The notes beneath the pieces were generated by a model. It made no database searches. It saw nothing but the letters and a program-made list of their open reading frames with translations, and was not told where the DNA came from. From NCBI GenBank assembly GCA_018241405.1, contig JAFEDY010000012.1:1-64000 (forward strand): a stretch of 64,000 nucleotides of DNA. Direction: 5' to 3'. The position numbers were made by a program, and so were the translations under genes. Origin of the DNA: Pseudomonadota bacterium. GTDB lineage: Bacteria > Pseudomonadota > Gammaproteobacteria > Burkholderiales > Burkholderiaceae_C. Positions 1 through 64,000 of the stretch are shown piece by piece (the first letter of the stretch is position 1; every line of letters begins with the position of its first letter).

Positions 1-500
1 TGGCGCGCGGCGCCGCCTACTTCGGCCATGTGGAGGCCGCGGGCCGCGGCGTGCGCATACGCGGCGGCACGGCGCAAAGCTATTACGTGGGCATCGAATC
101 GAACATGCCCGCCGTGCCCGGCATGGAGCCGCCCATCAGCGCCCTGTGCCTGGCGCCCTTCGGCATGGAAGAAGGCACGGAGGTGGCGCTGGACACCCAG
201 GAATTCGGTCTGGTCGTGGGCGAGAGCGTGCGCCTGCGCTTCTTCGGCTCCAGCGTGCGCCGCGCCGACCAGGTCGGCACGCTGCTGGACTTCTGGGGCC
301 CCGAGGAGCTCGTCGAGCTGCAGGAGATCGAAGCCCACCTCCCCGCCGAGGGCCGCAAGAACGGCGAAACGGGGGGCGAGGTCGTGCCCGTCACCCTGCA
401 CGCGCGCGTGACCGACATCGGCACGCTGGAGCTCTACGCCGTGCCGGTGGGCGGGGGCGAGCGCTGGAAGGTGGAGTTCGACGTGCGCGCCGGCACCTGA
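1..500 (+). CDS. Hsp70-family chaperone, C-terminal fragment (5' end outside window)
   Basis: The frame is open from base 3 with no start inside the window, so only about the last 165 residues are present. The fragment begins with RGAAYFG, the stretch that closes the actin-fold ATPase domain of DnaK/Hsp70 proteins, and continues into a beta-rich region instead of a classical DnaK lid. Hsp70-type proteins use ATP to bind and release unfolded polypeptides in the cytoplasm. A second, larger Hsp70 paralogue lies at 1690-4512. The subfamily cannot be fixed because the diagnostic N-terminal part is missing. Confidence 0.75.
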   Translation, partial: ARGAAYFGHVEAAGRGVRIRGGTAQSYYVGIESNMPAVPGMEPPISALCLAPFGMEEGTEVALDTQEFGLVVGESVRLRFFGSSVRRADQVGTLLDFWGPEELVELQEIEAHLPAEGRKNGETGGEVVPVTLHARVTDIGTLELYAVPVGGGERWKVEFDVRAGT

Positions 501-585
501 TCGGCTTGCGCAGCCGCAGGTGCGGCGACACGCCCCGCCCACACACAATCCCCACGCCAGCTGCATTACCCCGCGCTGGCAACCC

Positions 586-610
586 GGCGCTCCTCTCCAT
601 GGGGAGCGCC
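586..610 (+). terminator. Possible rho-independent terminator after the first hsp70 gene
   Basis: GGCGCTCC (586-593) pairs perfectly with GGAGCGCC (603-610) across a 9-base loop and is followed by CCCTTT. The T-run is short, so termination strength is uncertain. The hairpin lies between the first Hsp70 gene and the binding-protein gene and would separate their transcription. Confidence 0.4.
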
Positions 611-648
611 CCCTTTCATGCTGAACCACAGTCCAAGGAGAAATGACG

Positions 649-1533
649 ATGCCAACCCTGTCCCCGCGCTGGCTTGCCGGCGCCCTAGCGACCCTGCTGG
701 CGCTGCCCGCGCTGGCCACCGACGCGACGCTGAGCAAGATCCAGTCCAGCGGCACATTGACCATCGGCTACCGCAAGGATGCGGCACCACTGTCCTACCT
801 GGACGGCAACGGCCACCCCATAGGCTATGCCATCGAGCTGTGCCAACTGCTGGCAACGCGCATCCAGAGCCAGCTCAAGCTGCCCGCGCTGCAGGTGCAG
901 TATGTGCCGGTGACGATCGCCGAGCGCTTCGAGCGCATTGCCGACGGCAAGATACAGCTCGAATGCGCCGACTCGACCAACACCAAAACGCGACGCGACA
1001 TGGTGGGTTTCGGCCTGACCTACTACTACGCAGGCGCACGCATGCTGGTGCGCAAGGATGAGGCGCGCGAGCAGTTGTCCCAGATGGCGAACGCGCGCAT
1101 CGCGGTCATCAAGGGCAGCACGGGCGAGGTCATCGCCGATCGCCAACCCAGCGCCAGGCTGGTCCACGTGGGCAGCACCGACGATGGCGCCAAGGCCGTG
1201 GCCGAGGGGCGCGCCGACGCCTTCGTGTCCGACGACATCGCGCTGATCGACCAGTCGCGCGCGCTCAAGGGCGCGCTCAAGGTGGTGGGCCCGCGCATGT
1301 CGGTCGAACCGCTAGCGCCCATGGTGCCCAGGAATGCGCCGGACTTTCAGCTGCTGGTCTCCCAGGCGATGAAGGACATGTACCGCGACGGCACGGCGCG
1401 CCAGGTCTATCGCAAGTGGTTCGAACAGCCTCTGCCCCAGCGCGGCTATGCGCTGGACATGCCGCCCGACCTCCTGCTCAACGACACGTTCCGCCGTCCC
1501 GGCGCCTTCGTGACCGACTGGACGATACTGTAA
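649..1533 (+). CDS. Amino-acid-type ABC transporter periplasmic substrate-binding protein (SBP_bac_3)
   Basis: Predicted secreted ligand-binding protein of the polar amino acid / glutamate-aspartate family (SBP family 3). A cleavable signal peptide of about 24 residues ends at ALPALA. The mature protein starts with a typical lobe-1 strand (GTLTIGYRKDAAPLSYLDG) and shows the conserved arrangement for family 3. An in-frame ATG lies at 643, but AAGGAG at 635-640 is only 2 bases from it and 8 bases from the ATG at 649, so 649 is preferred. No permease or ATPase gene is adjacent, so the protein is either an orphan receptor or works with a transporter encoded elsewhere. It sits between two Hsp70 paralogues, an unusual place. 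The ligand cannot be told from sequence alone. Confidence 0.85.
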   Translation: MPTLSPRWLAGALATLLALPALATDATLSKIQSSGTLTIGYRKDAAPLSYLDGNGHPIGYAIELCQLLATRIQSQLKLPALQVQYVPVTIAERFERIADGKIQLECADSTNTKTRRDMVGFGLTYYYAGARMLVRKDEAREQLSQMANARIAVIKGSTGEVIADRQPSARLVHVGSTDDGAKAVAEGRADAFVSDDIALIDQSRALKGALKVVGPRMSVEPLAPMVPRNAPDFQLLVSQAMKDMYRDGTARQVYRKWFEQPLPQRGYALDMPPDLLLNDTFRRPGAFVTDWTIL

Positions 1534-1689
1534 GAAGGCATTGGCGTCCCCATCCAAGGGGCCTGCCGCCCTTTGAGCGCCAAACAGCGCGTCACGCCGC
1601 GCCATTCCTGCGCGTGCCCCTCGGCCCAGGCGTTCGCCGCGGTGAAGGGTTCCATTTCCGGGGTGATGAAAGCGCCAGATTTCGTAAGG

Positions 1690-4512
1690 ATGACCGATCA
1701 CAACACCGCCGCAATGGCGTCCCATTACTGCGTAGGCATAGACCTGGGCACCAGCCATACCGTCGTGGCCCATGTGCCGCTGAACGGTAGCGCGGCCGAC
1801 ATCGCGCTGCTGCCCGTCCCCCAGCGCGTTTCAGCTGGCGAGATCCAGGCCCTGCCGCTGCTGCCCTCCACGCGCTACCAGGCCGCGCCCGGCGAGTTCG
1901 GTGATGCCTGGCGCGCGCCCTGGCCGCCGCAAGACGCCAGCGACGAAGCCCCCGCCGTCCTGGGCCGGTGGGCGCGTGAGTTGGGCGCGGCCGTGCCGGC
2001 GCGCCTGGTGGCCAGCGCCAAGAGCTGGCTGTCGCACCCGGGCGTGGACCGCAGCGCGCCCATACTGCCCTGGGGCGCGCCCGAGGGGGTGGAGAAGATC
2101 TCGCCGCTGGCGGCATCGGCTTCCTACCTGGCGCATGTGCGCGCCGCGTGGGACGCGGCCCACCCGGATGCCCCGCTCTCACAGCAGGCCGTGGTGCTCA
2201 CCGTGCCGGCATCGTTCGACGAGGGCGCGCGTGCGCTGACGCTGGAGGCCGCGCGCCTTGCAGGCCTGCCTGCGGTGCAGCTGCTGGAGGAGCCCAAGGC
2301 CGCATTCCACGACTGGCTGGTGCTGCAGGGCGATGCACTGGCCCAGCGGCTGCAGGACAGCCGCCTGGTGCTGGTGGTGGACGTGGGCGGCGGCACGACC
2401 GACCTGACGCTGATCCGCGTGCAGCCCGTGGCGGGCGGCCTGCCCCAGCTCACACGCACGGCCGTGGGCGAGCATCTGATGCTGGGCGGCGACAACATGG
2501 ATCTGGCGCTGGCGCATCTGCTCGAACCCCGGTTCGCACCCGCCGGCGAGCGCCTGCCGGCCGCGCGCTTTGCCCAGCTGGTGCAGCGCTGCCGCCTGGC
2601 CAAGGAGCAGCTGCTGGCGCAGGACGCGCCCGATTCGGTCACGGTGACGCTGCTGGGCGGCGGGGCTAAGCTGCTGGCGCAGTCGCGCTCGGCACCCCTC
2701 ACACAGGAGCAGGCGCGGCAATGCGTGGTGGAGGGCTTTTTGCCACTGGTGCAACTCGGCGATGCGCCGGCGCGGCGCCAGGGCGCGCTGCGCGGCCTGG
2801 GCCTGCCCTACCCGCAGGATGCGGCCATCTCGCGCCATCTGGCGCAGTTCCTGGCGCGGCACGCGGGGGACGACCTGCCCGACACGGTGCTGCTCAACGG
2901 CGGCGTATTCCACGCCCATGCGCTCGCCCAGCGCCTGCAGGAGCAGCTGGCGGCATGGCGCGGCCAGGCCGTGCGCCTGCTGCACAACCCGCACCCGGAC
3001 TGGGCCGTGGCGCGCGGAGCCGCCGCCCATGGCCTGGCGCAATACCAGTCAAATAGGCCAGTAGCGCCCATTAAACAAGCGCTAGCAGCTACCAAAACAG
3101 TAGTGCCACGCATTGGCGGCGGTGCGGCGCGCAGCTACTGGCTGGTGCTGCCGGCCAAGGCCGGAACCCATGCCGGGGCCACGCCCCAGGGCATCTGCCT
3201 GCTGCCGCGCGGCACCGAGGAGGGCGCGCGCATCACGCTCACCGGCCGGCGCTTTGCACTGCAGCTGGGCCAGCCCGTGCGCTTTGCGCTGGTGGCGCGC
3301 AGCCAGGGCCAGGCGCAGGCCGGGCAGATCGCACCGCTCGACGGCGAGGGCTGGGTGGAGCTGCCGCCGCTGGCCAGCGTGCTGCCCGCGCCCGAGGGCC
3401 GCGCCACGGCGCGCGTCGAGGTGCAGCTGCAGGCCTGCATGAGCGAGGTGGGCGTGCTGGAGCTGCGCTGCATGGACGTGCAGGATGCCGCGCAGTCCTG
3501 GTTGCTGCCGTTGGCCGTGCGCGGCGCGGCGGCCGGCCCTCACCCCGGCCCTCTCCCAGAGGGAGAGGAAAGGGGCCGGCCCACCCAGGCCATCGCCCTC
3601 ATCGACCGCATCTTCGGCAACCAGACCCAGAACGTGCCCCCGAAAGAGGTGCGCCAGCTGCGCCAGTCGCTGGAAAAGCTCCTCGGCCCGCGCGAATCCT
3701 GGGCCCTGCCGCTGCTGCGCACGCTGTTCGACGCACTGCTGGCCCGCGCCAGGCGCCGCCGGCGCACGGCCGAGCATGAGCGCGCCTGGCTCAACCTGGC
3801 CGGCTGGTGCCTGCGCCCCGGCGTGGGCGCCGAGCTCGACGGCTGGCGCATGGACCAGGTCTGGCGGCTCTACGCCCAGGGCCTGGGCCATGGCGGCGAG
3901 GGTGCGAACTGGACCGAATGGTGGGTGTTCTGGCGCCGCGTGGCCGCGGGCCTCGCTGAGGCGCGGCAGATGCTGCTGCTCGAAGCCGTGGCCGGCTGCA
4001 TGCAAAAGACCGTGCAGCGCGGCCAGGGCAAGGCCGCCTGGGGCAGCTACGACGACATGCTGCGCCTGTTCGCCGCCATGGAGGCCGTGCCCTGGCAGTA
4101 CCGCCAGGAGATGGGCCAGTGGATGCTGGCGCGCTTGAAGCGCCCCGACGAGCCCCCGCAGACCTGGTGGGCCATAGGGCGCCTGGCGGCACGCCAGCCG
4201 CTGGCCGCCAACGCCCACCTCGTCATGCCGCCCGAGGCGGCGCAGGAATTTCTCGACGCCCTGCTGGCCCAGGACTGGCGCAGGAACGAGCACGCACTGT
4301 TTGCCGCCGTGCAGATCGCACGCATGACAGGCGACCGCGCGCGCGACCTACCCGACGCCATGCGTGCAGGGGTGCTGGAGAAGATGCGCGCCGCCCATGC
4401 CCCCGCGCGCTGGATCGCCATGCTGGAGCAGGTGGCACAGATGGACGCCGAGGACCAGCGCCGCAGCCTGGGCGACAGCCTGCCGCCGGGGTTGGTGCTG
4501 GTGGGCGGATAG
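1690..4512 (+). CDS. Large Hsp70-family protein with C-terminal DUF3731 region
   Basis: About 940 residues, far longer than DnaK (about 640). The N-terminal half is an Hsp70/actin ATPase: phosphate-1 loop CVGIDLGTSHT near the start, phosphate-2 loop VVDVGGGTTDLTLIRV near residue 230, and the adenosine motif LLNGGVFHAHAL near residue 400. The C-terminal third (about residues 640-930) is alpha-helical and matches the DUF3731 extension known from proteobacterial Hsp70-like proteins; its function is unknown. The frame is open upstream to a TTG at 1573, but homology begins just after the ATG at 1690; ATG 1714 is another candidate. Two repeat elements lie inside the frame (3047-3098 and 3537-3580) and add residues at a domain junction and before the DUF3731 part. 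The gene ends 9 bases from the convergent protease gene. Confidence 0.85.
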   Translation: MTDHNTAAMASHYCVGIDLGTSHTVVAHVPLNGSAADIALLPVPQRVSAGEIQALPLLPSTRYQAAPGEFGDAWRAPWPPQDASDEAPAVLGRWARELGAAVPARLVASAKSWLSHPGVDRSAPILPWGAPEGVEKISPLAASASYLAHVRAAWDAAHPDAPLSQQAVVLTVPASFDEGARALTLEAARLAGLPAVQLLEEPKAAFHDWLVLQGDALAQRLQDSRLVLVVDVGGGTTDLTLIRVQPVAGGLPQLTRTAVGEHLMLGGDNMDLALAHLLEPRFAPAGERLPAARFAQLVQRCRLAKEQLLAQDAPDSVTVTLLGGGAKLLAQSRSAPLTQEQARQCVVEGFLPLVQLGDAPARRQGALRGLGLPYPQDAAISRHLAQFLARHAGDDLPDTVLLNGGVFHAHALAQRLQEQLAAWRGQAVRLLHNPHPDWAVARGAAAHGLAQYQSNRPVAPIKQALAATKTVVPRIGGGAARSYWLVLPAKAGTHAGATPQGICLLPRGTEEGARITLTGRRFALQLGQPVRFALVARSQGQAQAGQIAPLDGEGWVELPPLASVLPAPEGRATARVEVQLQACMSEVGVLELRCMDVQDAAQSWLLPLAVRGAAAGPHPGPLPEGEERGRPTQAIALIDRIFGNQTQNVPPKEVRQLRQSLEKLLGPRESWALPLLRTLFDALLARARRRRRTAEHERAWLNLAGWCLRPGVGAELDGWRMDQVWRLYAQGLGHGGEGANWTEWWVFWRRVAAGLAEARQMLLLEAVAGCMQKTVQRGQGKAAWGSYDDMLRLFAAMEAVPWQYRQEMGQWMLARLKRPDEPPQTWWAIGRLAARQPLAANAHLVMPPEAAQEFLDALLAQDWRRNEHALFAAVQIARMTGDRARDLPDAMRAGVLEKMRAAHAPARWIAMLEQVAQMDAEDQRRSLGDSLPPGLVLVGG
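3047..3098 (-). repeat. Dispersed palindromic repeat, copy inside the hsp70 frame
   Basis: Read on the minus strand this is a copy of the dispersed repeat with a GGTAGCTGCTAGCGCTTG core. TAGCGC (3062-3067) pairs with GCGCTA (3079-3084). The copy is translated in frame and supplies residues around SNRPVAPIKQALAATK, just after the ATPase domain. Other copies are at 7631-7676, 25100-25143, 44988-45050 and 51863-51907. Confidence 0.65.
3537..3580 (+). repeat. REP-like palindrome inside the hsp70 frame
   Basis: Perfect 8-base arms CCTCTCCC (3550-3557) and GGGAGAGG (3561-3568) separated by AGA, with C-rich and G-rich flanks (CCCTCACCCC to the left, GGAAAGGGGCC to the right). This resembles the widespread proteobacterial extragenic palindrome family, yet here it is translated as GPHPGPLPEGEERG between the substrate-binding-like part and the DUF3731 region. 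Confidence 0.65.
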
Positions 4513-4521
4513 GCAGGGCGC

Positions 4522-6021
4522 TTACCCGCCCAAGCCCGGGCTCAGCCATTTGCGCAGCGCCGCCCTGTAGCTCAGGTCGAAGCGGCCGAAATAGTCCACG
4601 CCATTGGGCGCCGCACAGCTGGCCGTGCCGCCATAGAGCTGGCCGGTGACGTAGCGCAGCGCGCCAATGGTGATGAATGCCGCCGCGCCGCTGCTGCCGG
4701 GCTCGGTACTGCCCTGCTGCCAATTGACCACCAGGAACCCGGCGTTGGCGATGTCGCTGCTGCTGCCGCAGCTGCCGTTGTTGCAGTTGCCATAGCGCTG
4801 CAGCGTGCCCAGGCTGAGCTTTTGCAGATCGCCCTCTGGATGGTGCACGTTGGCCACCGCGGCGCCGATCGGAGCGCCGCCATAGTACGAGCCGGCGTAG
4901 ACGATGCCGGCCGGCAGCGGGCCGTTGAGCCGCATGAACGAGGTGTCGGTGGCCGCCGAGGCGTAGAGCAGCGTGGCGCCGCCCACCAACCGCCTGGCGC
5001 CGGCATTCACGCTGCCGCTGCCGCAACTGGCCGAACGGTAGAACCAGTCGGTAATGAGCGTGGAGGCCACGACCTGCCTGGAGATGCAGTGGTTGGCCCC
5101 CAGGAAATACGGCGTGCCCGAGGAAGCCGTGTCATTCAGCAGCGTGCCGCTGCAGAAAAAAGCGGTGCCCGTCTCGTCCACGTAGGTCATGCGCGCCACC
5201 GACCGGCTCTGCTGCTGGTAGTCGGAATTGCAGCTCACGTCGATTTCGCAGCTGCCGGACTTCGCCAACGCCTTGGCCGTGAAGGCGTCCTCGGCCTCGG
5301 CGGGCGTGAGCGTGTAGTGCGACAGCCCGGGCACGGCCAGGCGCACGGCGGTGGGCGTCGCGCCGGCGGGAATCTGCACCTCCAGCGTGGTCGCAGGGCC
5401 GGCGAAGTCGGGGCTCCAGTAGGTCTGCGCTGCCGCAGCATCGGCGCCACCCAGGGCATTGCGCTCGGCCATGGCCTGCAGCTCCTGCGCGCCGACCTCC
5501 ACCGCCTCGCCCCGCGCCGCCCCATAGAAGCGCAGCACGGCGCCCGGCGGCAGGGCCTGCACCCGCACGCCCAGGCGCACGCCATGCGCGCCCTGCGACT
5601 CGAAGCGCAGGGCAGCCAGCTGTGTACCGCCAGGGCCGGGCCGCCACTGGAGCAGCGCAGCGGTGGCCGCCGCGCTGGCGGTATCGGCCACGCCGCGCGG
5701 CTGGCCGATCTGGCGCGGCGCGCCCGGCGCCGCGGGCGCACTGGCGATCGCCTTGGCCAGCGGCGCGGCCAACGGTCCCAGGGTGATGGCACGGGTGTCC
5801 GCAGGGGCGACCAGCGCCGAGGGCTGCGGCGACACGGCCTTGGCCGCGCTGGCGGACTTGCCGGGGTCGTAGGGCTCGATGCGCTGGCTCCACGCGGGCG
5901 CCTCCGGCGTCGGTCCGCTGATAGGAATGCTGCTGCTGTTATCGCCGCTGCCGCCACCGCCGCAGGCAGCCAGGGCCAAAACAACGGGCAGAGCGGCCCA
6001 CCGGATTCTGCAAATGCGCAT
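4522..6021 (-). CDS. Lysyl-endopeptidase-like serine protease, predicted lipoprotein
   Basis: 499 residues. The N-terminus carries a type II signal peptide with lipobox LAAC (Cys20) followed by a Gly/Ser-rich linker, so the protein is probably anchored in the outer membrane. After a prodomain-like region of about 240 residues comes a chymotrypsin-fold domain starting at SGSCEIDVSCNSD, typical of Achromobacter/Lysobacter lysyl endopeptidases. The catalytic triad can be read as His311 in FLGANHC, Asp359 in TDTSFMRL and Ser444 in EPGSSGAAAF. Several cysteines in the catalytic domain suggest disulfides. Secreted enzymes of this group cleave after lysine, but the specificity pocket cannot be confirmed by eye. 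The gene is convergent with hsp70 and lies 34 bases beyond the end of ruvA on the same strand. Confidence 0.8.
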   Translation of the reverse strand: MRICRIRWAALPVVLALAACGGGGSGDNSSSIPISGPTPEAPAWSQRIEPYDPGKSASAAKAVSPQPSALVAPADTRAITLGPLAAPLAKAIASAPAAPGAPRQIGQPRGVADTASAAATAALLQWRPGPGGTQLAALRFESQGAHGVRLGVRVQALPPGAVLRFYGAARGEAVEVGAQELQAMAERNALGGADAAAAQTYWSPDFAGPATTLEVQIPAGATPTAVRLAVPGLSHYTLTPAEAEDAFTAKALAKSGSCEIDVSCNSDYQQQSRSVARMTYVDETGTAFFCSGTLLNDTASSGTPYFLGANHCISRQVVASTLITDWFYRSASCGSGSVNAGARRLVGGATLLYASAATDTSFMRLNGPLPAGIVYAGSYYGGAPIGAAVANVHHPEGDLQKLSLGTLQRYGNCNNGSCGSSSDIANAGFLVVNWQQGSTEPGSSGAAAFITIGALRYVTGQLYGGTASCAAPNGVDYFGRFDLSYRAALRKWLSPGLGG

Positions 6022-6055
6022 GGCTTACTCCTATGTGCAAGGGTGCGGCCGGTGC

Positions 6056-6628
6056 CTACCTGGCCAGCGACTTCAGCGCCAGCTTGATGCCATCGCTCAC
6101 ACCCACATCGGCCGGCAGCCCCTTGAGCGCGGCCGCCGCCTCCTTGTCGTTATAACCGAGCGCCAGCAGCGCCTGCAGGATATCGGCCTGGTCGGCATTG
6201 GCCGCGTGCGGCCGGCTGCCCATGTCGGCGCCCAGCTTGCCCTTCAATTCCAGCAGCAGGCGCTCGGCAATCTTCTTGCCGATGCCCGGCACCTTGACGA
6301 GGCGCCCCGCCTCCTGCGCCATCACGGCCTGCGCCAGGTCGACCACGCCCATGCCCGAGAGCACGGCCAGTGCCGTGCGCGGCCCCACGCCGCTCACCTT
6401 GATGAGCTCGCGAAACGTCTGGCGCTCCTCTTGCGTGGCAAAGCCATAGAGCAGCTGCGCATCCTCGCGCACGATGAACTGCGTCAGCAGGCTCACCCTC
6501 TCGCCCACGGCGGGCAGGTTGTAGAAGCTGCTCATGGGCACCAGCACCTCGTAGCCCACGCCGTGGCAGTCCAGAAGCACCTCGGGGGGGTTCTTTTCCA
6601 ATAGCAGGCCGGTCAATTTGCCTATCAT
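6056..6628 (-). CDS. ruvA: Holliday junction branch migration protein RuvA
   Basis: 190 residues (E. coli RuvA is 203). RuvA tetramers bind four-way DNA junctions and load the RuvB motor for branch migration. The N-terminus [20 protein letters not shown] is the OB-fold start typical of RuvA. The two helix-hairpin-helix motifs are visible as [14 protein letters not shown] and [14 protein letters not shown], and the C-terminal UBA-like domain ends ALKSLAR. The frame stays open far upstream, but homology starts at the ATG complementary to 6626-6628. No ruvB or ruvC is next to it within the window. The gene is divergent from phoH with 48 bases between the chosen starts. Confidence 0.95.
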
Positions 6629-6676
6629 GCGAATCCTTTGCCGCACGGATCGCGGCGCCTGAGCGGAATTATCAGC

Positions 6677-7630
6677 GTGATACTGCGCCACACCTTCACC
6701 CCCCACAACAACCTGCGCCTGACCCATTTGTGCGGCCCGGCCGACCAGCATCTGCGCACCATAGAGGCCGCGCTGCAGGTCCGAATCGCCCACCGCCACG
6801 AGCAGTTCAAGGTGGACGGCCCCAAGGCCCGCGCCACCCAGGCCATGGAGCTCTTGCAGGCGCTCTACGAGATGGCAGACCACACCATCAAGGAAGACCA
6901 CCTGCAGCTCATGCTGGCCGGCGACGCCTCCATGGCCGAGGACGGCGACGCCGGCGCCCAGCTGACCACGCGCCGCGCCGACCTGCGCCCGCGCACGCCC
7001 ACTCAGCGCGTGTACGTGCACAACATCGCCACGCACGACATCACCTTCGGCATAGGTCCCGCAGGCACCGGCAAGACCTACCTGGCCGTGGCCTGCGCGG
7101 TCGATGCGCTGGAGAGGAACGCCGTGCAGCGCATCGTGCTCACGCGCCCGGCCGTGGAGGCCGGCGAGCGCCTGGGCTTTTTGCCCGGCGACCTGACGCA
7201 GAAGGTGGACCCCTACCTGCGCCCGCTGTACGACGCGCTCTACGAGCTGATGGGCTTTGACCGCGTGCAGAAGGCCTTCGAGCGCAACACCCTGGAGATC
7301 GCCCCCCTGGCCTTCATGCGTGGGCGCACGCTGAACAACGCCTTCGTGATCCTGGACGAGGCGCAGAACACCACGCCCGAGCAGATGAAGATGTTTTTGA
7401 CGCGCATAGGCTTCGGCGCACGCGCCGTGGTCACGGGCGACGTGAGCCAGATCGATCTGCCCAAGGGCACGCTGAGCGGCCTGATCGACGCCGAGCGCGT
7501 CTTAAAGCGCGTGCAAGGCATCGCCGTCACGCGCTTTACCAGCGGCGACGTGGTGCGCCACCCGCTGGTGGCGCGCATCGTGGACGCCTACGACGCTAAA
7601 AGCAGCAGCCGGCGTGCCACAAGTGATTGA
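6677..7630 (+). CDS. phoH: PhoH-like ATPase (YbeZ type)
   Basis: 317 residues from the chosen GTG. PhoH-family proteins are cytoplasmic P-loop NTPases; the YbeZ type is encoded next to ybeY and is thought to help in RNA or ribosome maturation. The N-terminal RNA-binding-like part is followed by Walker A GPAGTGKT and Walker B VILDEAQN, then LPKGTLSGL typical of the family. A TTG at 6638 would lengthen the protein, but family members begin at [11 protein letters not shown], matching GTG 6677. The last residues ([10 protein letters not shown]) run up to a repeat element that starts right after the stop codon. Confidence 0.92.
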
Positions 7631-7676
7631 TTTTTTTGATAGCTGCCGGCGCTTGAATGACAAGCGTTGAAGTCGA
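7631..7676 (+). repeat. Dispersed palindromic repeat between phoH and ybeY
   Basis: TTGATAGCTGCCGGCGCTTG followed by AATGACAAGCG and a GAAG tail. This is the forward orientation of the same family seen inside hsp70 (3047-3098) and srkA (44988-45050). It fills the whole gap between the phoH stop and the ybeY start, so it is transcribed in the phoH-ybeY mRNA and supplies the sequence just upstream of the ybeY start codon. Confidence 0.6.
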
Positions 7677-7678
7677 AT

Positions 7679-8131
7679 ATGGCTCTAAACCACCTGACCC
7701 TGTCCCTGCAATTCGCCCCCGAGGCCGCCGCGCACCGCGCAGGCCTGCCGCGCCACAAGGTCGCGCGCTGGATACGCCACACCCTGGCCGTCGATGGCGA
7801 GATCACCGTGCGCATCGTGGGCGCCGAAGAAGGCCAGCGCCTGAACCGCGAATTCCGCCACAAGGACTACGCCACCAACGTGCTCACCTTCGACTACCAG
7901 CAGGACCCCGTGGCCGTGGCCGACCTGGTGCTGTGCGCCCCGGTGGTCGAGCGCGAGGCGCGCGAGCAGGGCAAGACGCTGGAAGAACATTACGCCCACC
8001 TGCTGGTGCACGGAACGCTGCACGCCCAGGGCTGGGACCACGAGACCAGCGAAGAAGATGCGCAGGAGATGGAGGCGTACGAGACGGCCATCCTGCAGGA
8101 GCTGGGGTTTGCCGATCCCTATGCCGCGTAA
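7679..8131 (+). CDS. ybeY: Endoribonuclease YbeY (rRNA maturation factor)
   Basis: 150 residues, the usual YbeY length. YbeY is a zinc-dependent RNase involved in 16S rRNA 3'-end processing and ribosome quality control. The metal-binding signature H-x3-H-x5-H is intact in [13 protein letters not shown], and [15 protein letters not shown] is the conserved substrate-side region. The ATG at 7679 is preferred over a TTG at 7667 because homology begins [10 protein letters not shown]. The ribosome-binding site is poor and lies within the repeat at 7631-7676. It forms an operon with phoH. Confidence 0.93.
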
Positions 8132-8190
8132 AGCACGCACAGCCCCGCGCGTCCCCCGTCAGGCCATGTGGTTCGCCTAACATCGCCCCG

Positions 8191-8937
8191 ATGTTCGACA
8201 CCGCCCTGCTCCTCGCCGCCGCCTTCGTCGCCGGCGCGCTCAATGCCGTCGCCGGTGGCGGCAGCTTTCTGACGCTGCCGGCGTTGGTGTTCACCGGCGT
8301 GCCGCCCGTGGTGGCCAACGCCACCGGCACCGTGGCCCTGCTGCCGGGCTACATGGCGGGCGCCTGGGGCTTTCGCGAGGACATGGCGCCGCCGCCGGGC
8401 CTGTCCATGCGCGCCGTGGTCGTCCTCTCGCTGATCGGCGGCGCGGCCGGCGCGGCGCTGCTGCTGGTGACGCCCGACGCCGTCTTCCGCAAGGTCGTGC
8501 CCTGGCTGCTGCTGGCGGCCACGGCCCTGTTCGCCTGCGGGCCGCAGCTGCGCCAATGGGCGGGCTCGGGCCGGCACGGCGCGTCGCCAGGCAAGGCCGG
8601 CCTGGGCATGCTGGCCGTGGCCGGCTATGGCGGCTACTTCAATGGCGGGTTGGGCATTTTGCTGCTGGCGCTGTTCGGCCTGTTGGGCCAGACGCGGCTC
8701 AATGCCATGAACGGCATGAAGAATCTGGTGTCGGCCCTGCTCACGGCCATCTCCGTGGCCATCTACGCCGCGGGCGGCATCGTGCAGTGGCCGCAGGCCC
8801 TGGTGATGATGGTGGCCGCCACCCTGGGCGGCTACGGCGGCGCGCGCCTGGCGCGCCGGCTGCCCGCGCCCGTGCTGCGCTGGGGCATCGTGGCGACGGG
8901 CTTGGTCATGGCGGTGCTGTTTTTCTGGAAGCAATAG
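8191..8937 (+). CDS. TSUP-family (TauE/SafE) membrane permease
   Basis: 248 residues, very hydrophobic, with about eight predicted membrane segments arranged as two repeats. The first repeat begins AAFVAGALNAVAGGGSFLTL, which is the TSUP hallmark (Gly-rich turn after the first helix), and the second has GYGGYFNGGLGILLLALFG. TSUP proteins are thought to export or import small organic anions such as sulfonates and sulfite. The gene follows ybeY by about 60 bases. The substrate is unknown. Confidence 0.85.
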   Translation: MFDTALLLAAAFVAGALNAVAGGGSFLTLPALVFTGVPPVVANATGTVALLPGYMAGAWGFREDMAPPPGLSMRAVVVLSLIGGAAGAALLLVTPDAVFRKVVPWLLLAATALFACGPQLRQWAGSGRHGASPGKAGLGMLAVAGYGGYFNGGLGILLLALFGLLGQTRLNAMNGMKNLVSALLTAISVAIYAAGGIVQWPQALVMMVAATLGGYGGARLARRLPAPVLRWGIVATGLVMAVLFFWKQ

Positions 8938-8985
8938 GGGCCGCGCCTGCGCAATGCGCGCGCAAGCGCATGCCAGAATCTACCC

Positions 8986-10458
8986 ATGGACAAGGCATGG
9001 CATGGGCGTACGGCAACCGCACTGGCCGCCTGCATGGTGGCATGTGCCGGCGCGTGGTGGCTGGCCCACGCGCGGCTGCAGCAGGTGCAAGCCGACTTCG
9101 AAACCGATGCCCGCATCATTCACCGCCTGCTGAGCCAGCGTGCCGTGCAGCACGACGCGGTGCTGGCCACGCTGGCCCTGCTGCAGCCGCGCGCGGACGC
9201 AGGGGCCGATGCGGCGCTGGAGCGCCTTCCGGCCCTGTACCCGCAGATCACCGCCGTGCTGCGGCGCTCGGACGACACCCCCTGGCCAGCCGCCGAGCGC
9301 ACGCCACTGGATGCCGCCGAGGCCCGCTCGCGCGCATTGCACCGTGCCGAGCTGGCGGCGCCCGAGCTGGCCGAGGGCCGCTACAGCGTGGTGCTGGCGT
9401 CGCCGCAGGGCAGCCATGCGCTGCAGATCGACCTGCGGGCCGCCGTGCCGTGGAACGAATGGCCCATGGACCCTGCCACGAGCCCGGTGCGCGTGGCGCT
9501 CGAACATGCAGGCCAGGCCTATGTGGTGCAGCCGGGACGACCGCAGTCGCGGGGCTGGAGATTCGACTTTCGCAAACGCCTGGCCTCGGCCAGCCAGCCG
9601 CTGGACGTGGTGGCGGAGCGCGGCGTGGGCTGGGCCGAGCTGCCCTGGTGGCGCATGCTGCTCTGGTGTGCGCTCGTCGCCGCCGCCTGGACCGCGGGCC
9701 AGGCCCTGTGGCGCCAGCGCATTGCGCGCCGCCGTGCCGAAGAGCTGCTGCGCCTGGGCCAGGTGGCGCGCCTGAACACGCTGGGCGAGCTGGCCGCAGG
9801 CATGGCGCATGAGCTCAACCAGCCGCTCACCGCCGTGCTGGCCAATACCCAGGCTGCAGGTCGGCTGCTGACGGAAGCGCCGCCCGAACTGGACATGGCG
9901 CGCATGGCAATGGACCGCGCCGTGGAGCAGGCGCGGCGCGCGGCGAACACCGTGGGCCGGCTGCGCAGACTGGTGGAACGCCCCGCGCAGGGACAGCCGC
10001 CCAAGCCGCTGCTGCTTGACGACGCCGTGCGCGACGCGCTGCACCTGCTGGAGCCCGAATGCCGCAAGGCGGGCGTGCTGCCCCAGCTGCAGGCCCCGGC
10101 CGAGGCGCTGACCGTGCTGGCCGACCCCGTGGCGCTGCAGCAGATCCTCTACAACCTGCTGATGAACGCGCTGCAGGCGCTGGCCCTGGTCCCCCCCGCC
10201 GAGCGCCGCCTGCTGCTGCGCCTGGCACCCACCGGCGACGCCGCCCATGTGCAACTGCACATCGAGGACAGCGGCCCGGGCGTTCCCGCCGAGGTGCTGG
10301 CGCATTTGTTCGAGCCCTTCACCACCACGCGCCAGGGCGGCCTGGGCCTGGGCCTGACGCTGTGCGACAGCCTGGCGCAGGCCATGGGCGCCCAGCTCGC
10401 CTGCGCGCCACGCCAGGGCCGTGGTGCCTGCTTCGTTCTGACTATGGCCGCTGCCTGA
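8986..10458 (+). CDS. Membrane sensor histidine kinase (DctB/FixL-like catalytic core)
   Basis: 490 residues. A membrane segment near residues 8-27 and another near 222-240 bracket a periplasmic sensor region of about 190 residues with no recognised fold by eye. The kinase core follows: H-box MAHELNQPLTA with phospho-accepting His275, N-box LYNLLMNALQAL, and ATP-lid glycine boxes EDSGPGVP and GGLGLGLTLC. It ends 30 bases before a FixJ-type response regulator and is almost certainly its partner. The input signal is unknown. Confidence 0.9.
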   Translation: MDKAWHGRTATALAACMVACAGAWWLAHARLQQVQADFETDARIIHRLLSQRAVQHDAVLATLALLQPRADAGADAALERLPALYPQITAVLRRSDDTPWPAAERTPLDAAEARSRALHRAELAAPELAEGRYSVVLASPQGSHALQIDLRAAVPWNEWPMDPATSPVRVALEHAGQAYVVQPGRPQSRGWRFDFRKRLASASQPLDVVAERGVGWAELPWWRMLLWCALVAAAWTAGQALWRQRIARRRAEELLRLGQVARLNTLGELAAGMAHELNQPLTAVLANTQAAGRLLTEAPPELDMARMAMDRAVEQARRAANTVGRLRRLVERPAQGQPPKPLLLDDAVRDALHLLEPECRKAGVLPQLQAPAEALTVLADPVALQQILYNLLMNALQALALVPPAERRLLLRLAPTGDAAHVQLHIEDSGPGVPAEVLAHLFEPFTTTRQGGLGLGLTLCDSLAQAMGAQLACAPRQGRGACFVLTMAAA

Positions 10459-10488
10459 GAACCGGCCCATGACTTCCATCTCCGCGCG

Positions 10489-11118
10489 ATGAACGACGAC
10501 ACCCCGCTCTCCCCCGTGGTCCACCTCGTGGACGACGACGCCGCCGTGCGCGACGGCCTGGGCCTGCTCATCGGCACCGTGGGCCTGCGCGTGCAGCCCT
10601 GGGCCGATCCGCTGGCCTTCATGGCGGACTTTGACCGCTCCTGTGTCGGCGCCATCGTGCTCGACATGCGCATGCCCGGCACCAGCGGGCTGTCGCTGCT
10701 CGAACAGCTGATAGCGCAGGGCGTGGACCAGCCCGTGATCATGCTCACGGGCCATGGCACGGTGGAGATGTGCCGGCGCGCATTCAAGGCCGGGGCGGCC
10801 GAATTTCTCGAAAAGCCCGTGGACGACGAAACGCTCATCGAGGCCCTGCAGACCGCGGTGCGCCAGCATGTGCGCTCGCGCGCGCGCCACCACGCAGACC
10901 AGCAGGCGCGCGAGCGCTTTGCCATGCTCTCGGGCCGCGAGCGCGAGGTGCTGGGCCTGATCGTCGAGGGACTGACCAACAAGGAGATCGGCCGCGCGCT
11001 GGCGCTCTCGCCGCGCACCATAGAGACGCACCGCGCCAACCTCTTTGCCAAGCTGGGCGCCGAATCGCTGGCCCAGCTGATCCGCCGCTACGCGGCGCTG
11101 GTGGATGCGGCTGCGTAG
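10489..11118 (+). CDS. FixJ-type response regulator (receiver plus LuxR helix-turn-helix)
   Basis: 209 residues. An N-terminal receiver domain (about 1-125) contains the acidic pair in VHLVDDDAAV, phospho-acceptor Asp59 in IVLDMRMPG, and Lys in FLEKPVDD. The C-terminal LuxR/NarL helix-turn-helix reads LSGREREVLGLIVEGLTNKE followed by IGRALALSPRTIETH. Phosphorylation by the kinase at 8986-10458 should activate DNA binding. The adjacent GlcG-like gene (11232) is a plausible target, but no operator was identified. Confidence 0.92.
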   Translation: MNDDTPLSPVVHLVDDDAAVRDGLGLLIGTVGLRVQPWADPLAFMADFDRSCVGAIVLDMRMPGTSGLSLLEQLIAQGVDQPVIMLTGHGTVEMCRRAFKAGAAEFLEKPVDDETLIEALQTAVRQHVRSRARHHADQQARERFAMLSGREREVLGLIVEGLTNKEIGRALALSPRTIETHRANLFAKLGAESLAQLIRRYAALVDAAA

Positions 11119-11231
11119 TTCTACGGAGCGGCGCGCGTAGGCGCACGCATGGCGGGGCAGGCCACTGCCCCTTACAGTTGCGCCCACGGTCGGCCACACC
11201 TGATGCCGACCGCAACCTCCAGGAGAACACC

Positions 11232-11726
11232 ATGGCTCGACTCGCCAACGCCACCCTCGCCACCACCCTTGCGCTTCTGTGCGGCGCCGCCAGCGCCGAG
11301 GCCGTGCGCACGGAGCGCAACATGACCCTCGAACTCGCCAATCAGATCGCTGCCCAATCCGTGGCGGCCTGCACCGCCGGTGGCTACAACGTGGCGGCCA
11401 CGGTCGTCGACCGCGCCGGCACCGTGCGCGCCGTGCAGCGCGCCGACAATGCCGGCCCGCACACGCTGGAATCCAGCCGCCTGAAGGCCTACACCTCTGC
11501 GTCGACCAAGACCACCTCTCAGGCCATGATGGAGGGCGCGCAAAAGAACCCCGGCGCGGCCAACCTGGTGTACATCCCCGGTTTCCTGCTGGTCGGCGGC
11601 GGCGTGCCCGTGAAGGTGGGCAACGAGGTCATCGGCGCCGTGGGCGTGGCCGGCGCTCCGGGCGGCCATCTGGATGAACAATGCGCCACGGCCGCATTGG
11701 CCAAGGTGCAGGACCAGCTCAAGTAA
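11232..11726 (+). CDS. GlcG/HbpS-family haem-binding protein, exported
   Basis: 164 residues with a Sec-type signal peptide (about residues 1-23, cleavage after ASA). The mature part matches the GlcG/HbpS (DUF336) fold: [33 protein letters not shown], and near the end [15 protein letters not shown]. Members bind haem or act as accessory sensor proteins to two-component systems, as HbpS does for SenS/SenR in Streptomyces. AGGAG at 11221-11225 sits 6 bases before the ATG. The gene follows a kinase/regulator pair, which makes a similar accessory role conceivable but unproven. Its 3' end overlaps convergent dtd by 8 bases. Confidence 0.85.
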
Positions 11727-12195
11727 TCACCGCCGCAGGCCCGCCGCGGCCCGCGGGCGCAATGCGCAGCGGTATGGTCACCGGCCCGTCGTTGACCAGG
11801 TGCACCTGCATGTCGGCGCCAAAGCGGCCCGTGGCGACGACCGGGTGCGCCGCGCGCGCCTGGGCCACGAAGTAGTCGTACAGGCGCTCGCCCTCGGTCG
11901 GCGCGGCCGCCTGGCTGAAGCCCGGGCGGTTGCCGCCGCGGGTGTCGGCGGCCAGGGTGAACTGGCTCACGACCAGCAGGCCGCCGCCCAGGTCCTGCAG
12001 GCTGCGGTTCATCTTTCCAGCCTCGTCGGCAAAGATGCGCAGCTTGAGGATCTTGGCCAGCAGCCTGTCGGCCTGCGGCGCACTGTCGCCCTGCTCGGCG
12101 CAGACCAGGGCCAGCAGCCCGGCGCCGATGCGGCCAACGACCTCGCCGGCGATTTCCACGCGCGCCTCGCGCACGCGCTGCAAGACACTGATCAC
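11719..12195 (-). CDS. dtd: D-aminoacyl-tRNA deacylase
   Basis: 158 residues. Dtd hydrolyses D-amino acids (and mis-charged glycine) from tRNA in the cytoplasm. Both active-site motifs are present: SQFTLA (SQxTL) and the Gly-cis-Pro motif in NDGPVT. The N-terminus [15 protein letters not shown] is canonical. The start overlaps the stop of the upstream CDF gene in an ATGA arrangement (12192-12195), implying translational coupling, and the 3' end overlaps the convergent GlcG-like gene. Confidence 0.95.
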
Positions 12196-13142
12196 GTCGT
12201 CCTCTCCTGCGCCTCGGCCTGTTCAAAAACGGTCTCTGCGCCCTCGGGCAGCAGCTCTATGGTGGCGTGCAGGCCGGGCACCATGTCCATCAGCTCGGCC
12301 TCGACGGCGGCGCGCGCGGCGGCCGCCCGGCCCAGCGTCCAGTGCGCCGGCACATGCATGTGCAGGTCCAGGAAACTGCGCGTGCCGGAGCGGCGCGAGG
12401 TCAGGTTGTCGAAGTACACCAGGCCGCCCGCGCCTTGTGCAAGGCGCTGCAGCGCGGCCTCGATCTGGTCCAGCAGCTCCTGCTCCACCGCCTCGTCCAT
12501 CAGGCCCTGGGCGGAGCGCCAGACCAGCTCCACGCCCTCCTTCAGGATATTCAGCGCCACGCCGACGGCCACCAGCGGGTCAAGCCACAGCCAGCCGGTG
12601 GCGCGTGCGGCCAGCAGGCCCACGACCACGCCCACCGAGGTCCAGACATCGGTGATCAAATGGCGCGCATCTCCCACCAGCGCCACCGAGCGGTAAACAC
12701 GCGCCGAGCGGAACATGGCCCAGGCCAGCGCGCCGTTGCAGGCCGTGCTGACGATGGACAGGCCCAGGCCCCAGCCCAGCTGCTCCACCGGCTGCGGATG
12801 CACGAAGCGCAGCGCCGCCGCCCACAGGATGGCGGCGCTGGCGCCGACGATCAGGATGCCCTCGAACCCGGCCGAGAAATACTCGGCCTTGTGGTGGCCA
12901 TAGGGGTGCTCGGCGTCGGGCGGCCGCTGCGCCACCGTGACCATGGCCAGCGCAAACATGGCGCCGGCCAGATTCACGAAGGACTCCAGCGCGTCCGACA
13001 GCAGCCCCACCGAGCCGCTGACCCACCAGGCCAGGGTCTTGAGCACGATGGTCAGCACCGCCACGCCCACCGAGGCGCGCAGCAGGTTGTGGGGCGTCAT
13101 CCAGGCGGGGACATGCAGGGGTCTGGCGGCGGCAGGTGGCAT
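12192..13142 (-). CDS. Cation diffusion facilitator (CDF) metal exporter
   Basis: 316 residues. Inner-membrane divalent metal (Zn/Fe/Mn/Co) proton antiporter with six predicted helices and a C-terminal cytoplasmic dimerisation domain. The metal-site motifs are visible as [13 protein letters not shown] in TM2 and [11 protein letters not shown] in TM5, with [13 protein letters not shown] in the first cytoplasmic loop. The C-terminal domain contains the [11 protein letters not shown] stretch. The frame is open further upstream, but the ATG at 13142 fits the family start. The metal specificity cannot be decided by eye. It is translationally coupled to dtd. Confidence 0.9.
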
Positions 13143-13251
13143 GGCAGGAATTATCCTGCCCCTGGTCAGGCCAAGGCGAATGGCTGCGCCACCGCCCTCG
13201 CCAAACCGCGGACAATGCGCTATAAGCCTGCACACCCCTCGGCCAACGCCC

Positions 13252-15363
13252 ATGTCAGCACCGCCCCTCTCCGAGCCCGTCCTGTCCGCAACGGGTTCGC
13301 ACACCAGCGCCGCGCTGCTGCGGCTGGTGGCGGGCGCCGTTCCCGTCATGCTGGCCTACTACGAATACCAGTCGCCAGTCCTGCGCTGCAGCTTTGCCAA
13401 CCAGCGCTTTGCCGACTTCATGGTGCGTGCGATGGACGACCTCATCGGTGCAAGCGCACAGGACACCCTGGACGCGCCGACCTGGCAGCAGATCCAGCCC
13501 GCCGTGCAGCGCGCGCTGACGGGCGAGACGGTGCAGCATGTCTGCGAGCTCCCGGGGCCGGACGGTCGCGCACGCGTGCTGGAGTTCAGCCTGCGGCCCG
13601 AACTCGCAACCCGCGCCGGCGTTGCGGCCACAGTGGGGCTGCTGGTGCTGGTCAACGACATCACCGAGCGCGAGGCGGCCGAGCAGGCCGTGCGCCAGAG
13701 CGAGGAGCGCATGCGCAAGTTCGCCGAGGCCACCGAGGAAGGCCTGGCCTTCCATCGCGACGGCTGCATCGTGGACGCCAACGCGTCCCTGCTGCGCATG
13801 ACCGGCCACCAGCTGGCCGAGGTCGTGGGCCGCTCCATCTTCGACTTCATCCTGCCCGAATACCGCGGCCTGGCGCGGGAGTACACGCGCCGCGGTCGCG
13901 AGTACCCCTATGAGCTGGCCATGCTGCACAAGGACGGGCACGCCATCCCCATCGAAGCCGTGGGCAAGACCATGCCTTTTGCGCAGGACGAGTACCGCGT
14001 GGTGGTGGTGCGCGACATCACGGCGCGCAAGCAGGCCCAGGAGCGCGCGCGCTTCCTGGCCCAGCATGACCCGCTGACCCAGCTGCCCAACCGCAGCCAC
14101 CTCATGCACAAGCTTGCGCAATGGACCAGCGCCGAGCAGCCGCGCTCCCGCGCGGCCCTGCTGTTCATAGACCTGGACCACTTCAAGACCGTCAACGAAT
14201 CGCTGGGCCACGAGGCCGGCGACCAATATCTGTGCGAGATGGCGCGGCGCCTGCAGGAGGGCGTGAAGGCCATGGATTTCGTGGCGCGCGTGGGTGGCGA
14301 CCAGTTCGTGGTGCTGCTGTACAACCGCCGCAGCCGCGCCGCCGTGGCCGCCGTCGCTGACAAGCTGATCGAGCGCATGCAGGCCACCTACGTCAGCGGC
14401 GAGACGCGGCTGTCGCTCTCGCCCTCCATAGGCATCAGCATCTTCCCCGACGACGGCTACAGCCCCGACGAACTGCTGCGCCGCGCCGACGCCGCCATGC
14501 AGCAGGCCAAGGAAAGCGGGCGCGGCGCACGCCTGTTCTATGCCCCGGACATGGAGGGCCAGCCGGCGGAGGTCCTGCAGCAGGAGCATCTGCTGCGCGA
14601 GGCCGTGTTCCACGAGGCCCTGGAGCTGCACTACCAGCCCCAGGTGCAGCTGGCCTCGGGCCGCCTCATGGGCTTCGAGGCCCTGGTGCGCTGGCGCCAC
14701 CCGGAGCGCGGCCTGGTCGGGCCGGAGGAGTTCATTCCCCTGGCCGAGTCGCGCGGCCTGATCACGCCCATAGGCCGCTGGGTGCTGCGCGAGGCCTGCC
14801 GCCAGCTCAAGGCCTGGCAGGACGAGGGCCTGGCCCTGGTACCCGTGGCCGTGAACCTGTCGGCCATTGAGTTCCGCCAGCGCGACGTGGCCGGCGAGAT
14901 CGCCCGCGTGCTGCAGGAAACGGGCCTGGCGCCCCGGTACCTGGAGATCGAGATCACCGAGACCACCCTGATGCAGCATGCCGAGCACACGCGCGCCACG
15001 CTGCAGGCGCTGCAGGGCATGGGCGTGGCCGTGACGGTGGACGACTTCGGCACGGGCTATTCGTCACTGACCTACTTGAAGCGCTACCCGCTGGACAAGC
15101 TCAAGGTGGACCGCTCCTTCGTCGTGGACACACCGTCGGACGGGGACAACGTGGCCATCGTCACCGCCATCATCCAGCTGGCGCGCAGCCTGCAGCTGCA
15201 GTCCGTGGCCGAGGGCGTGCAGACCGCCGAGCAGCTGGCGCTGCTGGAGCGCCTGGGCTGCGAACTGGCCCAGGGCTTTGGCATCGCGCGCCCCATGGAT
15301 GCCCAGCACACGCGCGAATGGCTGCGCGCGCAGCCTGGGGCGGCCAGCATGACAGCGGCGTGA
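13252..15363 (+). CDS. PAS-GGDEF-EAL c-di-GMP protein with altered GGDQF site
   Basis: 703 residues. Two PAS-like regions (about 25-150 and 155-265, the second ending VVVVRDITARKQAQERARFL) are followed by a GGDEF domain whose signature is GGDQF (348-352) and an EAL domain with FEALVRW (Glu476-Leu478), NLSAIEF, EIEITETTL, DDFGTGYSSLTYL and DKLKVDRSF. The EAL catalytic residues look intact, so c-di-GMP phosphodiesterase activity is expected. The Glu-to-Gln change in GGDEF suggests a weak or regulatory cyclase domain. No membrane helix was seen, so the protein is probably cytoplasmic. Confidence 0.9.
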   Translation: MSAPPLSEPVLSATGSHTSAALLRLVAGAVPVMLAYYEYQSPVLRCSFANQRFADFMVRAMDDLIGASAQDTLDAPTWQQIQPAVQRALTGETVQHVCELPGPDGRARVLEFSLRPELATRAGVAATVGLLVLVNDITEREAAEQAVRQSEERMRKFAEATEEGLAFHRDGCIVDANASLLRMTGHQLAEVVGRSIFDFILPEYRGLAREYTRRGREYPYELAMLHKDGHAIPIEAVGKTMPFAQDEYRVVVVRDITARKQAQERARFLAQHDPLTQLPNRSHLMHKLAQWTSAEQPRSRAALLFIDLDHFKTVNESLGHEAGDQYLCEMARRLQEGVKAMDFVARVGGDQFVVLLYNRRSRAAVAAVADKLIERMQATYVSGETRLSLSPSIGISIFPDDGYSPDELLRRADAAMQQAKESGRGARLFYAPDMEGQPAEVLQQEHLLREAVFHEALELHYQPQVQLASGRLMGFEALVRWRHPERGLVGPEEFIPLAESRGLITPIGRWVLREACRQLKAWQDEGLALVPVAVNLSAIEFRQRDVAGEIARVLQETGLAPRYLEIEITETTLMQHAEHTRATLQALQGMGVAVTVDDFGTGYSSLTYLKRYPLDKLKVDRSFVVDTPSDGDNVAIVTAIIQLARSLQLQSVAEGVQTAEQLALLERLGCELAQGFGIARPMDAQHTREWLRAQPGAASMTAA

Positions 15364-15372
15364 CGGCGTGCC

Positions 15373-16872
15373 ATGGACAATATGTCCATGGCCTCCTCTC
15401 CCACCCTCATCACCGACCCCAGCTTCCACACCGATCCCGCCGACGCCCTGGCGCAGGTGCAGCGCATCTACCAGCAGCAGATCGATCATTTGCGCGATGC
15501 CATGCAGCGCTTCGTGGCCGGCGAGACGCCCGCCGAACATGTGCGCGCCTGCTACCCCTATGTGCGCGTGCACATCACCAGCGTGGCGCGCGCCGCCACC
15601 CAGCTGGCCTACGGCTTCATCGAGGGGCCGGGGGTGTACGAAACCACGCTCACGCGGCCCGACCTGTTTGCCGGCTACTACGCCGAGCAGTTTCGGCTGC
15701 TGCTCGCCAGCCATGGCGTGGAGCTGGAGGTGGGCCTGAGCCGCCAGCCCATCCCCATCCATTTCTCGTTTGCCGAGCACGACTATGTCGAGGGCCAGCT
15801 CAACGCCGAGCGGCGCATGCTGATGCGCGACCTGTTCGACCTGCCCGACCTGGCCGCCATGGACGACGGCATCGCCAACGGCACCTGGGCGCCGCGCCCC
15901 GGCGAAGCACAGCCGCTGTCGCTGTTCACCGCGCCGCGCGTGGACTATTCGCTGCACCGCCTGCGCCACTACACGGGCACGCTGCCCGAGTGGTTCCAGA
16001 ACTTCGTGCTGTTCACCAACTACCAGTTCTACATCGACGAGTTCGTGCGCCTGGGCCATGCCGAGATGGCCAAGGCGGACAGCGAATACATCGCCTTCAT
16101 CGAGCCCGGCAACGTGGTCACGCGCCGCGCGGGCCTGGCGGTCGAGGCCGGCGACGAGCTGGGCACGCCGCCGCCGCGCCTGCCGCAGATGCCGGCCTAC
16201 CACCTGGTGCGCGCCGACAACAGCGGCATCACCATGGTCAACATCGGCGTAGGCCCGGCCAACGCCAAGACCATCACCGACCACATCGCCGTGCTGCGCC
16301 CGCACGCCTGGATGATGCTGGGCCACTGCGCGGGCTTGAGGAACAGCCAGCAGCTCGGTGACTACGTGCTGGCCCACGCCTATGTGCGCGAAGACCATGT
16401 GCTCGACGCCGAGCTGCCGCTGTGGGTGCCCATCCCTGCCCTGGCCGAGATCCAGGTCGCGCTGCAGCAGGCCGTGGCCGACGTGACCGAGATGACGGGC
16501 AGCGACCTCAAGGGCATCATGCGCACCGGCACCGTGGCCAGCACCGACAACCGCAACTGGGAACTGCTGCCCGACAACCTGCCCCAGCGGCGCTTTTCCC
16601 AAAGCCGCGCCGTGGCGCTGGACATGGAAAGCGCCACGATTGCCGCCAACGGCTTTCGCTTTCGCGTGCCCTACGGCACCCTGCTGTGCGTGAGCGACAA
16701 GCCGCTGCACGGCGAGATCAAGCTGCCCGGCATGGCCAACCATTTCTACCGCGAACGCGTGGACCAGCACCTGCGCATAGGCATGCGCGCCATCGACATC
16801 CTGCGCGAGGGCGGCGTGCAGCGCCTGCACAGCCGCAAGCTGCGCAGCTTTGCCGAGGTGGCCTTCCAGTAG
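15373..16872 (+). CDS. amn: AMP nucleosidase
   Basis: 499 residues (E. coli Amn 484). Cytoplasmic enzyme that hydrolyses AMP to adenine and ribose 5-phosphate, controlling the adenylate pool. The N-terminal regulatory domain contains YPYVRVHI and the FIEGPGVYETTLTRPD stretch; the C-terminal nucleoside-phosphorylase-like domain has NIGVGPANAKTITDH, LGHCAGLR and ALDMESATIAANGFR, where the Met-Glu pair binds the ribose. It starts 9 bases after the GGDEF/EAL stop. A second ATG 9 bases downstream is also possible. Confidence 0.95.
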   Translation: MDNMSMASSPTLITDPSFHTDPADALAQVQRIYQQQIDHLRDAMQRFVAGETPAEHVRACYPYVRVHITSVARAATQLAYGFIEGPGVYETTLTRPDLFAGYYAEQFRLLLASHGVELEVGLSRQPIPIHFSFAEHDYVEGQLNAERRMLMRDLFDLPDLAAMDDGIANGTWAPRPGEAQPLSLFTAPRVDYSLHRLRHYTGTLPEWFQNFVLFTNYQFYIDEFVRLGHAEMAKADSEYIAFIEPGNVVTRRAGLAVEAGDELGTPPPRLPQMPAYHLVRADNSGITMVNIGVGPANAKTITDHIAVLRPHAWMMLGHCAGLRNSQQLGDYVLAHAYVREDHVLDAELPLWVPIPALAEIQVALQQAVADVTEMTGSDLKGIMRTGTVASTDNRNWELLPDNLPQRRFSQSRAVALDMESATIAANGFRFRVPYGTLLCVSDKPLHGEIKLPGMANHFYRERVDQHLRIGMRAIDILREGGVQRLHSRKLRSFAEVAFQ

Positions 16873-16885
16873 GCACGAACCGAGC

Positions 16886-16940
16886 TCTCAAATACATAGC
16901 TTCTAGCGCTTGCTGCAAAAAGGTAAACGCCGATTTTTTC
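16886..16940 (+). repeat. Degenerate copy of the dispersed repeat downstream of amn
   Basis: CAAATACATAGCTTCTAGCG followed by CTTGCTGC and a later TTTTTT run. Only the left half of the family core (ATAGCT, AGCGCTTG) is recognisable. A still weaker trace with AATAGCAACAAAC lies at about 17936-17990 after the ABC ATPase gene. Confidence 0.35.
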
Positions 16941-16982
16941 GACACATCGATCAGCACGGCAGGCTTCCCCCACAATTGCTGC

Positions 16983-17924
<942 letters not shown>

Positions 17925-18123
17925 CTGCGTGCTGTTATCAATTAAATAGCAACAAACCTTTTTCCATCAAACGGTAACCGCATTTTTTGCTTGACCTCTG
18001 GCGCACACCACCGCAAGTGCACCCGCCGCATCCAGGCCGCGCTTTCGCGCGTACCCGCTGTGGCAGCAGGTTTTTTCCAGCAACTGCTGCGCTTTCAAAC
18101 CGCTTGCAAAAAAGGGAAACACC

Positions 18124-18696
18124 ATGCACACCCGGACCAAACGCTCCCGCCTCGCCCCCTTGACCTGCGCGCTTGCCACCGCGACCCTGCTCGCGGCCTG
18201 CGGCGCGATGAAACCCGCCTCCAGCCCCATGTTCTCGCAAGACAGCCTGCCCGACGCCATCAAGGTGCCGGCGGGCAACAGGGTCGCCATGGAAACCGTG
18301 GGCGTGGGCGAGATCACCTACGAATGCCGCAGCAAGGCCAATGCCCCGGACCAGACCGAATGGGTGTTCGTGGGCCCCAGGGCCGTGCTGAACGACCGCA
18401 GCGGCAAGCAGGTGGGCTCCTACTATGGCCCGCCCGCCACTTGGGAATCGAAAGACGGCTCCAGGCTCACCGCCACACAGCTGGCCGTGGCGCCATCGGG
18501 CATGGGCAACCTGCCCTACCAGTTGGTCAAGGCCAATCCGGCCATGGGCAGCGGCACCATGACGGGTGTGACCTTCATCCAGCGCGTGGCCCTGAAGGGC
18601 GGCGTGGCACCCGCATCGCCATGTGCCCCCGCCAACAAGGGCGAGCGCCAGGTCGTGAAATACCAGGCCGACTACATCTTCTGGAAGGCCGCGTAA
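18124..18696 (+). CDS. DUF3455 family lipoprotein
   Basis: 190 residues. A type II signal peptide with lipobox LAAC (near residue 25) predicts a membrane-anchored lipoprotein. The mature part matches DUF3455: VPAGNRVAMETVGVGEITYE, GPPATWESKDGSRLTA, and the end KYQADYIFWKA. The function of this family is unknown. It lies between the ATPase and permease genes of a NodIJ-like exporter, which may be chance insertion or functional linkage. An AT-richer 200-base leader with a trace of the dispersed repeat precedes it, so it may have its own promoter. Confidence 0.85.
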   Translation: MHTRTKRSRLAPLTCALATATLLAACGAMKPASSPMFSQDSLPDAIKVPAGNRVAMETVGVGEITYECRSKANAPDQTEWVFVGPRAVLNDRSGKQVGSYYGPPATWESKDGSRLTATQLAVAPSGMGNLPYQLVKANPAMGSGTMTGVTFIQRVALKGGVAPASPCAPANKGERQVVKYQADYIFWKAA

Positions 18697-18785
18697 GGCG
18701 GCGCCCCGGCCGGCCGCAAGGGCCTGGTGGCCGATGGTTCAGACCCGCTCCATTCACCGCGCACCGGGCGCCGCACAATAGGCGC

Positions 18786-19631
18786 ATGCAGACCCATCCC
18801 TCCACCCCATCGCACGCCCATGCGGGCACGCCGCATCAGCCCTCGCTCTGGCGCGCCCCCGACCTGTCGCTGCGCTGGTGGCCGGTGTTCCTGCGCAACC
18901 TGCTGGTGTGGCGCAAGCTGGCCATCCCCAGCCTGGTGGGCAACATCGCCGAGCCGCTGATGTGGCTGGTGGCCTTCGGCTACGGCATGGGCGCGCTGGT
19001 GGGGCAGGTGCAGGTGGGCAGCGAGCGCGTGCCCTACATCCTGTTCCTGGCCAGCGGCTCCATCTGCATGAGCGCCATGAACGCGGCCAGCTTCGAGGCG
19101 CTGTACTCGGCGTTCTCGCGCATGCATGTGCAAAAGACCTGGGACGGCATCATGAACGCGCCCATCAGCCTGGACAGCGTGCTGCTGGCCGAGATGCTGT
19201 GGGCCGCGTTCAAGGCGCTGTTCACCACCACGGCCATCCTGGGCGTGATGCTGGCGCTGTCCATCAGCCACAGCCCCAAGCTGCTCGTGGCCTGGCCCGT
19301 GCTGCTGGCCGTGGGCATCATGTTCGCCAGCATCGCACTGATCTTCAACGCGCTGGCCCAGGGCTATGACTTCTTCACCTACTACTTCACGCTGGTGCTC
19401 ACGCCCATGATGTTCCTGTCGGGCGTGTTCTTCCCGCGCGAGCAGTTGCCCACCGCCGTGCGCATCGCCTCGGACTGGCTGCCGCTGACCAACGCCGTGG
19501 AGCTGGTGCGCCCGCTGTTCATGGACCAGTGGCCCGCGCACCCGCTGCGCCACGGCCTGGTGGTGGCCGTGACCACGATGCTGGCCTACTGGCTGGCGCT
19601 GGCGCTCACGCGCCGGCGCTTTCGCGCCTGA
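18786..19631 (+). CDS. NodJ-like ABC-2 type permease
   Basis: 281 residues with about six predicted membrane segments. The N-terminal soluble stretch is followed by PSLVGNIAEPLMWLVAFGYG and the C-terminal PMMFLSGVFFPREQLP, both characteristic of the NodJ/DrrB permease group. It should pair with the NodI-like ATPase at 16983-17924. It begins 89 bases after the DUF3455 gene. Confidence 0.9.
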   Translation: MQTHPSTPSHAHAGTPHQPSLWRAPDLSLRWWPVFLRNLLVWRKLAIPSLVGNIAEPLMWLVAFGYGMGALVGQVQVGSERVPYILFLASGSICMSAMNAASFEALYSAFSRMHVQKTWDGIMNAPISLDSVLLAEMLWAAFKALFTTTAILGVMLALSISHSPKLLVAWPVLLAVGIMFASIALIFNALAQGYDFFTYYFTLVLTPMMFLSGVFFPREQLPTAVRIASDWLPLTNAVELVRPLFMDQWPAHPLRHGLVVAVTTMLAYWLALALTRRRFRA

Positions 19632-19653
19632 AAATGCCAAAATTCCTGCCGCC

Positions 19654-20145
19654 ATGCCTGTAGCGCTCAGCCCCGCCCATATCGCCCTGGTGGATTCGGG
19701 TGTGTCCGCCATCGTCGCCTCGCGCAGCGCCGACCTGCGCCCCAGCGTGATGCGCGCCATGGCCTCGCGCATCAGCTCCGACGGGCACAGGGTCACCGTA
19801 TTCCTGCGCCCCAGCCAGTCGCAGCAGCTGCTGGCCGACATCGCCGCAGGCGGCCCCATCGCCGTGGTCTTCAGCGACCCGCCGTCCAACCGCACGCTGC
19901 AGCTCAAGGCCGGCGGCGCGCAGATGCGCCCCGCCGAGCCCGGTGACCAGGCCCTGCTGCGGCGCTACCTGGTCGCCATGCAGCATTGCGTGGGCCAGGT
20001 GGGTTACGGCCCGGACTACGTGGCGGCCATGCTGTCGGTGCCGCCGCAGGATCTGGTGGCCGTGGAGTTCACGCCCGATACGGCCTTCGACCAAACACCC
20101 GGCCCGCGCGCAGGTACGCCGCTGGCGCCCCACCCCGCACCATGA
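19654..20145 (+). CDS. PPOX-like split-barrel flavin protein
   Basis: 163 residues. The fold looks like the pyridoxamine-phosphate-oxidase split barrel used by FMN/F420-type oxidoreductases: RPSVMRAMASRISSDGHRVT, then IAVVFSDPPSNRTLQLKAGG, and the end AFDQTPGPRAGTPL. The reaction is unknown. It overlaps the next gene by ATGA (20142-20145), so the two are coupled and probably act together. Confidence 0.65.
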   Translation: MPVALSPAHIALVDSGVSAIVASRSADLRPSVMRAMASRISSDGHRVTVFLRPSQSQQLLADIAAGGPIAVVFSDPPSNRTLQLKAGGAQMRPAEPGDQALLRRYLVAMQHCVGQVGYGPDYVAAMLSVPPQDLVAVEFTPDTAFDQTPGPRAGTPLAPHPAP

Positions 20146-21497
20146 ACGACGCCAACGCCCCCACGCTGCGCTCCATCCGCGCCTGCCTGGAGGGCGCGAT
20201 TCCGGCCACTGCCGCCACCTGCGCACCCGACGGCACGCCCAACGTGGCCTATATCTCGCAGGTGGTCTATGTGGACGACGGCCATGTGGCGCTGTCCTTC
20301 CAGTTCTTCAACAAGACACGCCAGAACATCCTGGCCAACCCCTGCGCCACGGTGCTGGCGCTGGATCCGATCACGGCGCGCCAGTACCGCCTGCACCTGC
20401 GCTACCTGCGCACGGAGACCCAGGGTCCGTTGTTCGAGCAGATGCGTGCCCAGCTGTCGGGCATCGCCTCGCACGAAGGCATGGGTGAGGTGTTTGTGCT
20501 CAAGGGCTCGGACATCTACGCCGTCGAACGCATCGAGGCCGTTGCCGGCGAAGGCCTGCCACCGCCGCCGCCGCGCATCGACCTGCTGAGTGCCGTGCGC
20601 CTGTGCAGCCTGCGCCTGGTGCGCTGCACCGGCCTGGACGAGCTGCTGCAGGCCCTGCTGGCCGGCCTGCACGAGCACCTGGGCGTGCGGCACGCCATGG
20701 TGCTGATGCTGGACGCGCAGGCGGGCCAGCTCTACACCGTCGCCAGTTTCGGCTACCCGCATTCGGGCGTGGGCAGCGAGATCCGCCTGGGCCAGGGCGT
20801 GATCGGCATGGCCGCGCGCGAGTCCACGCCGGTGCGCATCAGCCACATGACGCATGCGGCGCTGTACAGCCACGCGCTGCGCAGCAGCCTGACCGCCGAT
20901 GGCGCCGATGGACCCGCCGCCGGACCCGAGATTCCCTACCCCGGCCTGGCCGAGCCGCACAGCCAGCTGGCCGTGCCCCTGGTCAGCGGCGGACGCACGC
21001 TGGGCGTGCTCTTCGTCGAAAGCCCGCTGGACCTGCAGTTCCGCTACCCGGAAGAAGACGCGCTGGTGACGCTGGCCGGCCAGCTGGCCGCCGCCATCGA
21101 CCTGCTGCAGGCGCCCGACGATGCCGGAGAGCCCCCGCGCGCCGCCCCCGCCGCCACGCCGCCCCAGGGCCCGGCCGTGCGGGTGCGGCACTTTGCCGCC
21201 AACTCCAGCGTCTTCGTGAACGACGCCTACCTCATCAAGGGCGTGGCCGGCGCCATCATCTGGAAGCTGCTGCGCGAGCATGCACGCACCGGGCGCTGCG
21301 ACTTCAGCAACCGCGAGCTGCGCCTGGACCCGGCCCTGCGCCTGCCCGACGTGGCCGACAACCTGGAGGCGCGCCTGCTCCTGCTGCAGCGGCGCCTACA
21401 GGAAAGCGGCACGGCCATCCACATCGAGAAGGCCGGCCGCGGGCGATTCAGACTGCGCCTGGACGCGCCGGTGCTGCTCGAAGACATGCCGGCCTGA
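20142..21497 (+). CDS. PPOX-GAF fusion protein with C-terminal winged-helix-like region
   Basis: 451 residues. Domain order: an N-terminal PPOX split barrel (about 5-130, NVAYISQVVYVDDGHVALSF, FFNKTRQNILANP); a GAF sensor domain (about 155-330, with LGQGVIGMAARESTPVRISH and LAVPLVSGGRTLGVLFVESP); and a C-terminal alpha/beta region (about 380-451) that looks like an OmpR-type winged helix by pattern. Soluble. The combination suggests a flavin- or redox-linked ligand sensor. The winged-helix call is inference. Translation is coupled to the small PPOX gene. Confidence 0.75.
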   Translation: MNDANAPTLRSIRACLEGAIPATAATCAPDGTPNVAYISQVVYVDDGHVALSFQFFNKTRQNILANPCATVLALDPITARQYRLHLRYLRTETQGPLFEQMRAQLSGIASHEGMGEVFVLKGSDIYAVERIEAVAGEGLPPPPPRIDLLSAVRLCSLRLVRCTGLDELLQALLAGLHEHLGVRHAMVLMLDAQAGQLYTVASFGYPHSGVGSEIRLGQGVIGMAARESTPVRISHMTHAALYSHALRSSLTADGADGPAAGPEIPYPGLAEPHSQLAVPLVSGGRTLGVLFVESPLDLQFRYPEEDALVTLAGQLAAAIDLLQAPDDAGEPPRAAPAATPPQGPAVRVRHFAANSSVFVNDAYLIKGVAGAIIWKLLREHARTGRCDFSNRELRLDPALRLPDVADNLEARLLLLQRRLQESGTAIHIEKAGRGRFRLRLDAPVLLEDMPA

Positions 21498-21513
21498 TCG
21501 CTCACACGGCGCC

Positions 21514-22230
21514 CTATTGCGCCAAGTCGAGCGCGCGGGCCAGCTTGCCCCATTCGACCTGCGACAGATGCGGCCGCGCCACCGCCAGCGCCACGTCAAA
21601 GGCCTGCGGCGGGGCGTTGCGGCGCATGTCGGCGAGCATCATGGCGCGCTCGGCCGGCGCCATGCTCGGCAGCATCCAGCGCAGCACCACCAGCATCTCA
21701 TCCGGCGGGATGGAGGCCACCAGCGCGCCCTCGATGGCCGCCAGCTCCGCGTCGCTGTAGTGGGCCCAGAGCACGGCGTTGTGCGCCGTCTCCTCCTGGT
21801 GCATATGTTCGAAGTTGTGCGCCACGAACAGCGCCAGCTGCTGGTACAGCGCATGCGCGACCTGGGCACGCCGATCGTGCGCGCAGGCCATGAGCTGCGC
21901 CGTGCCCGCCGCCAGCGCGTCTATGGCCTGCTCATGCCCCATATGCTCGCGGGCCACGGCGGCGGCGCTGCCCGGCACATGGCGCTCCATGGCGGGGTGC
22001 AGGAAATCGTTCTCGTGGTGCAGGTGCGAACGGCAGAAGTCCAGCAGCTGCAGCACACGGGCGCAGGTTTGATTCACATCCAGGTCGTCGGCCACATCCA
22101 CACGGCCCAGTCCCGTGAGCGTGTCGGACATGTACGCGCGCAGGGCCTTGTGGATGAAGGCGTACATGTCCATGCGCGGTGTGGCCTCGGCCTGTGCCAG
22201 GGCGGCGATTTCCTGTGGGTTGAATTGCAT
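21514..22230 (-). CDS. Hemerythrin-domain protein
   Basis: 238 residues. Four-helix bundle with spaced histidines and acidic residues expected for a di-iron site: HKALRAYMSD, LHHENDFLHPAMER, REHMGHEQAIDAL and HNFEHMHQEET. Such proteins bind O2 or NO, or take part in iron-sulfur repair. The C-terminal 80 residues are helical without clear function. AAAGGA lies directly before the ATG at 22242 (no spacer) and 12 bases before the ATG at 22230, so the latter is preferred with limited certainty. Confidence 0.85.
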   Translation of the reverse strand: MQFNPQEIAALAQAEATPRMDMYAFIHKALRAYMSDTLTGLGRVDVADDLDVNQTCARVLQLLDFCRSHLHHENDFLHPAMERHVPGSAAAVAREHMGHEQAIDALAAGTAQLMACAHDRRAQVAHALYQQLALFVAHNFEHMHQEETAHNAVLWAHYSDAELAAIEGALVASIPPDEMLVVLRWMLPSMAPAERAMMLADMRRNAPPQAFDVALAVARPHLSQVEWGKLARALDLAQ

Positions 22231-22449
22231 TGTCTTGTCCATTCCTTTGGCTGTACGGCAGGCATGTGCCGCGGCATTCCGACAAGGCACGCCATGTGCC
22301 TGATCGGTGCTATGCAGTCTAGAAATGGCGGCGCGCAGGCGCTGCTAAGAATCGCTTATCCAAACCCTCAAAATTTCTTAAGAACGCGCTTGTGATCCAG
22401 GAAAAGCCCGGATAACGCAACGTTTTCGCTTCATCGTTGGAACCACGGA

Positions 22450-22962
22450 CTAACGGCCCAACTGCTGGTTGTAGGCGGCGCGGGCCGCCAGATACAGCTG
22501 GAACGGGAACTTGATGGGCACGCCCTCGAGTGCGCCGGCCAGCATCTCCAGGTGGCCCTCGAAGCCCGCGCAGGCCTTGGCCGGGTCCTCGCCGGTCGGG
22601 GTGTGCACGGTCAGCGTCAGGCGCGTGCCGCCCGGTACCTCGTCGAGCTGCCAGCGCAGCGGGCGCGCCGGCTCGTTGCCGCTGCTCCATGAATAGGCCA
22701 GCAGGCGGCCGGGGTCGAGCTCCAGCACGGTGCTGGCAATCGCGATGCCGCTGTCCTGAAAGTCAATCTGCACCGCGCCGCCCTGGCGCAGCTCGATGCT
22801 GCCGGGTGCGATCCACTGGGCGATGCCGGCCGGATCGGTCAGCATGTGCCACAGCGCATCGCGGCCATGGCCTTCGTAGGTGCGCTCCAGCCGGCCCTCG
22901 TAGCTGCCGTCCGGCAGGGTGCGCAGGGTGCCGAAAGAGGAATTCTGTTCGCTCACATTCAT
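22450..22962 (-). CDS. SRPBCC (AHSA1-like) domain protein
   Basis: 170 residues. START/AHSA1-type ligand-binding or Hsp90 co-factor-like fold: LERTYEGHGRDALWHMLTDP, IAQWIAPGSIELRQGG, VLELDPGRLLAYSW, and GTRLTLTVHT. No signal peptide, so cytoplasmic. GGAG lies a few bases before the ATG. The specific ligand or partner is unknown. Confidence 0.85.
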   Translation of the reverse strand: MNVSEQNSSFGTLRTLPDGSYEGRLERTYEGHGRDALWHMLTDPAGIAQWIAPGSIELRQGGAVQIDFQDSGIAIASTVLELDPGRLLAYSWSSGNEPARPLRWQLDEVPGGTRLTLTVHTPTGEDPAKACAGFEGHLEMLAGALEGVPIKFPFQLYLAARAAYNQQLGR

Positions 22963-23096
22963 CTCCAGAGGTCAATGGGTGCGTGAATTGAATCAAATCT
23001 GCAAAGCCCCTTCCAGGACATTTGCGTCGCCGCCGGCCTTGCCAATGCGCGCCCAGGGCCGGAAACTTTGCGGTCCCAGCCCATTCCAACGACCCC

Positions 23097-23471
23097 ATGA
23101 CGCTTTTGCATACTCACCTGCGCGCAGCCATGCTGCTGTGCGCCATGCTGATCCCCCCCGCCTGGGGCCAGGACCGTGCAGTCGCGCCGGCGGGCGCGGG
23201 CCAGGGCGAGCGGCAGGCGGTGCAGTGGTTCAACATGCTGGACCGCAACGGCGACGGCCGACTCACGCGCGACGAGGTGCAATGGGCGTTCAGGCTCGAT
23301 CCGCGGCTGGAGCAGCAGTTCAACGAAGCCGACAGCAACCACGACGGCATCGTGACCCAGGCCGAAATCCGCGCCCTGGCGGCGCGGCGCAAGGCCGAGC
23401 GCATGGCGCGCGAGGCGTCCACCGGCGCAGGCGCCGCCGGTTCACAGCAGCCGGCCATGTCGCGCAGGTAA
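23097..23471 (+). CDS. Exported EF-hand protein
   Basis: 124 residues. A Sec signal peptide (about 1-24, cleavage after AWG) is followed by two EF-hand loops, DRNGDGRLTRDE and DSNHDGIVTQAE, each with acidic residues at loop positions 1, 3, 5 and 12, consistent with calcium binding in the periplasm. The frame is open upstream, but the ATG at 23097 starts the signal peptide. The gene ends 92 bases before the DUF1800 gene and may belong with the exported DUF1800/DUF1501 pair. Confidence 0.8.
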   Translation: MTLLHTHLRAAMLLCAMLIPPAWGQDRAVAPAGAGQGERQAVQWFNMLDRNGDGRLTRDEVQWAFRLDPRLEQQFNEADSNHDGIVTQAEIRALAARRKAERMAREASTGAGAAGSQQPAMSRR

Positions 23472-23563
23472 AGAACGGCAAAGCCGCGTCAAGGCGGTCA
23501 GCGCCGGCACGTCGGCAGTCGTTGACCCAACAGCCGGCGCTGTGCCGGCCGGAGACCGTCCCC

Positions 23564-25099
23564 ATGTCAACCGCCACCCGTTTGCTCCCCGCCGCACTCG
23601 CCGCACTGATGCTGGGCGCGCTCGCCGGCACGCACCGGCCGACCGCTGCGGCGCCGCCGCCGCCAGCCACCGCGCCCGCTCCCCAGGCCTTGACTGCCGA
23701 GGCCGCCACCTGGCGCGTGCTCTCGCGCCTGGGCTACGGGCCGACACCGGCACTCGTTGAGCAGGTGCGCCAGGCCGGCGGCGCCCAGGCCTGGGCCCTG
23801 GCTGCAATCGACACGGCCTTTGCCGCCAGCCGGCAGCCAGCGGCGGCTACGCCAGACCTGGCGGCCTTCGACCAGCCGCTGCCGCAGATCTTTGCCGGCG
23901 TGAAGGCCGCGCGCGAGGCCCGGCGTGCCCAGCGCGCGGCGAGCGAGGGAGCAAGGGGCGCCGCCCCTGCCACCGCGGGCGCCGCGCAGGATGACACCGC
24001 GGACTTCATCCGCGACAGCGCCCAGGGCGCCGCGGCCTGGCGCCTGGCGGCCTGCAGCCGGCCGGCGCTGGAGCACCCGCTGCTGGCGCGCCTGACCGAG
24101 TTCTGGTTCAACCACCTGAACGTCAGCAGCGACAAGGGCGCCGACCGCGCCTTCGTCGGCCACTACCTGCTGCACGCCATCCGCCCACAGGTGCTGGGGC
24201 GGTTTGAGGATTTGCTGCTGGCCAGCGCGCGCCACCCGGCCATGCTGTACTACCTGGACCAGGCGCAAAGCGTGGCCGACGGCACGATGCAGGGCGAAAA
24301 ACGCCGCGGCCTGAACGAGAACTACGCACGCGAACTGATGGAACTGCACACCCTGGGCGTGGACGGCGGCTACACCCAGCAGGACGTGCGCGAACTGGCG
24401 CGCGTGCTGACCGGATGGACCGTGGCGCCCGCGCAGACGGACGGCTTTCGCTTCGCGCCGCGCCTGCACGACGCCGGCGCCAAGTCCGTGCTGGGCCAGC
24501 GCTTCGGCCCCACCCACGCACGCGACGCCGCCGCAGGCGAGGCCGAGGGCCGCGCCGCGCTGCACCTGCTGGCCGCGCACCCGGCCACGGCGCACCGCGT
24601 GGCCCTGCGCCTGGCGCAGTGGTTCGTCGCCGACCAGCCGCCACCGGCCCTCGTCGAGCAACTGGCGCGCAGCTTCACGTCTACGCAGGGCGACCTGCGC
24701 GCCGTGATGCGCGTGCTGGTGCAGTCCCCGGCATTCTGGGACCCGGCCAACCAGCTCTTCAAGACGCCGCTGGACTATGCCTGCTCTACGCTTGCCGCCG
24801 TGGGGGGCCCATCCGACGAGCGCGCGCTGCGCCGCATGGCCGGCTTCTTGAGCAGCGCCGGCCAGGGCATCAACCGCTGGCCCACGCCCGACGGCTACAA
24901 GACCAGCGCCGACACCTGGCGCACGCCCGACGCGCTGACGCGCCGTGCCGATGTCGCCCTGGCCCTGGGCCGCGCCCAGCCTGACCTGGCGTGGCTGCAG
25001 CCCTTCCTGGCCCCGGCCACGCGCGTACGCATCACCGCCCAACCGCCCGCGCTACAGGCGGGGCTGGTGCTTGCCAGCCCCGATTTCATGAGCAAATAA
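23564..25099 (+). CDS. DUF1800 family protein, exported
   Basis: 511 residues. N-terminal signal peptide (cleavage near TAAA) then a Pro/Ala-rich linker. Typical DUF1800 features: ATWRVLSRLGYGPTPALVEQ near the mature start, LLARLTEFWFNHLNVS, and GLNENYARELMELHTLGVD. DUF1800 genes are nearly always followed by DUF1501 genes, as here (54 bases later). The pair is exported and proposed to act in cell-surface or extracellular functions. The precise role is unknown. Confidence 0.88.
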   Translation: MSTATRLLPAALAALMLGALAGTHRPTAAAPPPPATAPAPQALTAEAATWRVLSRLGYGPTPALVEQVRQAGGAQAWALAAIDTAFAASRQPAAATPDLAAFDQPLPQIFAGVKAAREARRAQRAASEGARGAAPATAGAAQDDTADFIRDSAQGAAAWRLAACSRPALEHPLLARLTEFWFNHLNVSSDKGADRAFVGHYLLHAIRPQVLGRFEDLLLASARHPAMLYYLDQAQSVADGTMQGEKRRGLNENYARELMELHTLGVDGGYTQQDVRELARVLTGWTVAPAQTDGFRFAPRLHDAGAKSVLGQRFGPTHARDAAAGEAEGRAALHLLAAHPATAHRVALRLAQWFVADQPPPALVEQLARSFTSTQGDLRAVMRVLVQSPAFWDPANQLFKTPLDYACSTLAAVGGPSDERALRRMAGFLSSAGQGINRWPTPDGYKTSADTWRTPDALTRRADVALALGRAQPDLAWLQPFLAPATRVRITAQPPALQAGLVLASPDFMSK

Positions 25100-25143
25100 G
25101 ACGGCCAGCGCTTGATGGACGAGCGCAGAAAGCTATTCTTTAA
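25100..25143 (-). repeat. Dispersed palindromic repeat between the DUF1800 and DUF1501 genes
   Basis: Read on the minus strand: AATAGCTTTCTGCGCTCGTC followed by CATCAAGCGCTGGCCG. Same family as 7631-7676 and 44988-45050. It fills nearly the whole gap between the two genes and ends at the AAGGAG of the DUF1501 gene. Confidence 0.6.
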
Positions 25144-25152
25144 GGAGCAAAC

Positions 25153-26397
25153 ATGAGCACTCTACTGCTTCGCCGCCGCACCCTGCTGGCCGCGGCCCTG
25201 GCCTGCGGCAGCGCCCTGCCGCGCGCCTGGGCGCAGGCGCTGCCCGGCGCACAGGGCCAGGGCCGCCTGGTCGTCGTGTTTTTGCGCGGCGCACTCGATG
25301 GCCTGTCGGCCTTCGTGCCGTACGCCGACCCCGACTACGCGCGCCTGCGCCCGGGCATCGCCATTCCCGGGCCGGACGGCAGCGCGCAGACCGCCATCAA
25401 GCTGGATGGCAGCTTCGGCCTGCACCCCGCCCTGGCCATGCTGGAGCCGCTGTGGCGCCAGCAGGCGCTGGCCTTCGTGCCGGCGGCCGGCTCGCCCGAC
25501 GGCACACGCTCGCACTTTGACGCGCAATACCAGTGGGAGACCGCACGCCCCGGCCAGAGCGGCGATGCGCCCGGCTGGCTCAACCGGCTGGCGGCGCAGT
25601 GGGGCCGTGGCGCCACCCATGTGCTGGGCGTGGGCGAAGCCAGCCCGCGCGTGCTGGCCGGCCGCGCCCCGGTGCGGTTGGTGGCGCATGGCAAGGCCGC
25701 CGAGCGCGCCGGCGCGCTGGAAAACCCGCGCCAGCGCGCGGCACTGATGGCGCTGTACGAGGGCGACGACGCCACCGCGCAAGCCTTTCGCGCTGGCGCC
25801 GCCGCGCGCCTGCAGACCGCGCGCGACCTGTCGGACGAACAGGCGCGCCAGGAGATGCAGGCCGCCAACAACGGCGCACCAGCGCCCGCGCTGCTGCAGC
25901 AGGACGCGCGCAACCTGGCCACGCTGATGAACAAGGAACGCAGCCTGCGCCTGGGCTTTCTGTCCGCCGGCGGCTGGGACACGCATGTCAACCAAGGGGC
26001 AGTCACCGGGCAGCTGGCGACCAATCTGGCGCGCCTGGGTGCCGCACTGGTGCAGCTGCGCACCGACTTCCAGCAGCCGGGCGACGTGATCGTGGTGGCC
26101 AGCGAGTTCGGCCGCACCACGGTCGAGAACGGCAGTCGCGGCACCGACCACGGCCACGGCAACGCCATGTGGCTGATCGGCAACCGCGTGGCCGGTGGCC
26201 GCTGGCATGGCCAGTGGAGCGGCCTGGCGCAAGCCAACCTGCACGAGGGGCGCGACCTGCCCGTGCACCACGACTTCCGCGCGGTGCTGGCGCAGCTGCT
26301 GCGCCCCGGCTTTGGTCTCAATGACAGCCAGCTGGCCGACGTGCTGCCGGGCGCGAGCTGGGACGGGCGGCTGGACGGCCTGCTGCGCCGCGGCTGA
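25153..26397 (+). CDS. DUF1501 family protein, predicted Tat substrate
   Basis: 414 residues. The N-terminus has consecutive arginines before a hydrophobic stretch (LLRRRTLLAAALACG) and an ARAWA-like cleavage region, suggesting Tat export. DUF1501 belongs to the alkaline phosphatase/sulfatase-like superfamily: LVVVFLRGALDGLSAFVPY near the start, GGWDTHVNQG, and ASEFGRTTVENGSRGTDHG, which carries conserved metal-site-like residues. It is paired with the DUF1800 gene upstream. AAGGAG lies at about 25142-25147. Confidence 0.88.
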   Translation: MSTLLLRRRTLLAAALACGSALPRAWAQALPGAQGQGRLVVVFLRGALDGLSAFVPYADPDYARLRPGIAIPGPDGSAQTAIKLDGSFGLHPALAMLEPLWRQQALAFVPAAGSPDGTRSHFDAQYQWETARPGQSGDAPGWLNRLAAQWGRGATHVLGVGEASPRVLAGRAPVRLVAHGKAAERAGALENPRQRAALMALYEGDDATAQAFRAGAAARLQTARDLSDEQARQEMQAANNGAPAPALLQQDARNLATLMNKERSLRLGFLSAGGWDTHVNQGAVTGQLATNLARLGAALVQLRTDFQQPGDVIVVASEFGRTTVENGSRGTDHGHGNAMWLIGNRVAGGRWHGQWSGLAQANLHEGRDLPVHHDFRAVLAQLLRPGFGLNDSQLADVLPGASWDGRLDGLLRRG

Positions 26398-26503
26398 ACA
26401 CGGCCCGGCCACCCGCGGTTCGGGGCGGCTCTGGATGGTGCGCAATTGCCGATACCATCGCGGCATTGCTTTTCTCTCCACCCATCTTTCAAGGGGCAGT
26501 TAT

Positions 26504-27352
26504 ATGACGATCACGACCGTCGGCATCATCGGTGCGGGCACCATGGGCAATGGCATTGCGCAGGCCTGCGCCGTCTCGGGCATCCACGTGGTGATGGTGG
26601 ACATCTCCGACGCCGCCGTGCAAAAGGGCGTGGCCACCGTGGCCGGCAGCCTGGAACGCCTGATCAAGAAGGACAAGATCACCGCGGCCGACAAGGACGC
26701 GGCGCTGGCGCGTATCAAGGGCTCGACCAGCTACGACGACCTGAAGGCCGCGCAGATCGTCATCGAGGCCGCGACGGAAAACCACGAGCTCAAGCTCAAG
26801 ATCTTGAAGCAGGTGGACGCCATCGTGCCGGCCGAGGTCATCATCGCCTCCAACACCTCGTCCATCTCGATCACCAAGCTGGCCGCCGCCACCGGCCGTG
26901 CCGAGCGCTTCATCGGCATGCACTTCTTCAACCCCGTGCCCATGATGGCGCTGGTGGAGATCATCCGCGGTCTGCAGACTTCCGACGCCACGCACGACGC
27001 CGTGAAGCAGCTAGCCGAGCGCCTGGGCAAGTCGCCCATCACCGTGAAGAACGCGCCCGGCTTCGTGGTCAACCGCATCCTGGTGCCGATGATCAACGAG
27101 GCCTTCTTCGTGCTAGCCGAGGGCCTGGCCACGCCCGAGGACATCGACGCCGGCATGAAACTGGGCTGCAACCAGCCTATCGGCCCGCTGGCCCTGGCCG
27201 ACATGGTGGGCCTGGACGTGTGCCTGGCCGTGATGGACGTGTACCTGCAGGAGTTTGGCGACAGCAAGTACCGCGCCTGCCCGCTGCTCAAGGAATACGT
27301 GGCCGCCGGCCGCCTGGGCCGCAAGACGGGGCGCGGCGTTTACCAGTACTGA
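26504..27352 (+). CDS. 3-hydroxybutyryl-CoA dehydrogenase
   Basis: 282 residues, the standard length for the short form. Cytoplasmic NAD(P)-dependent enzyme interconverting 3-hydroxybutyryl-CoA and acetoacetyl-CoA. The dinucleotide fold is GIIGAGTMGNGIAQACA, the catalytic His is in GMHFFNPVPMM, and Asn of FVVNRIL completes the active site. The end GRLGRKTGRGVYQY is typical. Convergent with the Bug receptor gene at 27373. It could feed polyhydroxybutyrate or fatty acid metabolism. Confidence 0.95.
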   Translation: MTITTVGIIGAGTMGNGIAQACAVSGIHVVMVDISDAAVQKGVATVAGSLERLIKKDKITAADKDAALARIKGSTSYDDLKAAQIVIEAATENHELKLKILKQVDAIVPAEVIIASNTSSISITKLAAATGRAERFIGMHFFNPVPMMALVEIIRGLQTSDATHDAVKQLAERLGKSPITVKNAPGFVVNRILVPMINEAFFVLAEGLATPEDIDAGMKLGCNQPIGPLALADMVGLDVCLAVMDVYLQEFGDSKYRACPLLKEYVAAGRLGRKTGRGVYQY

Positions 27353-27372
27353 CGCGGCACCGGGCCGTGGCG

Positions 27373-28356
27373 CTAATCGAGCGTCACGCCCGTCGCCTTG
27401 ACGACGCCCGCCCAGCGCGCCAGCTCCTTGCGCAGGTAGGCACCATATTCGTCCACCGTGGAGCCCAGCGGCTCCGCGCCCTGCACGGCGAGCTTCTCGC
27501 GCAGCTCGGGGTTTTGCAGGGCCTTGTTGACCTCGGCGTTCAGCCGCTGCACCACGGCCGCGGGCGTGCCGGCGGGCACCATCACGCCCTGCCAAGCGCC
27601 GGCCTCAAAACCTGGCATGACGGTCTCGGCCAGCGTGGGCACCTCCGGGAACAGCGACATGCGTTTGCCCGTGGTGACGGCCAGCAGCTTCATGCGCCTG
27701 TCCTTCACGAAGGCCATCACGGAATTGATGGTGTCCGTCATGAACTGGATCTGACCCGCGGCCAGGTCCACGTCGGCCGGTGCGCTGCCACGGTAGGGCA
27801 CATGCGTGGCGTCGATCCCCTGGGCCTTCACGAACTGGTAGGCGGCCAGATGCGTCACGTTGCCATTGCCGGCCGATCCGTAGGACAGCTTGCCCGGGTT
27901 CGCCTTGGCGTAGGCCACGAAGTCCTTCACGTTGTTGGCCGGCACGGCGGGGTTGACCACCAGCGCCAGAGGCACCACGGCCGTGAGCGCCACGGGCGAA
28001 AGGTCGCGCAGCACGTCGTACTGCATGCTCTTGTACAGCGCCGGGCTGAGCGTGATCGACGAGGTGTTGTAGAGCAGCGTATAGCCATCGGCCTGCGCCT
28101 TGCTCACGAACAGGCCGCCGATGTTGCCGTTGGCGCCGGGCTTGTTGTCCACCACCACGCTCTGGCCCATCTGCTCCGACATCTTCTGCGCCAGCAGCCG
28201 CGCCACCATGTCGGTGGGGCCACCGGGCGGGAACGGCACGACCATGGTGATGGGCTTGGCGGGGTAGGCCTGCGCATGCACGGCGGGTGCGACCAGGGCG
28301 CCGCAGGCGGCGAGCGCCAGGCAGGCGCGGCGGGTGAGCAATGGTGTTGGGTTCAT
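27373..28356 (-). CDS. Bug/TctC-family periplasmic solute receptor
   Basis: 327 residues. Tat- or Sec-type signal peptide (LLTRRACLALAACGALVAPA, cleaved near VHAQA). The mature part is a canonical Bug receptor: YPAKPITMVVPFPPGGPTD, VVDNKPGANGNIGG, and DGYTLLYNTSS. Bug proteins bind carboxylates or other anions in the periplasm of Burkholderiales. No TctA/TctB membrane genes are adjacent. It is on the same strand as, and 32 bases from, the MaoC gene upstream, so it may bring the substrate of the neighbouring CoA genes. Confidence 0.92.
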   Translation of the reverse strand: MNPTPLLTRRACLALAACGALVAPAVHAQAYPAKPITMVVPFPPGGPTDMVARLLAQKMSEQMGQSVVVDNKPGANGNIGGLFVSKAQADGYTLLYNTSSITLSPALYKSMQYDVLRDLSPVALTAVVPLALVVNPAVPANNVKDFVAYAKANPGKLSYGSAGNGNVTHLAAYQFVKAQGIDATHVPYRGSAPADVDLAAGQIQFMTDTINSVMAFVKDRRMKLLAVTTGKRMSLFPEVPTLAETVMPGFEAGAWQGVMVPAGTPAAVVQRLNAEVNKALQNPELREKLAVQGAEPLGSTVDEYGAYLRKELARWAGVVKATGVTLD

Positions 28357-28388
28357 GCGTGTCTCCTTGATTTTTTGCGTGCCCGCCG

Positions 28389-28868
28389 TCAACCGCGCCC
28401 GGCCAGCAGCCGCGTGGCGGTATAGGTCATGACCGGCACGCCCTTCTGGTTGAACACGTCGATGCGCGAAGTGACCACGGCGCGCCCGCTCTTCGACGTG
28501 GGGCGTATGTCCGTCACCTCCACCATGGCCTCTATGGTGTCGCCCACCACCACGGGAGCCAGTATCTTCTGGTGCAGCTCCAGCATGGCCAGGCCCGTGC
28601 CCTGGATCATGGTCTGCAGGATGAATCCCTCTATCAGCGTGTAGGTCAGCGCACCGGGCACGGGCCGCCCGGGCATGGCTCCGCCCTCGTAGCCCTCCTC
28701 GATGAAGATGGCCTCCAGCATGCCGGTCACGCCTATGAACTGAATGAGGTCGCTCTCGGTGATCGTGCGACGGAAGGTGCGAAAGCACTGGCCTACGCGC
28801 AGGTCCTGCCAGAAGAAACCCTGGCCCAGGCGCGGAACGCTGTGATCCATGGTGGCCGTCGTATTCAT
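28389..28868 (-). CDS. MaoC-like hot-dog hydratase
   Basis: 159 residues. Single hot-dog domain with MaoC-like features: TFRRTITESDLIQFIGVTG, PVPGALTYTLIEGF and VVVGDTIEAMVEV. MaoC-type enzymes hydrate 2-enoyl-CoA thioesters. The usual catalytic Asp/His pair is not clearly at the canonical position (SDLIQFIG instead of TDxxxFAxLTGDxNPxH), so activity is less certain. It lies between a CaiB-type transferase and a Bug receptor on the same strand. Confidence 0.78.
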   Translation of the reverse strand: MNTTATMDHSVPRLGQGFFWQDLRVGQCFRTFRRTITESDLIQFIGVTGMLEAIFIEEGYEGGAMPGRPVPGALTYTLIEGFILQTMIQGTGLAMLELHQKILAPVVVGDTIEAMVEVTDIRPTSKSGRAVVTSRIDVFNQKGVPVMTYTATRLLAGRG

Positions 28869-28879
28869 GTCAAAAGCCC

Positions 28880-30076
28880 TCAGTTTTTCTGTGCCGGCGT
28901 GATGGCGGCGCCCTGCTCCACCAGGGCCTGAACCTGCTGCGCGTCCAGCCCCGCCTCGGCCAGCAGCGCGCGCGTGTGCTCGCCCAGGCGCGGCGGCATG
29001 GTCACGGGCGGGCGCTGGCCATCGAAGCGCACGCCCACGCCGGGAAAGCGCAGCGTGCCCATGGCCGGGTCCTGCAGCTCCTCGAAGAAACCGGTGGCTA
29101 CCAGATGCTCGTCATCGCGCAGCTGATCGAGGCGCGCCACGGGCGCGGCCGGAATCTCCAGCCGCTCGCAGGTAGCGAGCCAGTGGGCGGTGGTGTGGCG
29201 CACCACAAAGGTCGAGGCCAGTTCCAGCAGCTCGGCAATATGCGCCGTGCGCGCCGCAATGTCGGCAAAGCGCGCCTCTCCCGCATGCTCGGGTGCGCCC
29301 ACCTCGGCAAAGAAGCGCTGCCAGTGCAGGTCGGTGTACGGCATCATGGCCACCAGGCCGTCCGCCGTGCGGTAGGGCCGGCGCCAGGGCGCGAGCACGC
29401 GCGGGTAGCCGGGCGCGGAGCGCGGCGGCTCGAAATGCTGGCCGTAGAAATGCTCGACCAGGTTGAAGCCCACCATGGACTCGAACATGGGCACCTCCAC
29501 GAACGCGCCCTGCCCCGTGCGCTCGCGCTGCCACAGCGCCGCCAGAATGGCATGCGCCGCCACATGGCCGCAGGTCTTGTCGGCGGCGATAGTGGGCAGG
29601 TAGCGCGCCTCGCCTCCCTGCTGGTCCATCAGATCGGCCAGGCCCGACATGCCCTGGATCACATCGTCATACGCCGGCCGGCCCGCATAGGGCCCGGGCA
29701 GAAAGCCCAGCAGGCTCGCATACACCAGCCGCGGATGGCGCGCGCGCAGGGCCTCGGGGGCAATCCCCAGGCCGGCCAGCTTCTGCGGGCGCATGCTGTG
29801 CATGAACACGTCCGCCGTCGCTATCAGGGCCTGCAGCGCCTGCTGCGCCGCGGGCTGCTTCAAATCCAGCGCCAGGCTCTTCTTGCTGCGGTTGGAGCCC
29901 AGGAACATCGCCGCCATGCCGGGCTCGGGCGTGGGCCCGGTATGGCGCGTGGAGTCACCCCCGGGCGGCTCGACCTTGATGACCTCGGCCCCATAGTCGG
30001 CCAGCACCTGGCTGGCCAGCGGCCCGAAGATGACGCTGGACAGATCCAGCACCCGTATCCCTTGCAATGGACGCAT
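28880..30076 (-). CDS. CaiB/BaiF-family CoA transferase
   Basis: 398 residues. Class III CoA transferase, moving CoA between carboxylic acids in the cytoplasm. GIRVLDLSSVIFGPLASQVL and YGAEVIKVEPPGGD are the N-terminal hallmarks; PAYDDVIQGMSGLADLM contains the conserved Asp expected to form the aspartyl-CoA intermediate. The frame extends to 30154, but GGGAGA lies 7 bases before the ATG at 30076 and homology starts there. It is the first gene of a minus-strand group with MaoC and a Bug receptor. Confidence 0.9.
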   Translation of the reverse strand: MRPLQGIRVLDLSSVIFGPLASQVLADYGAEVIKVEPPGGDSTRHTGPTPEPGMAAMFLGSNRSKKSLALDLKQPAAQQALQALIATADVFMHSMRPQKLAGLGIAPEALRARHPRLVYASLLGFLPGPYAGRPAYDDVIQGMSGLADLMDQQGGEARYLPTIAADKTCGHVAAHAILAALWQRERTGQGAFVEVPMFESMVGFNLVEHFYGQHFEPPRSAPGYPRVLAPWRRPYRTADGLVAMMPYTDLHWQRFFAEVGAPEHAGEARFADIAARTAHIAELLELASTFVVRHTTAHWLATCERLEIPAAPVARLDQLRDDEHLVATGFFEELQDPAMGTLRFPGVGVRFDGQRPPVTMPPRLGEHTRALLAEAGLDAQQVQALVEQGAAITPAQKN

Positions 30077-30205
30077 TCGCATCTCTCCCGCTGCCGTCAT
30101 GGCGACGATTATTCGAGGCTCGCCTACATGCGTCCAATATTTGTTGGCACCCATTCGATACCGTTAAAGTATCAACAAGCCGCCCGGAACCGCTTGCAAA
30201 GGGCT

Positions 30206-31429
30206 CTACGGCAGCCTGAGCACCCCCTGCTCATGCCAGGCCTGCAGTTGCTCCTCGCCTATGGACAAACGCTGTTGCAACACCTCGCGCGTGCCCTCGC
30301 CCAGCGTGGGCGGGGCGTAGCGTATCGGCAGACGCTGGCCGTCCAGCCGGTAGTGGGGCGCAAGCACCGGCGTGCTGCCGGCCACGGGGTGGGGCATTTC
30401 CTGCACCATGTGGCCTTGGCGTGTGCGTTCGCTGGTCAGCGCCTCGTGCAGGCCAAGCACCCGCCCGCAGGGTATGCCCGCCCGTGTCATCTGCTCCAGC
30501 AACACATCGCGTGCGAAGCTGCGTATCAGCTCCATGAGCATCTGGCTCAGCTCTTCGCGGTGCCGTATGCGATCGACATTGCTGCAAAAACGCGGGTCTT
30601 GCAAAATGTCCGGCCGTCCTATCACCTGGCGGCAAAATTTTTCAAACTGCCCGTTGTTGCCCACAGCAATGATCAAGGGGCCGTCAGCCGCCTCGTACAT
30701 GCCGTAGGGCACGATGGAGGGGTGGGCATTGCCAAAGCGCACCGGGTCATGCCCCAGCTTCAATGCGTCCAGACCGCAGTAGCCAGCCACTGCGAGGCCA
30801 CAGTCATACAGCGCCATCTCTATCAGGCTTCCGCGGCCCGTGCGTTCGCGCCGGAACAGCGCCGCCAGTACCGCCTGGGCGGCGCTCATGCCGGTCATCA
30901 GGTCGACGACGGCCACACCAAACCTGAGCGGTGGCATGCTTGCGTCGCCATTGATCATCATGAGTCCGGCCTCGCCCTGGATCACCAGGTCGTAGCCGGG
31001 TCGGCTGGCCTCTGGGCCGCTCGCGTCGTAGCCGGCCACGGCGCAGTAGATCAGGTCGGGCTTGAGGGCCTTGAGCTGCTCGTAGCCCAGCCCCAGCTTC
31101 TCGGCGCCGCCGGTCTTGAAGTTGTGGATGACCACGTCGCATTGCGGCAGCAGGTCATGAATGATCTTCAGGCCATCTGCCGTCTGCAGGTCGATGGCGA
31201 TGGACCGCTTGTTGCGGTTCATGCTGTTGTAGTAGGTGGTCTCGGTCTGGCCGATGCGCAGACCCCAGTCGCGCGTGTCGTCGCCGCGGCCTGGGTGCTC
31301 AACTTTGATCACTTCGGCACCAAAGTCGCCCAACGCCTGGCCGCACACCGGCCCGGCAAACACGCGCGCGAGGTCGAGCACGCGCACGCCTTGCAGGGGC
31401 AGACCAAGTTCTTGTGTACCGTTCGCCAT
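30206..31429 (-). CDS. CaiB/BaiF-family CoA transferase
   Basis: 407 residues. Same class III fold: GVRVLDLARVFAGPVCGQAL, FGAEVIKVEHPGRGDDTRDW, NMRNKRSIAIDL-like region written as NRNKRSIAIDLQ, and PGYDLVIQGEAGLMMI with the conserved Asp. The sequence resembles succinyl- or dicarboxylate-type transferases more than formyl-CoA transferase, but the donor and acceptor are unknown. AAGGA lies about 11 bases before the ATG at 31429. The adjacent Bug receptor (31475) on the same strand lies 45 bases upstream. Confidence 0.9.
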   Translation of the reverse strand: MANGTQELGLPLQGVRVLDLARVFAGPVCGQALGDFGAEVIKVEHPGRGDDTRDWGLRIGQTETTYYNSMNRNKRSIAIDLQTADGLKIIHDLLPQCDVVIHNFKTGGAEKLGLGYEQLKALKPDLIYCAVAGYDASGPEASRPGYDLVIQGEAGLMMINGDASMPPLRFGVAVVDLMTGMSAAQAVLAALFRRERTGRGSLIEMALYDCGLAVAGYCGLDALKLGHDPVRFGNAHPSIVPYGMYEAADGPLIIAVGNNGQFEKFCRQVIGRPDILQDPRFCSNVDRIRHREELSQMLMELIRSFARDVLLEQMTRAGIPCGRVLGLHEALTSERTRQGHMVQEMPHPVAGSTPVLAPHYRLDGQRLPIRYAPPTLGEGTREVLQQRLSIGEEQLQAWHEQGVLRLP

Positions 31430-31474
31430 GGCTTGGGTGTCCTTGGAAGATCCGTCTGAAGCTGCGCGCATCCT

Positions 31475-32452
31475 TCACTCGATCTTGAAACCTGTTTCCG
31501 CGACGATGCGCTTCCAGCGGTTGTGCTCTGCCGTAATCAAACGCCCAAACTCGTCGGGCGCCAGACGGCGCGGCACGTACTCATAGGAGCGCAGCCGGGC
31601 TAGCACGTCGGGCATTTGCAGCACCTTGTCCATCTGTTGCGCCAGCGTTTTCACGATCTCCTTGGGTGTCCCCTTGGGGGCAAGCAAACCCGCCCAGGAT
31701 GCGAAATCCATGCCTTCCACGCCCTGCTCCTTCAGGGTGGGAACATCGGGAAACGATGCAGCGCGCTGCGGCAGCATCACGCCCAGCGCCTTGACGCGAC
31801 CGGAGCGAATCATTTCCACACCGACAAAGGCGTCGATAGAGAAATCCACCTCGCCTGCCACCACCGCCTGCATCTGGGGCGCCGTGCCCTTGTATTGCAC
31901 GTTCAGCGTCTGAGGTGCCTTGATCACCCGCTTGAATTCCTCGGTCATCAAATTGATCATGCTGCTGCCAGATGAGGCGCTCAGCGCCTTGGGACCGCGG
32001 GTTAGCGCTATCAACTCCTGCATGTTGCTAACCGGCAAATCTTTACGCGCAATGATGATCATGCCCACGTCGCAGATGAAACTGATGGGCTCGAAACTGC
32101 CCAGCGCCTCGTAGTTGGTTTTGTAGATCACGGGGCTGAGCACCTGCGCCCCGGCGGTGTTAAGCAGCAGGGTATAGCCGTCCGGCGTGGCCCGGGCAGC
32201 CAGTTCCGTGCCAATGATGCCGTTGGCGCCACCCTTGTTTTCCACGATGAACGACTGCCCCATCACCTCGCCCAACTTCTGCATCACCAGCCGCGCAACC
32301 ACGTCCGTGGCGCCGCCAGCCGGATAAGGCACGATGACATGCACCGGCTTGTTGGGATAAGCCCCCTGGGCGAATGCCCAGTGTGGCGCGGCTGCAGCAG
32401 CTGCCATGCCCAGGCCCTGGGTCATCCATTGACGGCGTGAAGTGCGCAACAT
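31475..32452 (-). CDS. Bug/TctC-family periplasmic solute receptor
   Basis: 325 residues. The N-terminus carries RTSRRQWMTQGLGMAAAAAA, a Tat-like twin-Arg signal. The mature domain has YPNKPVHVIVPYPAGGATD, FIVENKGGANGIIGTE and DGYTLLLNTAG. AGGAG lies 6-10 bases upstream of the ATG at 32452; longer in-frame starts are rejected because they precede the signal peptide. It likely shares a transcript with the CoA transferase downstream at 30206. Confidence 0.92.
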   Translation of the reverse strand: MLRTSRRQWMTQGLGMAAAAAAPHWAFAQGAYPNKPVHVIVPYPAGGATDVVARLVMQKLGEVMGQSFIVENKGGANGIIGTELAARATPDGYTLLLNTAGAQVLSPVIYKTNYEALGSFEPISFICDVGMIIIARKDLPVSNMQELIALTRGPKALSASSGSSMINLMTEEFKRVIKAPQTLNVQYKGTAPQMQAVVAGEVDFSIDAFVGVEMIRSGRVKALGVMLPQRAASFPDVPTLKEQGVEGMDFASWAGLLAPKGTPKEIVKTLAQQMDKVLQMPDVLARLRSYEYVPRRLAPDEFGRLITAEHNRWKRIVAETGFKIE

Positions 32453-32510
32453 ACTGATGTCTCCTGTGGTTGAAATTATTGTCGGCATACCATAGCGAAA
32501 TGCCTTGCAG

Positions 32511-33188
32511 TCATGCGCTCTCACGCCGAACGGACTGATCCAAACCCGCGCGCACGGTGCGAAAGCCATTGATGGGGTGCTGCTTGTCGGCATAGCCGAA
32601 GGCAATGGCGCAGACCACCGCCAGCCCATCGGCCAACCCGAAATGCGCGCGCATCACGTCGCTGTGCCTGGCCAATGCGGCCTGCGGCACGGCCGCCACG
32701 CCACAGGCGGTGGCAGCCAGCAGAAAGTTGGCAATCCAGCCACCGCAGTCCACCAGCGCATACGGCCCCAGGCTGCGCGGCACCAGCAGCACGGCTACCT
32801 GTGGTGCATCAAAAAAGTCGTAGTTACGCAGTGCCTGGGCCTGGGCCGCCGCGCGGTCGTGCCGGTCTATGCCCATGGCGCCATACAGCTGCATGCCGCA
32901 GGCGCGGCGGCGTTCGAGGTACTCACCCTCGTAGACCTCGGGAAACGGAATGTCACTGGCCGCAGGGCTGCTGCGCGCGGCCGCCTGCATCGCGGCGCGC
33001 AGACGCGCCGTCGCCTCTCCGCAGGTGAGCACCACCTGCCACGGCTGGGTGTTGCACCACGACGCGCTGCGCTGCGCCATTGTCAGCATGCGCTCCACGG
33101 TGGCCTCGTCCACGGGCTGCGGCAGGAAGGCGCGGCAACTGCGGCGCTCATCCAGCAGGCGTTCGAGGTGTTGTGCGGCGGTTGTCAT
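32511..33188 (-). CDS. Nitroreductase-family FMN oxidoreductase
   Basis: 225 residues. Flavin-dependent nitroreductase fold: RRSCRAFLPQPVDEATVERM, AQRSASWCNTQPWQVVL (FMN/phosphate contacts) and SLGPYALVDCGGWIANFLLA. Cytoplasmic; members reduce nitro compounds, quinones or enoates using NAD(P)H. Its start overlaps the stop of the Bug receptor gene at 33185 (ATGA), so it is translated in a coupled way with a transport receptor. The physiological substrate is unknown. Confidence 0.88.
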   Translation of the reverse strand: MTTAAQHLERLLDERRSCRAFLPQPVDEATVERMLTMAQRSASWCNTQPWQVVLTCGEATARLRAAMQAAARSSPAASDIPFPEVYEGEYLERRRACGMQLYGAMGIDRHDRAAAQAQALRNYDFFDAPQVAVLLVPRSLGPYALVDCGGWIANFLLAATACGVAAVPQAALARHSDVMRAHFGLADGLAVVCAIAFGYADKQHPINGFRTVRAGLDQSVRRESA

Positions 33189-34147
33189 TCGGCTTGTATG
33201 CCCGCGGCCTTGATGCGTGCGCCCCAGGCCGCTTCCTGCTCGACCATGAAGGCGGCGAATTCCTCAGGCGGTGCAGGGTATGGCTCCAGTCCCAGCGAGG
33301 CAAAGCGCTCACGCACGGCAGGCTTGTTCAGCGACTTGATGACCTCGGCGCTGAGCCGCTGGACAATCTCGCGCGGCAGGCCTGCGGGCCCCATGAGGCC
33401 ACCCCAGGCGAGGTAGGAAAAGCCCGGCAAGGTCTCGCCCAGCGCCGGCAAGCCCGGCATGAGAGGGGAAGACCGATCCGCCATGAGAGCGAGCGGGCGC
33501 ACCTTGCCGTCCTTGACCAGACCCTGTGACGAAGCTATATCCACGAACATGAAGTCAAATTGACCGCCCACCAGATCCACCAATGCCGGCGGCGTGCTGC
33601 GGTAGGGCACGCTGGCAGCCTTGAACCCGCCCGCCACCATCAGGTGCGCACCCGCTACCTGCCCCGTGGCATTGCCGTAGCCCATGTTTCTTTGCGCCGA
33701 CCCGCGAACCCAGTCCAGAAATTCGGGGACTGTCTTGACCACGGATGCCGCGCTGACGGCCAACACAAAGGGGAAGTTGGTGGTGCGCGCAATGGGCGTG
33801 AAGTCTCTGATGGGCGCATAGCCCAGCTTCTTGAACAGCCAGGGATTGGCCGAATGCGCCGAGCTGGTGCCCAGCAGCAACGTATAGCCATCAGGCACCG
33901 CCCTGGCCACCAGCTCGGCCGCTACGGAGCCGTTCGCACCGGGTTTGTTGTCGATCACCATGGGTACGCCAAGCCCCTTGTTCACGTCGTCCATCAGCAC
34001 GCGCGTCATGACGTCGGTGCCGCTGCCGGCAGCAAACGGCACGACCACGCGGATCGGCTTTGTGGGATAGGTCTGCGCCTGCGCCGCAGCCAGCGTGAGG
34101 GTAGTGAGCAGGGCCAAGGCACGTGCGATGCGATGAAGGGTCGGCAT
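33185..34147 (-). CDS. Bug/TctC-family periplasmic solute receptor
   Basis: 320 residues with a Sec signal peptide (LTLAAAQAQ). Canonical Bug body: YPTKPIRVVVPFAAGSGTD, VIDNKPGANGSVAAELVARA, and DGYTLLLGTSSAHSANPWLF. It follows the acyl-CoA dehydrogenase gene by 43 bases on the same strand and is coupled to the nitroreductase gene. Ligand unknown; context suggests an organic acid handled by the CoA enzymes nearby. Confidence 0.92.
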   Translation of the reverse strand: MPTLHRIARALALLTTLTLAAAQAQTYPTKPIRVVVPFAAGSGTDVMTRVLMDDVNKGLGVPMVIDNKPGANGSVAAELVARAVPDGYTLLLGTSSAHSANPWLFKKLGYAPIRDFTPIARTTNFPFVLAVSAASVVKTVPEFLDWVRGSAQRNMGYGNATGQVAGAHLMVAGGFKAASVPYRSTPPALVDLVGGQFDFMFVDIASSQGLVKDGKVRPLALMADRSSPLMPGLPALGETLPGFSYLAWGGLMGPAGLPREIVQRLSAEVIKSLNKPAVRERFASLGLEPYPAPPEEFAAFMVEQEAAWGARIKAAGIQAE

Positions 34148-34190
34148 GGTATGTCTCGTGAATGGGGGCAGGCAAGGCGTGGCTGCTTGA

Positions 34191-35357
34191 TCAGTAAGAC
34201 TTGGGCAGGCCCAGCACCTTCTCGGCGATGAAGCACAACACCAGCTCCGGGCTGACCGGTGCGATGCGCGGAACCATGATTTCGCGCAGGTAGCGCTCTA
34301 CGTGGTATTGCTTGGCGTAGCCAAAGCCGCCATGCGTCATGACCGCTTGCTGGCAGGCGTTGAAACCGGCCTCACCGGCCAGGTACTTGGCGGCATTGGC
34401 CGCGGCGGCGCAGTTCATGCCCTGGTCGTACTGCCAGGCGGCCTGCATCACCATCAACCAGGCGGCCTCCAGCTCGATCCAGTTGCGCGCCAGCGGATGC
34501 TGTATGCCCTGGTTCTGGCCTATCGGCCGGTTGAAGACCTGGCGCTCCTTGGCATAGGCCGTGGCACGCTCCAGTGCCAGCTGGCCCAGGCCCACGGCCT
34601 CGGCCGCGATCAGCACACGCTCGGGGTTCATGCCATGCAATATGTATTCGAAGCCGCGCCCTTCCTCGCCGATGCGGTCTTCCACAGGGATCTCGAAGTC
34701 ATCGATGAACAGTTCGTTGGAGTCCACGCACTTGCGCCCCATCTTCTCGATTTCGCGCACCTCGATACGGCGCCGATCCAGATCCGTATAGAACAGGGTC
34801 AGGCCTTGCGTAGGCTGGCTCACCTCCTCCAGCGGCGTGGTGCGAGCCAGCAGCAACACCTTGTGCGCCACCTGTGCGGTGGAAATCCAGACCTTCTGGC
34901 CATTGACCACATAGCGGTCACCCCGACGCACCGCCCGCGTACGCAGCTGCGTGGTGTTCAGACCGGTGTTGGGCTCGGTCACCGCAAAGCAGGTCTTGAC
35001 CTCGCCGCGGGCCATAGGGGGCAGCATGCGGCGCTTTTGCTCCTCGGTGCCAAACACCACTACGGGGTTGAGGCCGAAGACATTGATATGCACGGCCGAA
35101 GCGCCGGACATGCCGGCACCCGAACGCGCGATGGTCTGCATCATCACGGCGGCATCGGCAATGGTCAGGCCTGCACCGCCGTAGGCCTGCGGGATGCAGA
35201 TACCCAGCCAGCCGTCACGCGCCAGCGCATCAAAAAAAACCTCGGGAAAGCCGCCTTCACGGTCGCGCTCCAGCCAATAGGCATCGTCGAAGCGGCTGCA
35301 GATCTTCTGTACGGCGTCGCGTATCGATACCTGCTCTTCGCTAGCTTGGAAATTCAT
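34191..35357 (-). CDS. Acyl-CoA dehydrogenase
   Basis: 388 residues. FAD-dependent flavoenzyme oxidising an acyl-CoA to the 2-enoyl-CoA. FAVTEPNTGLNTTQLRTRA and WISTAQVAHKVLLLA are the FAD/substrate loops; MTHGGFGYAKQYHVERYLRE is the C-terminal signature. The usual catalytic Glu region reads YHVERYLREI. The ATG at 35357 is favoured over a TTG at 35369. It is divergent from the CoA-transferase operon at 35493, with a shared 135-base control region holding two near-identical palindromes. Confidence 0.92.
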   Translation of the reverse strand: MNFQASEEQVSIRDAVQKICSRFDDAYWLERDREGGFPEVFFDALARDGWLGICIPQAYGGAGLTIADAAVMMQTIARSGAGMSGASAVHINVFGLNPVVVFGTEEQKRRMLPPMARGEVKTCFAVTEPNTGLNTTQLRTRAVRRGDRYVVNGQKVWISTAQVAHKVLLLARTTPLEEVSQPTQGLTLFYTDLDRRRIEVREIEKMGRKCVDSNELFIDDFEIPVEDRIGEEGRGFEYILHGMNPERVLIAAEAVGLGQLALERATAYAKERQVFNRPIGQNQGIQHPLARNWIELEAAWLMVMQAAWQYDQGMNCAAAANAAKYLAGEAGFNACQQAVMTHGGFGYAKQYHVERYLREIMVPRIAPVSPELVLCFIAEKVLGLPKSY

Positions 35358-35392
35358 GAGTTCTTGCAAGTGGAATGAAGACGGCCGAATTA

Positions 35393-35406
35393 TTCACGTG
35401 CGTGAA
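35393..35406. promoter_or_regulatory. Putative operator 1 (TTCACG-TG-CGTGAA)
   Basis: Palindrome with perfect 6-base arms, 36 bases upstream of the acyl-CoA dehydrogenase start. A near copy overlaps the start codon of the divergent CoA transferase (35484-35497). The IclR-family regulator at 40635 is the obvious candidate binder, but this is inference. Confidence 0.5.
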
Positions 35407-35483
35407 CGATTTGATCATACATATAAACACCAATGCAATTGTTCAATAAACATCCCCAAAATCCCATCACATTCGGCACATAG

Positions 35484-35497
35484 TTCACATGCATGAA
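35484..35497. promoter_or_regulatory. Putative operator 2 (TTCACATGCATGAA)
   Basis: Differs from operator 1 by two bases and covers the ATG at 35493. The two sites are 91 bases apart, with an AT-rich stretch between them that presumably carries divergent promoters. Binding here would block translation start-proximal transcription of the CoA-transferase operon. Confidence 0.5.
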
Positions 35498-36764
35498 TAA
35501 AAATTCACACACCAAACCAGCCGAAGATGACTGTCACGACAAGACCGCAGCCCCGCTGCAAGGCGTGCGCGTGGTTGACATGAGTACCGTGCTGATGGGG
35601 CCTGTGGCCACGCAAGTGCTGGGCGACTACGGTGCCGACGTCATCAAGGTGGAGCCTGTCGAAGGCGACGTGATGCGCCATGCCGGCGCGTCCCGCTCGC
35701 CGCGCATGGGCTCCATGTACCTGGCCAACGGCCGCAACAAGCGCAGCGTGGTACTGGACATCAAGCAACCCGCGGGGCTGGCCGCCGTGTTGCGGCTGTG
35801 CGAGCGCGCCGACCTGTTCATACACAACGTGCGGCCCATCGCCATGGCGCGCGCTGGCTTGGGGTACGCAGACCTGCGTGCGGTCAACCCATCCATCGTC
35901 TATGTTGCGATGGTGGGCTATGGCAGCGATGGGCCCTATGCCAACCAGCCTGCCTTCGACGACATCATTCAGGCCGGCACCGGTGTTTCTTCTCTGTTCA
36001 TGCGAGCGTCGCAGACCGAGCCGGCCTTTGTTCCGCTGACCATGGCCGACCGCATCACCGGCCTCACGGCCGCGCATGCCGCCATTGCCGCACTGTTCAT
36101 GCGCCAGCGCACCGGACGCGGACAGGCCGTGGAGGTCCCCATGTTCGAAACCATGGTGCAGACCGTGTTGGGCGACCACATGGGTGGGCAGGCCTTCATA
36201 CCACCGGCCGGAGACATGGGCTACGAGCGGCTGCTCACGGCCCACAGGCGCCCCTTCCGCACGCTGGACGGCCACATCGCCGCAACGCCCTACAACGACA
36301 AGCAGTTTCGCGCCTTCTTCGCGGCCATTGGCCATGCCGATGAACTGGCTCACAACCCACTGATGGCCACCCAGTCGCAGCGCGCCCGCAACTACCACGA
36401 GGTCTACCGCCAGCTGGCCGACATCTTCGCCACGCGCACTACCGATGAATGGTTGGCGCTGTGCCGCGCGCACGAGGTGCCGTGCATGCGCGTGAGTGCC
36501 ATTGACGATCTCGTTGACGACCCGCACCTGCGCTCGGTCGGGTTCTTTGAAGAAACCGAACATCCACAGGAGGGCCGCATTCGCCAAATGCGTCCAAGCA
36601 CGCGCTGGAGCACCGCCGACGTTTCCATCCGCCGCCAGCCGCCACGCGTGGGCGAACACAGCCTGGAGGTGCTGCGCGAGGCCGGCTACGGCGAGGCCGA
36701 GCTCGCCGCAATGCTGGCCAGCGGCGCCACAGTTGATGGCTGCACCGAAGCGCAGCCCGGTTGA
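35493..36764 (+). CDS. CaiB/BaiF-family CoA transferase
   Basis: 423 residues. Class III CoA transferase: [40 protein letters not shown], and [18 protein letters not shown] with the conserved Asp. No ribosome-binding site precedes the ATG at 35493 and an operator-like palindrome covers it, so the mRNA may be nearly leaderless or the real start may lie slightly downstream; homology begins around residue 22. First gene of the operon running to the CitE-like lyase (40593), 40 bases before the MaoC gene. Confidence 0.9.
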
Positions 36765-36804
36765 CTGCCTTTGTATTCCCCTACCCTTTTGCACAGGAGT
36801 CTTC

Positions 36805-37275
36805 ATGGCCGGCTTGTTTTTCGAGCAGTTCCAAACCGGTGACCTGTTTCACCACGCCACCACGCGCACCGTGACCGAGACCGACAACCTGCTGGCCACC
36901 GTGCTCAGCATGAACCCCCAGCCTCTGCATCTGGACGCGGAGTTCGCCGCTGCCACGGAGTTCGGACGGCCGCTGGTCAACAGCACCTTCACGCTGGCCC
37001 TGGTGATAGGCCTTTCCGTCAGCGAGACCACGCTGGGCACCACCATAGGCAACCTGGGCATGCGCGAGGTGCGCTTTCCCAAGCCCGTCTTCGCCGGCGA
37101 CACGCTGCGCGTGGAAACCACGGTGACCGCCGCGCGCGCGTCCAACTCGCGCCCCAATGCAGGCATCGTCGACTTTGAGCACCGCGGCTACAACCAGCGT
37201 GGCGAGCTGGTCTGCATCTGCCAGCGCGCGGCCTTCATGCGCCGCCGGCCCGTGGCCGCTGCCAACGCCGAATGA
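36805..37275 (+). CDS. MaoC-family enoyl-CoA hydratase
   Basis: 156 residues. Hot-dog hydratase with a readable substrate region: [20 protein letters not shown] and [20 protein letters not shown], resembling mesaconyl- or itaconyl-CoA hydratase-type MaoC proteins. GVICxG-type tail is absent. Its likely role is to add water to an enoyl-CoA such as mesaconyl- or itaconyl-CoA. AGGAG lies 7 bases before the ATG. The stop overlaps the start of the next gene (ATGA at 37272-37275), showing tight coupling. Confidence 0.85.
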
Positions 37276-38555
37276 GCCAGGCCATCGCACCTATCAGCGC
37301 CGCCGCGCTGAGCCTGGGCCGGCTGCTGCGCCCAGGCGATCAGGTGGTCTGCGGCCAGGCCGCGGCCGAACCCTTGACGCTTACGCGCAAGCTGCTGACC
37401 GAAGCCGGTGATCTTCCGCTGGGGATTTTCCTGGGCACCACACTGTCGAGCACCTTTGACGGCCCGTTGCCAGGCGGCTTGCGCTTCCTGGCCTATGGCG
37501 CCATGGGCCGCAACGCCACGCTGGCCGACCGCGGCCTGCTGGACGTGCTGCCTGAACCCTACGGGCGCCTGCCAGACCTGTTCGCGCGCGGCGTGCTGCG
37601 CACCGACGTGGCGCTGCTGCAGGCGGCACCCGGCATTCAAGGGCGCAGGCCCAGCCTGGGGCTGGCGCACGACTACACGCTGCAGGCGGCACGGCAGGCG
37701 CGCCTGGTCATTGTCGAGCTCAACCCCGACGTGCCGTGGACTCATGGGGCAGAACTGCCGGGCGACCTGCGCGTGGACTACTGGGTGCGGGCCGAGCATG
37801 CGCCACTGACGCTTGCCGATGCGGCCACGGATCCCGTGGCCCAGGCCATCGCAGGCCATGTGGCCGCGCTGGTGCCGGACGGTGCCACCCTGCAGACAGG
37901 CATAGGCAGCCTGCCCGATGCCGTGCTCGCCGGCCTGTCCGGGCACCGCGATCTGGGCATCCACTCGGGCGTGCTGGCAGAGACCGCGGCGCAGCTCGTG
38001 CAAAGCGGTGCGGTCACCAATGCCTGCAAGGGCCTGGACGCCGGCATCAGCGTCGTCAATACCGTCATGGGCAGCACGGCGCTGTACCGCTGGGTGCACG
38101 ACAACCCGGCAGTGCAGGTGCGCCACAGCGGCTACACGCACAGCGCCGAGATCCTGGGCCGGCTATCGCGCTTTCATGCCATCAACGCCGCCCTTGAGGT
38201 TGACCTGTCAGGCCAGGTCAACAGCGAGGCCGTTGCCGGTCGCCAGCGTGGTGGCCTAGGCGGGCTGCTTGAATTCACGCGGGCGGCGCGCAGTGGCGAA
38301 CACGCCCGCGCCGTCACCGTACTGCCCGCCACCGCGGCTGGCGGCCGCAGCAGCCGCATCGTGCCAGCCCTGAGCGGCCCCGCCACGCTGGGCCGCGCAG
38401 ACGCCGATCTTGTCGTCACCGAACATGGCGTGGCCGACCTGCGCCACGCCACGCTGGAGCAGCGTGCGCGGCGCCTCATCGCCATTGCCGCGCCGGCATT
38501 TCGCGAAGCACTGGAAGGCGCCTGGCGTGCCTCACCCGCGCGGAGGCAGGCATGA
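37272..38555 (+). CDS. 4-hydroxybutyrate/acetyl-CoA-type CoA transferase (class I)
   Basis: 427 residues. Matches the acetyl-CoA hydrolase / 4-hydroxybutyrate CoA-transferase family: [79 protein letters not shown] and [20 protein letters not shown]. This is the family of RipA from Yersinia and of itaconate CoA-transferase. It would load CoA onto a dicarboxylate in the cytoplasm. Overlaps its neighbours on both sides by ATGA, so it is the coupled core of the operon. Confidence 0.88.
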
Positions 38556-39715
38556 CCCACGCACGACACGGGCCGCTCGCGGGCATACGCGTGGTGGAAT
38601 TTGCCGGCATAGGCCCAGGCCCCATGTGCGGCATGCTGCTCGCCGACATGGGTGCCGAGGTTCTGCTGATCGAACGCCCGCACCCCAGCGACACAGGGCT
38701 GGCACGGCCGCGCAAGTTCGATCTTGCGCATCGCGGCAAACGCTCGCTCACCGTCGATCTCAAGCGGCCCGAGGGCGTGGCACTGTCGCTGGATCTGGTC
38801 ACATGCGCAGACGTGCTGGTTGAGGGCTTTCGGCCCGGCGTGATGGAGCGGCTGGGCCTTGGCCCGGACGTCTGCCTGGCGCGCCGGCCGGCGCTTGTAT
38901 ATGGGCGCGTCACCGGGTTTGGCCAGACCGGGCCGCTGTGCGAGGCCGCGGGGCATGACCTGAACTACATCGCACTGTCGGGCGCACTGCATGCGATAGG
39001 CCGTGCCGATCAAGCACCCACGGCACCACTCAACCTGCTCGGTGACTATGCCGGTGGCGCGATGAGCCTGGCCTGGGGCATTGCCTGCGCCTTGGTAGAG
39101 CGCCACCGTTCGGGCCGCGGCCAGGTCATAGACGCGGCCATGGTCGAAGGCGCTGCGCTGTTGATGACGCCAGCCGTCGGTCTGCAGGCGGCTGGCCTGC
39201 ACAGCGGGCCGCACGGCAGCAACTTGCTCGACGGCGGCGCGCCGCACTACGACGTGTACCGGTGCGCGGATGGCGAGTACCTGGCCTTTGGCGCGATCGA
39301 ACGCAAATTCCGTGCAGCCTTCGCGCAGCGTGCCGGCCTGCCTGCGAATAGCCTGGATGAGCTGGACGACCCCGCCACCTGGATCGCGGCGCGCCAGCGC
39401 CTGAGCACGCTGTTTGCCACGCGCACGCAGGCCGAATGGTGTGCGCTGCTGGAGGACAGCGACGCCTGCGTGACGCCCGTGCTGAGCGCCAACCAGATGG
39501 CCCGCCACCCCCACCTGGCAGCGCGCGGCGTGGTACAGGAGCATGACGGTATTGCACAGCCCGCGCCCGCACCGCGCCTGTCGCGCACGCCAGCCACCAT
39601 CGCGGGCGCACCGCCACGGCCCGGCCAGGGCGGCGGCGCACTGGCCGGCGCCTGGGGCATGGACATGGCGCGGCTGCAGTCCCTGGCCGGCGCGGGCGTG
39701 GTGCGATATGCATAA
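38552..39715 (+). CDS. Probable 2-methylacyl-CoA racemase (AMACR-like member of the CaiB family)
   Basis: 387 residues. CaiB/BaiF fold, but the active-site region reads GRVTGFGQTGPLCEAAGHD followed by LNYIALSGALHAIG, the pattern of alpha-methylacyl-CoA racemases, where the Asp of GHDxNY acts as acid/base. GIRVVEFAGIGPGPMCGMLL and GAEVLLIERP are also AMACR-like. It would epimerise a 2-methyl-branched acyl-CoA, fitting an operon for branched dicarboxylates. A CoA-transfer role cannot be excluded. Start overlaps the previous stop (ATGA). Confidence 0.82.
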   Translation: MTHARHGPLAGIRVVEFAGIGPGPMCGMLLADMGAEVLLIERPHPSDTGLARPRKFDLAHRGKRSLTVDLKRPEGVALSLDLVTCADVLVEGFRPGVMERLGLGPDVCLARRPALVYGRVTGFGQTGPLCEAAGHDLNYIALSGALHAIGRADQAPTAPLNLLGDYAGGAMSLAWGIACALVERHRSGRGQVIDAAMVEGAALLMTPAVGLQAAGLHSGPHGSNLLDGGAPHYDVYRCADGEYLAFGAIERKFRAAFAQRAGLPANSLDELDDPATWIAARQRLSTLFATRTQAEWCALLEDSDACVTPVLSANQMARHPHLAARGVVQEHDGIAQPAPAPRLSRTPATIAGAPPRPGQGGGALAGAWGMDMARLQSLAGAGVVRYA

Positions 39716-39726
39716 AGGAGGATGAA

Positions 39727-40593
39727 ATGCGTTCATTTCTATTCGTGCCAGCCGACAGCCCGCGCAAGATCGCCAAGTCGCTGGACACCGAGGCCGATGC
39801 GCTGATACTTGACCTGGAGGACGCGGTGGCACCACAGCGCAAGGAGGTTGCACGCGCGCTGGCGCGCGAGGCGCTGCAGCGCGAGCGATGCGGCAAGCGG
39901 CTGTTCGTGCGCGTCAATGCCTTTGACACCGGCCTGTTGCCACAGGATCTGGCAGCCGTCATGGCGGTCCGGCCCGATGGCATCGTCCTGCCCAAGTGCG
40001 CTGGCGGCGCCGAGGTGCGGCGCCTGGCGCATATGCTCGACGGCGTCGAAGCCGCCCTGGCCCTGCCGCCCGGAGGCACGCACATCGTGGCCGTCGCCAC
40101 GGAGACCGCACTCGCCGTGCTCTCCATGGCCAGCTACCAGGGCTGCAGCGAACGCCTGTGGGGCCTGATGTGGGGCGCGGAGGATCTGGCGGGGGCCTTG
40201 GACGCCAGTACCAACCGCGATGCTGGGGCCTATCGCAGCCCGTTTCGCCTGGCGCGCGACCTGTGCCTGCTGGGCGCGGCAGCGGCCGGCGTCGTCGCCA
40301 TCGACGCCGTCTTCACCGACGTGAACGACACCGCGGGACTGCGAGCCGAGACCGTGCAGGCGCGCATGGACGGCTTCCAAGCCAAGGCGGCCATACATCC
40401 CGCGCAATGTGTCGCCATCCATGAGGCCCTGACGCCCAGCCCGGCCGAGCAGGCCTGGGCCCGCGCCGCGCTGGACGCGCTGGCGCACAGCGCCGACGGC
40501 GTGGCCCTGCTCGATGGGCGCATGCTCGACCGTCCGCATGAGGTGCAGGCCAGGCGCATCCTGGCGCGCGCCGGCCAACCGGCCGGTGGGTAG
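39727..40593 (+). CDS. CitE-like CoA-ester lyase (HpcH/HpaI family)
   Basis: 288 residues. TIM-barrel lyase of the citryl/citramalyl/malyl-CoA group: FLFVPADSPRKIAKSLDTEA, ILDLEDAVAPQRKEVAR, LFVRVNAFDTG, WGAEDLAGAL and AKAAIHPAQC. The Asp-Glu pair and the later Glu/Asp bind Mg. RipC/Ccl of the itaconate pathway, (S)-citramalyl-CoA lyase, belongs here; it yields acetyl-CoA and pyruvate. A strong GGAGGA lies 4-5 bases before the ATG. Last gene of the operon. Confidence 0.9.
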   Translation: MRSFLFVPADSPRKIAKSLDTEADALILDLEDAVAPQRKEVARALAREALQRERCGKRLFVRVNAFDTGLLPQDLAAVMAVRPDGIVLPKCAGGAEVRRLAHMLDGVEAALALPPGGTHIVAVATETALAVLSMASYQGCSERLWGLMWGAEDLAGALDASTNRDAGAYRSPFRLARDLCLLGAAAAGVVAIDAVFTDVNDTAGLRAETVQARMDGFQAKAAIHPAQCVAIHEALTPSPAEQAWARAALDALAHSADGVALLDGRMLDRPHEVQARRILARAGQPAGG

Positions 40594-40634
40594 ACTCTGC
40601 ACCCATCCGTCATTTCAACAAGGCAGGTGTATTC

Positions 40635-41372
40635 GTGGACGTGCGGCAGGTTGCTAATGTTTTGGAGCTGATTGAATTTTTTGCCGATCGCGGACGTGCT
40701 GCAACCCTGGCCGAGATCTCGCGGCATTTCGGCTGGCCGCGCTCGAGCACTTTCAACCTGCTGGGCACTTTGGTCAACCGCGGCTACCTGTACGAGCCCC
40801 GCGCGCGCGACGGCTACTACCCCTCGCCACGCTGGGCGCAGCTGATCGACCGCATAGAGCGCGCCGCGCCCATCCCCGCCCGCCTGCATGAGTTGCTGCG
40901 GGTCTTGTGGCAGAAGACCGGCGAGACCGTGGTGCTTGCGGCCATCAGCGGCCGGCACGCCTTGTTCATAGACACCATCGAGTCGCCGCATGCCGTGCGC
41001 TACAGCGCCGCCATAGGCAAGATGGTGCCGCTGCATGTCACGGCCACGGGCCGGGCGCTGCTGTCGCTACTACCCGACGCAGAGCGTCTTAGCCTGCTGT
41101 GCAAGGCGCAGTTCGAGCGCCACACCCCCAGCACGCTGCTGAGCGTAGAGGCTGTGGAAGAGGAGATCGCACAGTCACGCCGGCGCGGCTGGTTCGAAAG
41201 CGCAGCCGAATTCACGCCCGATCTGGGTGGCGTCGCCATCCCGCTGCCGCTGCAGGCCAGGCAGCTGGCCGTGCTGGTGGCGGGCCCCATATTCCGGGTC
41301 CAGCCCAACTACACGACCATCGCCGCACTGATGCAAGAGGAAATTGCACGCCATACCGGCGATGGCGAATGA
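40635..41372 (+). CDS. IclR-family transcriptional regulator
   Basis: 245 residues. N-terminal winged helix (LAEISRHFGWPRSSTFNLLG and LVNRGYLYE) and the C-terminal IclR effector domain (VLAAISGRHALFIDTIESPH, LHVTATGRALLSLLP). GTG start at 40635 after an AAGGCAGG ribosome-binding site. It follows the CitE-like gene by 41 bases on the same strand and probably controls the 35493-40593 operon and the divergent acyl-CoA dehydrogenase, perhaps through the palindromes at 35393 and 35484. Confidence 0.9.
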   Translation: MDVRQVANVLELIEFFADRGRAATLAEISRHFGWPRSSTFNLLGTLVNRGYLYEPRARDGYYPSPRWAQLIDRIERAAPIPARLHELLRVLWQKTGETVVLAAISGRHALFIDTIESPHAVRYSAAIGKMVPLHVTATGRALLSLLPDAERLSLLCKAQFERHTPSTLLSVEAVEEEIAQSRRRGWFESAAEFTPDLGGVAIPLPLQARQLAVLVAGPIFRVQPNYTTIAALMQEEIARHTGDGE

Positions 41373-41495
41373 TTTTCCAGCGGCCGATGGCGATGCCAAT
41401 CAAGCGATCGCAGTCAGCACATCCGCGTTTTCCCTAGCCGCGCACAACAGCCTTTGCAAGCCTGTGCTCAGCTCGCGGGGGCATTATGTTTGACC

Positions 41496-42257
41496 ATGAG
41501 AATCGCCCTGCTCTCCGACATCCACGCCAATCTGCAGGCCCTGGAGGCCTGCCTCGAACATGCCCACACCCAGGGTGCTCAGCAACTCGCCCTGCTCGGT
41601 GACCTGGTCGGCTATGGCGCCGACCCGGCGCCGGTGCTTGACCGGCTGATGCACCTGGTGACCGACGAAGGCGCGCTGTGCGTGCGCGGCAACCATGACG
41701 CGGCGGCCGTTACCCCGCCCGCCGGGGCCCAGACCCTGGGCGAGCAGAGCGCGCAGTGGACGCTGCCACGCCTGACTGCCGAGCACCGCGCCTTCCTCGC
41801 CGGCCTGCCGCTGACGGTGCGCCTGGGGCCGGATGCGCTGCTGGTGCACGCCAGCGCCGACGGCCCAGAGCGCTGGCACTACATCACCGACGGCAACGCC
41901 GCCGAGCGCTCCATGGCTGCGGCCACCCGCATCGACCCGGCGATACGCTACGTGTTCAGCGGCCATGTGCACGAGCAGGCGCTGTACTTCCTCACGCCCA
42001 CGGCCAAGCTGATGCGCTTCAACCCGCAACCGGGCGTGTCCGTGCCCGTGCCGCCGCACCGGCAGTGGCTGGCCATCGTGGGCTCGTGCGGCCAGCCGCG
42101 TGACGGCGACACGCGGGCGATGTATGCGTTGTTCGATGCCGGCGCGGCCACCCTCACCTTTCACCGCGTGGCCTACGACCACATGGCGGCCGCGGCCGCC
42201 GTGCGTGCCGGCGGCCTGCCGGACTTCTTTGCCGAGCGGCTGGAGAAGGGCCGATGA
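41496..42257 (+). CDS. Metallophosphoesterase (calcineurin-like)
   Basis: 253 residues. All binuclear metal motifs are present: SDIHAN, GDLVGYG, GNHDA, LLVHASADG and FSGHVHEQAL. Cytoplasmic phosphoesterase; similar proteins remove phosphate from proteins or small molecules. The stop overlaps the start of a serine/threonine kinase gene by ATGA (42254-42257), so kinase and phosphatase are made together. The frame is open back to 41454, but homology begins at MRIALLSDIH. Confidence 0.9.
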   Translation: MRIALLSDIHANLQALEACLEHAHTQGAQQLALLGDLVGYGADPAPVLDRLMHLVTDEGALCVRGNHDAAAVTPPAGAQTLGEQSAQWTLPRLTAEHRAFLAGLPLTVRLGPDALLVHASADGPERWHYITDGNAAERSMAAATRIDPAIRYVFSGHVHEQALYFLTPTAKLMRFNPQPGVSVPVPPHRQWLAIVGSCGQPRDGDTRAMYALFDAGAATLTFHRVAYDHMAAAAAVRAGGLPDFFAERLEKGR

Positions 42258-43705
42258 AACTGCTCGCGCCCGGCACCGAGGTTGACGGCTTCGTGGTGCA
42301 CGAGTGCATACACGCGGGCGGCATGGCCCATATCTACCGCGTGGGCTACGCCAACGCCGCGCGCAACCCGGGCTTCGACCTGGCGATGAAGATCCCGCGC
42401 ATGACGGCGGGCGACGGGGGCGAGAACATCGTCAGCTTCGAGGTCGAGCTGACCATACTGCCCACGCTGACGGGCCACCACGCGCCGCGCTTCGTGGCCG
42501 CGGGCGACCTGATGCGCCTGCCCTACCTGGTCATGGAATATGTGCATGGCGACACGCTGCAGCACTGGCTGGACCGGCACCCGCCCGAGGACCACGCGGC
42601 GCGCAGCTTTGAGGCCATCGCCCGCATGGGCAGCGCGACGGCGATTGCGGCGCACAGCATCCACCAGCAGAACGTCTGCCACCTCGATCTCAAGCCCGCC
42701 AACGTGCTGCTGCGGCCCGATGGCAGCGTGGTGCTGCTGGATTTCGGCCTGTCCTGCCACGCCCACTACCCCGACCTGCTGGCCGAGGAGCTGCGCAAGG
42801 CCGTGGGCTCGCCCACCTGGATCGCGCCCGAGCAGGTGGTGGGCGTGCGCGGCGATCTGCGCAGCGACATCTTCGCCATCGGCGTCATGCTCTACGAGAT
42901 GGCCACGGGCGAGCTGCCCTTCGGCTCGCCCGGCACCCAGGGTGGCCTGCGCCAGCGCCTGTGGATGACGCCCGCGCCGCCGCGCCAGCACCGGCCCGAT
43001 CTGCCCGAGTGGCTGCAGGAGGTCATCCTGCGCTGCCTGGAGCCCGAGGCCGCGCAGCGCTACCCCTCGGCCGCGCATTTGGCCTTCGACCTGGCGAATC
43101 CCGACCAGGTGCCCATCACCGAGCGCGGGCGGCGCCTGCGCGGGCCGGGCCTCAGGACGCATTTCAAGCGCTGGATCAAGGCCGCGGGCATGCACTACCA
43201 GCCCAGCCCGCTGCCCACGCGCCAGATCGAGGAAGTGCCCATCCTCATGGTGGCCGTGCCGCACGACGACGTGACGGATGCCACGCTGTACTCGCTGCGC
43301 GAGGCCGCCGCGCGCTCGCTGGGCATACGCCCGGGCGCGCGCCTGGCCTGCGTGTCGGTGATCAAGCCCTCGGCCAGCAGCACGTCGGACAGCACGCGCA
43401 GCGAAACCATGCTGCAGCGCCAGCACCTGGCACGCCTCAAGCAATGGGCCGCGGGGCTGGATCTGTCGCGCCACAGCGCCAGCTACCATGTGCTGGAGGC
43501 CGGCGACGTGGCCCAGGCCCTGGTGCGTTTTGCCGAGGCCAACCGCGTCAGCATGATGATCCTGGGCGCCGCCACGCATGGCCTGCAGCTGCAGCGCTTC
43601 ATCGACACCGTGCCGATCCGCGTGGCGCGCGACGCGCCCTGCACGGTCATCCTGGTCAAGCAGCAGCTGCCGTTTGAACTGCTGCACGCAAAACCCCACC
43701 CGTGA
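42254..43705 (+). CDS. Serine/threonine protein kinase fused to a universal-stress-protein domain
   Basis: 483 residues. Residues 1-270 are a Hanks-type kinase: Gly-rich loop IHAGGMAHIYRV, ATP Lys46 in DLAMKIPR, catalytic loop HLDLKPAN (143-150, catalytic Asp145), LDFGLS, and GSPTWIAPEQ. After a linker, residues about 325-475 form a UspA-like domain (VPILMVAVPHDDVTDATLYS, LGAATHGLQLQRFIDTVPIR and APCTVILVKQ), which lacks a clear G2xG9xGST ATP motif. No membrane segment. Coupled to the phosphatase upstream, suggesting reversible phosphorylation linked to stress or nucleotide sensing. Confidence 0.88.
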   Translation: MKLLAPGTEVDGFVVHECIHAGGMAHIYRVGYANAARNPGFDLAMKIPRMTAGDGGENIVSFEVELTILPTLTGHHAPRFVAAGDLMRLPYLVMEYVHGDTLQHWLDRHPPEDHAARSFEAIARMGSATAIAAHSIHQQNVCHLDLKPANVLLRPDGSVVLLDFGLSCHAHYPDLLAEELRKAVGSPTWIAPEQVVGVRGDLRSDIFAIGVMLYEMATGELPFGSPGTQGGLRQRLWMTPAPPRQHRPDLPEWLQEVILRCLEPEAAQRYPSAAHLAFDLANPDQVPITERGRRLRGPGLRTHFKRWIKAAGMHYQPSPLPTRQIEEVPILMVAVPHDDVTDATLYSLREAAARSLGIRPGARLACVSVIKPSASSTSDSTRSETMLQRQHLARLKQWAAGLDLSRHSASYHVLEAGDVAQALVRFAEANRVSMMILGAATHGLQLQRFIDTVPIRVARDAPCTVILVKQQLPFELLHAKPHP

Positions 43706-43884
43706 GCAGAAGACGCGAAGTCCAGGTGATCGCGACATAGGCATGCATGCCCCAAGCGTGCAACCCATTGGGCACAATATGTAACTTTAGTGAAAGTACT
43801 TAATGGCAAAGTAAAGTCTGCGCCAGTTGACCACTGGTGTGGCCGCGCTTGACGCGGTCGTTGCAACCATTCCAACACCCACCC

Positions 43885-44328
43885 ATGAAATACTGCCGCT
43901 TTCTCATTTTGACCGGTGCAATTGCCCTGACTACCGGCTGCTCTAGCATCACCCAAAGCGACATGCAAACGGTCTCGTTGACTACCTCCTACCAGGGCAC
44001 ACCTGTTGAAGCAGCATGCAAGCTATCCAACGACAGGGGAACCTGGGACGCGACATCGCCTAACAACGTCGCCGTTCGCAAATCGGGCGAAGACCTCAAC
44101 ATCACCTGCAAAAAGGAAGGCATGCCAGACGGCCTGCTGAAAGCCATCTCACGTGCCGCGGGCTCGATGTTCGGCAACATCATCTTTGGGGGCGGCATCG
44201 GTGCCATCATCGACCACAGCAAAGGCACGGGTTACGACTATCCGAACCAGTTACCAGTGAAGATGGGTGAGGCCACTGTCGTCGACAAAAGGAATGAAAA
44301 CGCCACAAAAACGGCCGCCAATCCCTGA
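43885..44328 (+). CDS. Small uncharacterised lipoprotein
   Basis: 147 residues from the ATG at 43885. A type II signal peptide with lipobox LTTGC (near residue 18) predicts membrane anchoring. The mature part has two further cysteines and a Gly-rich hydrophobic stretch SMFGNIIFGGGIGAIIDHSK that may insert in a membrane. This resembles small outer-membrane lipoproteins of unknown function. The 180-base leader is AT-richer than its surroundings and probably holds a promoter. Codon use looks less GC-biased than that of neighbouring genes. Confidence 0.75.
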   Translation: MKYCRFLILTGAIALTTGCSSITQSDMQTVSLTTSYQGTPVEAACKLSNDRGTWDATSPNNVAVRKSGEDLNITCKKEGMPDGLLKAISRAAGSMFGNIIFGGGIGAIIDHSKGTGYDYPNQLPVKMGEATVVDKRNENATKTAANP

Positions 44329-44431
44329 GACGGTTGAAACACCTGAGTAAGTCGTCCAGTGGATTCATCCGCGCGCAGACCGCTTCGCCCATCAATATTG
44401 GAGTTGGCGTCTCCCCGACAATGGGCGCACT

Positions 44432-45472
44432 ATGACGACAGCCCCCGCCGAAAGCGATCGCGCTCCCTACGCCTCCCTCACACCCGACCTGGTGCTGGAC
44501 TCCCTGGCCAGTGTGGGCCTGTACGGCGACGGCCGGCTGATGGCCCTGGGCTCGTACGAAAACCGCGTCTACCAGGCCACGCTGGAGGACGGCAGCCGCG
44601 TGGTCGCCAAGTTCTACCGCCCCGGGCGCTGGAGCCAGGCGCAGATCCTGGAGGAACACACCTTCGCCGCCGAACTGGCCGGGGCCGAGGTGCCCGTGGT
44701 CGCCCCGCTGATCCTGCAGGGCCGCAGCCTGCACCACCACGCGGGCTTTGACTTTGCCGTCAGCCCCTGGCGCGGCGGGCGCCAGCCCGAGCTGGACGAC
44801 TTCGAGGTGCTGGAATGGCTGGGCCGGTATCTGGCGCGCATCCACAACGTGGGGGCGACCCGGCCCTTTGTAGAGCGCCCACGGCTCGACCGGCAGAGCT
44901 TCGGCCAGGAGCCGCGCGACTGGCTGCTGGGCGCGCAAATCATCCCCCTGGACCAGCAGTCCGCCTGGCGCAGTGCCTGCGATGAAGCTCTTGAATTGAT
45001 AGCTGCCAGCGCTCAACCATCAAGCGCTGCAGGCCCATTTGGCTTGAAAGACGCGATCACCATCCGCCTGCACGGCGACTGCCACCCAGGCAATGTGCTG
45101 TGGACGCCCGTCGATGACGCCGGCCACGGCGGCCCGCATTTCGTGGACCTGGACGACGCCCGCATGGGCCCGGCCGTGCAGGACCTGTGGATGCTGCTGT
45201 CGGGCGACCGGCGCCAGCGCCAGCTGCAGTTGTCCACCCTGCTCGACGGCTACGAGCAGCTGCGCGCCTTCGACCGGCGCGAGTTGGCCCTCATCGAGCC
45301 GCTGCGCACCCTGCGCCTGATCCACTACAGCGCCTGGCTGGCGCGCCGCTGGGCCGACCCGATCTTTCCGCACAACTTCCCGTGGTTCGGCAGCAGCGAC
45401 TACTGGCGCGGCCAGGTGGACATGCTGCGCGAGCAGATCGAGGCGATGGGGGATGAGCCGCTGGTGGGGTGA
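44432..45472 (+). CDS. srkA: Stress response kinase A (YihE/RdoA type)
   Basis: 346 residues. Cytoplasmic Ser/Thr kinase of the choline-kinase fold that protects cells under stress. LGSYENRVYQATLEDGSRVV and AKFYRPGRWS form the N-lobe; RLHGDCHPGNVLW is the catalytic loop and FVDLDDARMGPAVQDLW the metal-binding motif. A copy of the dispersed repeat (44988-45050) is translated in frame just before the catalytic loop, adding about 20 residues (around IAASAQPSSAAGPFG) absent from E. coli SrkA as I remember it. Confidence 0.9.
   Translation: MTTAPAESDRAPYASLTPDLVLDSLASVGLYGDGRLMALGSYENRVYQATLEDGSRVVAKFYRPGRWSQAQILEEHTFAAELAGAEVPVVAPLILQGRSLHHHAGFDFAVSPWRGGRQPELDDFEVLEWLGRYLARIHNVGATRPFVERPRLDRQSFGQEPRDWLLGAQIIPLDQQSAWRSACDEALELIAASAQPSSAAGPFGLKDAITIRLHGDCHPGNVLWTPVDDAGHGGPHFVDLDDARMGPAVQDLWMLLSGDRRQRQLQLSTLLDGYEQLRAFDRRELALIEPLRTLRLIHYSAWLARRWADPIFPHNFPWFGSSDYWRGQVDMLREQIEAMGDEPLVG
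44988..45050 (+). repeat. Dispersed palindromic repeat, copy inside the srkA frame
   Basis: TTGATAGCTGCCAGCGCT followed by CAACCATCAAGCGCTG and a GGCCCATTTGG tail. CAGCGCT (45007-45013) pairs with AGCGCTG (45023-45029). It is the best-preserved copy in the window and is read through in frame. Confidence 0.7.
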
Positions 45473-45562
45473 GAACCGGGAGCATCTGCGCCCCCATGGC
45501 CGCGCAAGCCCTCATCTGCATGGGCGCGCCGCCAGCCTAAGGCGCATGGCGGCAGCGCATCC

Positions 45563-46588
45563 CTAACCGGCCCCTGGTCCCTGCGCCTGCACGCGTCGCC
45601 AAGCAGCCGGAGGCAGTCCGGTCGCACGCTTGAAAGCGCGTGCGAACGCCGCCTCGGACTCGTATCCCACGTCGACAGCCACGGAAGCCACATTGGCGTC
45701 GCTCTCGCGCAGCAGACGCGCGCCACACTGCATGCGCCAGTTGGTCAGGTACTGCATGGGCGCCAGGCCGGTCAGCAACACGAAGCGCTCGTGCAAGGCC
45801 GAGCGCGAGAGACCGACGCGATGCCCCATGTCTTCCAACGTCCATGGGTGCGCGGGCTCAGCATGCATCAGGCCAATCGCCCGTCCCACCTGGCGGTCAC
45901 GCAGAGCACCAAGCCAGCCTTGCGACGCGGCCGGCAGCGAATCGAGATAGCGCCGTGCGCCATCGACAAACACCATCTCGCTCACGCGCTGCAACAGCGC
46001 GCTACCGCCGGGACGCCGCTCGCCGGTCTCGGTGGCGGCATGCTCGAGTATCGGCGCCACCCACGCGCCAACACCATCGGCAGGCAGGTGCAGCATCCGG
46101 GGCAACGCATCGATCAAGGGATTGAAGGGCTTGAGGTCGCAGGCGATGAAACCACACAGGATGACCGTGCTGGTTTCCTCGGGCGGCAAGCCCGATCCCG
46201 CCGCGAACATGCCGCCCCGGTAGCTGATCGGGATGGGCTTGGGGTCGTCGCGCATGCGAAACAGCCAGTCGCCCTCGGCCGCCTTCTCGTCGGCTGGAGC
46301 CACGCCAGGCGCGCTCGAAACCACGTGCTTGTCGCCGTGCGGCAGCATCACGATTTCACCCTCGTGCATGGGCATCGGCGGCTCGCCATCGACCGCGATC
46401 CACCCCTGGCCCTTGATGAACATGTGGTACTCGATCACGTGTTCGGCACCCGGCATCACCGCCGGCCCCAACTCCCATGAGGGAGGCGCCAGCGCCGCCC
46501 ACTCGTCGCGGCAACTGACATGGAAGAAGACCGACCCTCGCAGCCGCACGCTGCGCAGCACGTCGGACAAGGGATCAAGCGTGGTCAT
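45563..46588 (-). CDS. AraC-family regulator with cupin sensor
   Basis: 341 residues. The N-terminal cupin-like domain (about 20-200; HMFIKGQGWIAVDGEPPMPM, GEIVMLPHGDKHVV) probably binds an effector. The C-terminal AraC DNA-binding domain has two helix-turn-helix motifs: TLEDMGHRVGLSRSALHERF and ASVAVDVGYESEAAFARAFK. AAGGAG lies 6 bases before the ATG at 46588; longer starts are rejected. Divergent from the methyltransferase gene at 46729, so it likely controls that cluster. Confidence 0.9.
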   Translation of the reverse strand: MTTLDPLSDVLRSVRLRGSVFFHVSCRDEWAALAPPSWELGPAVMPGAEHVIEYHMFIKGQGWIAVDGEPPMPMHEGEIVMLPHGDKHVVSSAPGVAPADEKAAEGDWLFRMRDDPKPIPISYRGGMFAAGSGLPPEETSTVILCGFIACDLKPFNPLIDALPRMLHLPADGVGAWVAPILEHAATETGERRPGGSALLQRVSEMVFVDGARRYLDSLPAASQGWLGALRDRQVGRAIGLMHAEPAHPWTLEDMGHRVGLSRSALHERFVLLTGLAPMQYLTNWRMQCGARLLRESDANVASVAVDVGYESEAAFARAFKRATGLPPAAWRRVQAQGPGAG

Positions 46589-46728
46589 CGGAGCTCCTTG
46601 GCGCATCGGCGGACGTTGGAGCAAAGGATCAGGACAACAGGCGAAGCGCCTAACGCAGGGCGAGGGAATCATCTGCACACCGACCAACGATGTGTCGGCA
46701 CCTCAACCACCCTAGGGATTCAGACACC

Positions 46729-47550
46729 ATGACCATCACCTCCGCAACGCCAGATTATGCAGCGATCAAACAGCGCCAGCAGGCCACCTGGGCCAGCGGC
46801 GATTACACCGTCGTTGGCACTACCCTGCAGATCGTCGGTGAAACCCTCGCCGAGGCGGCCGACATACGGGCCGACGAGCGCGTGCTCGACGTGGCCGCCG
46901 GGAACGGCAACGCCACGCTGGCCGCGGCACGACGCTATGCCCGCGTGACCTCCACCGACTACGTTCCGCAGCTGCTGGACAAGGGACGCCGACGCGCCGA
47001 AGCCGAAGGGCTCGATGTCCGCTACCAGGCCGCCGATGCCGAGGCGCTGCCCTTCGAGGCCGCCAGCTTCGATGTCGTGATGTCCACCTTCGGCGTGATG
47101 TTCTCACCCGACCAGGCCACTGCCGCGCGCGAAATACTGCGCGTGGTACGCCCTGGTGGACGAATCGCCATGGCCAACTGGACGCCCGAAGGCGCCATCG
47201 GACGCCTGTTCAAGACCATAGGCGCCCATGTCGCTCCGCCCGCGGGCGTGAAGTCACCGGCCCTGTGGGGGACCGAGGCCCACCTCGTCTCCCTGTTCGG
47301 CCCCCGGGCGCGCCACCTGCACATAGAGCGCAAGATGTTCTGCTTCCGGTACCGTTCCGCCGCGCACTTCCTGCAGGTGTTTCGCGACTACTACGGCCCC
47401 ACGCACAGGGCATTTGCCGCGCTCGATGCCACCGGCCAGGCAGCGCTGGAGCGCGACATTCTGGCGCTGCTGAACGAGCTGGACGTCGGCCAGGGTCGTG
47501 GCCTCGTGGTGCCCAGCGAGTACGCCGAGATCGTGATCACGGTGGCGTGA
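46729..47550 (+). CDS. SAM-dependent methyltransferase (class I)
   Basis: 273 residues. Rossmann-type methyltransferase: motif I VLDVAAGNGNATLAAARRY, the acidic strand TSTDYVPQLLDKG, YQAADAEALPFEAASFDVVM, and VVRPGGRIAMANWTPEG. Resembles small-molecule (ubiquinone/menaquinone-type) methyltransferases, but the substrate is unknown. The first ATG at 46729 is followed by homology within 20 residues. First gene of the cluster that includes DUF1127 and a haloperoxidase-like gene. Confidence 0.88.
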   Translation: MTITSATPDYAAIKQRQQATWASGDYTVVGTTLQIVGETLAEAADIRADERVLDVAAGNGNATLAAARRYARVTSTDYVPQLLDKGRRRAEAEGLDVRYQAADAEALPFEAASFDVVMSTFGVMFSPDQATAAREILRVVRPGGRIAMANWTPEGAIGRLFKTIGAHVAPPAGVKSPALWGTEAHLVSLFGPRARHLHIERKMFCFRYRSAAHFLQVFRDYYGPTHRAFAALDATGQAALERDILALLNELDVGQGRGLVVPSEYAEIVITVA

Positions 47551-47625
47551 GGCAGCAATGCGCCGCATCCATGCGACCCCGGCGCGCGGCTGCGCGCGTC
47601 CACCACACACCACCGAGGAAACGTC

Positions 47626-47892
47626 ATGAAGCAGACCCTCCCATTCGCCATGCATTCCGCCGTGGCCCTGCTGTTTGCGAGCACCGCGGCCTTCGCCGAC
47701 GCGTTGCGCCGGCACGCGGAGCGGTATGCGCGTCGCCGTCTGGCGCAGCGCACCGAGCAGTCGATCGGCGCTCTGGATGCGCACGTCCTGCGCGACCTCG
47801 GCCTGATGCACGGCGAGATCAGCTCGGTCGCCAGTGAGATTGCCGGCGACGCCGAGGCGACGCGACGGCGCATCGTGCTGCTGCATCGCTGA
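47626..47892 (+). CDS. DUF1127-like small protein with N-terminal hydrophobic segment
   Basis: 88 residues. A hydrophobic N-terminus (HSAVALLFASTAAFA) that looks like a signal peptide precedes a basic stretch and LGALD-like helix: RRLAQRTEQSIGALDAHVLR followed by DLGLMHGEIS, the DUF1127/YjiS pattern. DUF1127 proteins are usually short and cytoplasmic; the leader is unusual, and an internal start is possible. GGAAACGTC precedes the ATG, giving a weak ribosome-binding site. Some DUF1127 proteins bind RNA; here the role is unknown. Confidence 0.65.
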   Translation: MKQTLPFAMHSAVALLFASTAAFADALRRHAERYARRRLAQRTEQSIGALDAHVLRDLGLMHGEISSVASEIAGDAEATRRRIVLLHR

Positions 47893-47924
47893 CTTCCATA
47901 CACCCCCGACTGAAGAGACATCCC

Positions 47925-49121
47925 ATGCCCAACAAACTCATCCCCCTCGCGCGCCACCTCGGCACGGCCGTCATCGCGGCGCTCGCTGTCCAGGCGCACG
48001 CAGACATCGTCACCGACTGGAACATCAAGGCCGGTGAAATCCTCTTCGAATCGAAGATGGGAACCCCTCCGGCGGTGCGCGTGATGGCGCTCGTGCAGAC
48101 CGCCACATACGAAGCCGCAGCCCGCGTCGATCCGCGCAAGGCATCGCTTGAGGCGGCAGTTGCCGCGGCGCATCGCGCCACGCTCGGCAAACTGGTCGCG
48201 GGGCAGCAGGCCTCCATCGACGCCGCGTACCAGGCCGCGCTGCTGGCTGTCCCGGAGGGGCCTTTGCGCGCCGCGGGCATCGCGATCGGCGAACGTGCCG
48301 CTGCCGAGGTGCTCGCCGCGCGCGCCCAGGACGGTGCGGACGGCGGCGAATCGTACCGACCGCATGCGGCGCCGGGCAGCTATGTGCTGACCGCTGTGCC
48401 CGCCGCCGTGCAATGGCCGAAGCGCAAGCCGTGGATCATGGCGAACGCGGCGCAGTTCCGTCCTTCGCCGCCACCGGCGCTGACGAGCGATCACTGGGTG
48501 CGCAATTACGAGGAAGTCAAGGCCGTTGGCGGCAGGGCGAACCACCAGCGCAGCACGGAGCAGAGCGCCGTCGCGCGCTTCTGGGAGTTTTCGCAGCCGT
48601 CGATCTATCACGGCATGGTGCGCTCGGTGGCGCTGCAGCCAGGCCGCGACCCGGTGCGCAACGCGCGGCTCTTCGCAACAGTGGCCCAGGCGATGGATGA
48701 CGCGATGATCTCGGTCTTCGACGCCAAGTACCACTACAACTTCTGGCGCCCGATCACCGCAATCCGCAATGGCGACGTGGACGGCAACGATGCAACGCAG
48801 CGCGATGCAACCTGGGTCTCGTTCATCGAAACGCCGGCCCACCCGGAATACCCGAGCGCGCACAGCATCCTCGCGGCCGCGGTGGGCGAAATCCTTCAGG
48901 CAGAGGTCGGCAGCAGCGCCATGCCGTTGCTGAGCACCGGGAGTCCCAGCGCCAAGGGTGCCACGCGTCAATGGCCGAGCGTAGATGCGTTCGTGCAAGA
49001 GGTTGCCGAGGCCCGCGTTTCCGGGGGCATGCACTACCGCTTCTCCACGGAAGTCGGCGCCGCCATGGGGCGTCAGATCGGCGCACTGGCGGCGCAGCAG
49101 CTCCTGAGTCCACCGCAGTGA
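47925..49121 (+). CDS. Vanadium-dependent haloperoxidase-like / PAP2-superfamily protein, exported
   Basis: 398 residues with a Sec signal peptide (cleavage after QAHA). The phosphate/vanadate-binding residues can be read as KYHYNFWRPITAIR (K-x6-RP), TPAHPEYPSAHS (PSGH replaced by PSAHS) and ARVSGGMHYRFSTEVG (R-x5-H). This matches bacterial vanadium haloperoxidase-like proteins, which oxidise halides with peroxide or act as acid phosphatases. The Gly-to-Ala change in PSGH is common in this subgroup, so activity cannot be predicted. It follows the DUF1127 gene by 32 bases. Confidence 0.87.
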   Translation: MPNKLIPLARHLGTAVIAALAVQAHADIVTDWNIKAGEILFESKMGTPPAVRVMALVQTATYEAAARVDPRKASLEAAVAAAHRATLGKLVAGQQASIDAAYQAALLAVPEGPLRAAGIAIGERAAAEVLAARAQDGADGGESYRPHAAPGSYVLTAVPAAVQWPKRKPWIMANAAQFRPSPPPALTSDHWVRNYEEVKAVGGRANHQRSTEQSAVARFWEFSQPSIYHGMVRSVALQPGRDPVRNARLFATVAQAMDDAMISVFDAKYHYNFWRPITAIRNGDVDGNDATQRDATWVSFIETPAHPEYPSAHSILAAAVGEILQAEVGSSAMPLLSTGSPSAKGATRQWPSVDAFVQEVAEARVSGGMHYRFSTEVGAAMGRQIGALAAQQLLSPPQ

Positions 49122-49183
49122 GTCGCGCGCACAGGTGGTCGATGCCACCTGGCACACGCCCTGCATCCCAGCAAAGGTCCAAG

Positions 49184-50545
49184 ATGTCCGCAGCACTCCG
49201 CAATGTCCCGAAGCGGCGTCCGCAGGACGCTCGCGGGATTCCGCTGAGCGGGGCAAACACCACCGCCGCGACGGCCTACGAGCGCGCGCTCGCCGCCTCA
49301 CGCACCTGGCGCGTAGACGCTGATGCAGCGCTCGATTGCGCACTGCGTGATGCGCCTGCCTTCGTCATGGCGCATGCGCTGCGCGCCTACCTCCTGATCT
49401 GCAGCCGCGATCCGCGGCGCCATCGCGCAGCGGGCCCCATCCTGGCTGCGGCGCGGCACTGGCCCGCCGATCGGTACGAACAACTCCATCTGGCGTCCAT
49501 CGGTGCCGCACTCGAGGATGATCTCGGACGCATGCGTGCCTGCCTGGACGAGCTGCTGGACGCCCGGCCGCACGACCTGCTCGCGCTGCAGGTTTCGCAT
49601 TCGATCGACTACATGACGGGGGACTTCGCGCGCATGGGTGCACGCATCGGCGCCACGCTGCGGCGCATTTCGGCGGCGCTGCCTGGGTATGGCTCGGTGC
49701 TCGCCATGCACGCCTTCGCGCTGGTCGAGACCGGCGATCCGGCACGGGCCGAAGATGTGGCGCAGCGTGCGCTGGAGCTGGATTCGCGCGATGCGCGCGC
49801 ACACCATGCGATGGCGCATGTCTTCGAAATGTCGAACCGCCCCGAGGACGGGTTGCGCTGGATGCACGCGCACAGCGCCGTCTGGTCCAGTGGGTCCACC
49901 TTCGTCACGCATGGCTGGTGGCATGCCGCGCTATTCCACCTGGAACGGGGCGACATGGGTTCCGCACTTGCGATCTACGACGGGCAGATGCGCGGCCCGG
50001 GCTCCCTGGCATTGTCGGACCTGATTGATGCCGTTTCACTGCTCTGGCGCATCCGGCTGCGGTCACAGGATGTAGGAGCACGCGCTGTCGATCTCGCCGT
50101 GGCGTGGGAGCGGCACATTGACGACCGAACCTGCAGTTTCGCCGATGTGCATGCGATGTTGGCATTCGGACTGGCCGGCGACGGGGCACGCGTCGAACGA
50201 CTTGAGGCGGAGCTGGTGCGTAGCGCCTCACGATCGACGCGCCATGGCGCCACGACACGCGACCTCGGCCTGCCCGCCGTTCGTGCGCTGCGTGCGTTCG
50301 TGCACGGCGACATGATGGTGGCCATTCCGCTGCTGGCCAGCCTTCCCCCGGTTGCGCACCGACTCGGTGGCAGCCATGCACAGCGCGATGTGCTGGCTCT
50401 GACGCTGCTCGCGGCGATCGAGGGTATACGGCGGTCCGCACGGCACGGCAGGGGTGTTCATGCCTTCCCCAACCGCCCGGAAGGCATCGCGCGGGATCAC
50501 CTGCCGGTTGTTCGACGGCCTATGCCTGCCATCACGCCGGTGTAG
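49184..50545 (+). CDS. TTC38-type tetratricopeptide repeat protein with divergent C-terminus
   Basis: 453 residues. Resembles the tetratricopeptide repeat protein 38 family: YERALAASRTWRVDADAALD, LALQVSHSIDYMTGDFARMG, YGSVLAMHAFALVETGDPAR, AHHAMAHVFEMSNRPEDGLR, THGWWHAALFHLERGDMGSA and LIDAVSLLWRIRLRSQDVG. Soluble, protein-protein interaction type, function unknown. After SHAQRDVLALTLLAAIEG the last 35-40 residues (IRRSARHGRGVHAF and beyond) no longer resemble the family, so the 3' end may be frame-shifted or replaced. ATG 49184 follows AAAGG; the frame extends upstream into the haloperoxidase gene but is not used. Confidence 0.75.
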   Translation: MSAALRNVPKRRPQDARGIPLSGANTTAATAYERALAASRTWRVDADAALDCALRDAPAFVMAHALRAYLLICSRDPRRHRAAGPILAAARHWPADRYEQLHLASIGAALEDDLGRMRACLDELLDARPHDLLALQVSHSIDYMTGDFARMGARIGATLRRISAALPGYGSVLAMHAFALVETGDPARAEDVAQRALELDSRDARAHHAMAHVFEMSNRPEDGLRWMHAHSAVWSSGSTFVTHGWWHAALFHLERGDMGSALAIYDGQMRGPGSLALSDLIDAVSLLWRIRLRSQDVGARAVDLAVAWERHIDDRTCSFADVHAMLAFGLAGDGARVERLEAELVRSASRSTRHGATTRDLGLPAVRALRAFVHGDMMVAIPLLASLPPVAHRLGGSHAQRDVLALTLLAAIEGIRRSARHGRGVHAFPNRPEGIARDHLPVVRRPMPAITPV

Positions 50546-50668
50546 GCGGTGGAAGGGATCGAGCAGGTCTGCTCCACCGTGCCTCAACAAGGCTCCCGCA
50601 CCATCCTGTTCTCCGGATCACTGCCCCCAATGCGCCTGGGCCTCCGGCCGACTGAAAGCCCACCCCCA

Positions 50669-51649
50669 TCACTCCGCCTTGACCCCCGAAATCTTCACCA
50701 GCCTCTGAATCACCGGATCCACCGCATCGAAATCCTTGTGGAACTGCGCCGCCCCGCCCGGCACCGACTCCAGGCCGAAGACCTGAAAGCGCGCCTTCAT
50801 GGGCGTGGAGTGGATGATCTCCACCGCCTCCTTCTCCAGCCGCTGCAGGATGGGCTTGGGCGTGCCGGCGGGCGCGAGCAGGGTGAACCAGGCGACGGTG
50901 TTGAACTCGGGGTCGGCAAAGCCCTGCTCGGCCATGGTGGGCACGTTGGGCAGCTCGGCCAGGCGCTTGGGGCCGAAGATGGCGATGGGGCGCACGCGAT
51001 TGTCCTTGAGCACGCCCTGGGCCGCAGCAATGGTGCCCAGGCCCCAGGAGACCACGCCGCCCGCCAGATCCTGGATATGCGGCGCCTCGCTCTTGTAGGC
51101 CACGTGGGTCATGTCGAGCTTGCGTGATTCGCTCAGGTAGGCGCTCATCAGGTGGCCGGCCGAGCCCTGGCCGTAGGAGCCGTAGTTGACCTTGCCCTTG
51201 TTCTGCTGCGCCCAGGCCATGAACTCCTGCATGTTGTGCACGGGCACCTTGGCGTTGACCATCATCACCACGCTGGTGGAGGCGAGTTGGGTGATGAAGG
51301 CGAAGTCCTTCTGGATGTTGTAGGGCACCTTGGCAAAGATGTGGTGGGCGTAGAACACCGGCGTGGAATAGGCCACCAGCAGCGTGTAGCCGTCGGGCGC
51401 GGCGCGGGCCACGGCCTGGGTGCCGAGCATGCCCGATGCACCGGTCTTGTTGTCCACCACCACGGCCTGACCCAGGCGCTTGCCCAGCTCATCGGCCAGC
51501 ACGCGCGCCACCACGTCGGTGCCGCCACCGGCGCCGGCCGGCACCACCAGGGTGATGGGGCGGCTGGGGTAGCTGCCGGTCTGCGCCTGCACGGCCGGCG
51601 TGCAACCCAGTGCCAGGGCCAGTGCGGCCAGTGCGGTCGTGATCCTCAT
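50669..51649 (-). CDS. Bug/TctC-family periplasmic solute receptor
   Basis: 326 residues with a signal peptide (LAALALALGCTPAVQAQ). Bug body: YPSRPITLVVPAGAGGGTD, VVDNKTGASGMLGTQAVARA and DGYTLLVAYSTPVFYAHHIF. AGGAG lies about 6 bases before the ATG at 51649. It stands alone between the TPR gene and the lactate locus, without transporter membrane genes. The ligand is unknown. Confidence 0.92.
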   Translation of the reverse strand: MRITTALAALALALGCTPAVQAQTGSYPSRPITLVVPAGAGGGTDVVARVLADELGKRLGQAVVVDNKTGASGMLGTQAVARAAPDGYTLLVAYSTPVFYAHHIFAKVPYNIQKDFAFITQLASTSVVMMVNAKVPVHNMQEFMAWAQQNKGKVNYGSYGQGSAGHLMSAYLSESRKLDMTHVAYKSEAPHIQDLAGGVVSWGLGTIAAAQGVLKDNRVRPIAIFGPKRLAELPNVPTMAEQGFADPEFNTVAWFTLLAPAGTPKPILQRLEKEAVEIIHSTPMKARFQVFGLESVPGGAAQFHKDFDAVDPVIQRLVKISGVKAE

Positions 51650-51862
51650 GCGTCGTCTCCTGATGGTTGTTGTCAAAACGGTATCGATGATGGGGGTGCA
51701 ACCAGAGCGCCACCAATAGGGGATACCTGCAAGGGACGGCTTGCGCCGCCAGGGGGCCGGCAAGATGCCGGCGCTCGCGGCTCCCATCACCGCCCGGGCC
51801 GGGGGCGGTTCCGCGTCCCGCCGGGGAAGGAGCCTGAGACAGGCATCAAATCACGCCGAATC

Positions 51863-51907
51863 AGGCTATATGCCTTACTCAACAAGCGCTGATAGCTATC
51901 AAAAATG
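51863..51907 (-). repeat. Dispersed palindromic repeat upstream of lldP
   Basis: On the minus strand ATTTTTGATAGCTATCAGCG followed by CTTGTTGAGTAAGGC: the left half of the family core is well preserved, the right half has decayed. Confidence 0.5.
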
Positions 51908-52104
51908 ATGTACTGATGGGCTCAAACAGCGATAGTTGTCGATTCCACGCAAGGCCTGCAAAACTCACCGCCACCCTCGCGAACGTGGGATGGCAGGGGG
52001 CAACAGGCAGCGCTGCCTGAGCCTTTCTACAGCAGTGGCAACGGGCCTGAAGGCGTGGCCTCACAGGCGCATCCCGCCCTTGCCAACCTGCCAATTTCTT
52101 GCGT

Positions 52105-52119
52105 ATTGGTATTACCAAT
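52105..52119. promoter_or_regulatory. LldR-type operator O1 (ATTGGT-ATT-ACCAAT)
   Basis: Perfect 6-base arms around a 3-base centre, matching the ATTGGTnnnACCAAT pattern of FadR-subfamily GntR regulators such as PdhR and LldR. It lies 242 bases before lldP. Confidence 0.7.
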
Positions 52120-52219
52120 AAAACACTTTTGCGTAACTGGTTGTGATATTAGGTGTTTACCCTAGTCATTTAACACCGACTCCGCCAAGAGAATCCACGC
52201 ACACCGCGTCGGCGTCCTT

Positions 52220-52234
52220 ATTGGTTATACCAAT
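52220..52234. promoter_or_regulatory. LldR-type operator O2 (ATTGGT-TAT-ACCAAT)
   Basis: Second perfect palindrome of the same type, centred 115 bases from O1 and 126 bases before the lldP start. In E. coli LldR also uses two operators flanking the lldPRD promoter, so looping or dual control is plausible here. Confidence 0.7.
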
Positions 52235-52360
52235 TCACAGCACCGTCATGCGCGGGCATGCACACCTCCCCGCCGCTCCTGCTCCTGGGCAGCGCACCGG
52301 CAGGAGGCCACTGAAACCGCAGGCCCTCACGGCCCGCACAACGCACCTCGCACAACGGCC

Positions 52361-54040
52361 ATGCAAACCCTCTGGCAACAGAACTACGACCCTGCCGGGA
52401 ATATCTGGATCTCGGCCTTGGTCGCGCTCATTCCCATCGTCTTTTTCTTCCTTGCGCTCACCCGGCTGCGCCTGAAGGGCTACCAGGCCGGCACCGTCAC
52501 GGTGCTGCTGGCGCTGGGCGTGGCGCTGCTGTTCTACAAGATGCCGGTGAGCGCGGCGCTGGCCTCGGCCGTGTATGGCTTCTTCTATGGCCTGTGGCCC
52601 ATCGCCTGGATCATCGTGGCGGCGGTGTTCCTCTACAAGATTTCGGTCAAGACCGGGCAGTTCGACGTGATCCGCGCGTCCATCCTGTCGGTCACGCCGG
52701 ATCAGCGGCTGCAGTTGATCCTGGTGGGCTTTTGCTTTGGCGCGTTTCTGGAGGGTGCGGCCGGCTTTGGCGCGCCCGTGGCCATCACGGCCGCGCTGCT
52801 GGTGGGCCTGGGCTTCAGGCCGCTGTACGCGGCCGGCCTGTGCCTGATCGGCAACACCGCCCCCGTGGCCTTCGGCGCCATGGGCATCCCCATCATCGTG
52901 GCCGGCCAAGTGTCGGGCGTGGACGCGTTTGCCATCGGCCAGATGGCGGGGCGCCAGCTGCCGTTCATGACCATCATCGTGCTGTTCTGGCTCATGGCCA
53001 TCATGGATGGCTGGCGCGGCGTCAAGGAGACCTGGCCCGCGGTGCTGGTGGGCGGTGGCTCGTTCGCGCTGATGCAGTTCCTGACGGCCAACTACGTCGG
53101 CCCCGAGCTGCCCGACATCACCTCGGCCATCGTCTCGCTGGTGGCGCTCACGGCCTTCCTCAAGGTCTGGCAGCCCAGGCGCATCTTCCGCTTTGAGACC
53201 GAAGGCAGTGCCCAGGCCGCCAAGCCCGCAGCCAGCCCCGCCACGGCACACCACAGGTTGACCGTCGCCACCATCACCAAGGCCTGGTCGCCCTTCATCA
53301 TCCTCACGGCCATGGTGACGATCTGGAGCGTCAAGCCCTTCAAGGCCTTGTTCGCCGCCGGCGGCCCGCTGGGCTCCACGGTCATCAACATTCCCGTGCC
53401 CATGCTGCACAACCTGGTGGAGAAGATGCCGCCCGTGGTGTCCGCCGCTGCGCCCTACGGCGCGGTCTACAGCTTCAACTGGCTGCTGGCCACGGGCACG
53501 GCCATCCTGATCGCCGCCCTCATCACCATCGTCTTCACGCGCCTGCCCGCCGCCAAGGCCGTGGCCACGCTGGGCGAGACCTTCAAGGAGCTGCTGGTGC
53601 CGATCTACTCCATCGGCATGGTGCTGGCCTTTGCCTTCGTGGCCAACTACTCGGGCCTGTCGGCCACGCTGGCCCTGGCGCTGGCGCATACGGGCCACGC
53701 GTTCACCTTCTTCTCGCCCTTCCTGGGCTGGATAGGCGTGTTCCTGACGGGCTCGGACACCTCGGCCAACGCGCTGTTTGCCGCGCTGCAGGCCACCACG
53801 GCGCAGCAGCTGGGCCTGCCCGAGGTGCTGACCGTGGCGGCCAACACCACGGGTGGCGTGACGGGCAAGATGATCTCGCCGCAGTCGATTGCCATCGCCT
53901 GCGCGGCCGTGGGCCTGGCGGGCAAGGAGTCGGATTTGTTCCGCTTCACCGTCAAACACAGCCTGATCTTCGCCGTCATCATCGGCGTCATCTGCACGCT
54001 GCAGGCCTATGTGTTTACGTGGATGATTCCTGGTCACTGA
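52361..54040 (+). CDS. lldP: L-lactate permease
   Basis: 559 residues with about 13 predicted membrane helices; E. coli LldP has 551. Proton-coupled lactate/glycolate uptake in the inner membrane. The start [20 protein letters not shown] and the conserved [39 protein letters not shown], and [19 protein letters not shown] regions are canonical. First gene of lldP-lldR-lldD. Two LldR-type operators lie upstream; a 158-base inverted-repeat element begins directly after its stop codon. Confidence 0.95.
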
Positions 54041-54198
54041 GAGGCTGAGAAAAATCCCCCATGCCCGCTATGCACGCCAAAACACCCCCACTCATCGTTG
54101 CAAATACTCGCCATAGCCCGAGCTATGGCTGCGTTTTGCGCCTCGATTGGGGGTGTTTTGGCGCACCTCTCGGGCACGGCCAATTAATTCTCAGCCTC
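54041..54198. repeat. 158-base inverted-repeat (MITE-like) element between lldP and lldR
   Basis: Ends are an 11-base inverted repeat, GAGGCTGAGAA (54041-54051) and TTCTCAGCCTC (54188-54198). Inside are nested pairs: TGCCCG (54062-54067) with CGGGCA (54171-54176); CGCCAAAACACCCCCA (54075-54090) with TGGGGGTGTTTTGGCG (54148-54163), 16 of 16; and CCATAGC (54111-54117) with GCTATGG (54122-54128) around CCGA. Transcribed, it would form one long hairpin filling the gap between lldP and lldR. Confidence 0.75.
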
Positions 54199-54218
54199 TG
54201 ATTTCCTGAGAACCCACC

Positions 54219-55004
54219 ATGCGCCTGGCCGATCACGTCGTCGAAAAACTCCTTGCCCTGGTGCAGGCCCGCGGCCTGCAGCCCGGCCAGAAGCTGCCCG
54301 CCGAGCGGCAGCTGGCCGAGGAGCTGGGGGTGTCACGCACCTCGGTGCGCGAGGCCATACAAAAGCTGACCAGCCAGGGCGTGCTGACCGCGCGGCGCGG
54401 CGACGGCACCTACCTGCAGCCGCGCCCCACGGCCGACTGGCTGCAGGAGGCCATGCAGCCGCTGGCCGGGCTGATAGACGCCGACCCGCACTACCGCTAC
54501 GACGTGCTGGAGGCGCGCCACGCGCTGGAGAGCAGCGCCGCCTGGCTGGCCGCGCAGCGCGCCACCGAACAGGACAAGGCGCGCATAAGGCACAGCTTCG
54601 AGGTCATGATCGGCCACCAGCAAAGCGGCCACGCCGAGCTGGCCGCGCGCGCCGACGCGCAGTTCCACCTGGCGATTGCCGAGGCCTCGCACAACCTGGT
54701 GCTGGTGCAGGTCATGCACAGCCTGTTCACGGTGGTGCTGTCCACCGTGGAGCGCAACCGCCACGACATGTTCCACCTGAGCTCGCCCGTGACCGTGCAG
54801 GCACTGACAGAGCAGCACCAGGCGCTGATGCAGGCCATCCTGGACGGCGACGCGCAGCGCGCCCGCGACTGCATAGGCGAGCACCTGGAGCATGTGCGCA
54901 CCACCATCCAGCGCCTGGACGAAGACCGCGCGCGGCAGGAGCGCGCCACGCGCCTGCCGCCGGACCTGGTGCCGCTGTTGCCCGATCCAAATCACCAAAA
55001 CTGA
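54219..55004 (+). CDS. lldR: LldR-type GntR/FadR-family regulator of lactate genes
   Basis: 261 residues. N-terminal winged helix [20 protein letters not shown] followed by [21 protein letters not shown]-terminal all-helical FCD domain with metal-binding-type residues (Asp in [14 protein letters not shown] region, His in [17 protein letters not shown] and [12 protein letters not shown]). Expected to repress lldPRD without lactate, through the palindromes at 52105 and 52220. Position between lldP and lldD matches E. coli lldPRD. A 158-base hairpin precedes it by 20 bases. Confidence 0.92.
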
Positions 55005-55014
55005 GACCCTTGCC

Positions 55015-56154
55015 ATGATCATTTCCTCCAGCGCCGACTACCGCGCAGCGGCGCAGAAGTTCCTGCCCCCCTTCCTGTTCCACTACATCGACGGCGGCGC
55101 CTACGCCGAGCAGACGCTCAAGCGCAACGTCGATGACCTGGCCGCGGTGGCGCTGCGCCAGCGCGTGCTCAAGGATATGAGCCAGCTCGACACCAGCATC
55201 GAGCTGTTCGGCGAGAAGCTATCCATCCCCGTGGCGCTGTCGCCCGTGGGCCTGACCGGCATGTACCGCCGCCGTGGCGAGGTGCAGGCCGCGCGCGCCG
55301 CCGACGCGCACGGCATTCCGTTCACCATGTCCAGCGTCTCGGTCTGCCCGATCGAAGAGGTGGTGCCGACGATCAAACGGCCGATGTGGTTCCAGCTCTA
55401 TGTGCTGAAGGACCGCGGCTTCATGCAGAACGCGCTGGAGCGCGCCCAGGCCGCAGGCTGCACCACCCTGGTGTTCACCGTGGACATGCCCGTGCCCGGC
55501 GCGCGCTACCGCGACGCGCATTCGGGCATGAGCGGCCCCAACGCCGCGCTGCGCCGCTATGTGCAGGCCATGCTGCACCCGCGCTGGGCGCTGGACGTGG
55601 GGCTGCTCGGGCGCCCGCACGACCTGGGCAACATCTCGGCCTACCGCGGCAGCCCCACGGGCCTGGCGGACTACATGGGCTACCTGGGCGCGAACTTCGA
55701 CCCGTCGATTTCGTGGAAAGACCTGGAGTGGATACGCGCCTTCTGGAAGGGGCCCATGGTCATCAAGGGCATCCTCGACCCCGAGGACGCCAGGGACGCC
55801 GTGCGCTTCGGCGCCGACGGCATCATCGTCTCCAACCACGGCGGGCGCCAGCTCGACGGCGTGCTGTCCTCGGCGCGCGCGCTGCCGGCGATTGCCGATG
55901 CGGTGAAGGGCCAGATCAAGATCCTGGCCGACTCGGGCATACGCAACGGCCTGGACGTGGTGCGCGCCATCGCCCTGGGCGCCGACTGCGCCATGATTGG
56001 CCGCGCCTACATCTACGCCCTGGCCGCCGCGGGCGAGGCCGGCGTCAAGCAGCTGCTGGAGCTGCTGGAGAAAGAGATGCGTGTGGCCATGACGCTGACC
56101 AGCGTGGCCCGTGTGGCCGACATCACGGGCGAGCTGCTGGCGCGCGAAGCATGA
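55015..56154 (+). CDS. lldD: FMN-dependent L-lactate dehydrogenase
   Basis: 379 residues (E. coli LldD 396). Membrane-associated flavoenzyme oxidising L-lactate to pyruvate and passing electrons to the respiratory chain. [20 protein letters not shown] is the canonical start; [17 protein letters not shown] and [14 protein letters not shown] bind FMN; the catalytic His lies in [13 protein letters not shown], and [20 protein letters not shown] follows. Starts 10 bases after lldR. Its stop overlaps an ATG that appears to be the start of a decayed D-lactate dehydrogenase gene. Confidence 0.95.
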
Positions 56155-56480
56155 ACGCCTAGTACTGCGTGACCTGCGCGGCGTCGTCGGCGCCGCCCAT
56201 GTGCTAACCGGCGGCGGCTGGAGCAGTAGCAGCTGCCTTCCGTCATAGAGCGCGATACGGCGCCCACGCTCAGCTACGTCCATTACTTCTGCCTTGTGTT
56301 CCACCAGGACTACTTCGAGAAGAAGGGCATGACCCGGTCGCCATGGGGCACCGCATGTGGGCGCTGCTGAACGCGCGCCACGCCGAGTACCCGGTGCCGA
56401 ACACAACCTTCGCTGCCTCGCTCACGCACCAGCTCGGCACCACCCCAACCACGCGACGCAGCCAGCACGGGCGCGGCCGC
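56151..56480 (+). pseudogene. dld: Remnant of a FAD-linked D-lactate dehydrogenase gene (dld)
   Basis: The ATG at 56151 overlaps the lldD stop (ATGA). In a shifted frame from 56159 the text reads LVLRDLRGVVGAAHVLTG, like the Dld N-terminus near SSHLLT. Then a large part is missing, and from about 56245 it reads VIERDTAPTLSYVHYF followed by CLVFHQDYFEKKG, close to the Dld C-terminal YYGHFMCYVFHQDYIVKKG region. A one-base slip after KKG gives HDPVAMGHRMWALLNARHAE, and a further slip gives AEHN with LAHAP. Internal deletion plus several frameshifts show the gene is not functional. Alignment is from memory of E. coli Dld, so identity is strong but not computed. Confidence 0.75.
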
Positions 56481-56766
56481 TTGATGCGCGCAGGTGTTCT
56501 GCGTGAGGGTCTTCCCTAAAACCGTCCATTCCTGCGGCATTCCGCCGAACATTTGCTTGTAAATCAAGTTGCAACTAGTTACGCTTGCAACAAATATCAA
56601 GGTAACAGCAAGTTAACAAAGACAGGACAAAGTGCGCCAGCCAGGTGCCGAATACAGGATATGCCTGCCAACAGCTGCCTGCAACCAGATCCTTCGAGCC
56701 GCTTGAACGCGATCTGCCTTGCGGCCATGAAGGCAGCAGTAACACAACGTTCCCGAGGAGCATGCG

Positions 56767-58599
56767 ATGAGCAACATTTCCGGCGACGAAACGCCAGGGC
56801 AAAAGGCGACGAAGATCCTGTTGGTAGAGGACAGCTTCGCAAATCGCGACATGCTGACCCGGCGGCTGACACGCCGCGGCTTCACGGTCTGCAGCGCCGC
56901 CGATGGCGCCACCGGCGTCGCCATGTCGGTCTCGGAGTTGCCTGACCTCATCCTGATGGATGTGGCCCTGGGCGAGATGGACGGCTGGCAGGCAACCCGG
57001 CTCATCAAGGCCGACGCCCGGACCCAGGGCATCCCCATCATTGCCTTGACCGCTCACGCGCTTGCCAGCGATAGGGAACACAGCATCGAGGTGGGCTGCG
57101 CCGACTTCGACACCAAGCCCGTCGATCTGTCGCGCCTGCTGGGAAAGATCGAAGGCAGCCTGGCGAGGGCGGCACAGACAGCCGATTCCAACCATCGTGA
57201 CTCCGACGCTCTTCAAGAACATCTCAAAGGAGTGAAATCCATGTCGAAGCTTGATCCGGTTGCAGCGCTGACAGGCAGCGTGCGCGACTTCCGTGAACTC
57301 CAGGGGACCGACCTGATGGCCCGCGTCGGTTCCTTCTACGAATGGCAGGAACTGCGGCGCCAAAGCAGCCTGTGGCCGTATTCGAGAGCGACACAAGAGG
57401 CGCCTTTGTCCGTCTGCACGGCACTCGACGACAACGGACAACAGTTCACCGGCCTGAACTTCGGCACACAGGACTACCTCGCCCTGTCGTCGCACCCCGC
57501 CATCAAGGAGGTGGCCAAGGCGGTAATCGACGAGTACGGGGTGCACAGCGCTGGCTCATCGGCCCTGGCGGGCAACACCAAATATTCGCTGGTGCTGGAG
57601 CAAACGATCTCCGACTTCCTCCAGTTGGAACACACGACACTCTACCCAACGGGCTGGGCTGCCGGGTACGGTGTCATCAAGGCTCTCGTACGGCCGACGG
57701 ACCACATCGTGATGGATGGCCTCGCCCACGCCTGCCTGCAGGAGGGCGCGTACTCGGCAACCTCGAACGTGCATCTGCATGGCCACCTCAACCTCGAATC
57801 GGTACGCCGACACCTGAGACGGGTTCGCGCCAAGGACACGACCAACGGCATCCTCGTGGTGACGGAAAGCCTGTTCTCCATGGATTCAGACACGCCGGAC
57901 CTGCGGACGCTGCAAAGCCTGTGCGACGAGTACGACGCGACGCTGCTCGTCGATGTGGCCCATGACCTGGGCGCCATGGGGCCGGGCGGCAGAGGCTTCA
58001 TAGGCGGGCAGGACATGCTGGGCAAGGTCGATATCGTCATGGGGAGCTTCTCCAAGACCTTCGCGTCGAACGGCGGTTTCGTCGCCAGCAACTCGCCCGC
58101 CGTCAAGCAATACCTCAAGTACTACGGCTGCACGGCCACGTTTTCCAACGCACTGTCTCCGGTTCAGGCCGCCACCGTCACCAAGGCATTCGACATCATC
58201 AAGTCCGAAGAAGGCCTGCGACTTCGCACGGTGCTCAGGCAACGCATAGAAGAAATGCGCGAGGCCTTGACCCAGGCAGGCCTGCAGCACACGGGCAATC
58301 CCTCTCCCATCGTTCCGGTCCGCGTGGGCGACGAAGCATTGGCGCGCCTCGTGAGCCGGCGCCTGCCGGCGCTGGAGGTCATCGCCAACCTGGTCGAGTA
58401 CCCCGCCGTCGCCAAGGGTGATGCCCGCCTGCGCCTGCAGATGATGCCGACGCACAGCCTGGAAAACGTGCGGATGCTGGCCTCAAGGCTGCGCACGGCC
58501 ATCGATCACGCACAAATCGAGCATGTGCGCCATCGCGCCGCGATCACTGGGGTCACCCGCTCGGTCGCCACTGATACCGCGGCAGCCCAAGCGGCGTGA
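56767..58599 (+). CDS. Receiver domain fused to a PLP-dependent alpha-oxoamine synthase
   Basis: 610 residues. Residues about 15-135 are a CheY-type receiver: LLVEDSFANRDML, phospho-acceptor Asp65 in LILMDVALGEMDGW, ALTAHA and Lys in DTKPVDLS. Residues about 160-580 are a class II-type PLP aminotransferase of the alpha-oxoamine synthase group (CqsA/LqsA, KBL, serine palmitoyltransferase): GTQDYLALSSHP, AGSSALAGNTKYSLVLEQ, His321 in DGLAHACLQEG, VDVAHDLGAMGPGGRGF, and Schiff-base Lys430 in MGSFSKTFASNGGFVAS. These enzymes condense an amino acid with an acyl-CoA or acyl-ACP. First of four genes with two kinases and a receiver-GGDEF-EAL protein. An internal ribosome-binding site at 57226 could yield the synthase alone. 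The product is unknown; the SFSKTFASNGG loop looks closer to serine palmitoyltransferase than to CqsA. Confidence 0.88.
   Translation: MSNISGDETPGQKATKILLVEDSFANRDMLTRRLTRRGFTVCSAADGATGVAMSVSELPDLILMDVALGEMDGWQATRLIKADARTQGIPIIALTAHALASDREHSIEVGCADFDTKPVDLSRLLGKIEGSLARAAQTADSNHRDSDALQEHLKGVKSMSKLDPVAALTGSVRDFRELQGTDLMARVGSFYEWQELRRQSSLWPYSRATQEAPLSVCTALDDNGQQFTGLNFGTQDYLALSSHPAIKEVAKAVIDEYGVHSAGSSALAGNTKYSLVLEQTISDFLQLEHTTLYPTGWAAGYGVIKALVRPTDHIVMDGLAHACLQEGAYSATSNVHLHGHLNLESVRRHLRRVRAKDTTNGILVVTESLFSMDSDTPDLRTLQSLCDEYDATLLVDVAHDLGAMGPGGRGFIGGQDMLGKVDIVMGSFSKTFASNGGFVASNSPAVKQYLKYYGCTATFSNALSPVQAATVTKAFDIIKSEEGLRLRTVLRQRIEEMREALTQAGLQHTGNPSPIVPVRVGDEALARLVSRRLPALEVIANLVEYPAVAKGDARLRLQMMPTHSLENVRMLASRLRTAIDHAQIEHVRHRAAITGVTRSVATDTAAAQAA
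57226..57243 (+). promoter_or_regulatory. Internal ribosome-binding site and start codon within the receiver-synthase gene
   Basis: AAAGGAG (57226-57232) is followed after 8 bases by an in-frame ATG (57241-57243) that would start the synthase at MSKLDPVAALTGSVRDF. This is a better initiation region than that of the full gene at 56767, so the synthase may be translated both fused and separately. Confidence 0.6.
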
Positions 58600-58604
58600 G
58601 GGAC

Positions 58605-60002
58605 ATGCAAGTGGTACTCACCCATCGCCTGATCCAAACGGTGGACTGGTTCATTCCGGTCGGGTTGCAAAGGAGCACCGCGACGCATTGGCGGGCAAGA
58701 ATCTTTGTCATCAGTCATGTGCTGGGGCCCTTCAGTGCCGTCGCCATCCTGGGGTACCTGCATCAGGTGCTGACGGTGCACGACTGGGCGTTCTGGACCA
58801 TTTGCATCCTGTGCGCATCGTTCTGGGCTTTGCCGTTCGTACTCAGGCTGGCGGGGGATCTGTTCAGGCCCGCCCTCTACTCCTTCTGCGCCCTGACCAG
58901 CATCAGTGTCTTCGGGTCCTATTTCTATGGCGGCGTGAGTTCCCCGCTCCTGCCGTGGTTCCTGACGGCGCAGATGATCGGCTTCTTCTATCTGAGTGAC
59001 CGGCCGCGTCTTGTGCTCGGCATCATCGGCGCGAACCTGGCGGCCTTTGCCGCAGCCTATTTCATCAACGGCCAGTTCCCCGACCTGGTATCGCTTGAAG
59101 ACCTTTCCACCGCCGGCATGATTTCCGCCTGCGCGGCCACGCTCTACAGCTCGATGATGGCGATCTACTATGCCTACGTCATGGTCGAACATTCGGCGCT
59201 GCAGGAGGAAATCAAGAACCACCTGGAAACCGCCGCCAGGCTGCGGATCGCCAAGCACGAGGCAGAACGTGCCAACGAAGCCAAGGCCGTCTTCCTGGCG
59301 AAGATGAGCCATCAATTGCGGACCCCTCTGAACGCCATCATCGGCTACAGCGAAATCCTGCTGGAGGACGCCGAGGCCGACGAGCCGGGGGCGGATGGGG
59401 AGGAACTGCGATCCATCAACCACGCCGGCCGCCACCTCTTGTCGCTGGTCTCGGACGTACTGCACATGCCCAAGACAGAGGCGGATTCCGACGCCATCGA
59501 TATCAAGCTCGACACCGTCGATCTCGACCGCTGCCTGGAGGAACTGTCCGCTACCTGCCGGACCCTGGTGGCGAGCAATGGGAACCGGCTTGCCTTCGAC
59601 AAGCCCGGCGAACTGGGATCGATCCAGACCGATGAGATCCGGCTGCGGCAGATCCTGATCAACCTGCTCGGTAACGCAGGAAAATTCACCCGCAACGGTT
59701 CCGTGGTGCTGCGCGCGCGGCGCGCAACCGAAGGCGAGTGCGAACAGGTGCTCATCTCCGTGCAGGACACGGGCATTGGCATTTCCGCCGAGGCGATCCC
59801 GAAGCTGTTCAAGAACTTCAACCAACTGAATGCGGGCCAGTTTGCGGGAAGCGGGCTGGGCCTGGCCGTGAGCCAGAAGCTGGCACACCTGCTGGGCGGC
59901 GATATTTCGGTGACAAGCCAGTTGCACCGCGGATCGGAGTTCACGCTTCGACTGCCAGCGATGGCAACGACGAATGCACCGGCGATGGCCGCCACGGCGT
60001 GA
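58605..60002 (+). CDS. Polytopic membrane histidine kinase 1 of the synthase cluster
   Basis: 465 residues. About six predicted membrane helices (residues 25-190) form the sensor, with FIPVGLQRSTATHWRARIF and FYGGVSSPLLPWFLTAQMIG as notable stretches. A short coiled coil (LQEEIKNHLETAARLRIAKH) leads to the kinase core: AKMSHQLRTPLNAIIGYSE with His236, LINLLGNAGKFT, DTGIGISAEAIP and GSGLGLAVSQKLAHLLGG. The ATG at 58605 follows GAGG closely; a GTG at 58596 overlapping the previous stop is an alternative. No receiver or periplasmic domain is attached. Confidence 0.9.
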   Translation: MQVVLTHRLIQTVDWFIPVGLQRSTATHWRARIFVISHVLGPFSAVAILGYLHQVLTVHDWAFWTICILCASFWALPFVLRLAGDLFRPALYSFCALTSISVFGSYFYGGVSSPLLPWFLTAQMIGFFYLSDRPRLVLGIIGANLAAFAAAYFINGQFPDLVSLEDLSTAGMISACAATLYSSMMAIYYAYVMVEHSALQEEIKNHLETAARLRIAKHEAERANEAKAVFLAKMSHQLRTPLNAIIGYSEILLEDAEADEPGADGEELRSINHAGRHLLSLVSDVLHMPKTEADSDAIDIKLDTVDLDRCLEELSATCRTLVASNGNRLAFDKPGELGSIQTDEIRLRQILINLLGNAGKFTRNGSVVLRARRATEGECEQVLISVQDTGIGISAEAIPKLFKNFNQLNAGQFAGSGLGLAVSQKLAHLLGGDISVTSQLHRGSEFTLRLPAMATTNAPAMAATA

Positions 60003-60033
60003 CAGGCCCCACGAACACGTACGGGTGAATGCC

Positions 60034-61464
60034 ATGAGAAACCGATTCGGAAACCTGGCACCAAGACTGAACATGTCGGTTGACTGGTTCATCCCCATAG
60101 GCTTGAAGCAGTCGCGAGACACCCTGCAGGGCATGCGCATGTTCCTGTTCAGCCATTTTTTCGGTCCCTTTCTGGGGAACACGGTCACGCTGTCGATGCT
60201 GTATCTCGGCGCGAAGGCCGACCTCTCCTGGTGGATACTGTTCTTCGCAGTGTCGGGCTTCTGGATTTATCCGATCCTGCTGCGGCTGACGGGCCGGTAC
60301 CTGCCCCTGGCGTTGCTCTCTATCGAAGAACTTCTGTTCTGCATTTTCTGGGGCTCCTATCAGTACGGTGGCATCAGCTCGCCGATCATGCCGTGGTTGG
60401 TCACCGTTCCACTGCTGGCCTTCTTCTATCTGCCCGAGCGCTCTACGCGGATCATCGTCGCCGTGCAGATCGTCGCCAACCTCTTGCTGTTCTATGGCAT
60501 ATATGCCGTACTGGGGTTCCGCGAAGCGGTATCGTCTGACGGCCTGGTCGTCCTCGGCCTGATATCGACCCTCTGTGCCAGCGTCTACGTCTCGATGATG
60601 GCACTCTACTTCGCGAGCATCGTGTATTCGCAAGGCGAACTCGAACAGGAGATCAGGCAACACAAGGCGACCGAGCAGCAGTTGCTGGACGCCACCGACC
60701 AGGCACAGCGCGCACTGCTGGCCAAGTCGGTGTTCCTCGCCAAGATGAGCCATGAGCTGAAGAACCCGCTCAACGCCATCATCGGCTACAGCGAACTCCT
60801 CATCGAGGAAGCCGACGCGGCAGATGCACAGAAGCGCAAGGACCTGACGTCGATCGAAGGCGCAGGCCACAGGCTGCTGGGGCTGATCGACAACCTCCTC
60901 GAGCTCTCGAAGCTCGAAGCCGGAAGGGTGGAGGTCAACGCCAGGGACATCGATTTCGCCGCGTGGTTCGAGGAGCTGGCGGCCCGCAGCGGCCCATCGA
61001 TTACCGCCAATCGCAACGAGTGGATCGTGCAGGCGCCAGGCGCCGGGCGCATGGTCTGCGACGTGCAGATACTGCAACGCGTGGTCGAAGGCCTGTTGAG
61101 CAACGCCGCCAAGCACACCAAGAACGGACGCGTCACGTTCTCTGCCTGTGCGCATGCCGATGGCTGGATCCTGACGATCAAAGACACCGGTGCAGGGATA
61201 CCGAAGGCACGCATGGCCAGCCTGTTCGAGACCTTCGGCAGTTCTGAAGACGAAACGTCGAGCAGGTACGGGGACGAGGCCGGCCTCGGGCTTCCGCTGG
61301 CCTATCGGTACTGCCAATTGATGGGCGGCACGCTGTCCGTGTACAGCGAGGTCGGCGTGGGCACCCGGGTCACCGTTACTTTGCCGGCACAAGCGCGCGC
61401 CGCCTCGAAGTCTCTCGCCGCACCCGCTGCACCCCTGATCCCGACACCGATGTTGACACCTTAG
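60034..61464 (+). CDS. Polytopic membrane histidine kinase 2 of the synthase cluster
   Basis: 476 residues. Paralogue of the preceding kinase: SVDWFIPIGLKQSRDTLQ and YGGISSPIMPWLVTVPLLAF align with VDWFIPVGL and YGGVSSPLLPWFL. About six membrane helices, a coiled coil (ELEQEIRQHKATEQQLLDAT), then AKMSHELKNPLNAIIGYSEL with His240, SNAAKHTKNGRV, DTGAGIPKARM and AGLGLPLAYRYCQLMGG. The conserved sensor suggests both kinases see related signals or form heterodimers. ATG at 60034, 31 bases after kinase 1. Confidence 0.9.
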   Translation: MRNRFGNLAPRLNMSVDWFIPIGLKQSRDTLQGMRMFLFSHFFGPFLGNTVTLSMLYLGAKADLSWWILFFAVSGFWIYPILLRLTGRYLPLALLSIEELLFCIFWGSYQYGGISSPIMPWLVTVPLLAFFYLPERSTRIIVAVQIVANLLLFYGIYAVLGFREAVSSDGLVVLGLISTLCASVYVSMMALYFASIVYSQGELEQEIRQHKATEQQLLDATDQAQRALLAKSVFLAKMSHELKNPLNAIIGYSELLIEEADAADAQKRKDLTSIEGAGHRLLGLIDNLLELSKLEAGRVEVNARDIDFAAWFEELAARSGPSITANRNEWIVQAPGAGRMVCDVQILQRVVEGLLSNAAKHTKNGRVTFSACAHADGWILTIKDTGAGIPKARMASLFETFGSSEDETSSRYGDEAGLGLPLAYRYCQLMGGTLSVYSEVGVGTRVTVTLPAQARAASKSLAAPAAPLIPTPMLTP

Positions 61465-61473
61465 GCGGTACCG

Positions 61474-63366
61474 ATGAACGCACACCACTCCATCCCGCAA
61501 CCGGCGATCGGCCATTCCCTCGACGGCAAGCCAAGCGCGGCCAATGAAGAAAAACCGCGCCTGCTCATCGTCGACGACGTCTTCGAGAACCGCGAAATAC
61601 TGAGGCGCCGCTTCCAGCGCCAAGGCTTTGATGTGACCGACGCCGGCGGCGGGATAGAAGCGCTGGATGTGCTGGAGCGCGAGGCGTTCGATCTCGTCCT
61701 GCTGGACATGATGATGCCCGACTTGAGTGGGCTCGAAGTGCTGGCGCATATCCGCTCCAAGCACTCGCAGGGTTCGCTGCCGGTCATCATGGTCACCGCC
61801 AAGACACAGAGCGAAGACGTCGTCGAGGCCTTGAACCACGGCGCCAACGACTACATCACGAAGCCGGTTGACTTCTCGATCGCGCTGGCCCGCGTCGTCA
61901 CGCAGGTCGAACGACGGCGTGCGGAGCTGAAGATCCACCAGATGAACGAGGCGCTTGCCCGGGCCAACGAGGCGCTCGAACGCCGGGTTGCCGACCGGAC
62001 CAAGGATCTCGTTCATGTCAATCAACAGCTTCGCAGCGAGATAGAGCAGCGCGAGCGGACGCAGGCGACGATCACGCACCTGGCCCACCACGACGCGCTG
62101 ACGGGTCTTGGCAATCGCCTGCTGTTCCACAAGGAGCTTGGCGATGCGCTGGCGCACCGACAAAGGCATGGCGGCGAGCTGGCCGTCCTGTTCATCGACC
62201 TGGATGGCTTCAAGGCCATCAACGACACGCTCGGCCATGCAACCGGAGATTTGTTGCTCAAGCACCTGGCCACACGCCTGCGCAACACGCTGCGCGAAGG
62301 CGACAAGATCGGACGGCTGGGCGGCGACGAGTTCGCCATCATCCAGTTCGGCGCAGGACAGCCGAACGAAGCCGCGGCCCTTGCCAAGCGCTTGATCGAG
62401 ACGATTCAAGTCCCCTTCAGCGTCGATGGCCAAAGTCTTGTCGTCGGCGCCAGCATCGGCATTGCGCTGGCGGGGGGTGAGTACCAGGACTCCGCACAGT
62501 TGCTCAGGGCTGCCGACCTGGCGATGTACCGAGCGAAGACGGAAGGACGCGGTCGCTTCCTGTTCTTCGAAACCGACTTCGACCGACAGGTCAAGGAACG
62601 TCGCGAGCTCGAAGTCGCCCTGCGTACCGCCGTCGAACAGGACGCGCTCGAGATCCATTACCAGCCCCAGGTCAACCTGCAGACCGGTCGCATCAGCGGG
62701 TTCGAGGCGCTGTCGCGCTGGCAGGATCCGCAACGCGGCTACGTGCCGCCGAACGTGTTCATCACGCTGGCGGAGGAGATCGGCCTGATCGGTGTCATTG
62801 GCGAGCGGATACTCAAGCGCGCCTGCGCCGAGGCAGCAAGCTGGCCACCGGAGACCACCGTCGCCGTGAACCTGTCCGCCGCGCAGTTCCAGCGCGGTGA
62901 CCTGGTATCCGTGGTGAAGGAGGCCCTTGCCGCTTCAGGGCTGGAGCCGGGACGGCTGGAGGTGGAGATCACCGAGTCGATCTTTCTCCAGGGCAGCGAA
63001 TCGAATCTTGAGGTTCTCAGTCAACTCGGTGCGCTCGGCGTCAAGATATCGATGGACGATTTCGGCACAGGCTATTCGAGCCTGAGCTATCTGCGCAGCT
63101 TTCCGTTTCACAAGATCAAGATCGATAGATCCTTTGTCGGCGACCTGCCGGACGGGCAGAGCAGCGTTGCCATCGTGCGCGCCGTCTGCGGGCTGGCGCG
63201 CAGCTTCGGCGCGGCGACGACGGCCGAAGGCGTCGAGACCGAAGGCCAGCTCACGCATATCCGGACCGAGGGATGCACCGAGGTACAGGGCTATATCTTC
63301 AGCAGGCCGGTACCTGCCGACCAGATTTCAGCGCTACTGGCAAGATCGCTTGCGCCATCAACGTAG
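61474..63366 (+). CDS. Receiver-GGDEF-EAL response regulator (c-di-GMP turnover)
   Basis: 630 residues. A receiver domain (about 28-150; LLIVDDVFENREIL, phospho-acceptor Asp78 in LVLLDMMMPDLSG, Lys in YITKPVDF) is followed by a coiled coil, a GGDEF domain with intact GGDEF (283-287), and an EAL domain with FEALSRW (Glu411), NLSAAQF, EVEITESIF, DDFGTGYSSLSYL and KIKIDRSF. Both cyclase and phosphodiesterase motifs are complete, so the direction is presumably set by phosphorylation. Starts 9 bases after kinase 2 and is the natural output of the two kinases. Confidence 0.92.
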   Translation: MNAHHSIPQPAIGHSLDGKPSAANEEKPRLLIVDDVFENREILRRRFQRQGFDVTDAGGGIEALDVLEREAFDLVLLDMMMPDLSGLEVLAHIRSKHSQGSLPVIMVTAKTQSEDVVEALNHGANDYITKPVDFSIALARVVTQVERRRAELKIHQMNEALARANEALERRVADRTKDLVHVNQQLRSEIEQRERTQATITHLAHHDALTGLGNRLLFHKELGDALAHRQRHGGELAVLFIDLDGFKAINDTLGHATGDLLLKHLATRLRNTLREGDKIGRLGGDEFAIIQFGAGQPNEAAALAKRLIETIQVPFSVDGQSLVVGASIGIALAGGEYQDSAQLLRAADLAMYRAKTEGRGRFLFFETDFDRQVKERRELEVALRTAVEQDALEIHYQPQVNLQTGRISGFEALSRWQDPQRGYVPPNVFITLAEEIGLIGVIGERILKRACAEAASWPPETTVAVNLSAAQFQRGDLVSVVKEALAASGLEPGRLEVEITESIFLQGSESNLEVLSQLGALGVKISMDDFGTGYSSLSYLRSFPFHKIKIDRSFVGDLPDGQSSVAIVRAVCGLARSFGAATTAEGVETEGQLTHIRTEGCTEVQGYIFSRPVPADQISALLARSLAPST

Positions 63367-63510
63367 TGCCCGCCCGGCATCATGACAGCCAGTGCGGGCA
63401 GACCGTAGACCGGGCTCAGCCATCGACCTTGCAGGCGGGGACGATCCGGACGCAGGAATCGCGCCACCAGATCTCGCCGCTGCCCGGGGCCGGCGTTTGC
63501 GCCGAGTTGC

Positions 63511-64000
63511 TTACGCCAGCAGCGCGTTCACGCGCTTGACATAGGCCGCGGGGTCTTCGGGCAGGCCACCCTCGGCCAGCAGCGCCTGGTCAAACAGGAT
63601 CTGCGCCAGGTCGTGGAAATGCACGCTGCCGTCGAGCTTCTTGACCAGCGCATGCTCGGGGTTGACCTCCAGCACGGGCTTGGACTCGGGCGCGCTCTGG
63701 CCGGCCTGCTTGAGCATGCGCGCGAGCTGCTGGCTCATGCCGCCGTCCTGCACCACCAGGCAGGCCGGCGAATCGACCAGGCGCGTGGTCACGCGCACGT
63801 CCTCGGCCTTGTCCTTCAAGGCCTCTTTCAGCTTGGCGAGCAGGGGCTTGAAGGCCTCGGCGGCCTCTTCCGCGGCCTTCTTCTCGGCCTCGTCCTGCAG
63901 CTTGCCCAGATCCACCGCACCCTTGGCCACGCTCTGCAGGGGCGTGCCGTCAAAGTCGTGCAGGTAGTTCAGCGCCCATTCGTCCACGCGGTCGGTCATC
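63511..64000 (-). CDS. htpG: Chaperone HtpG (Hsp90), C-terminal part (5' end outside window)
   Basis: About 163 residues of the C-terminal dimerisation region are present; the gene continues past the right edge. [60 protein letters not shown] and [13 protein letters not shown] are characteristic of HtpG. ATP-dependent cytoplasmic chaperone for late folding. Convergent with the c-di-GMP gene, with 144 bases between them holding no recognised gene. Confidence 0.92.

Follow-up and report, generated by a model that had tools for sequence, protein, structure and literature searches.

A receiver-linked alpha-oxoamine synthase, two membrane kinases and a predicted c-di-GMP enzyme form a recurrent bacterial gene module

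Introduction

The described systems closest to the locus studied here are Lqs (LqsA-LqsS-LqsR) and Cqs (CqsA-CqsS). As described in PMC3376566, both encode a synthase of the alpha-oxoamine synthase (AOS) fold together with a membrane histidine kinase, and the Lqs gene set also includes a receiver protein. The locus resembles them in these respects and differs in others. Its synthase falls in a separate clade, below the AHK cut-off, and it has two kinases, with a sensor lacking detectable similarity to four sensors of the CqsS/LqsS type. A GGDEF-EAL output lies inside the operon, and the receiver is fused to the synthase or encoded beside it, the contrast with Lqs concerning gene arrangement. 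The synthase (REC-AOS) shares fold and catalytic residues with the other AOS families (BioF, KBL, SPT and ALAS), but is distinguished from them by its clade (support, 99 to 100), by Gln235 and other residue differences, and by the receiver fusion. Some known response regulators, such as receiver-GGDEF-EAL proteins, have an enzyme as output, and the last gene of the locus (RGE) is of this kind. In REC-AOS, unlike these, the output position is taken by a PLP-dependent acyl-condensing enzyme, and we found no published case of such a response regulator among the open-access matches listed.

Results and discussion

Gene organization and domain content

The window, i.e., the whole stretch of 64,000 nucleotides analyzed, carries between positions 56767 and 63366 four genes, all read as ORFs on the + strand: REC-AOS (receiver plus AOS), two histidine kinases (HK1 and HK2), and RGE (REC-GGDEF-EAL). 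REC-AOS and HK1 overlap by 4 bases, and the following gaps are of 31 (HK1/HK2) and 9 (HK2/RGE) bases, in agreement with the original prediction of four codirectional genes less than 35 bases apart. The features are as follows.

56767..58599, +, REC-AOS, 610 aa: receiver joined to an AOS whose clade is uncharacterized (Pfam, family models, trees, structure model)
56815..57150, +, receiver domain of REC-AOS: residues 17 to 128, phospho-acceptor Asp65 (Pfam PF00072, 77.7 bits)
57226..57243, +, predicted internal start in REC-AOS: in-frame AAAGGAG plus ATG (57241, codon 159)
57454..58491, +, PLP-dependent synthase core: residues 230 to 575 (Pfam PF00155, Aminotran_1_2, and residue comparison)
58596..60002, +, HK1, 468 aa, GTG start: polytopic sensor domain plus HisKA/HATPase_c (Pfam)
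60034..61464, +, HK2, 476 aa from its ATG: HK1-type sensor plus HisKA/HATPase_c (Pfam)
61474..63366, +, RGE, 630 aa: Response_reg, GGDEF, and EAL (Pfam)

Pfam searches confirmed the domain content predicted originally. REC-AOS joins Response_reg (17 to 128) to the PLP enzyme Aminotran_1_2 (230 to 575), with Asp65 as the receiver aspartate by count; both kinases carry HisKA and HATPase_c without a receiver domain; and the last gene encodes Response_reg, GGDEF, and EAL. The locus has the features of a two-component system, with HisKA/HATPase kinases carrying the histidine and receivers carrying the aspartate. RGE retains the GGDEF, EAL, DDFGTG, EGVET, VNLS, and EITES motifs and is predicted, from the kept GGDEF and EAL catalytic motifs, to be a c-di-GMP enzyme.

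The synthase belongs to a separate clade of the AOS superfamily

The fold and the PLP-site residues place REC-AOS in the AOS superfamily. Its structure model (pLDDT of 88) matched SPT, KBL, BioF, ALAS, and CqsA, and residue comparison revealed that Tyr237, Asp317, His321, Asp396, His399, Lys430, and Arg556 are common to the AOS families compared. In the same comparison, Gln235 occupies a position that is mostly Asn in the other families, and His260, Asp400, Thr431, Asn435, Glu544, and Met560 also set REC-AOS apart.

REC-AOS scored below every curated cut-off among the AOS family models. The BioF model (TIGR00858) gave the best score of all (261 bits; cut-off of 426), and the KBL models NF005394 and TIGR01822 gave 230 and 197 bits (cut-offs of 460 and 493, respectively). 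In the trees, the module synthases formed their own clade (support, 99 to 100) outside AHK, BioF, KBL, and SPT, so that the enzyme, as originally anticipated, is within neither KBL nor BioF. The AHK rows made up a separate clade (support, 100) and the SPT rows another one, apart from the module synthases. The AHK model (NCBIfam NF005526) ranked eighth, behind BioF, SPT, KBL, and ALAS models, and reached 172 bits, where the cut-off is 428; six members found with it in other genomes scored 482 to 584. On score and clade, membership of REC-AOS among the AHK synthases is rejected, and the proposed kinship to CqsA/LqsA is not supported. Grouping of the module synthases with the AHK clade had a support of 28, which neither shows nor rejects a sister relation, and the AU P values for grouping them with SPT, BioF, and KBL were 0.19, 0.36, and 0.39, respectively. 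A total of 4,152 proteins match one clade member at an E value of 1e-60 or better, and the number of synthases in the clade probably runs into the thousands. Several of them are named glycine C-acetyltransferase or similar by their sources.

The enzyme could alternatively serve a regulated lipid pathway, in which the kinases sense the membrane or redox state and switch production of an amino-ketone lipid, sphingoid-like or other, while c-di-GMP changes in parallel and there is no cell-cell signal. We consider this possible but doubtful, as the NCBIfam SPT models gave only 206, 232, and 144 bits against cut-offs of 500, 640, and 670. PMC9386255 reports that proteobacterial SPT genes are found together with genes for ACP and acyl-CoA synthetase; neither was detected by Pfam in the four genes of the window and three flanking ones, and a fatty-acid neighborhood was seen in only one genus.

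Fused and split receivers

The receiver of REC-AOS is 66 to 84% identical to those of the module loci compared. At the DNA level, four related loci (L011 to L014) have it as a separate gene next to the synthase, and fusion is therefore not essential to the system. The synthase genes of these split loci begin where the internal AAAGGAG/ATG (57241) of REC-AOS sits, and this ATG could additionally yield a free synthase from the fused gene. On a quick tree of 120 homologs, of which 105 carry a receiver and 15 do not, the fused label requires at least 8 changes. Related designs were also found: in L107, the gene immediately before a clade synthase combines a sensor of the HK1/HK2 type with GGDEF-GGDEF-EAL, and in L015, a synthase that carries a fused cyclic-nucleotide-binding domain adjoins a receiver protein.

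The kinases share a sensor and carry complementary changes

HK1 and HK2 carry one sensor type, whose conserved stretch is YGG(V/I)SSPxxPW. A simple hydropathy scan with one threshold gave 3 membrane helices for HK1, 5 for HK2, and 6 for each kinase of another locus (L103), and the helices in the predicted structure of the HK1 sensor are those of a bundle of six to seven. The sensor had no Pfam match at an E value of 0.1, and a Foldseek search of its model against the PDB returned nothing at 0.001 or better, an absence of match that is not proof of a new fold. The GG-SP stretch may resemble the quinone-site motif of RegB. Comparison with four CqsS/LqsS-type sensors, named by their adjacency to AHK synthases, revealed no detectable similarity (hhalign probability of 1.2%).

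These results bear on quorum sensing with a new chemistry, in which both kinases would bind a secreted alpha-aminoketone or lipid-like signal and the receiver of the synthase would provide feedback. Synthase, membrane sensors, and output do travel together, and the AHK systems provide a precedent (PMC3376566), as an AOS product can there act as an autoinducer that a membrane kinase detects. Moreover, the synthase gene comes after an efflux pair in L104 and L105 (Pfam was run on L104 only), but this link was seen in only one genus. Since kinship of the synthase with CqsA/LqsA is not supported, the enzyme lies outside the AHK clade, and the sensor has no detectable similarity to the four CqsS/LqsS-type sensors, a cell-density role stays an idea, and we regard this explanation as rather unlikely.

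The two kinases differ in their catalytic motifs. The H-box of HK1 (SHQLRTP) lacks the acidic residue, and its G2 box is normal (GSGLGL, first Gly kept); HK2 keeps the acid (SHELKNP) and has an altered G2 box (YGDEAGLGL). In window-type loci, HK1 lacked the acidic residue beside the histidine in 8/8 cases, and HK2 kept it but had a changed ATP-lid motif, also in 8/8. In the loci of another class (n = 10), the acid was kept in 20/20 kinases and the lid motif in 19/20. One locus, L190, in which both kinases read HE, was excluded from this count on account of a broken HK1 frame. PMC3510030 reports that the acid next to the kinase histidine is needed for kinase activity and the Thr/Asn for phosphatase activity. 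The complementary changes in 8/8 loci, read with that study, favor a kinase-pair model, in which HK1 and HK2 may depend on each other to function. The HK2 lid of the window and of L038 retains AGLGL, with only the first Gly replaced and one residue inserted, and HK2 of L191, from the other class, reads SAGLGL. Given these motifs, HK2 may still bind ATP.

The module recurs in distantly related bacteria

The four-gene group is a real module, its parts being found together again in bacteria that are only distantly related. The synteny sought in relatives was found: the gene order of the window is repeated, with all parts, in 6 other loci, and is rearranged in another class. Of the 11 genomes of the latter that were read, 6 carry the five parts at a single locus, 3 have four of the five, and in 2 the synthase is separate from a receiver-HK2-HK1-RGE locus. 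No close receiver was found in L192 and L197; L193 has an interrupted receiver frame, and no RGE was found; in L039, both the receiver and the beginning of the synthase domain are missing. Loci on the same contigs were counted once (L009 = L019/L040; L012 = L110), and L016, cut by its contig end, was left uncounted. The conserved unit with a receiver-linked synthase is the part of the original prediction that stands; the relationship to CqsA/LqsA is the part that is not supported. Flanking ORFs, compared by eye, vary among loci.

Synthase and sensor were then counted in families centered on two genomes (G477 and G547), picked because both carry synthase and sensor, using a sensor profile whose rows all come from loci found via the synthase; the two counts of each family were taken as one genome set, with identical requests, equal totals, and agreeing listed genomes. 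In the G477 family (104 genomes), 8 have the synthase and 7, from four genera, a strong sensor pair; all 7 have the synthase, and 1 of the 8 synthase genomes lacks the strong pair (Fisher test, P = 3.8e-10, treating genomes as independent of kinship). In the G547 family (105 genomes), 3/3 strong-sensor genomes have the synthase, and 2/5 synthase genomes are without a strong sensor. Of 299 genomes drawn phylum-wide, 6 carry the sensor, among them that of the window, and 5 of these 6 have the synthase (the draw may differ from that of the 398 genomes below). In one genus, synthase and sensor co-occur even when unlinked. Weak sensor matches (E values of 9.3e-10 to 1.7e-15) in G573, G1130, six genomes of the G547 family, and another stretch of G621 were not scored as strong, and G1130 and the six of the G547 family are not among the synthase genomes of the two families.

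The sensor was absent in 8/8 genomes tested that carry a lone or more distant clade synthase (G490, G519, G618, G035, G729, G902, G948, and G805), implying that the clade enzyme works outside the module too. The surroundings of lone synthases (L037, L109, and L111 to L114; ORF lists compared by eye) had no common neighbors except between two genomes of one genus. Receivers 59 to 62% identical to that of the window in G080 and G107 were dropped, as the stretches read contained no clade synthase; those of G080 adjoin kinase-type genes, and one of G107 stands alone.

The arms acting on the synthase and on c-di-GMP might instead be co-transferred neighbors that are biochemically uncoupled. This would fit the differing flanks and the patchy occurrence of the synthase, which at 78% identity or above is present in 5/398 genomes of the window's family, counting the window's own. 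We find it very improbable, since the co-occurrence holds when the genes are unlinked, the order is reshuffled while the members are mostly kept, and the receiver is fused to the synthase.

Proposed mechanism and implications

We favor, as the fairly probable reading of these sequences, a two-armed two-component module in which the kinase pair would phosphorylate two receivers, one switching the synthase on or off and the other changing c-di-GMP. A membrane-borne or hydrophobic cue would be read by the polytopic sensor via the YGG(V/I)SSPxxPW stretch. In the window's lineage, the pair would draw its ATP-binding domain from HK1 and its phosphorylatable histidine from HK2. The phosphorylated receiver would then set synthase activity through contact, acting in cis on the fused protein of the window and in trans at split loci, and the synthase would join an amino acid and an acyl thioester into an alpha-aminoketone, which may itself serve as the cue and close the loop. 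The receiver may also govern something besides catalysis, such as location or partner. A bolder version is a new class of circuit, in which two half-disabled, obligately pairing kinases read a hydrophobic alpha-aminoketone made by the synthase that they switch via its fused receiver, the same signal being passed to c-di-GMP; we put this forward as speculation that will more probably fail than hold.

From one sensed cue, the cell would likely switch small-molecule production and change c-di-GMP. If the favored reading is true, a two-component system controls a PLP-dependent acyl-condensing enzyme directly by phosphorylation, not via transcription, and couples it to c-di-GMP. The complementary kinase changes make an obligate pair directly testable, and the module offers a first handle on the products of the synthases of this clade.

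Organization and conservation of the module

The module consists of four genes in the same direction, closely spaced (the first two overlap by 4 bases, and the next gaps are 31 and 9 bases):

56767-58599, + strand: REC-AOS, receiver fused to an alpha-oxoamine synthase (AOS)
58596-60002, + strand: HK1, predicted membrane sensor kinase
60034-61464, + strand: HK2, predicted membrane sensor kinase
61474-63366, + strand: RGE, receiver-GGDEF-EAL protein
55015-56154, upstream of the module: lldD (NCBIfam NF033901, 748.6 bits)
Upstream of the module: GntR-type regulator gene
Downstream of the module, opposite strand: Hsp90 gene

Open reading frames and domain content in the window bore out this composition, as originally predicted; the accompanying reading of the synthase and module as a CqsA/LqsA-like (AHK) system was not supported. 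The flanking open reading frames of relatives, compared by eye, were unlike one another, which indicates that the four genes are the unit. Nine loci resembling the window's (window-type) were readable beyond the synthase: the window, L009 to L014, L038, and L039. The order receiver, synthase, HK1, HK2, RGE was found in seven of them (the window, L010 to L014, and L038), although in L012 and L014 the contig stops before RGE is complete. The L009 contig stops within HK1, and an HK2-type sensor sits on a different contig of the same genome. L039 carries the synthase, both kinases, and RGE, and no receiver; its synthase (9648-11321, - strand), in which ~150 unrelated residues precede a domain missing its first ~50 residues, is either decayed or misassembled. 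L038 and L039 represent the window's genus and family. The window-type relatives carry the label Burkholderiales MAG, apart from L014, which is labelled Acidobacteria and may be mis-binned. The module is real and conserved; its mechanism we infer.

Receiver and synthase share a single frame in the window, L038, L010, and L009. In L012 to L014, the receiver gene overruns the synthase start by 14 bases, in a different frame, and in L011 its stop codon lies immediately ahead of the synthase ATG. In the window, AAAGGAG is retained ahead of an in-frame ATG (57241), the start position of the synthase genes in split loci, suggesting from sequence that free synthase may also be produced from the fused gene. 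The receiver was present in 105 and absent in 15 of the best 120 homologues, a ranking biased to full-length matches; among the 15, an adjacent receiver was read for P0110 (L011) only. The fused/unfused label changed at least 8 times on a quick tree of these 120, and some changes may be MAG errors. Two other synthases of the clade (P0177 and P0205) are fused to FAD-dependent oxidoreductase domains.

A second class of loci, in genomes related to the window's only at the phylum level (probably Alphaproteobacteria), has the parts rearranged: HK1-RGE and HK2-receiver-synthase lie on opposite strands. All five parts were together in 6 of the 11 genomes read (L103, L190, L191, L194, L195, and L196) and four of five in 3 (no close receiver in L192 or L197; no RGE and an interrupted receiver frame in L193). 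The other two, G477 and G599, from one genus, have receiver-HK2-HK1-RGE at one site and the synthase elsewhere. Identities between L103 and the window were 72% (receiver), 60% (synthase), 43% (sensors), and, for RGE, 62% (receiver) and 54% (GGDEF-EAL). In L153 (2302-13522) and L154 (6188-18637), the receiver-HK2-HK1-RGE cassette has genes for acyl carrier protein, FabA-like protein, and ketoacyl synthase in its vicinity (Pfam: L153 only).

Complementary features of the kinases

The HK1 sensor is modelled as a helix bundle (pLDDT 90), and a YGG(V/I)SSPxxPW stretch is common to both sensors. In 8/8 window-type loci, HK1 has SHQLRTP and a normal G2 box, and HK2 has HELKNP and an altered G2 box, one residue longer. 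This box is GDEAGLGL, the milder form, in the window and L038; the remaining six have DEVRLGL or DKVRLGL. Across 10 second-class loci, the acid following the histidine is retained in 20/20 kinases and GxGLGL in 19/20 (SAGLGL in L191 HK2). In HisKA proteins, PMC3510030 describes this acid as required for kinase but not for phosphatase activity. HK1 would be unable to label its own histidine efficiently and HK2 would be a poor ATP binder; we infer that they form a complementary pair, which jointly would make one working kinase.

Co-occurrence of sensor and synthase

The sensor profile (A1) comprised 19 rows, every one from a locus reached through the synthase. Searches with the sensor profile and the synthase covered two further families, whose centres (G477 and G547), unlike the remaining genomes, were picked for having both. 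In the G477 family (104 genomes), 8 genomes had the synthase (E of 1e-80 or better) and 8 the sensor (1e-8 or better). Of the latter, 7 were strong, with two copies per genome and the best of them at 2.5e-69 or below, and 1 was weak (G1130, 9.3e-10). All 7 strong-sensor genomes, which span four genera, had the synthase (Fisher test, kinship ignored; P = 3.8e-10), on the same contig within a few kilobases of the sensors in 6, G477 being the unlinked exception. G519, without sensor, has a synthase 45% identical with an internal stop codon. In the G547 family (105 genomes), sensors were strong in G547, G1179, and G1200 and weak in 6; the synthase occurred in these three and in G1150 and G1180 (48-50% identical), both without sensor. 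The profile found the sensor in 4 genomes with a window-type synthase and in none of 8 with a lone or more distant clade synthase. Clade synthases thus occur without the sensor as well as with it, and the module represents one part of a wider synthase clade. In one genus, a lone synthase lies right behind an RND-type efflux pair, membrane-fusion protein and pump (L104 4619-10408 and L105 4005-9876; Pfam: L104 only).

Predicted c-di-GMP output and known systems

The GGDEF and EAL motifs of RGE are intact, so both c-di-GMP synthesis and breakdown are possible predicted activities. Designs of similar logic are found elsewhere. In L107 (6151-10231), from another family of the order, a protein combining this sensor type with GGDEF-GGDEF-EAL is encoded immediately ahead of a clade synthase. 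In L015 (9998-14703), a MAG labelled Deltaproteobacteria, a clade synthase fused to a cyclic-nucleotide-binding domain adjoins a receiver-GcvH protein and a sodium:alanine symporter; this domain occurs in 24 of the 120 proteins among the matches listed, query included.

No receiver-controlled AOS was found in the open-access literature searched. According to PMC3376566, Ralstonia, Nitrococcus, Burkholderia, and Polaromonas have lqsA-lqsS clusters, some of which include lqsR. In L121 and L124, which represent the window's own family and a second one in the order, AHK-type synthases scoring above the cut-off are accompanied by genes judged by eye to be LqsS-like and receiver-like. The Legionella Lqs system is tied to c-di-GMP through LvbR, so a link between quorum sensing and c-di-GMP is not new as such; in the window such a link would sit within one operon.
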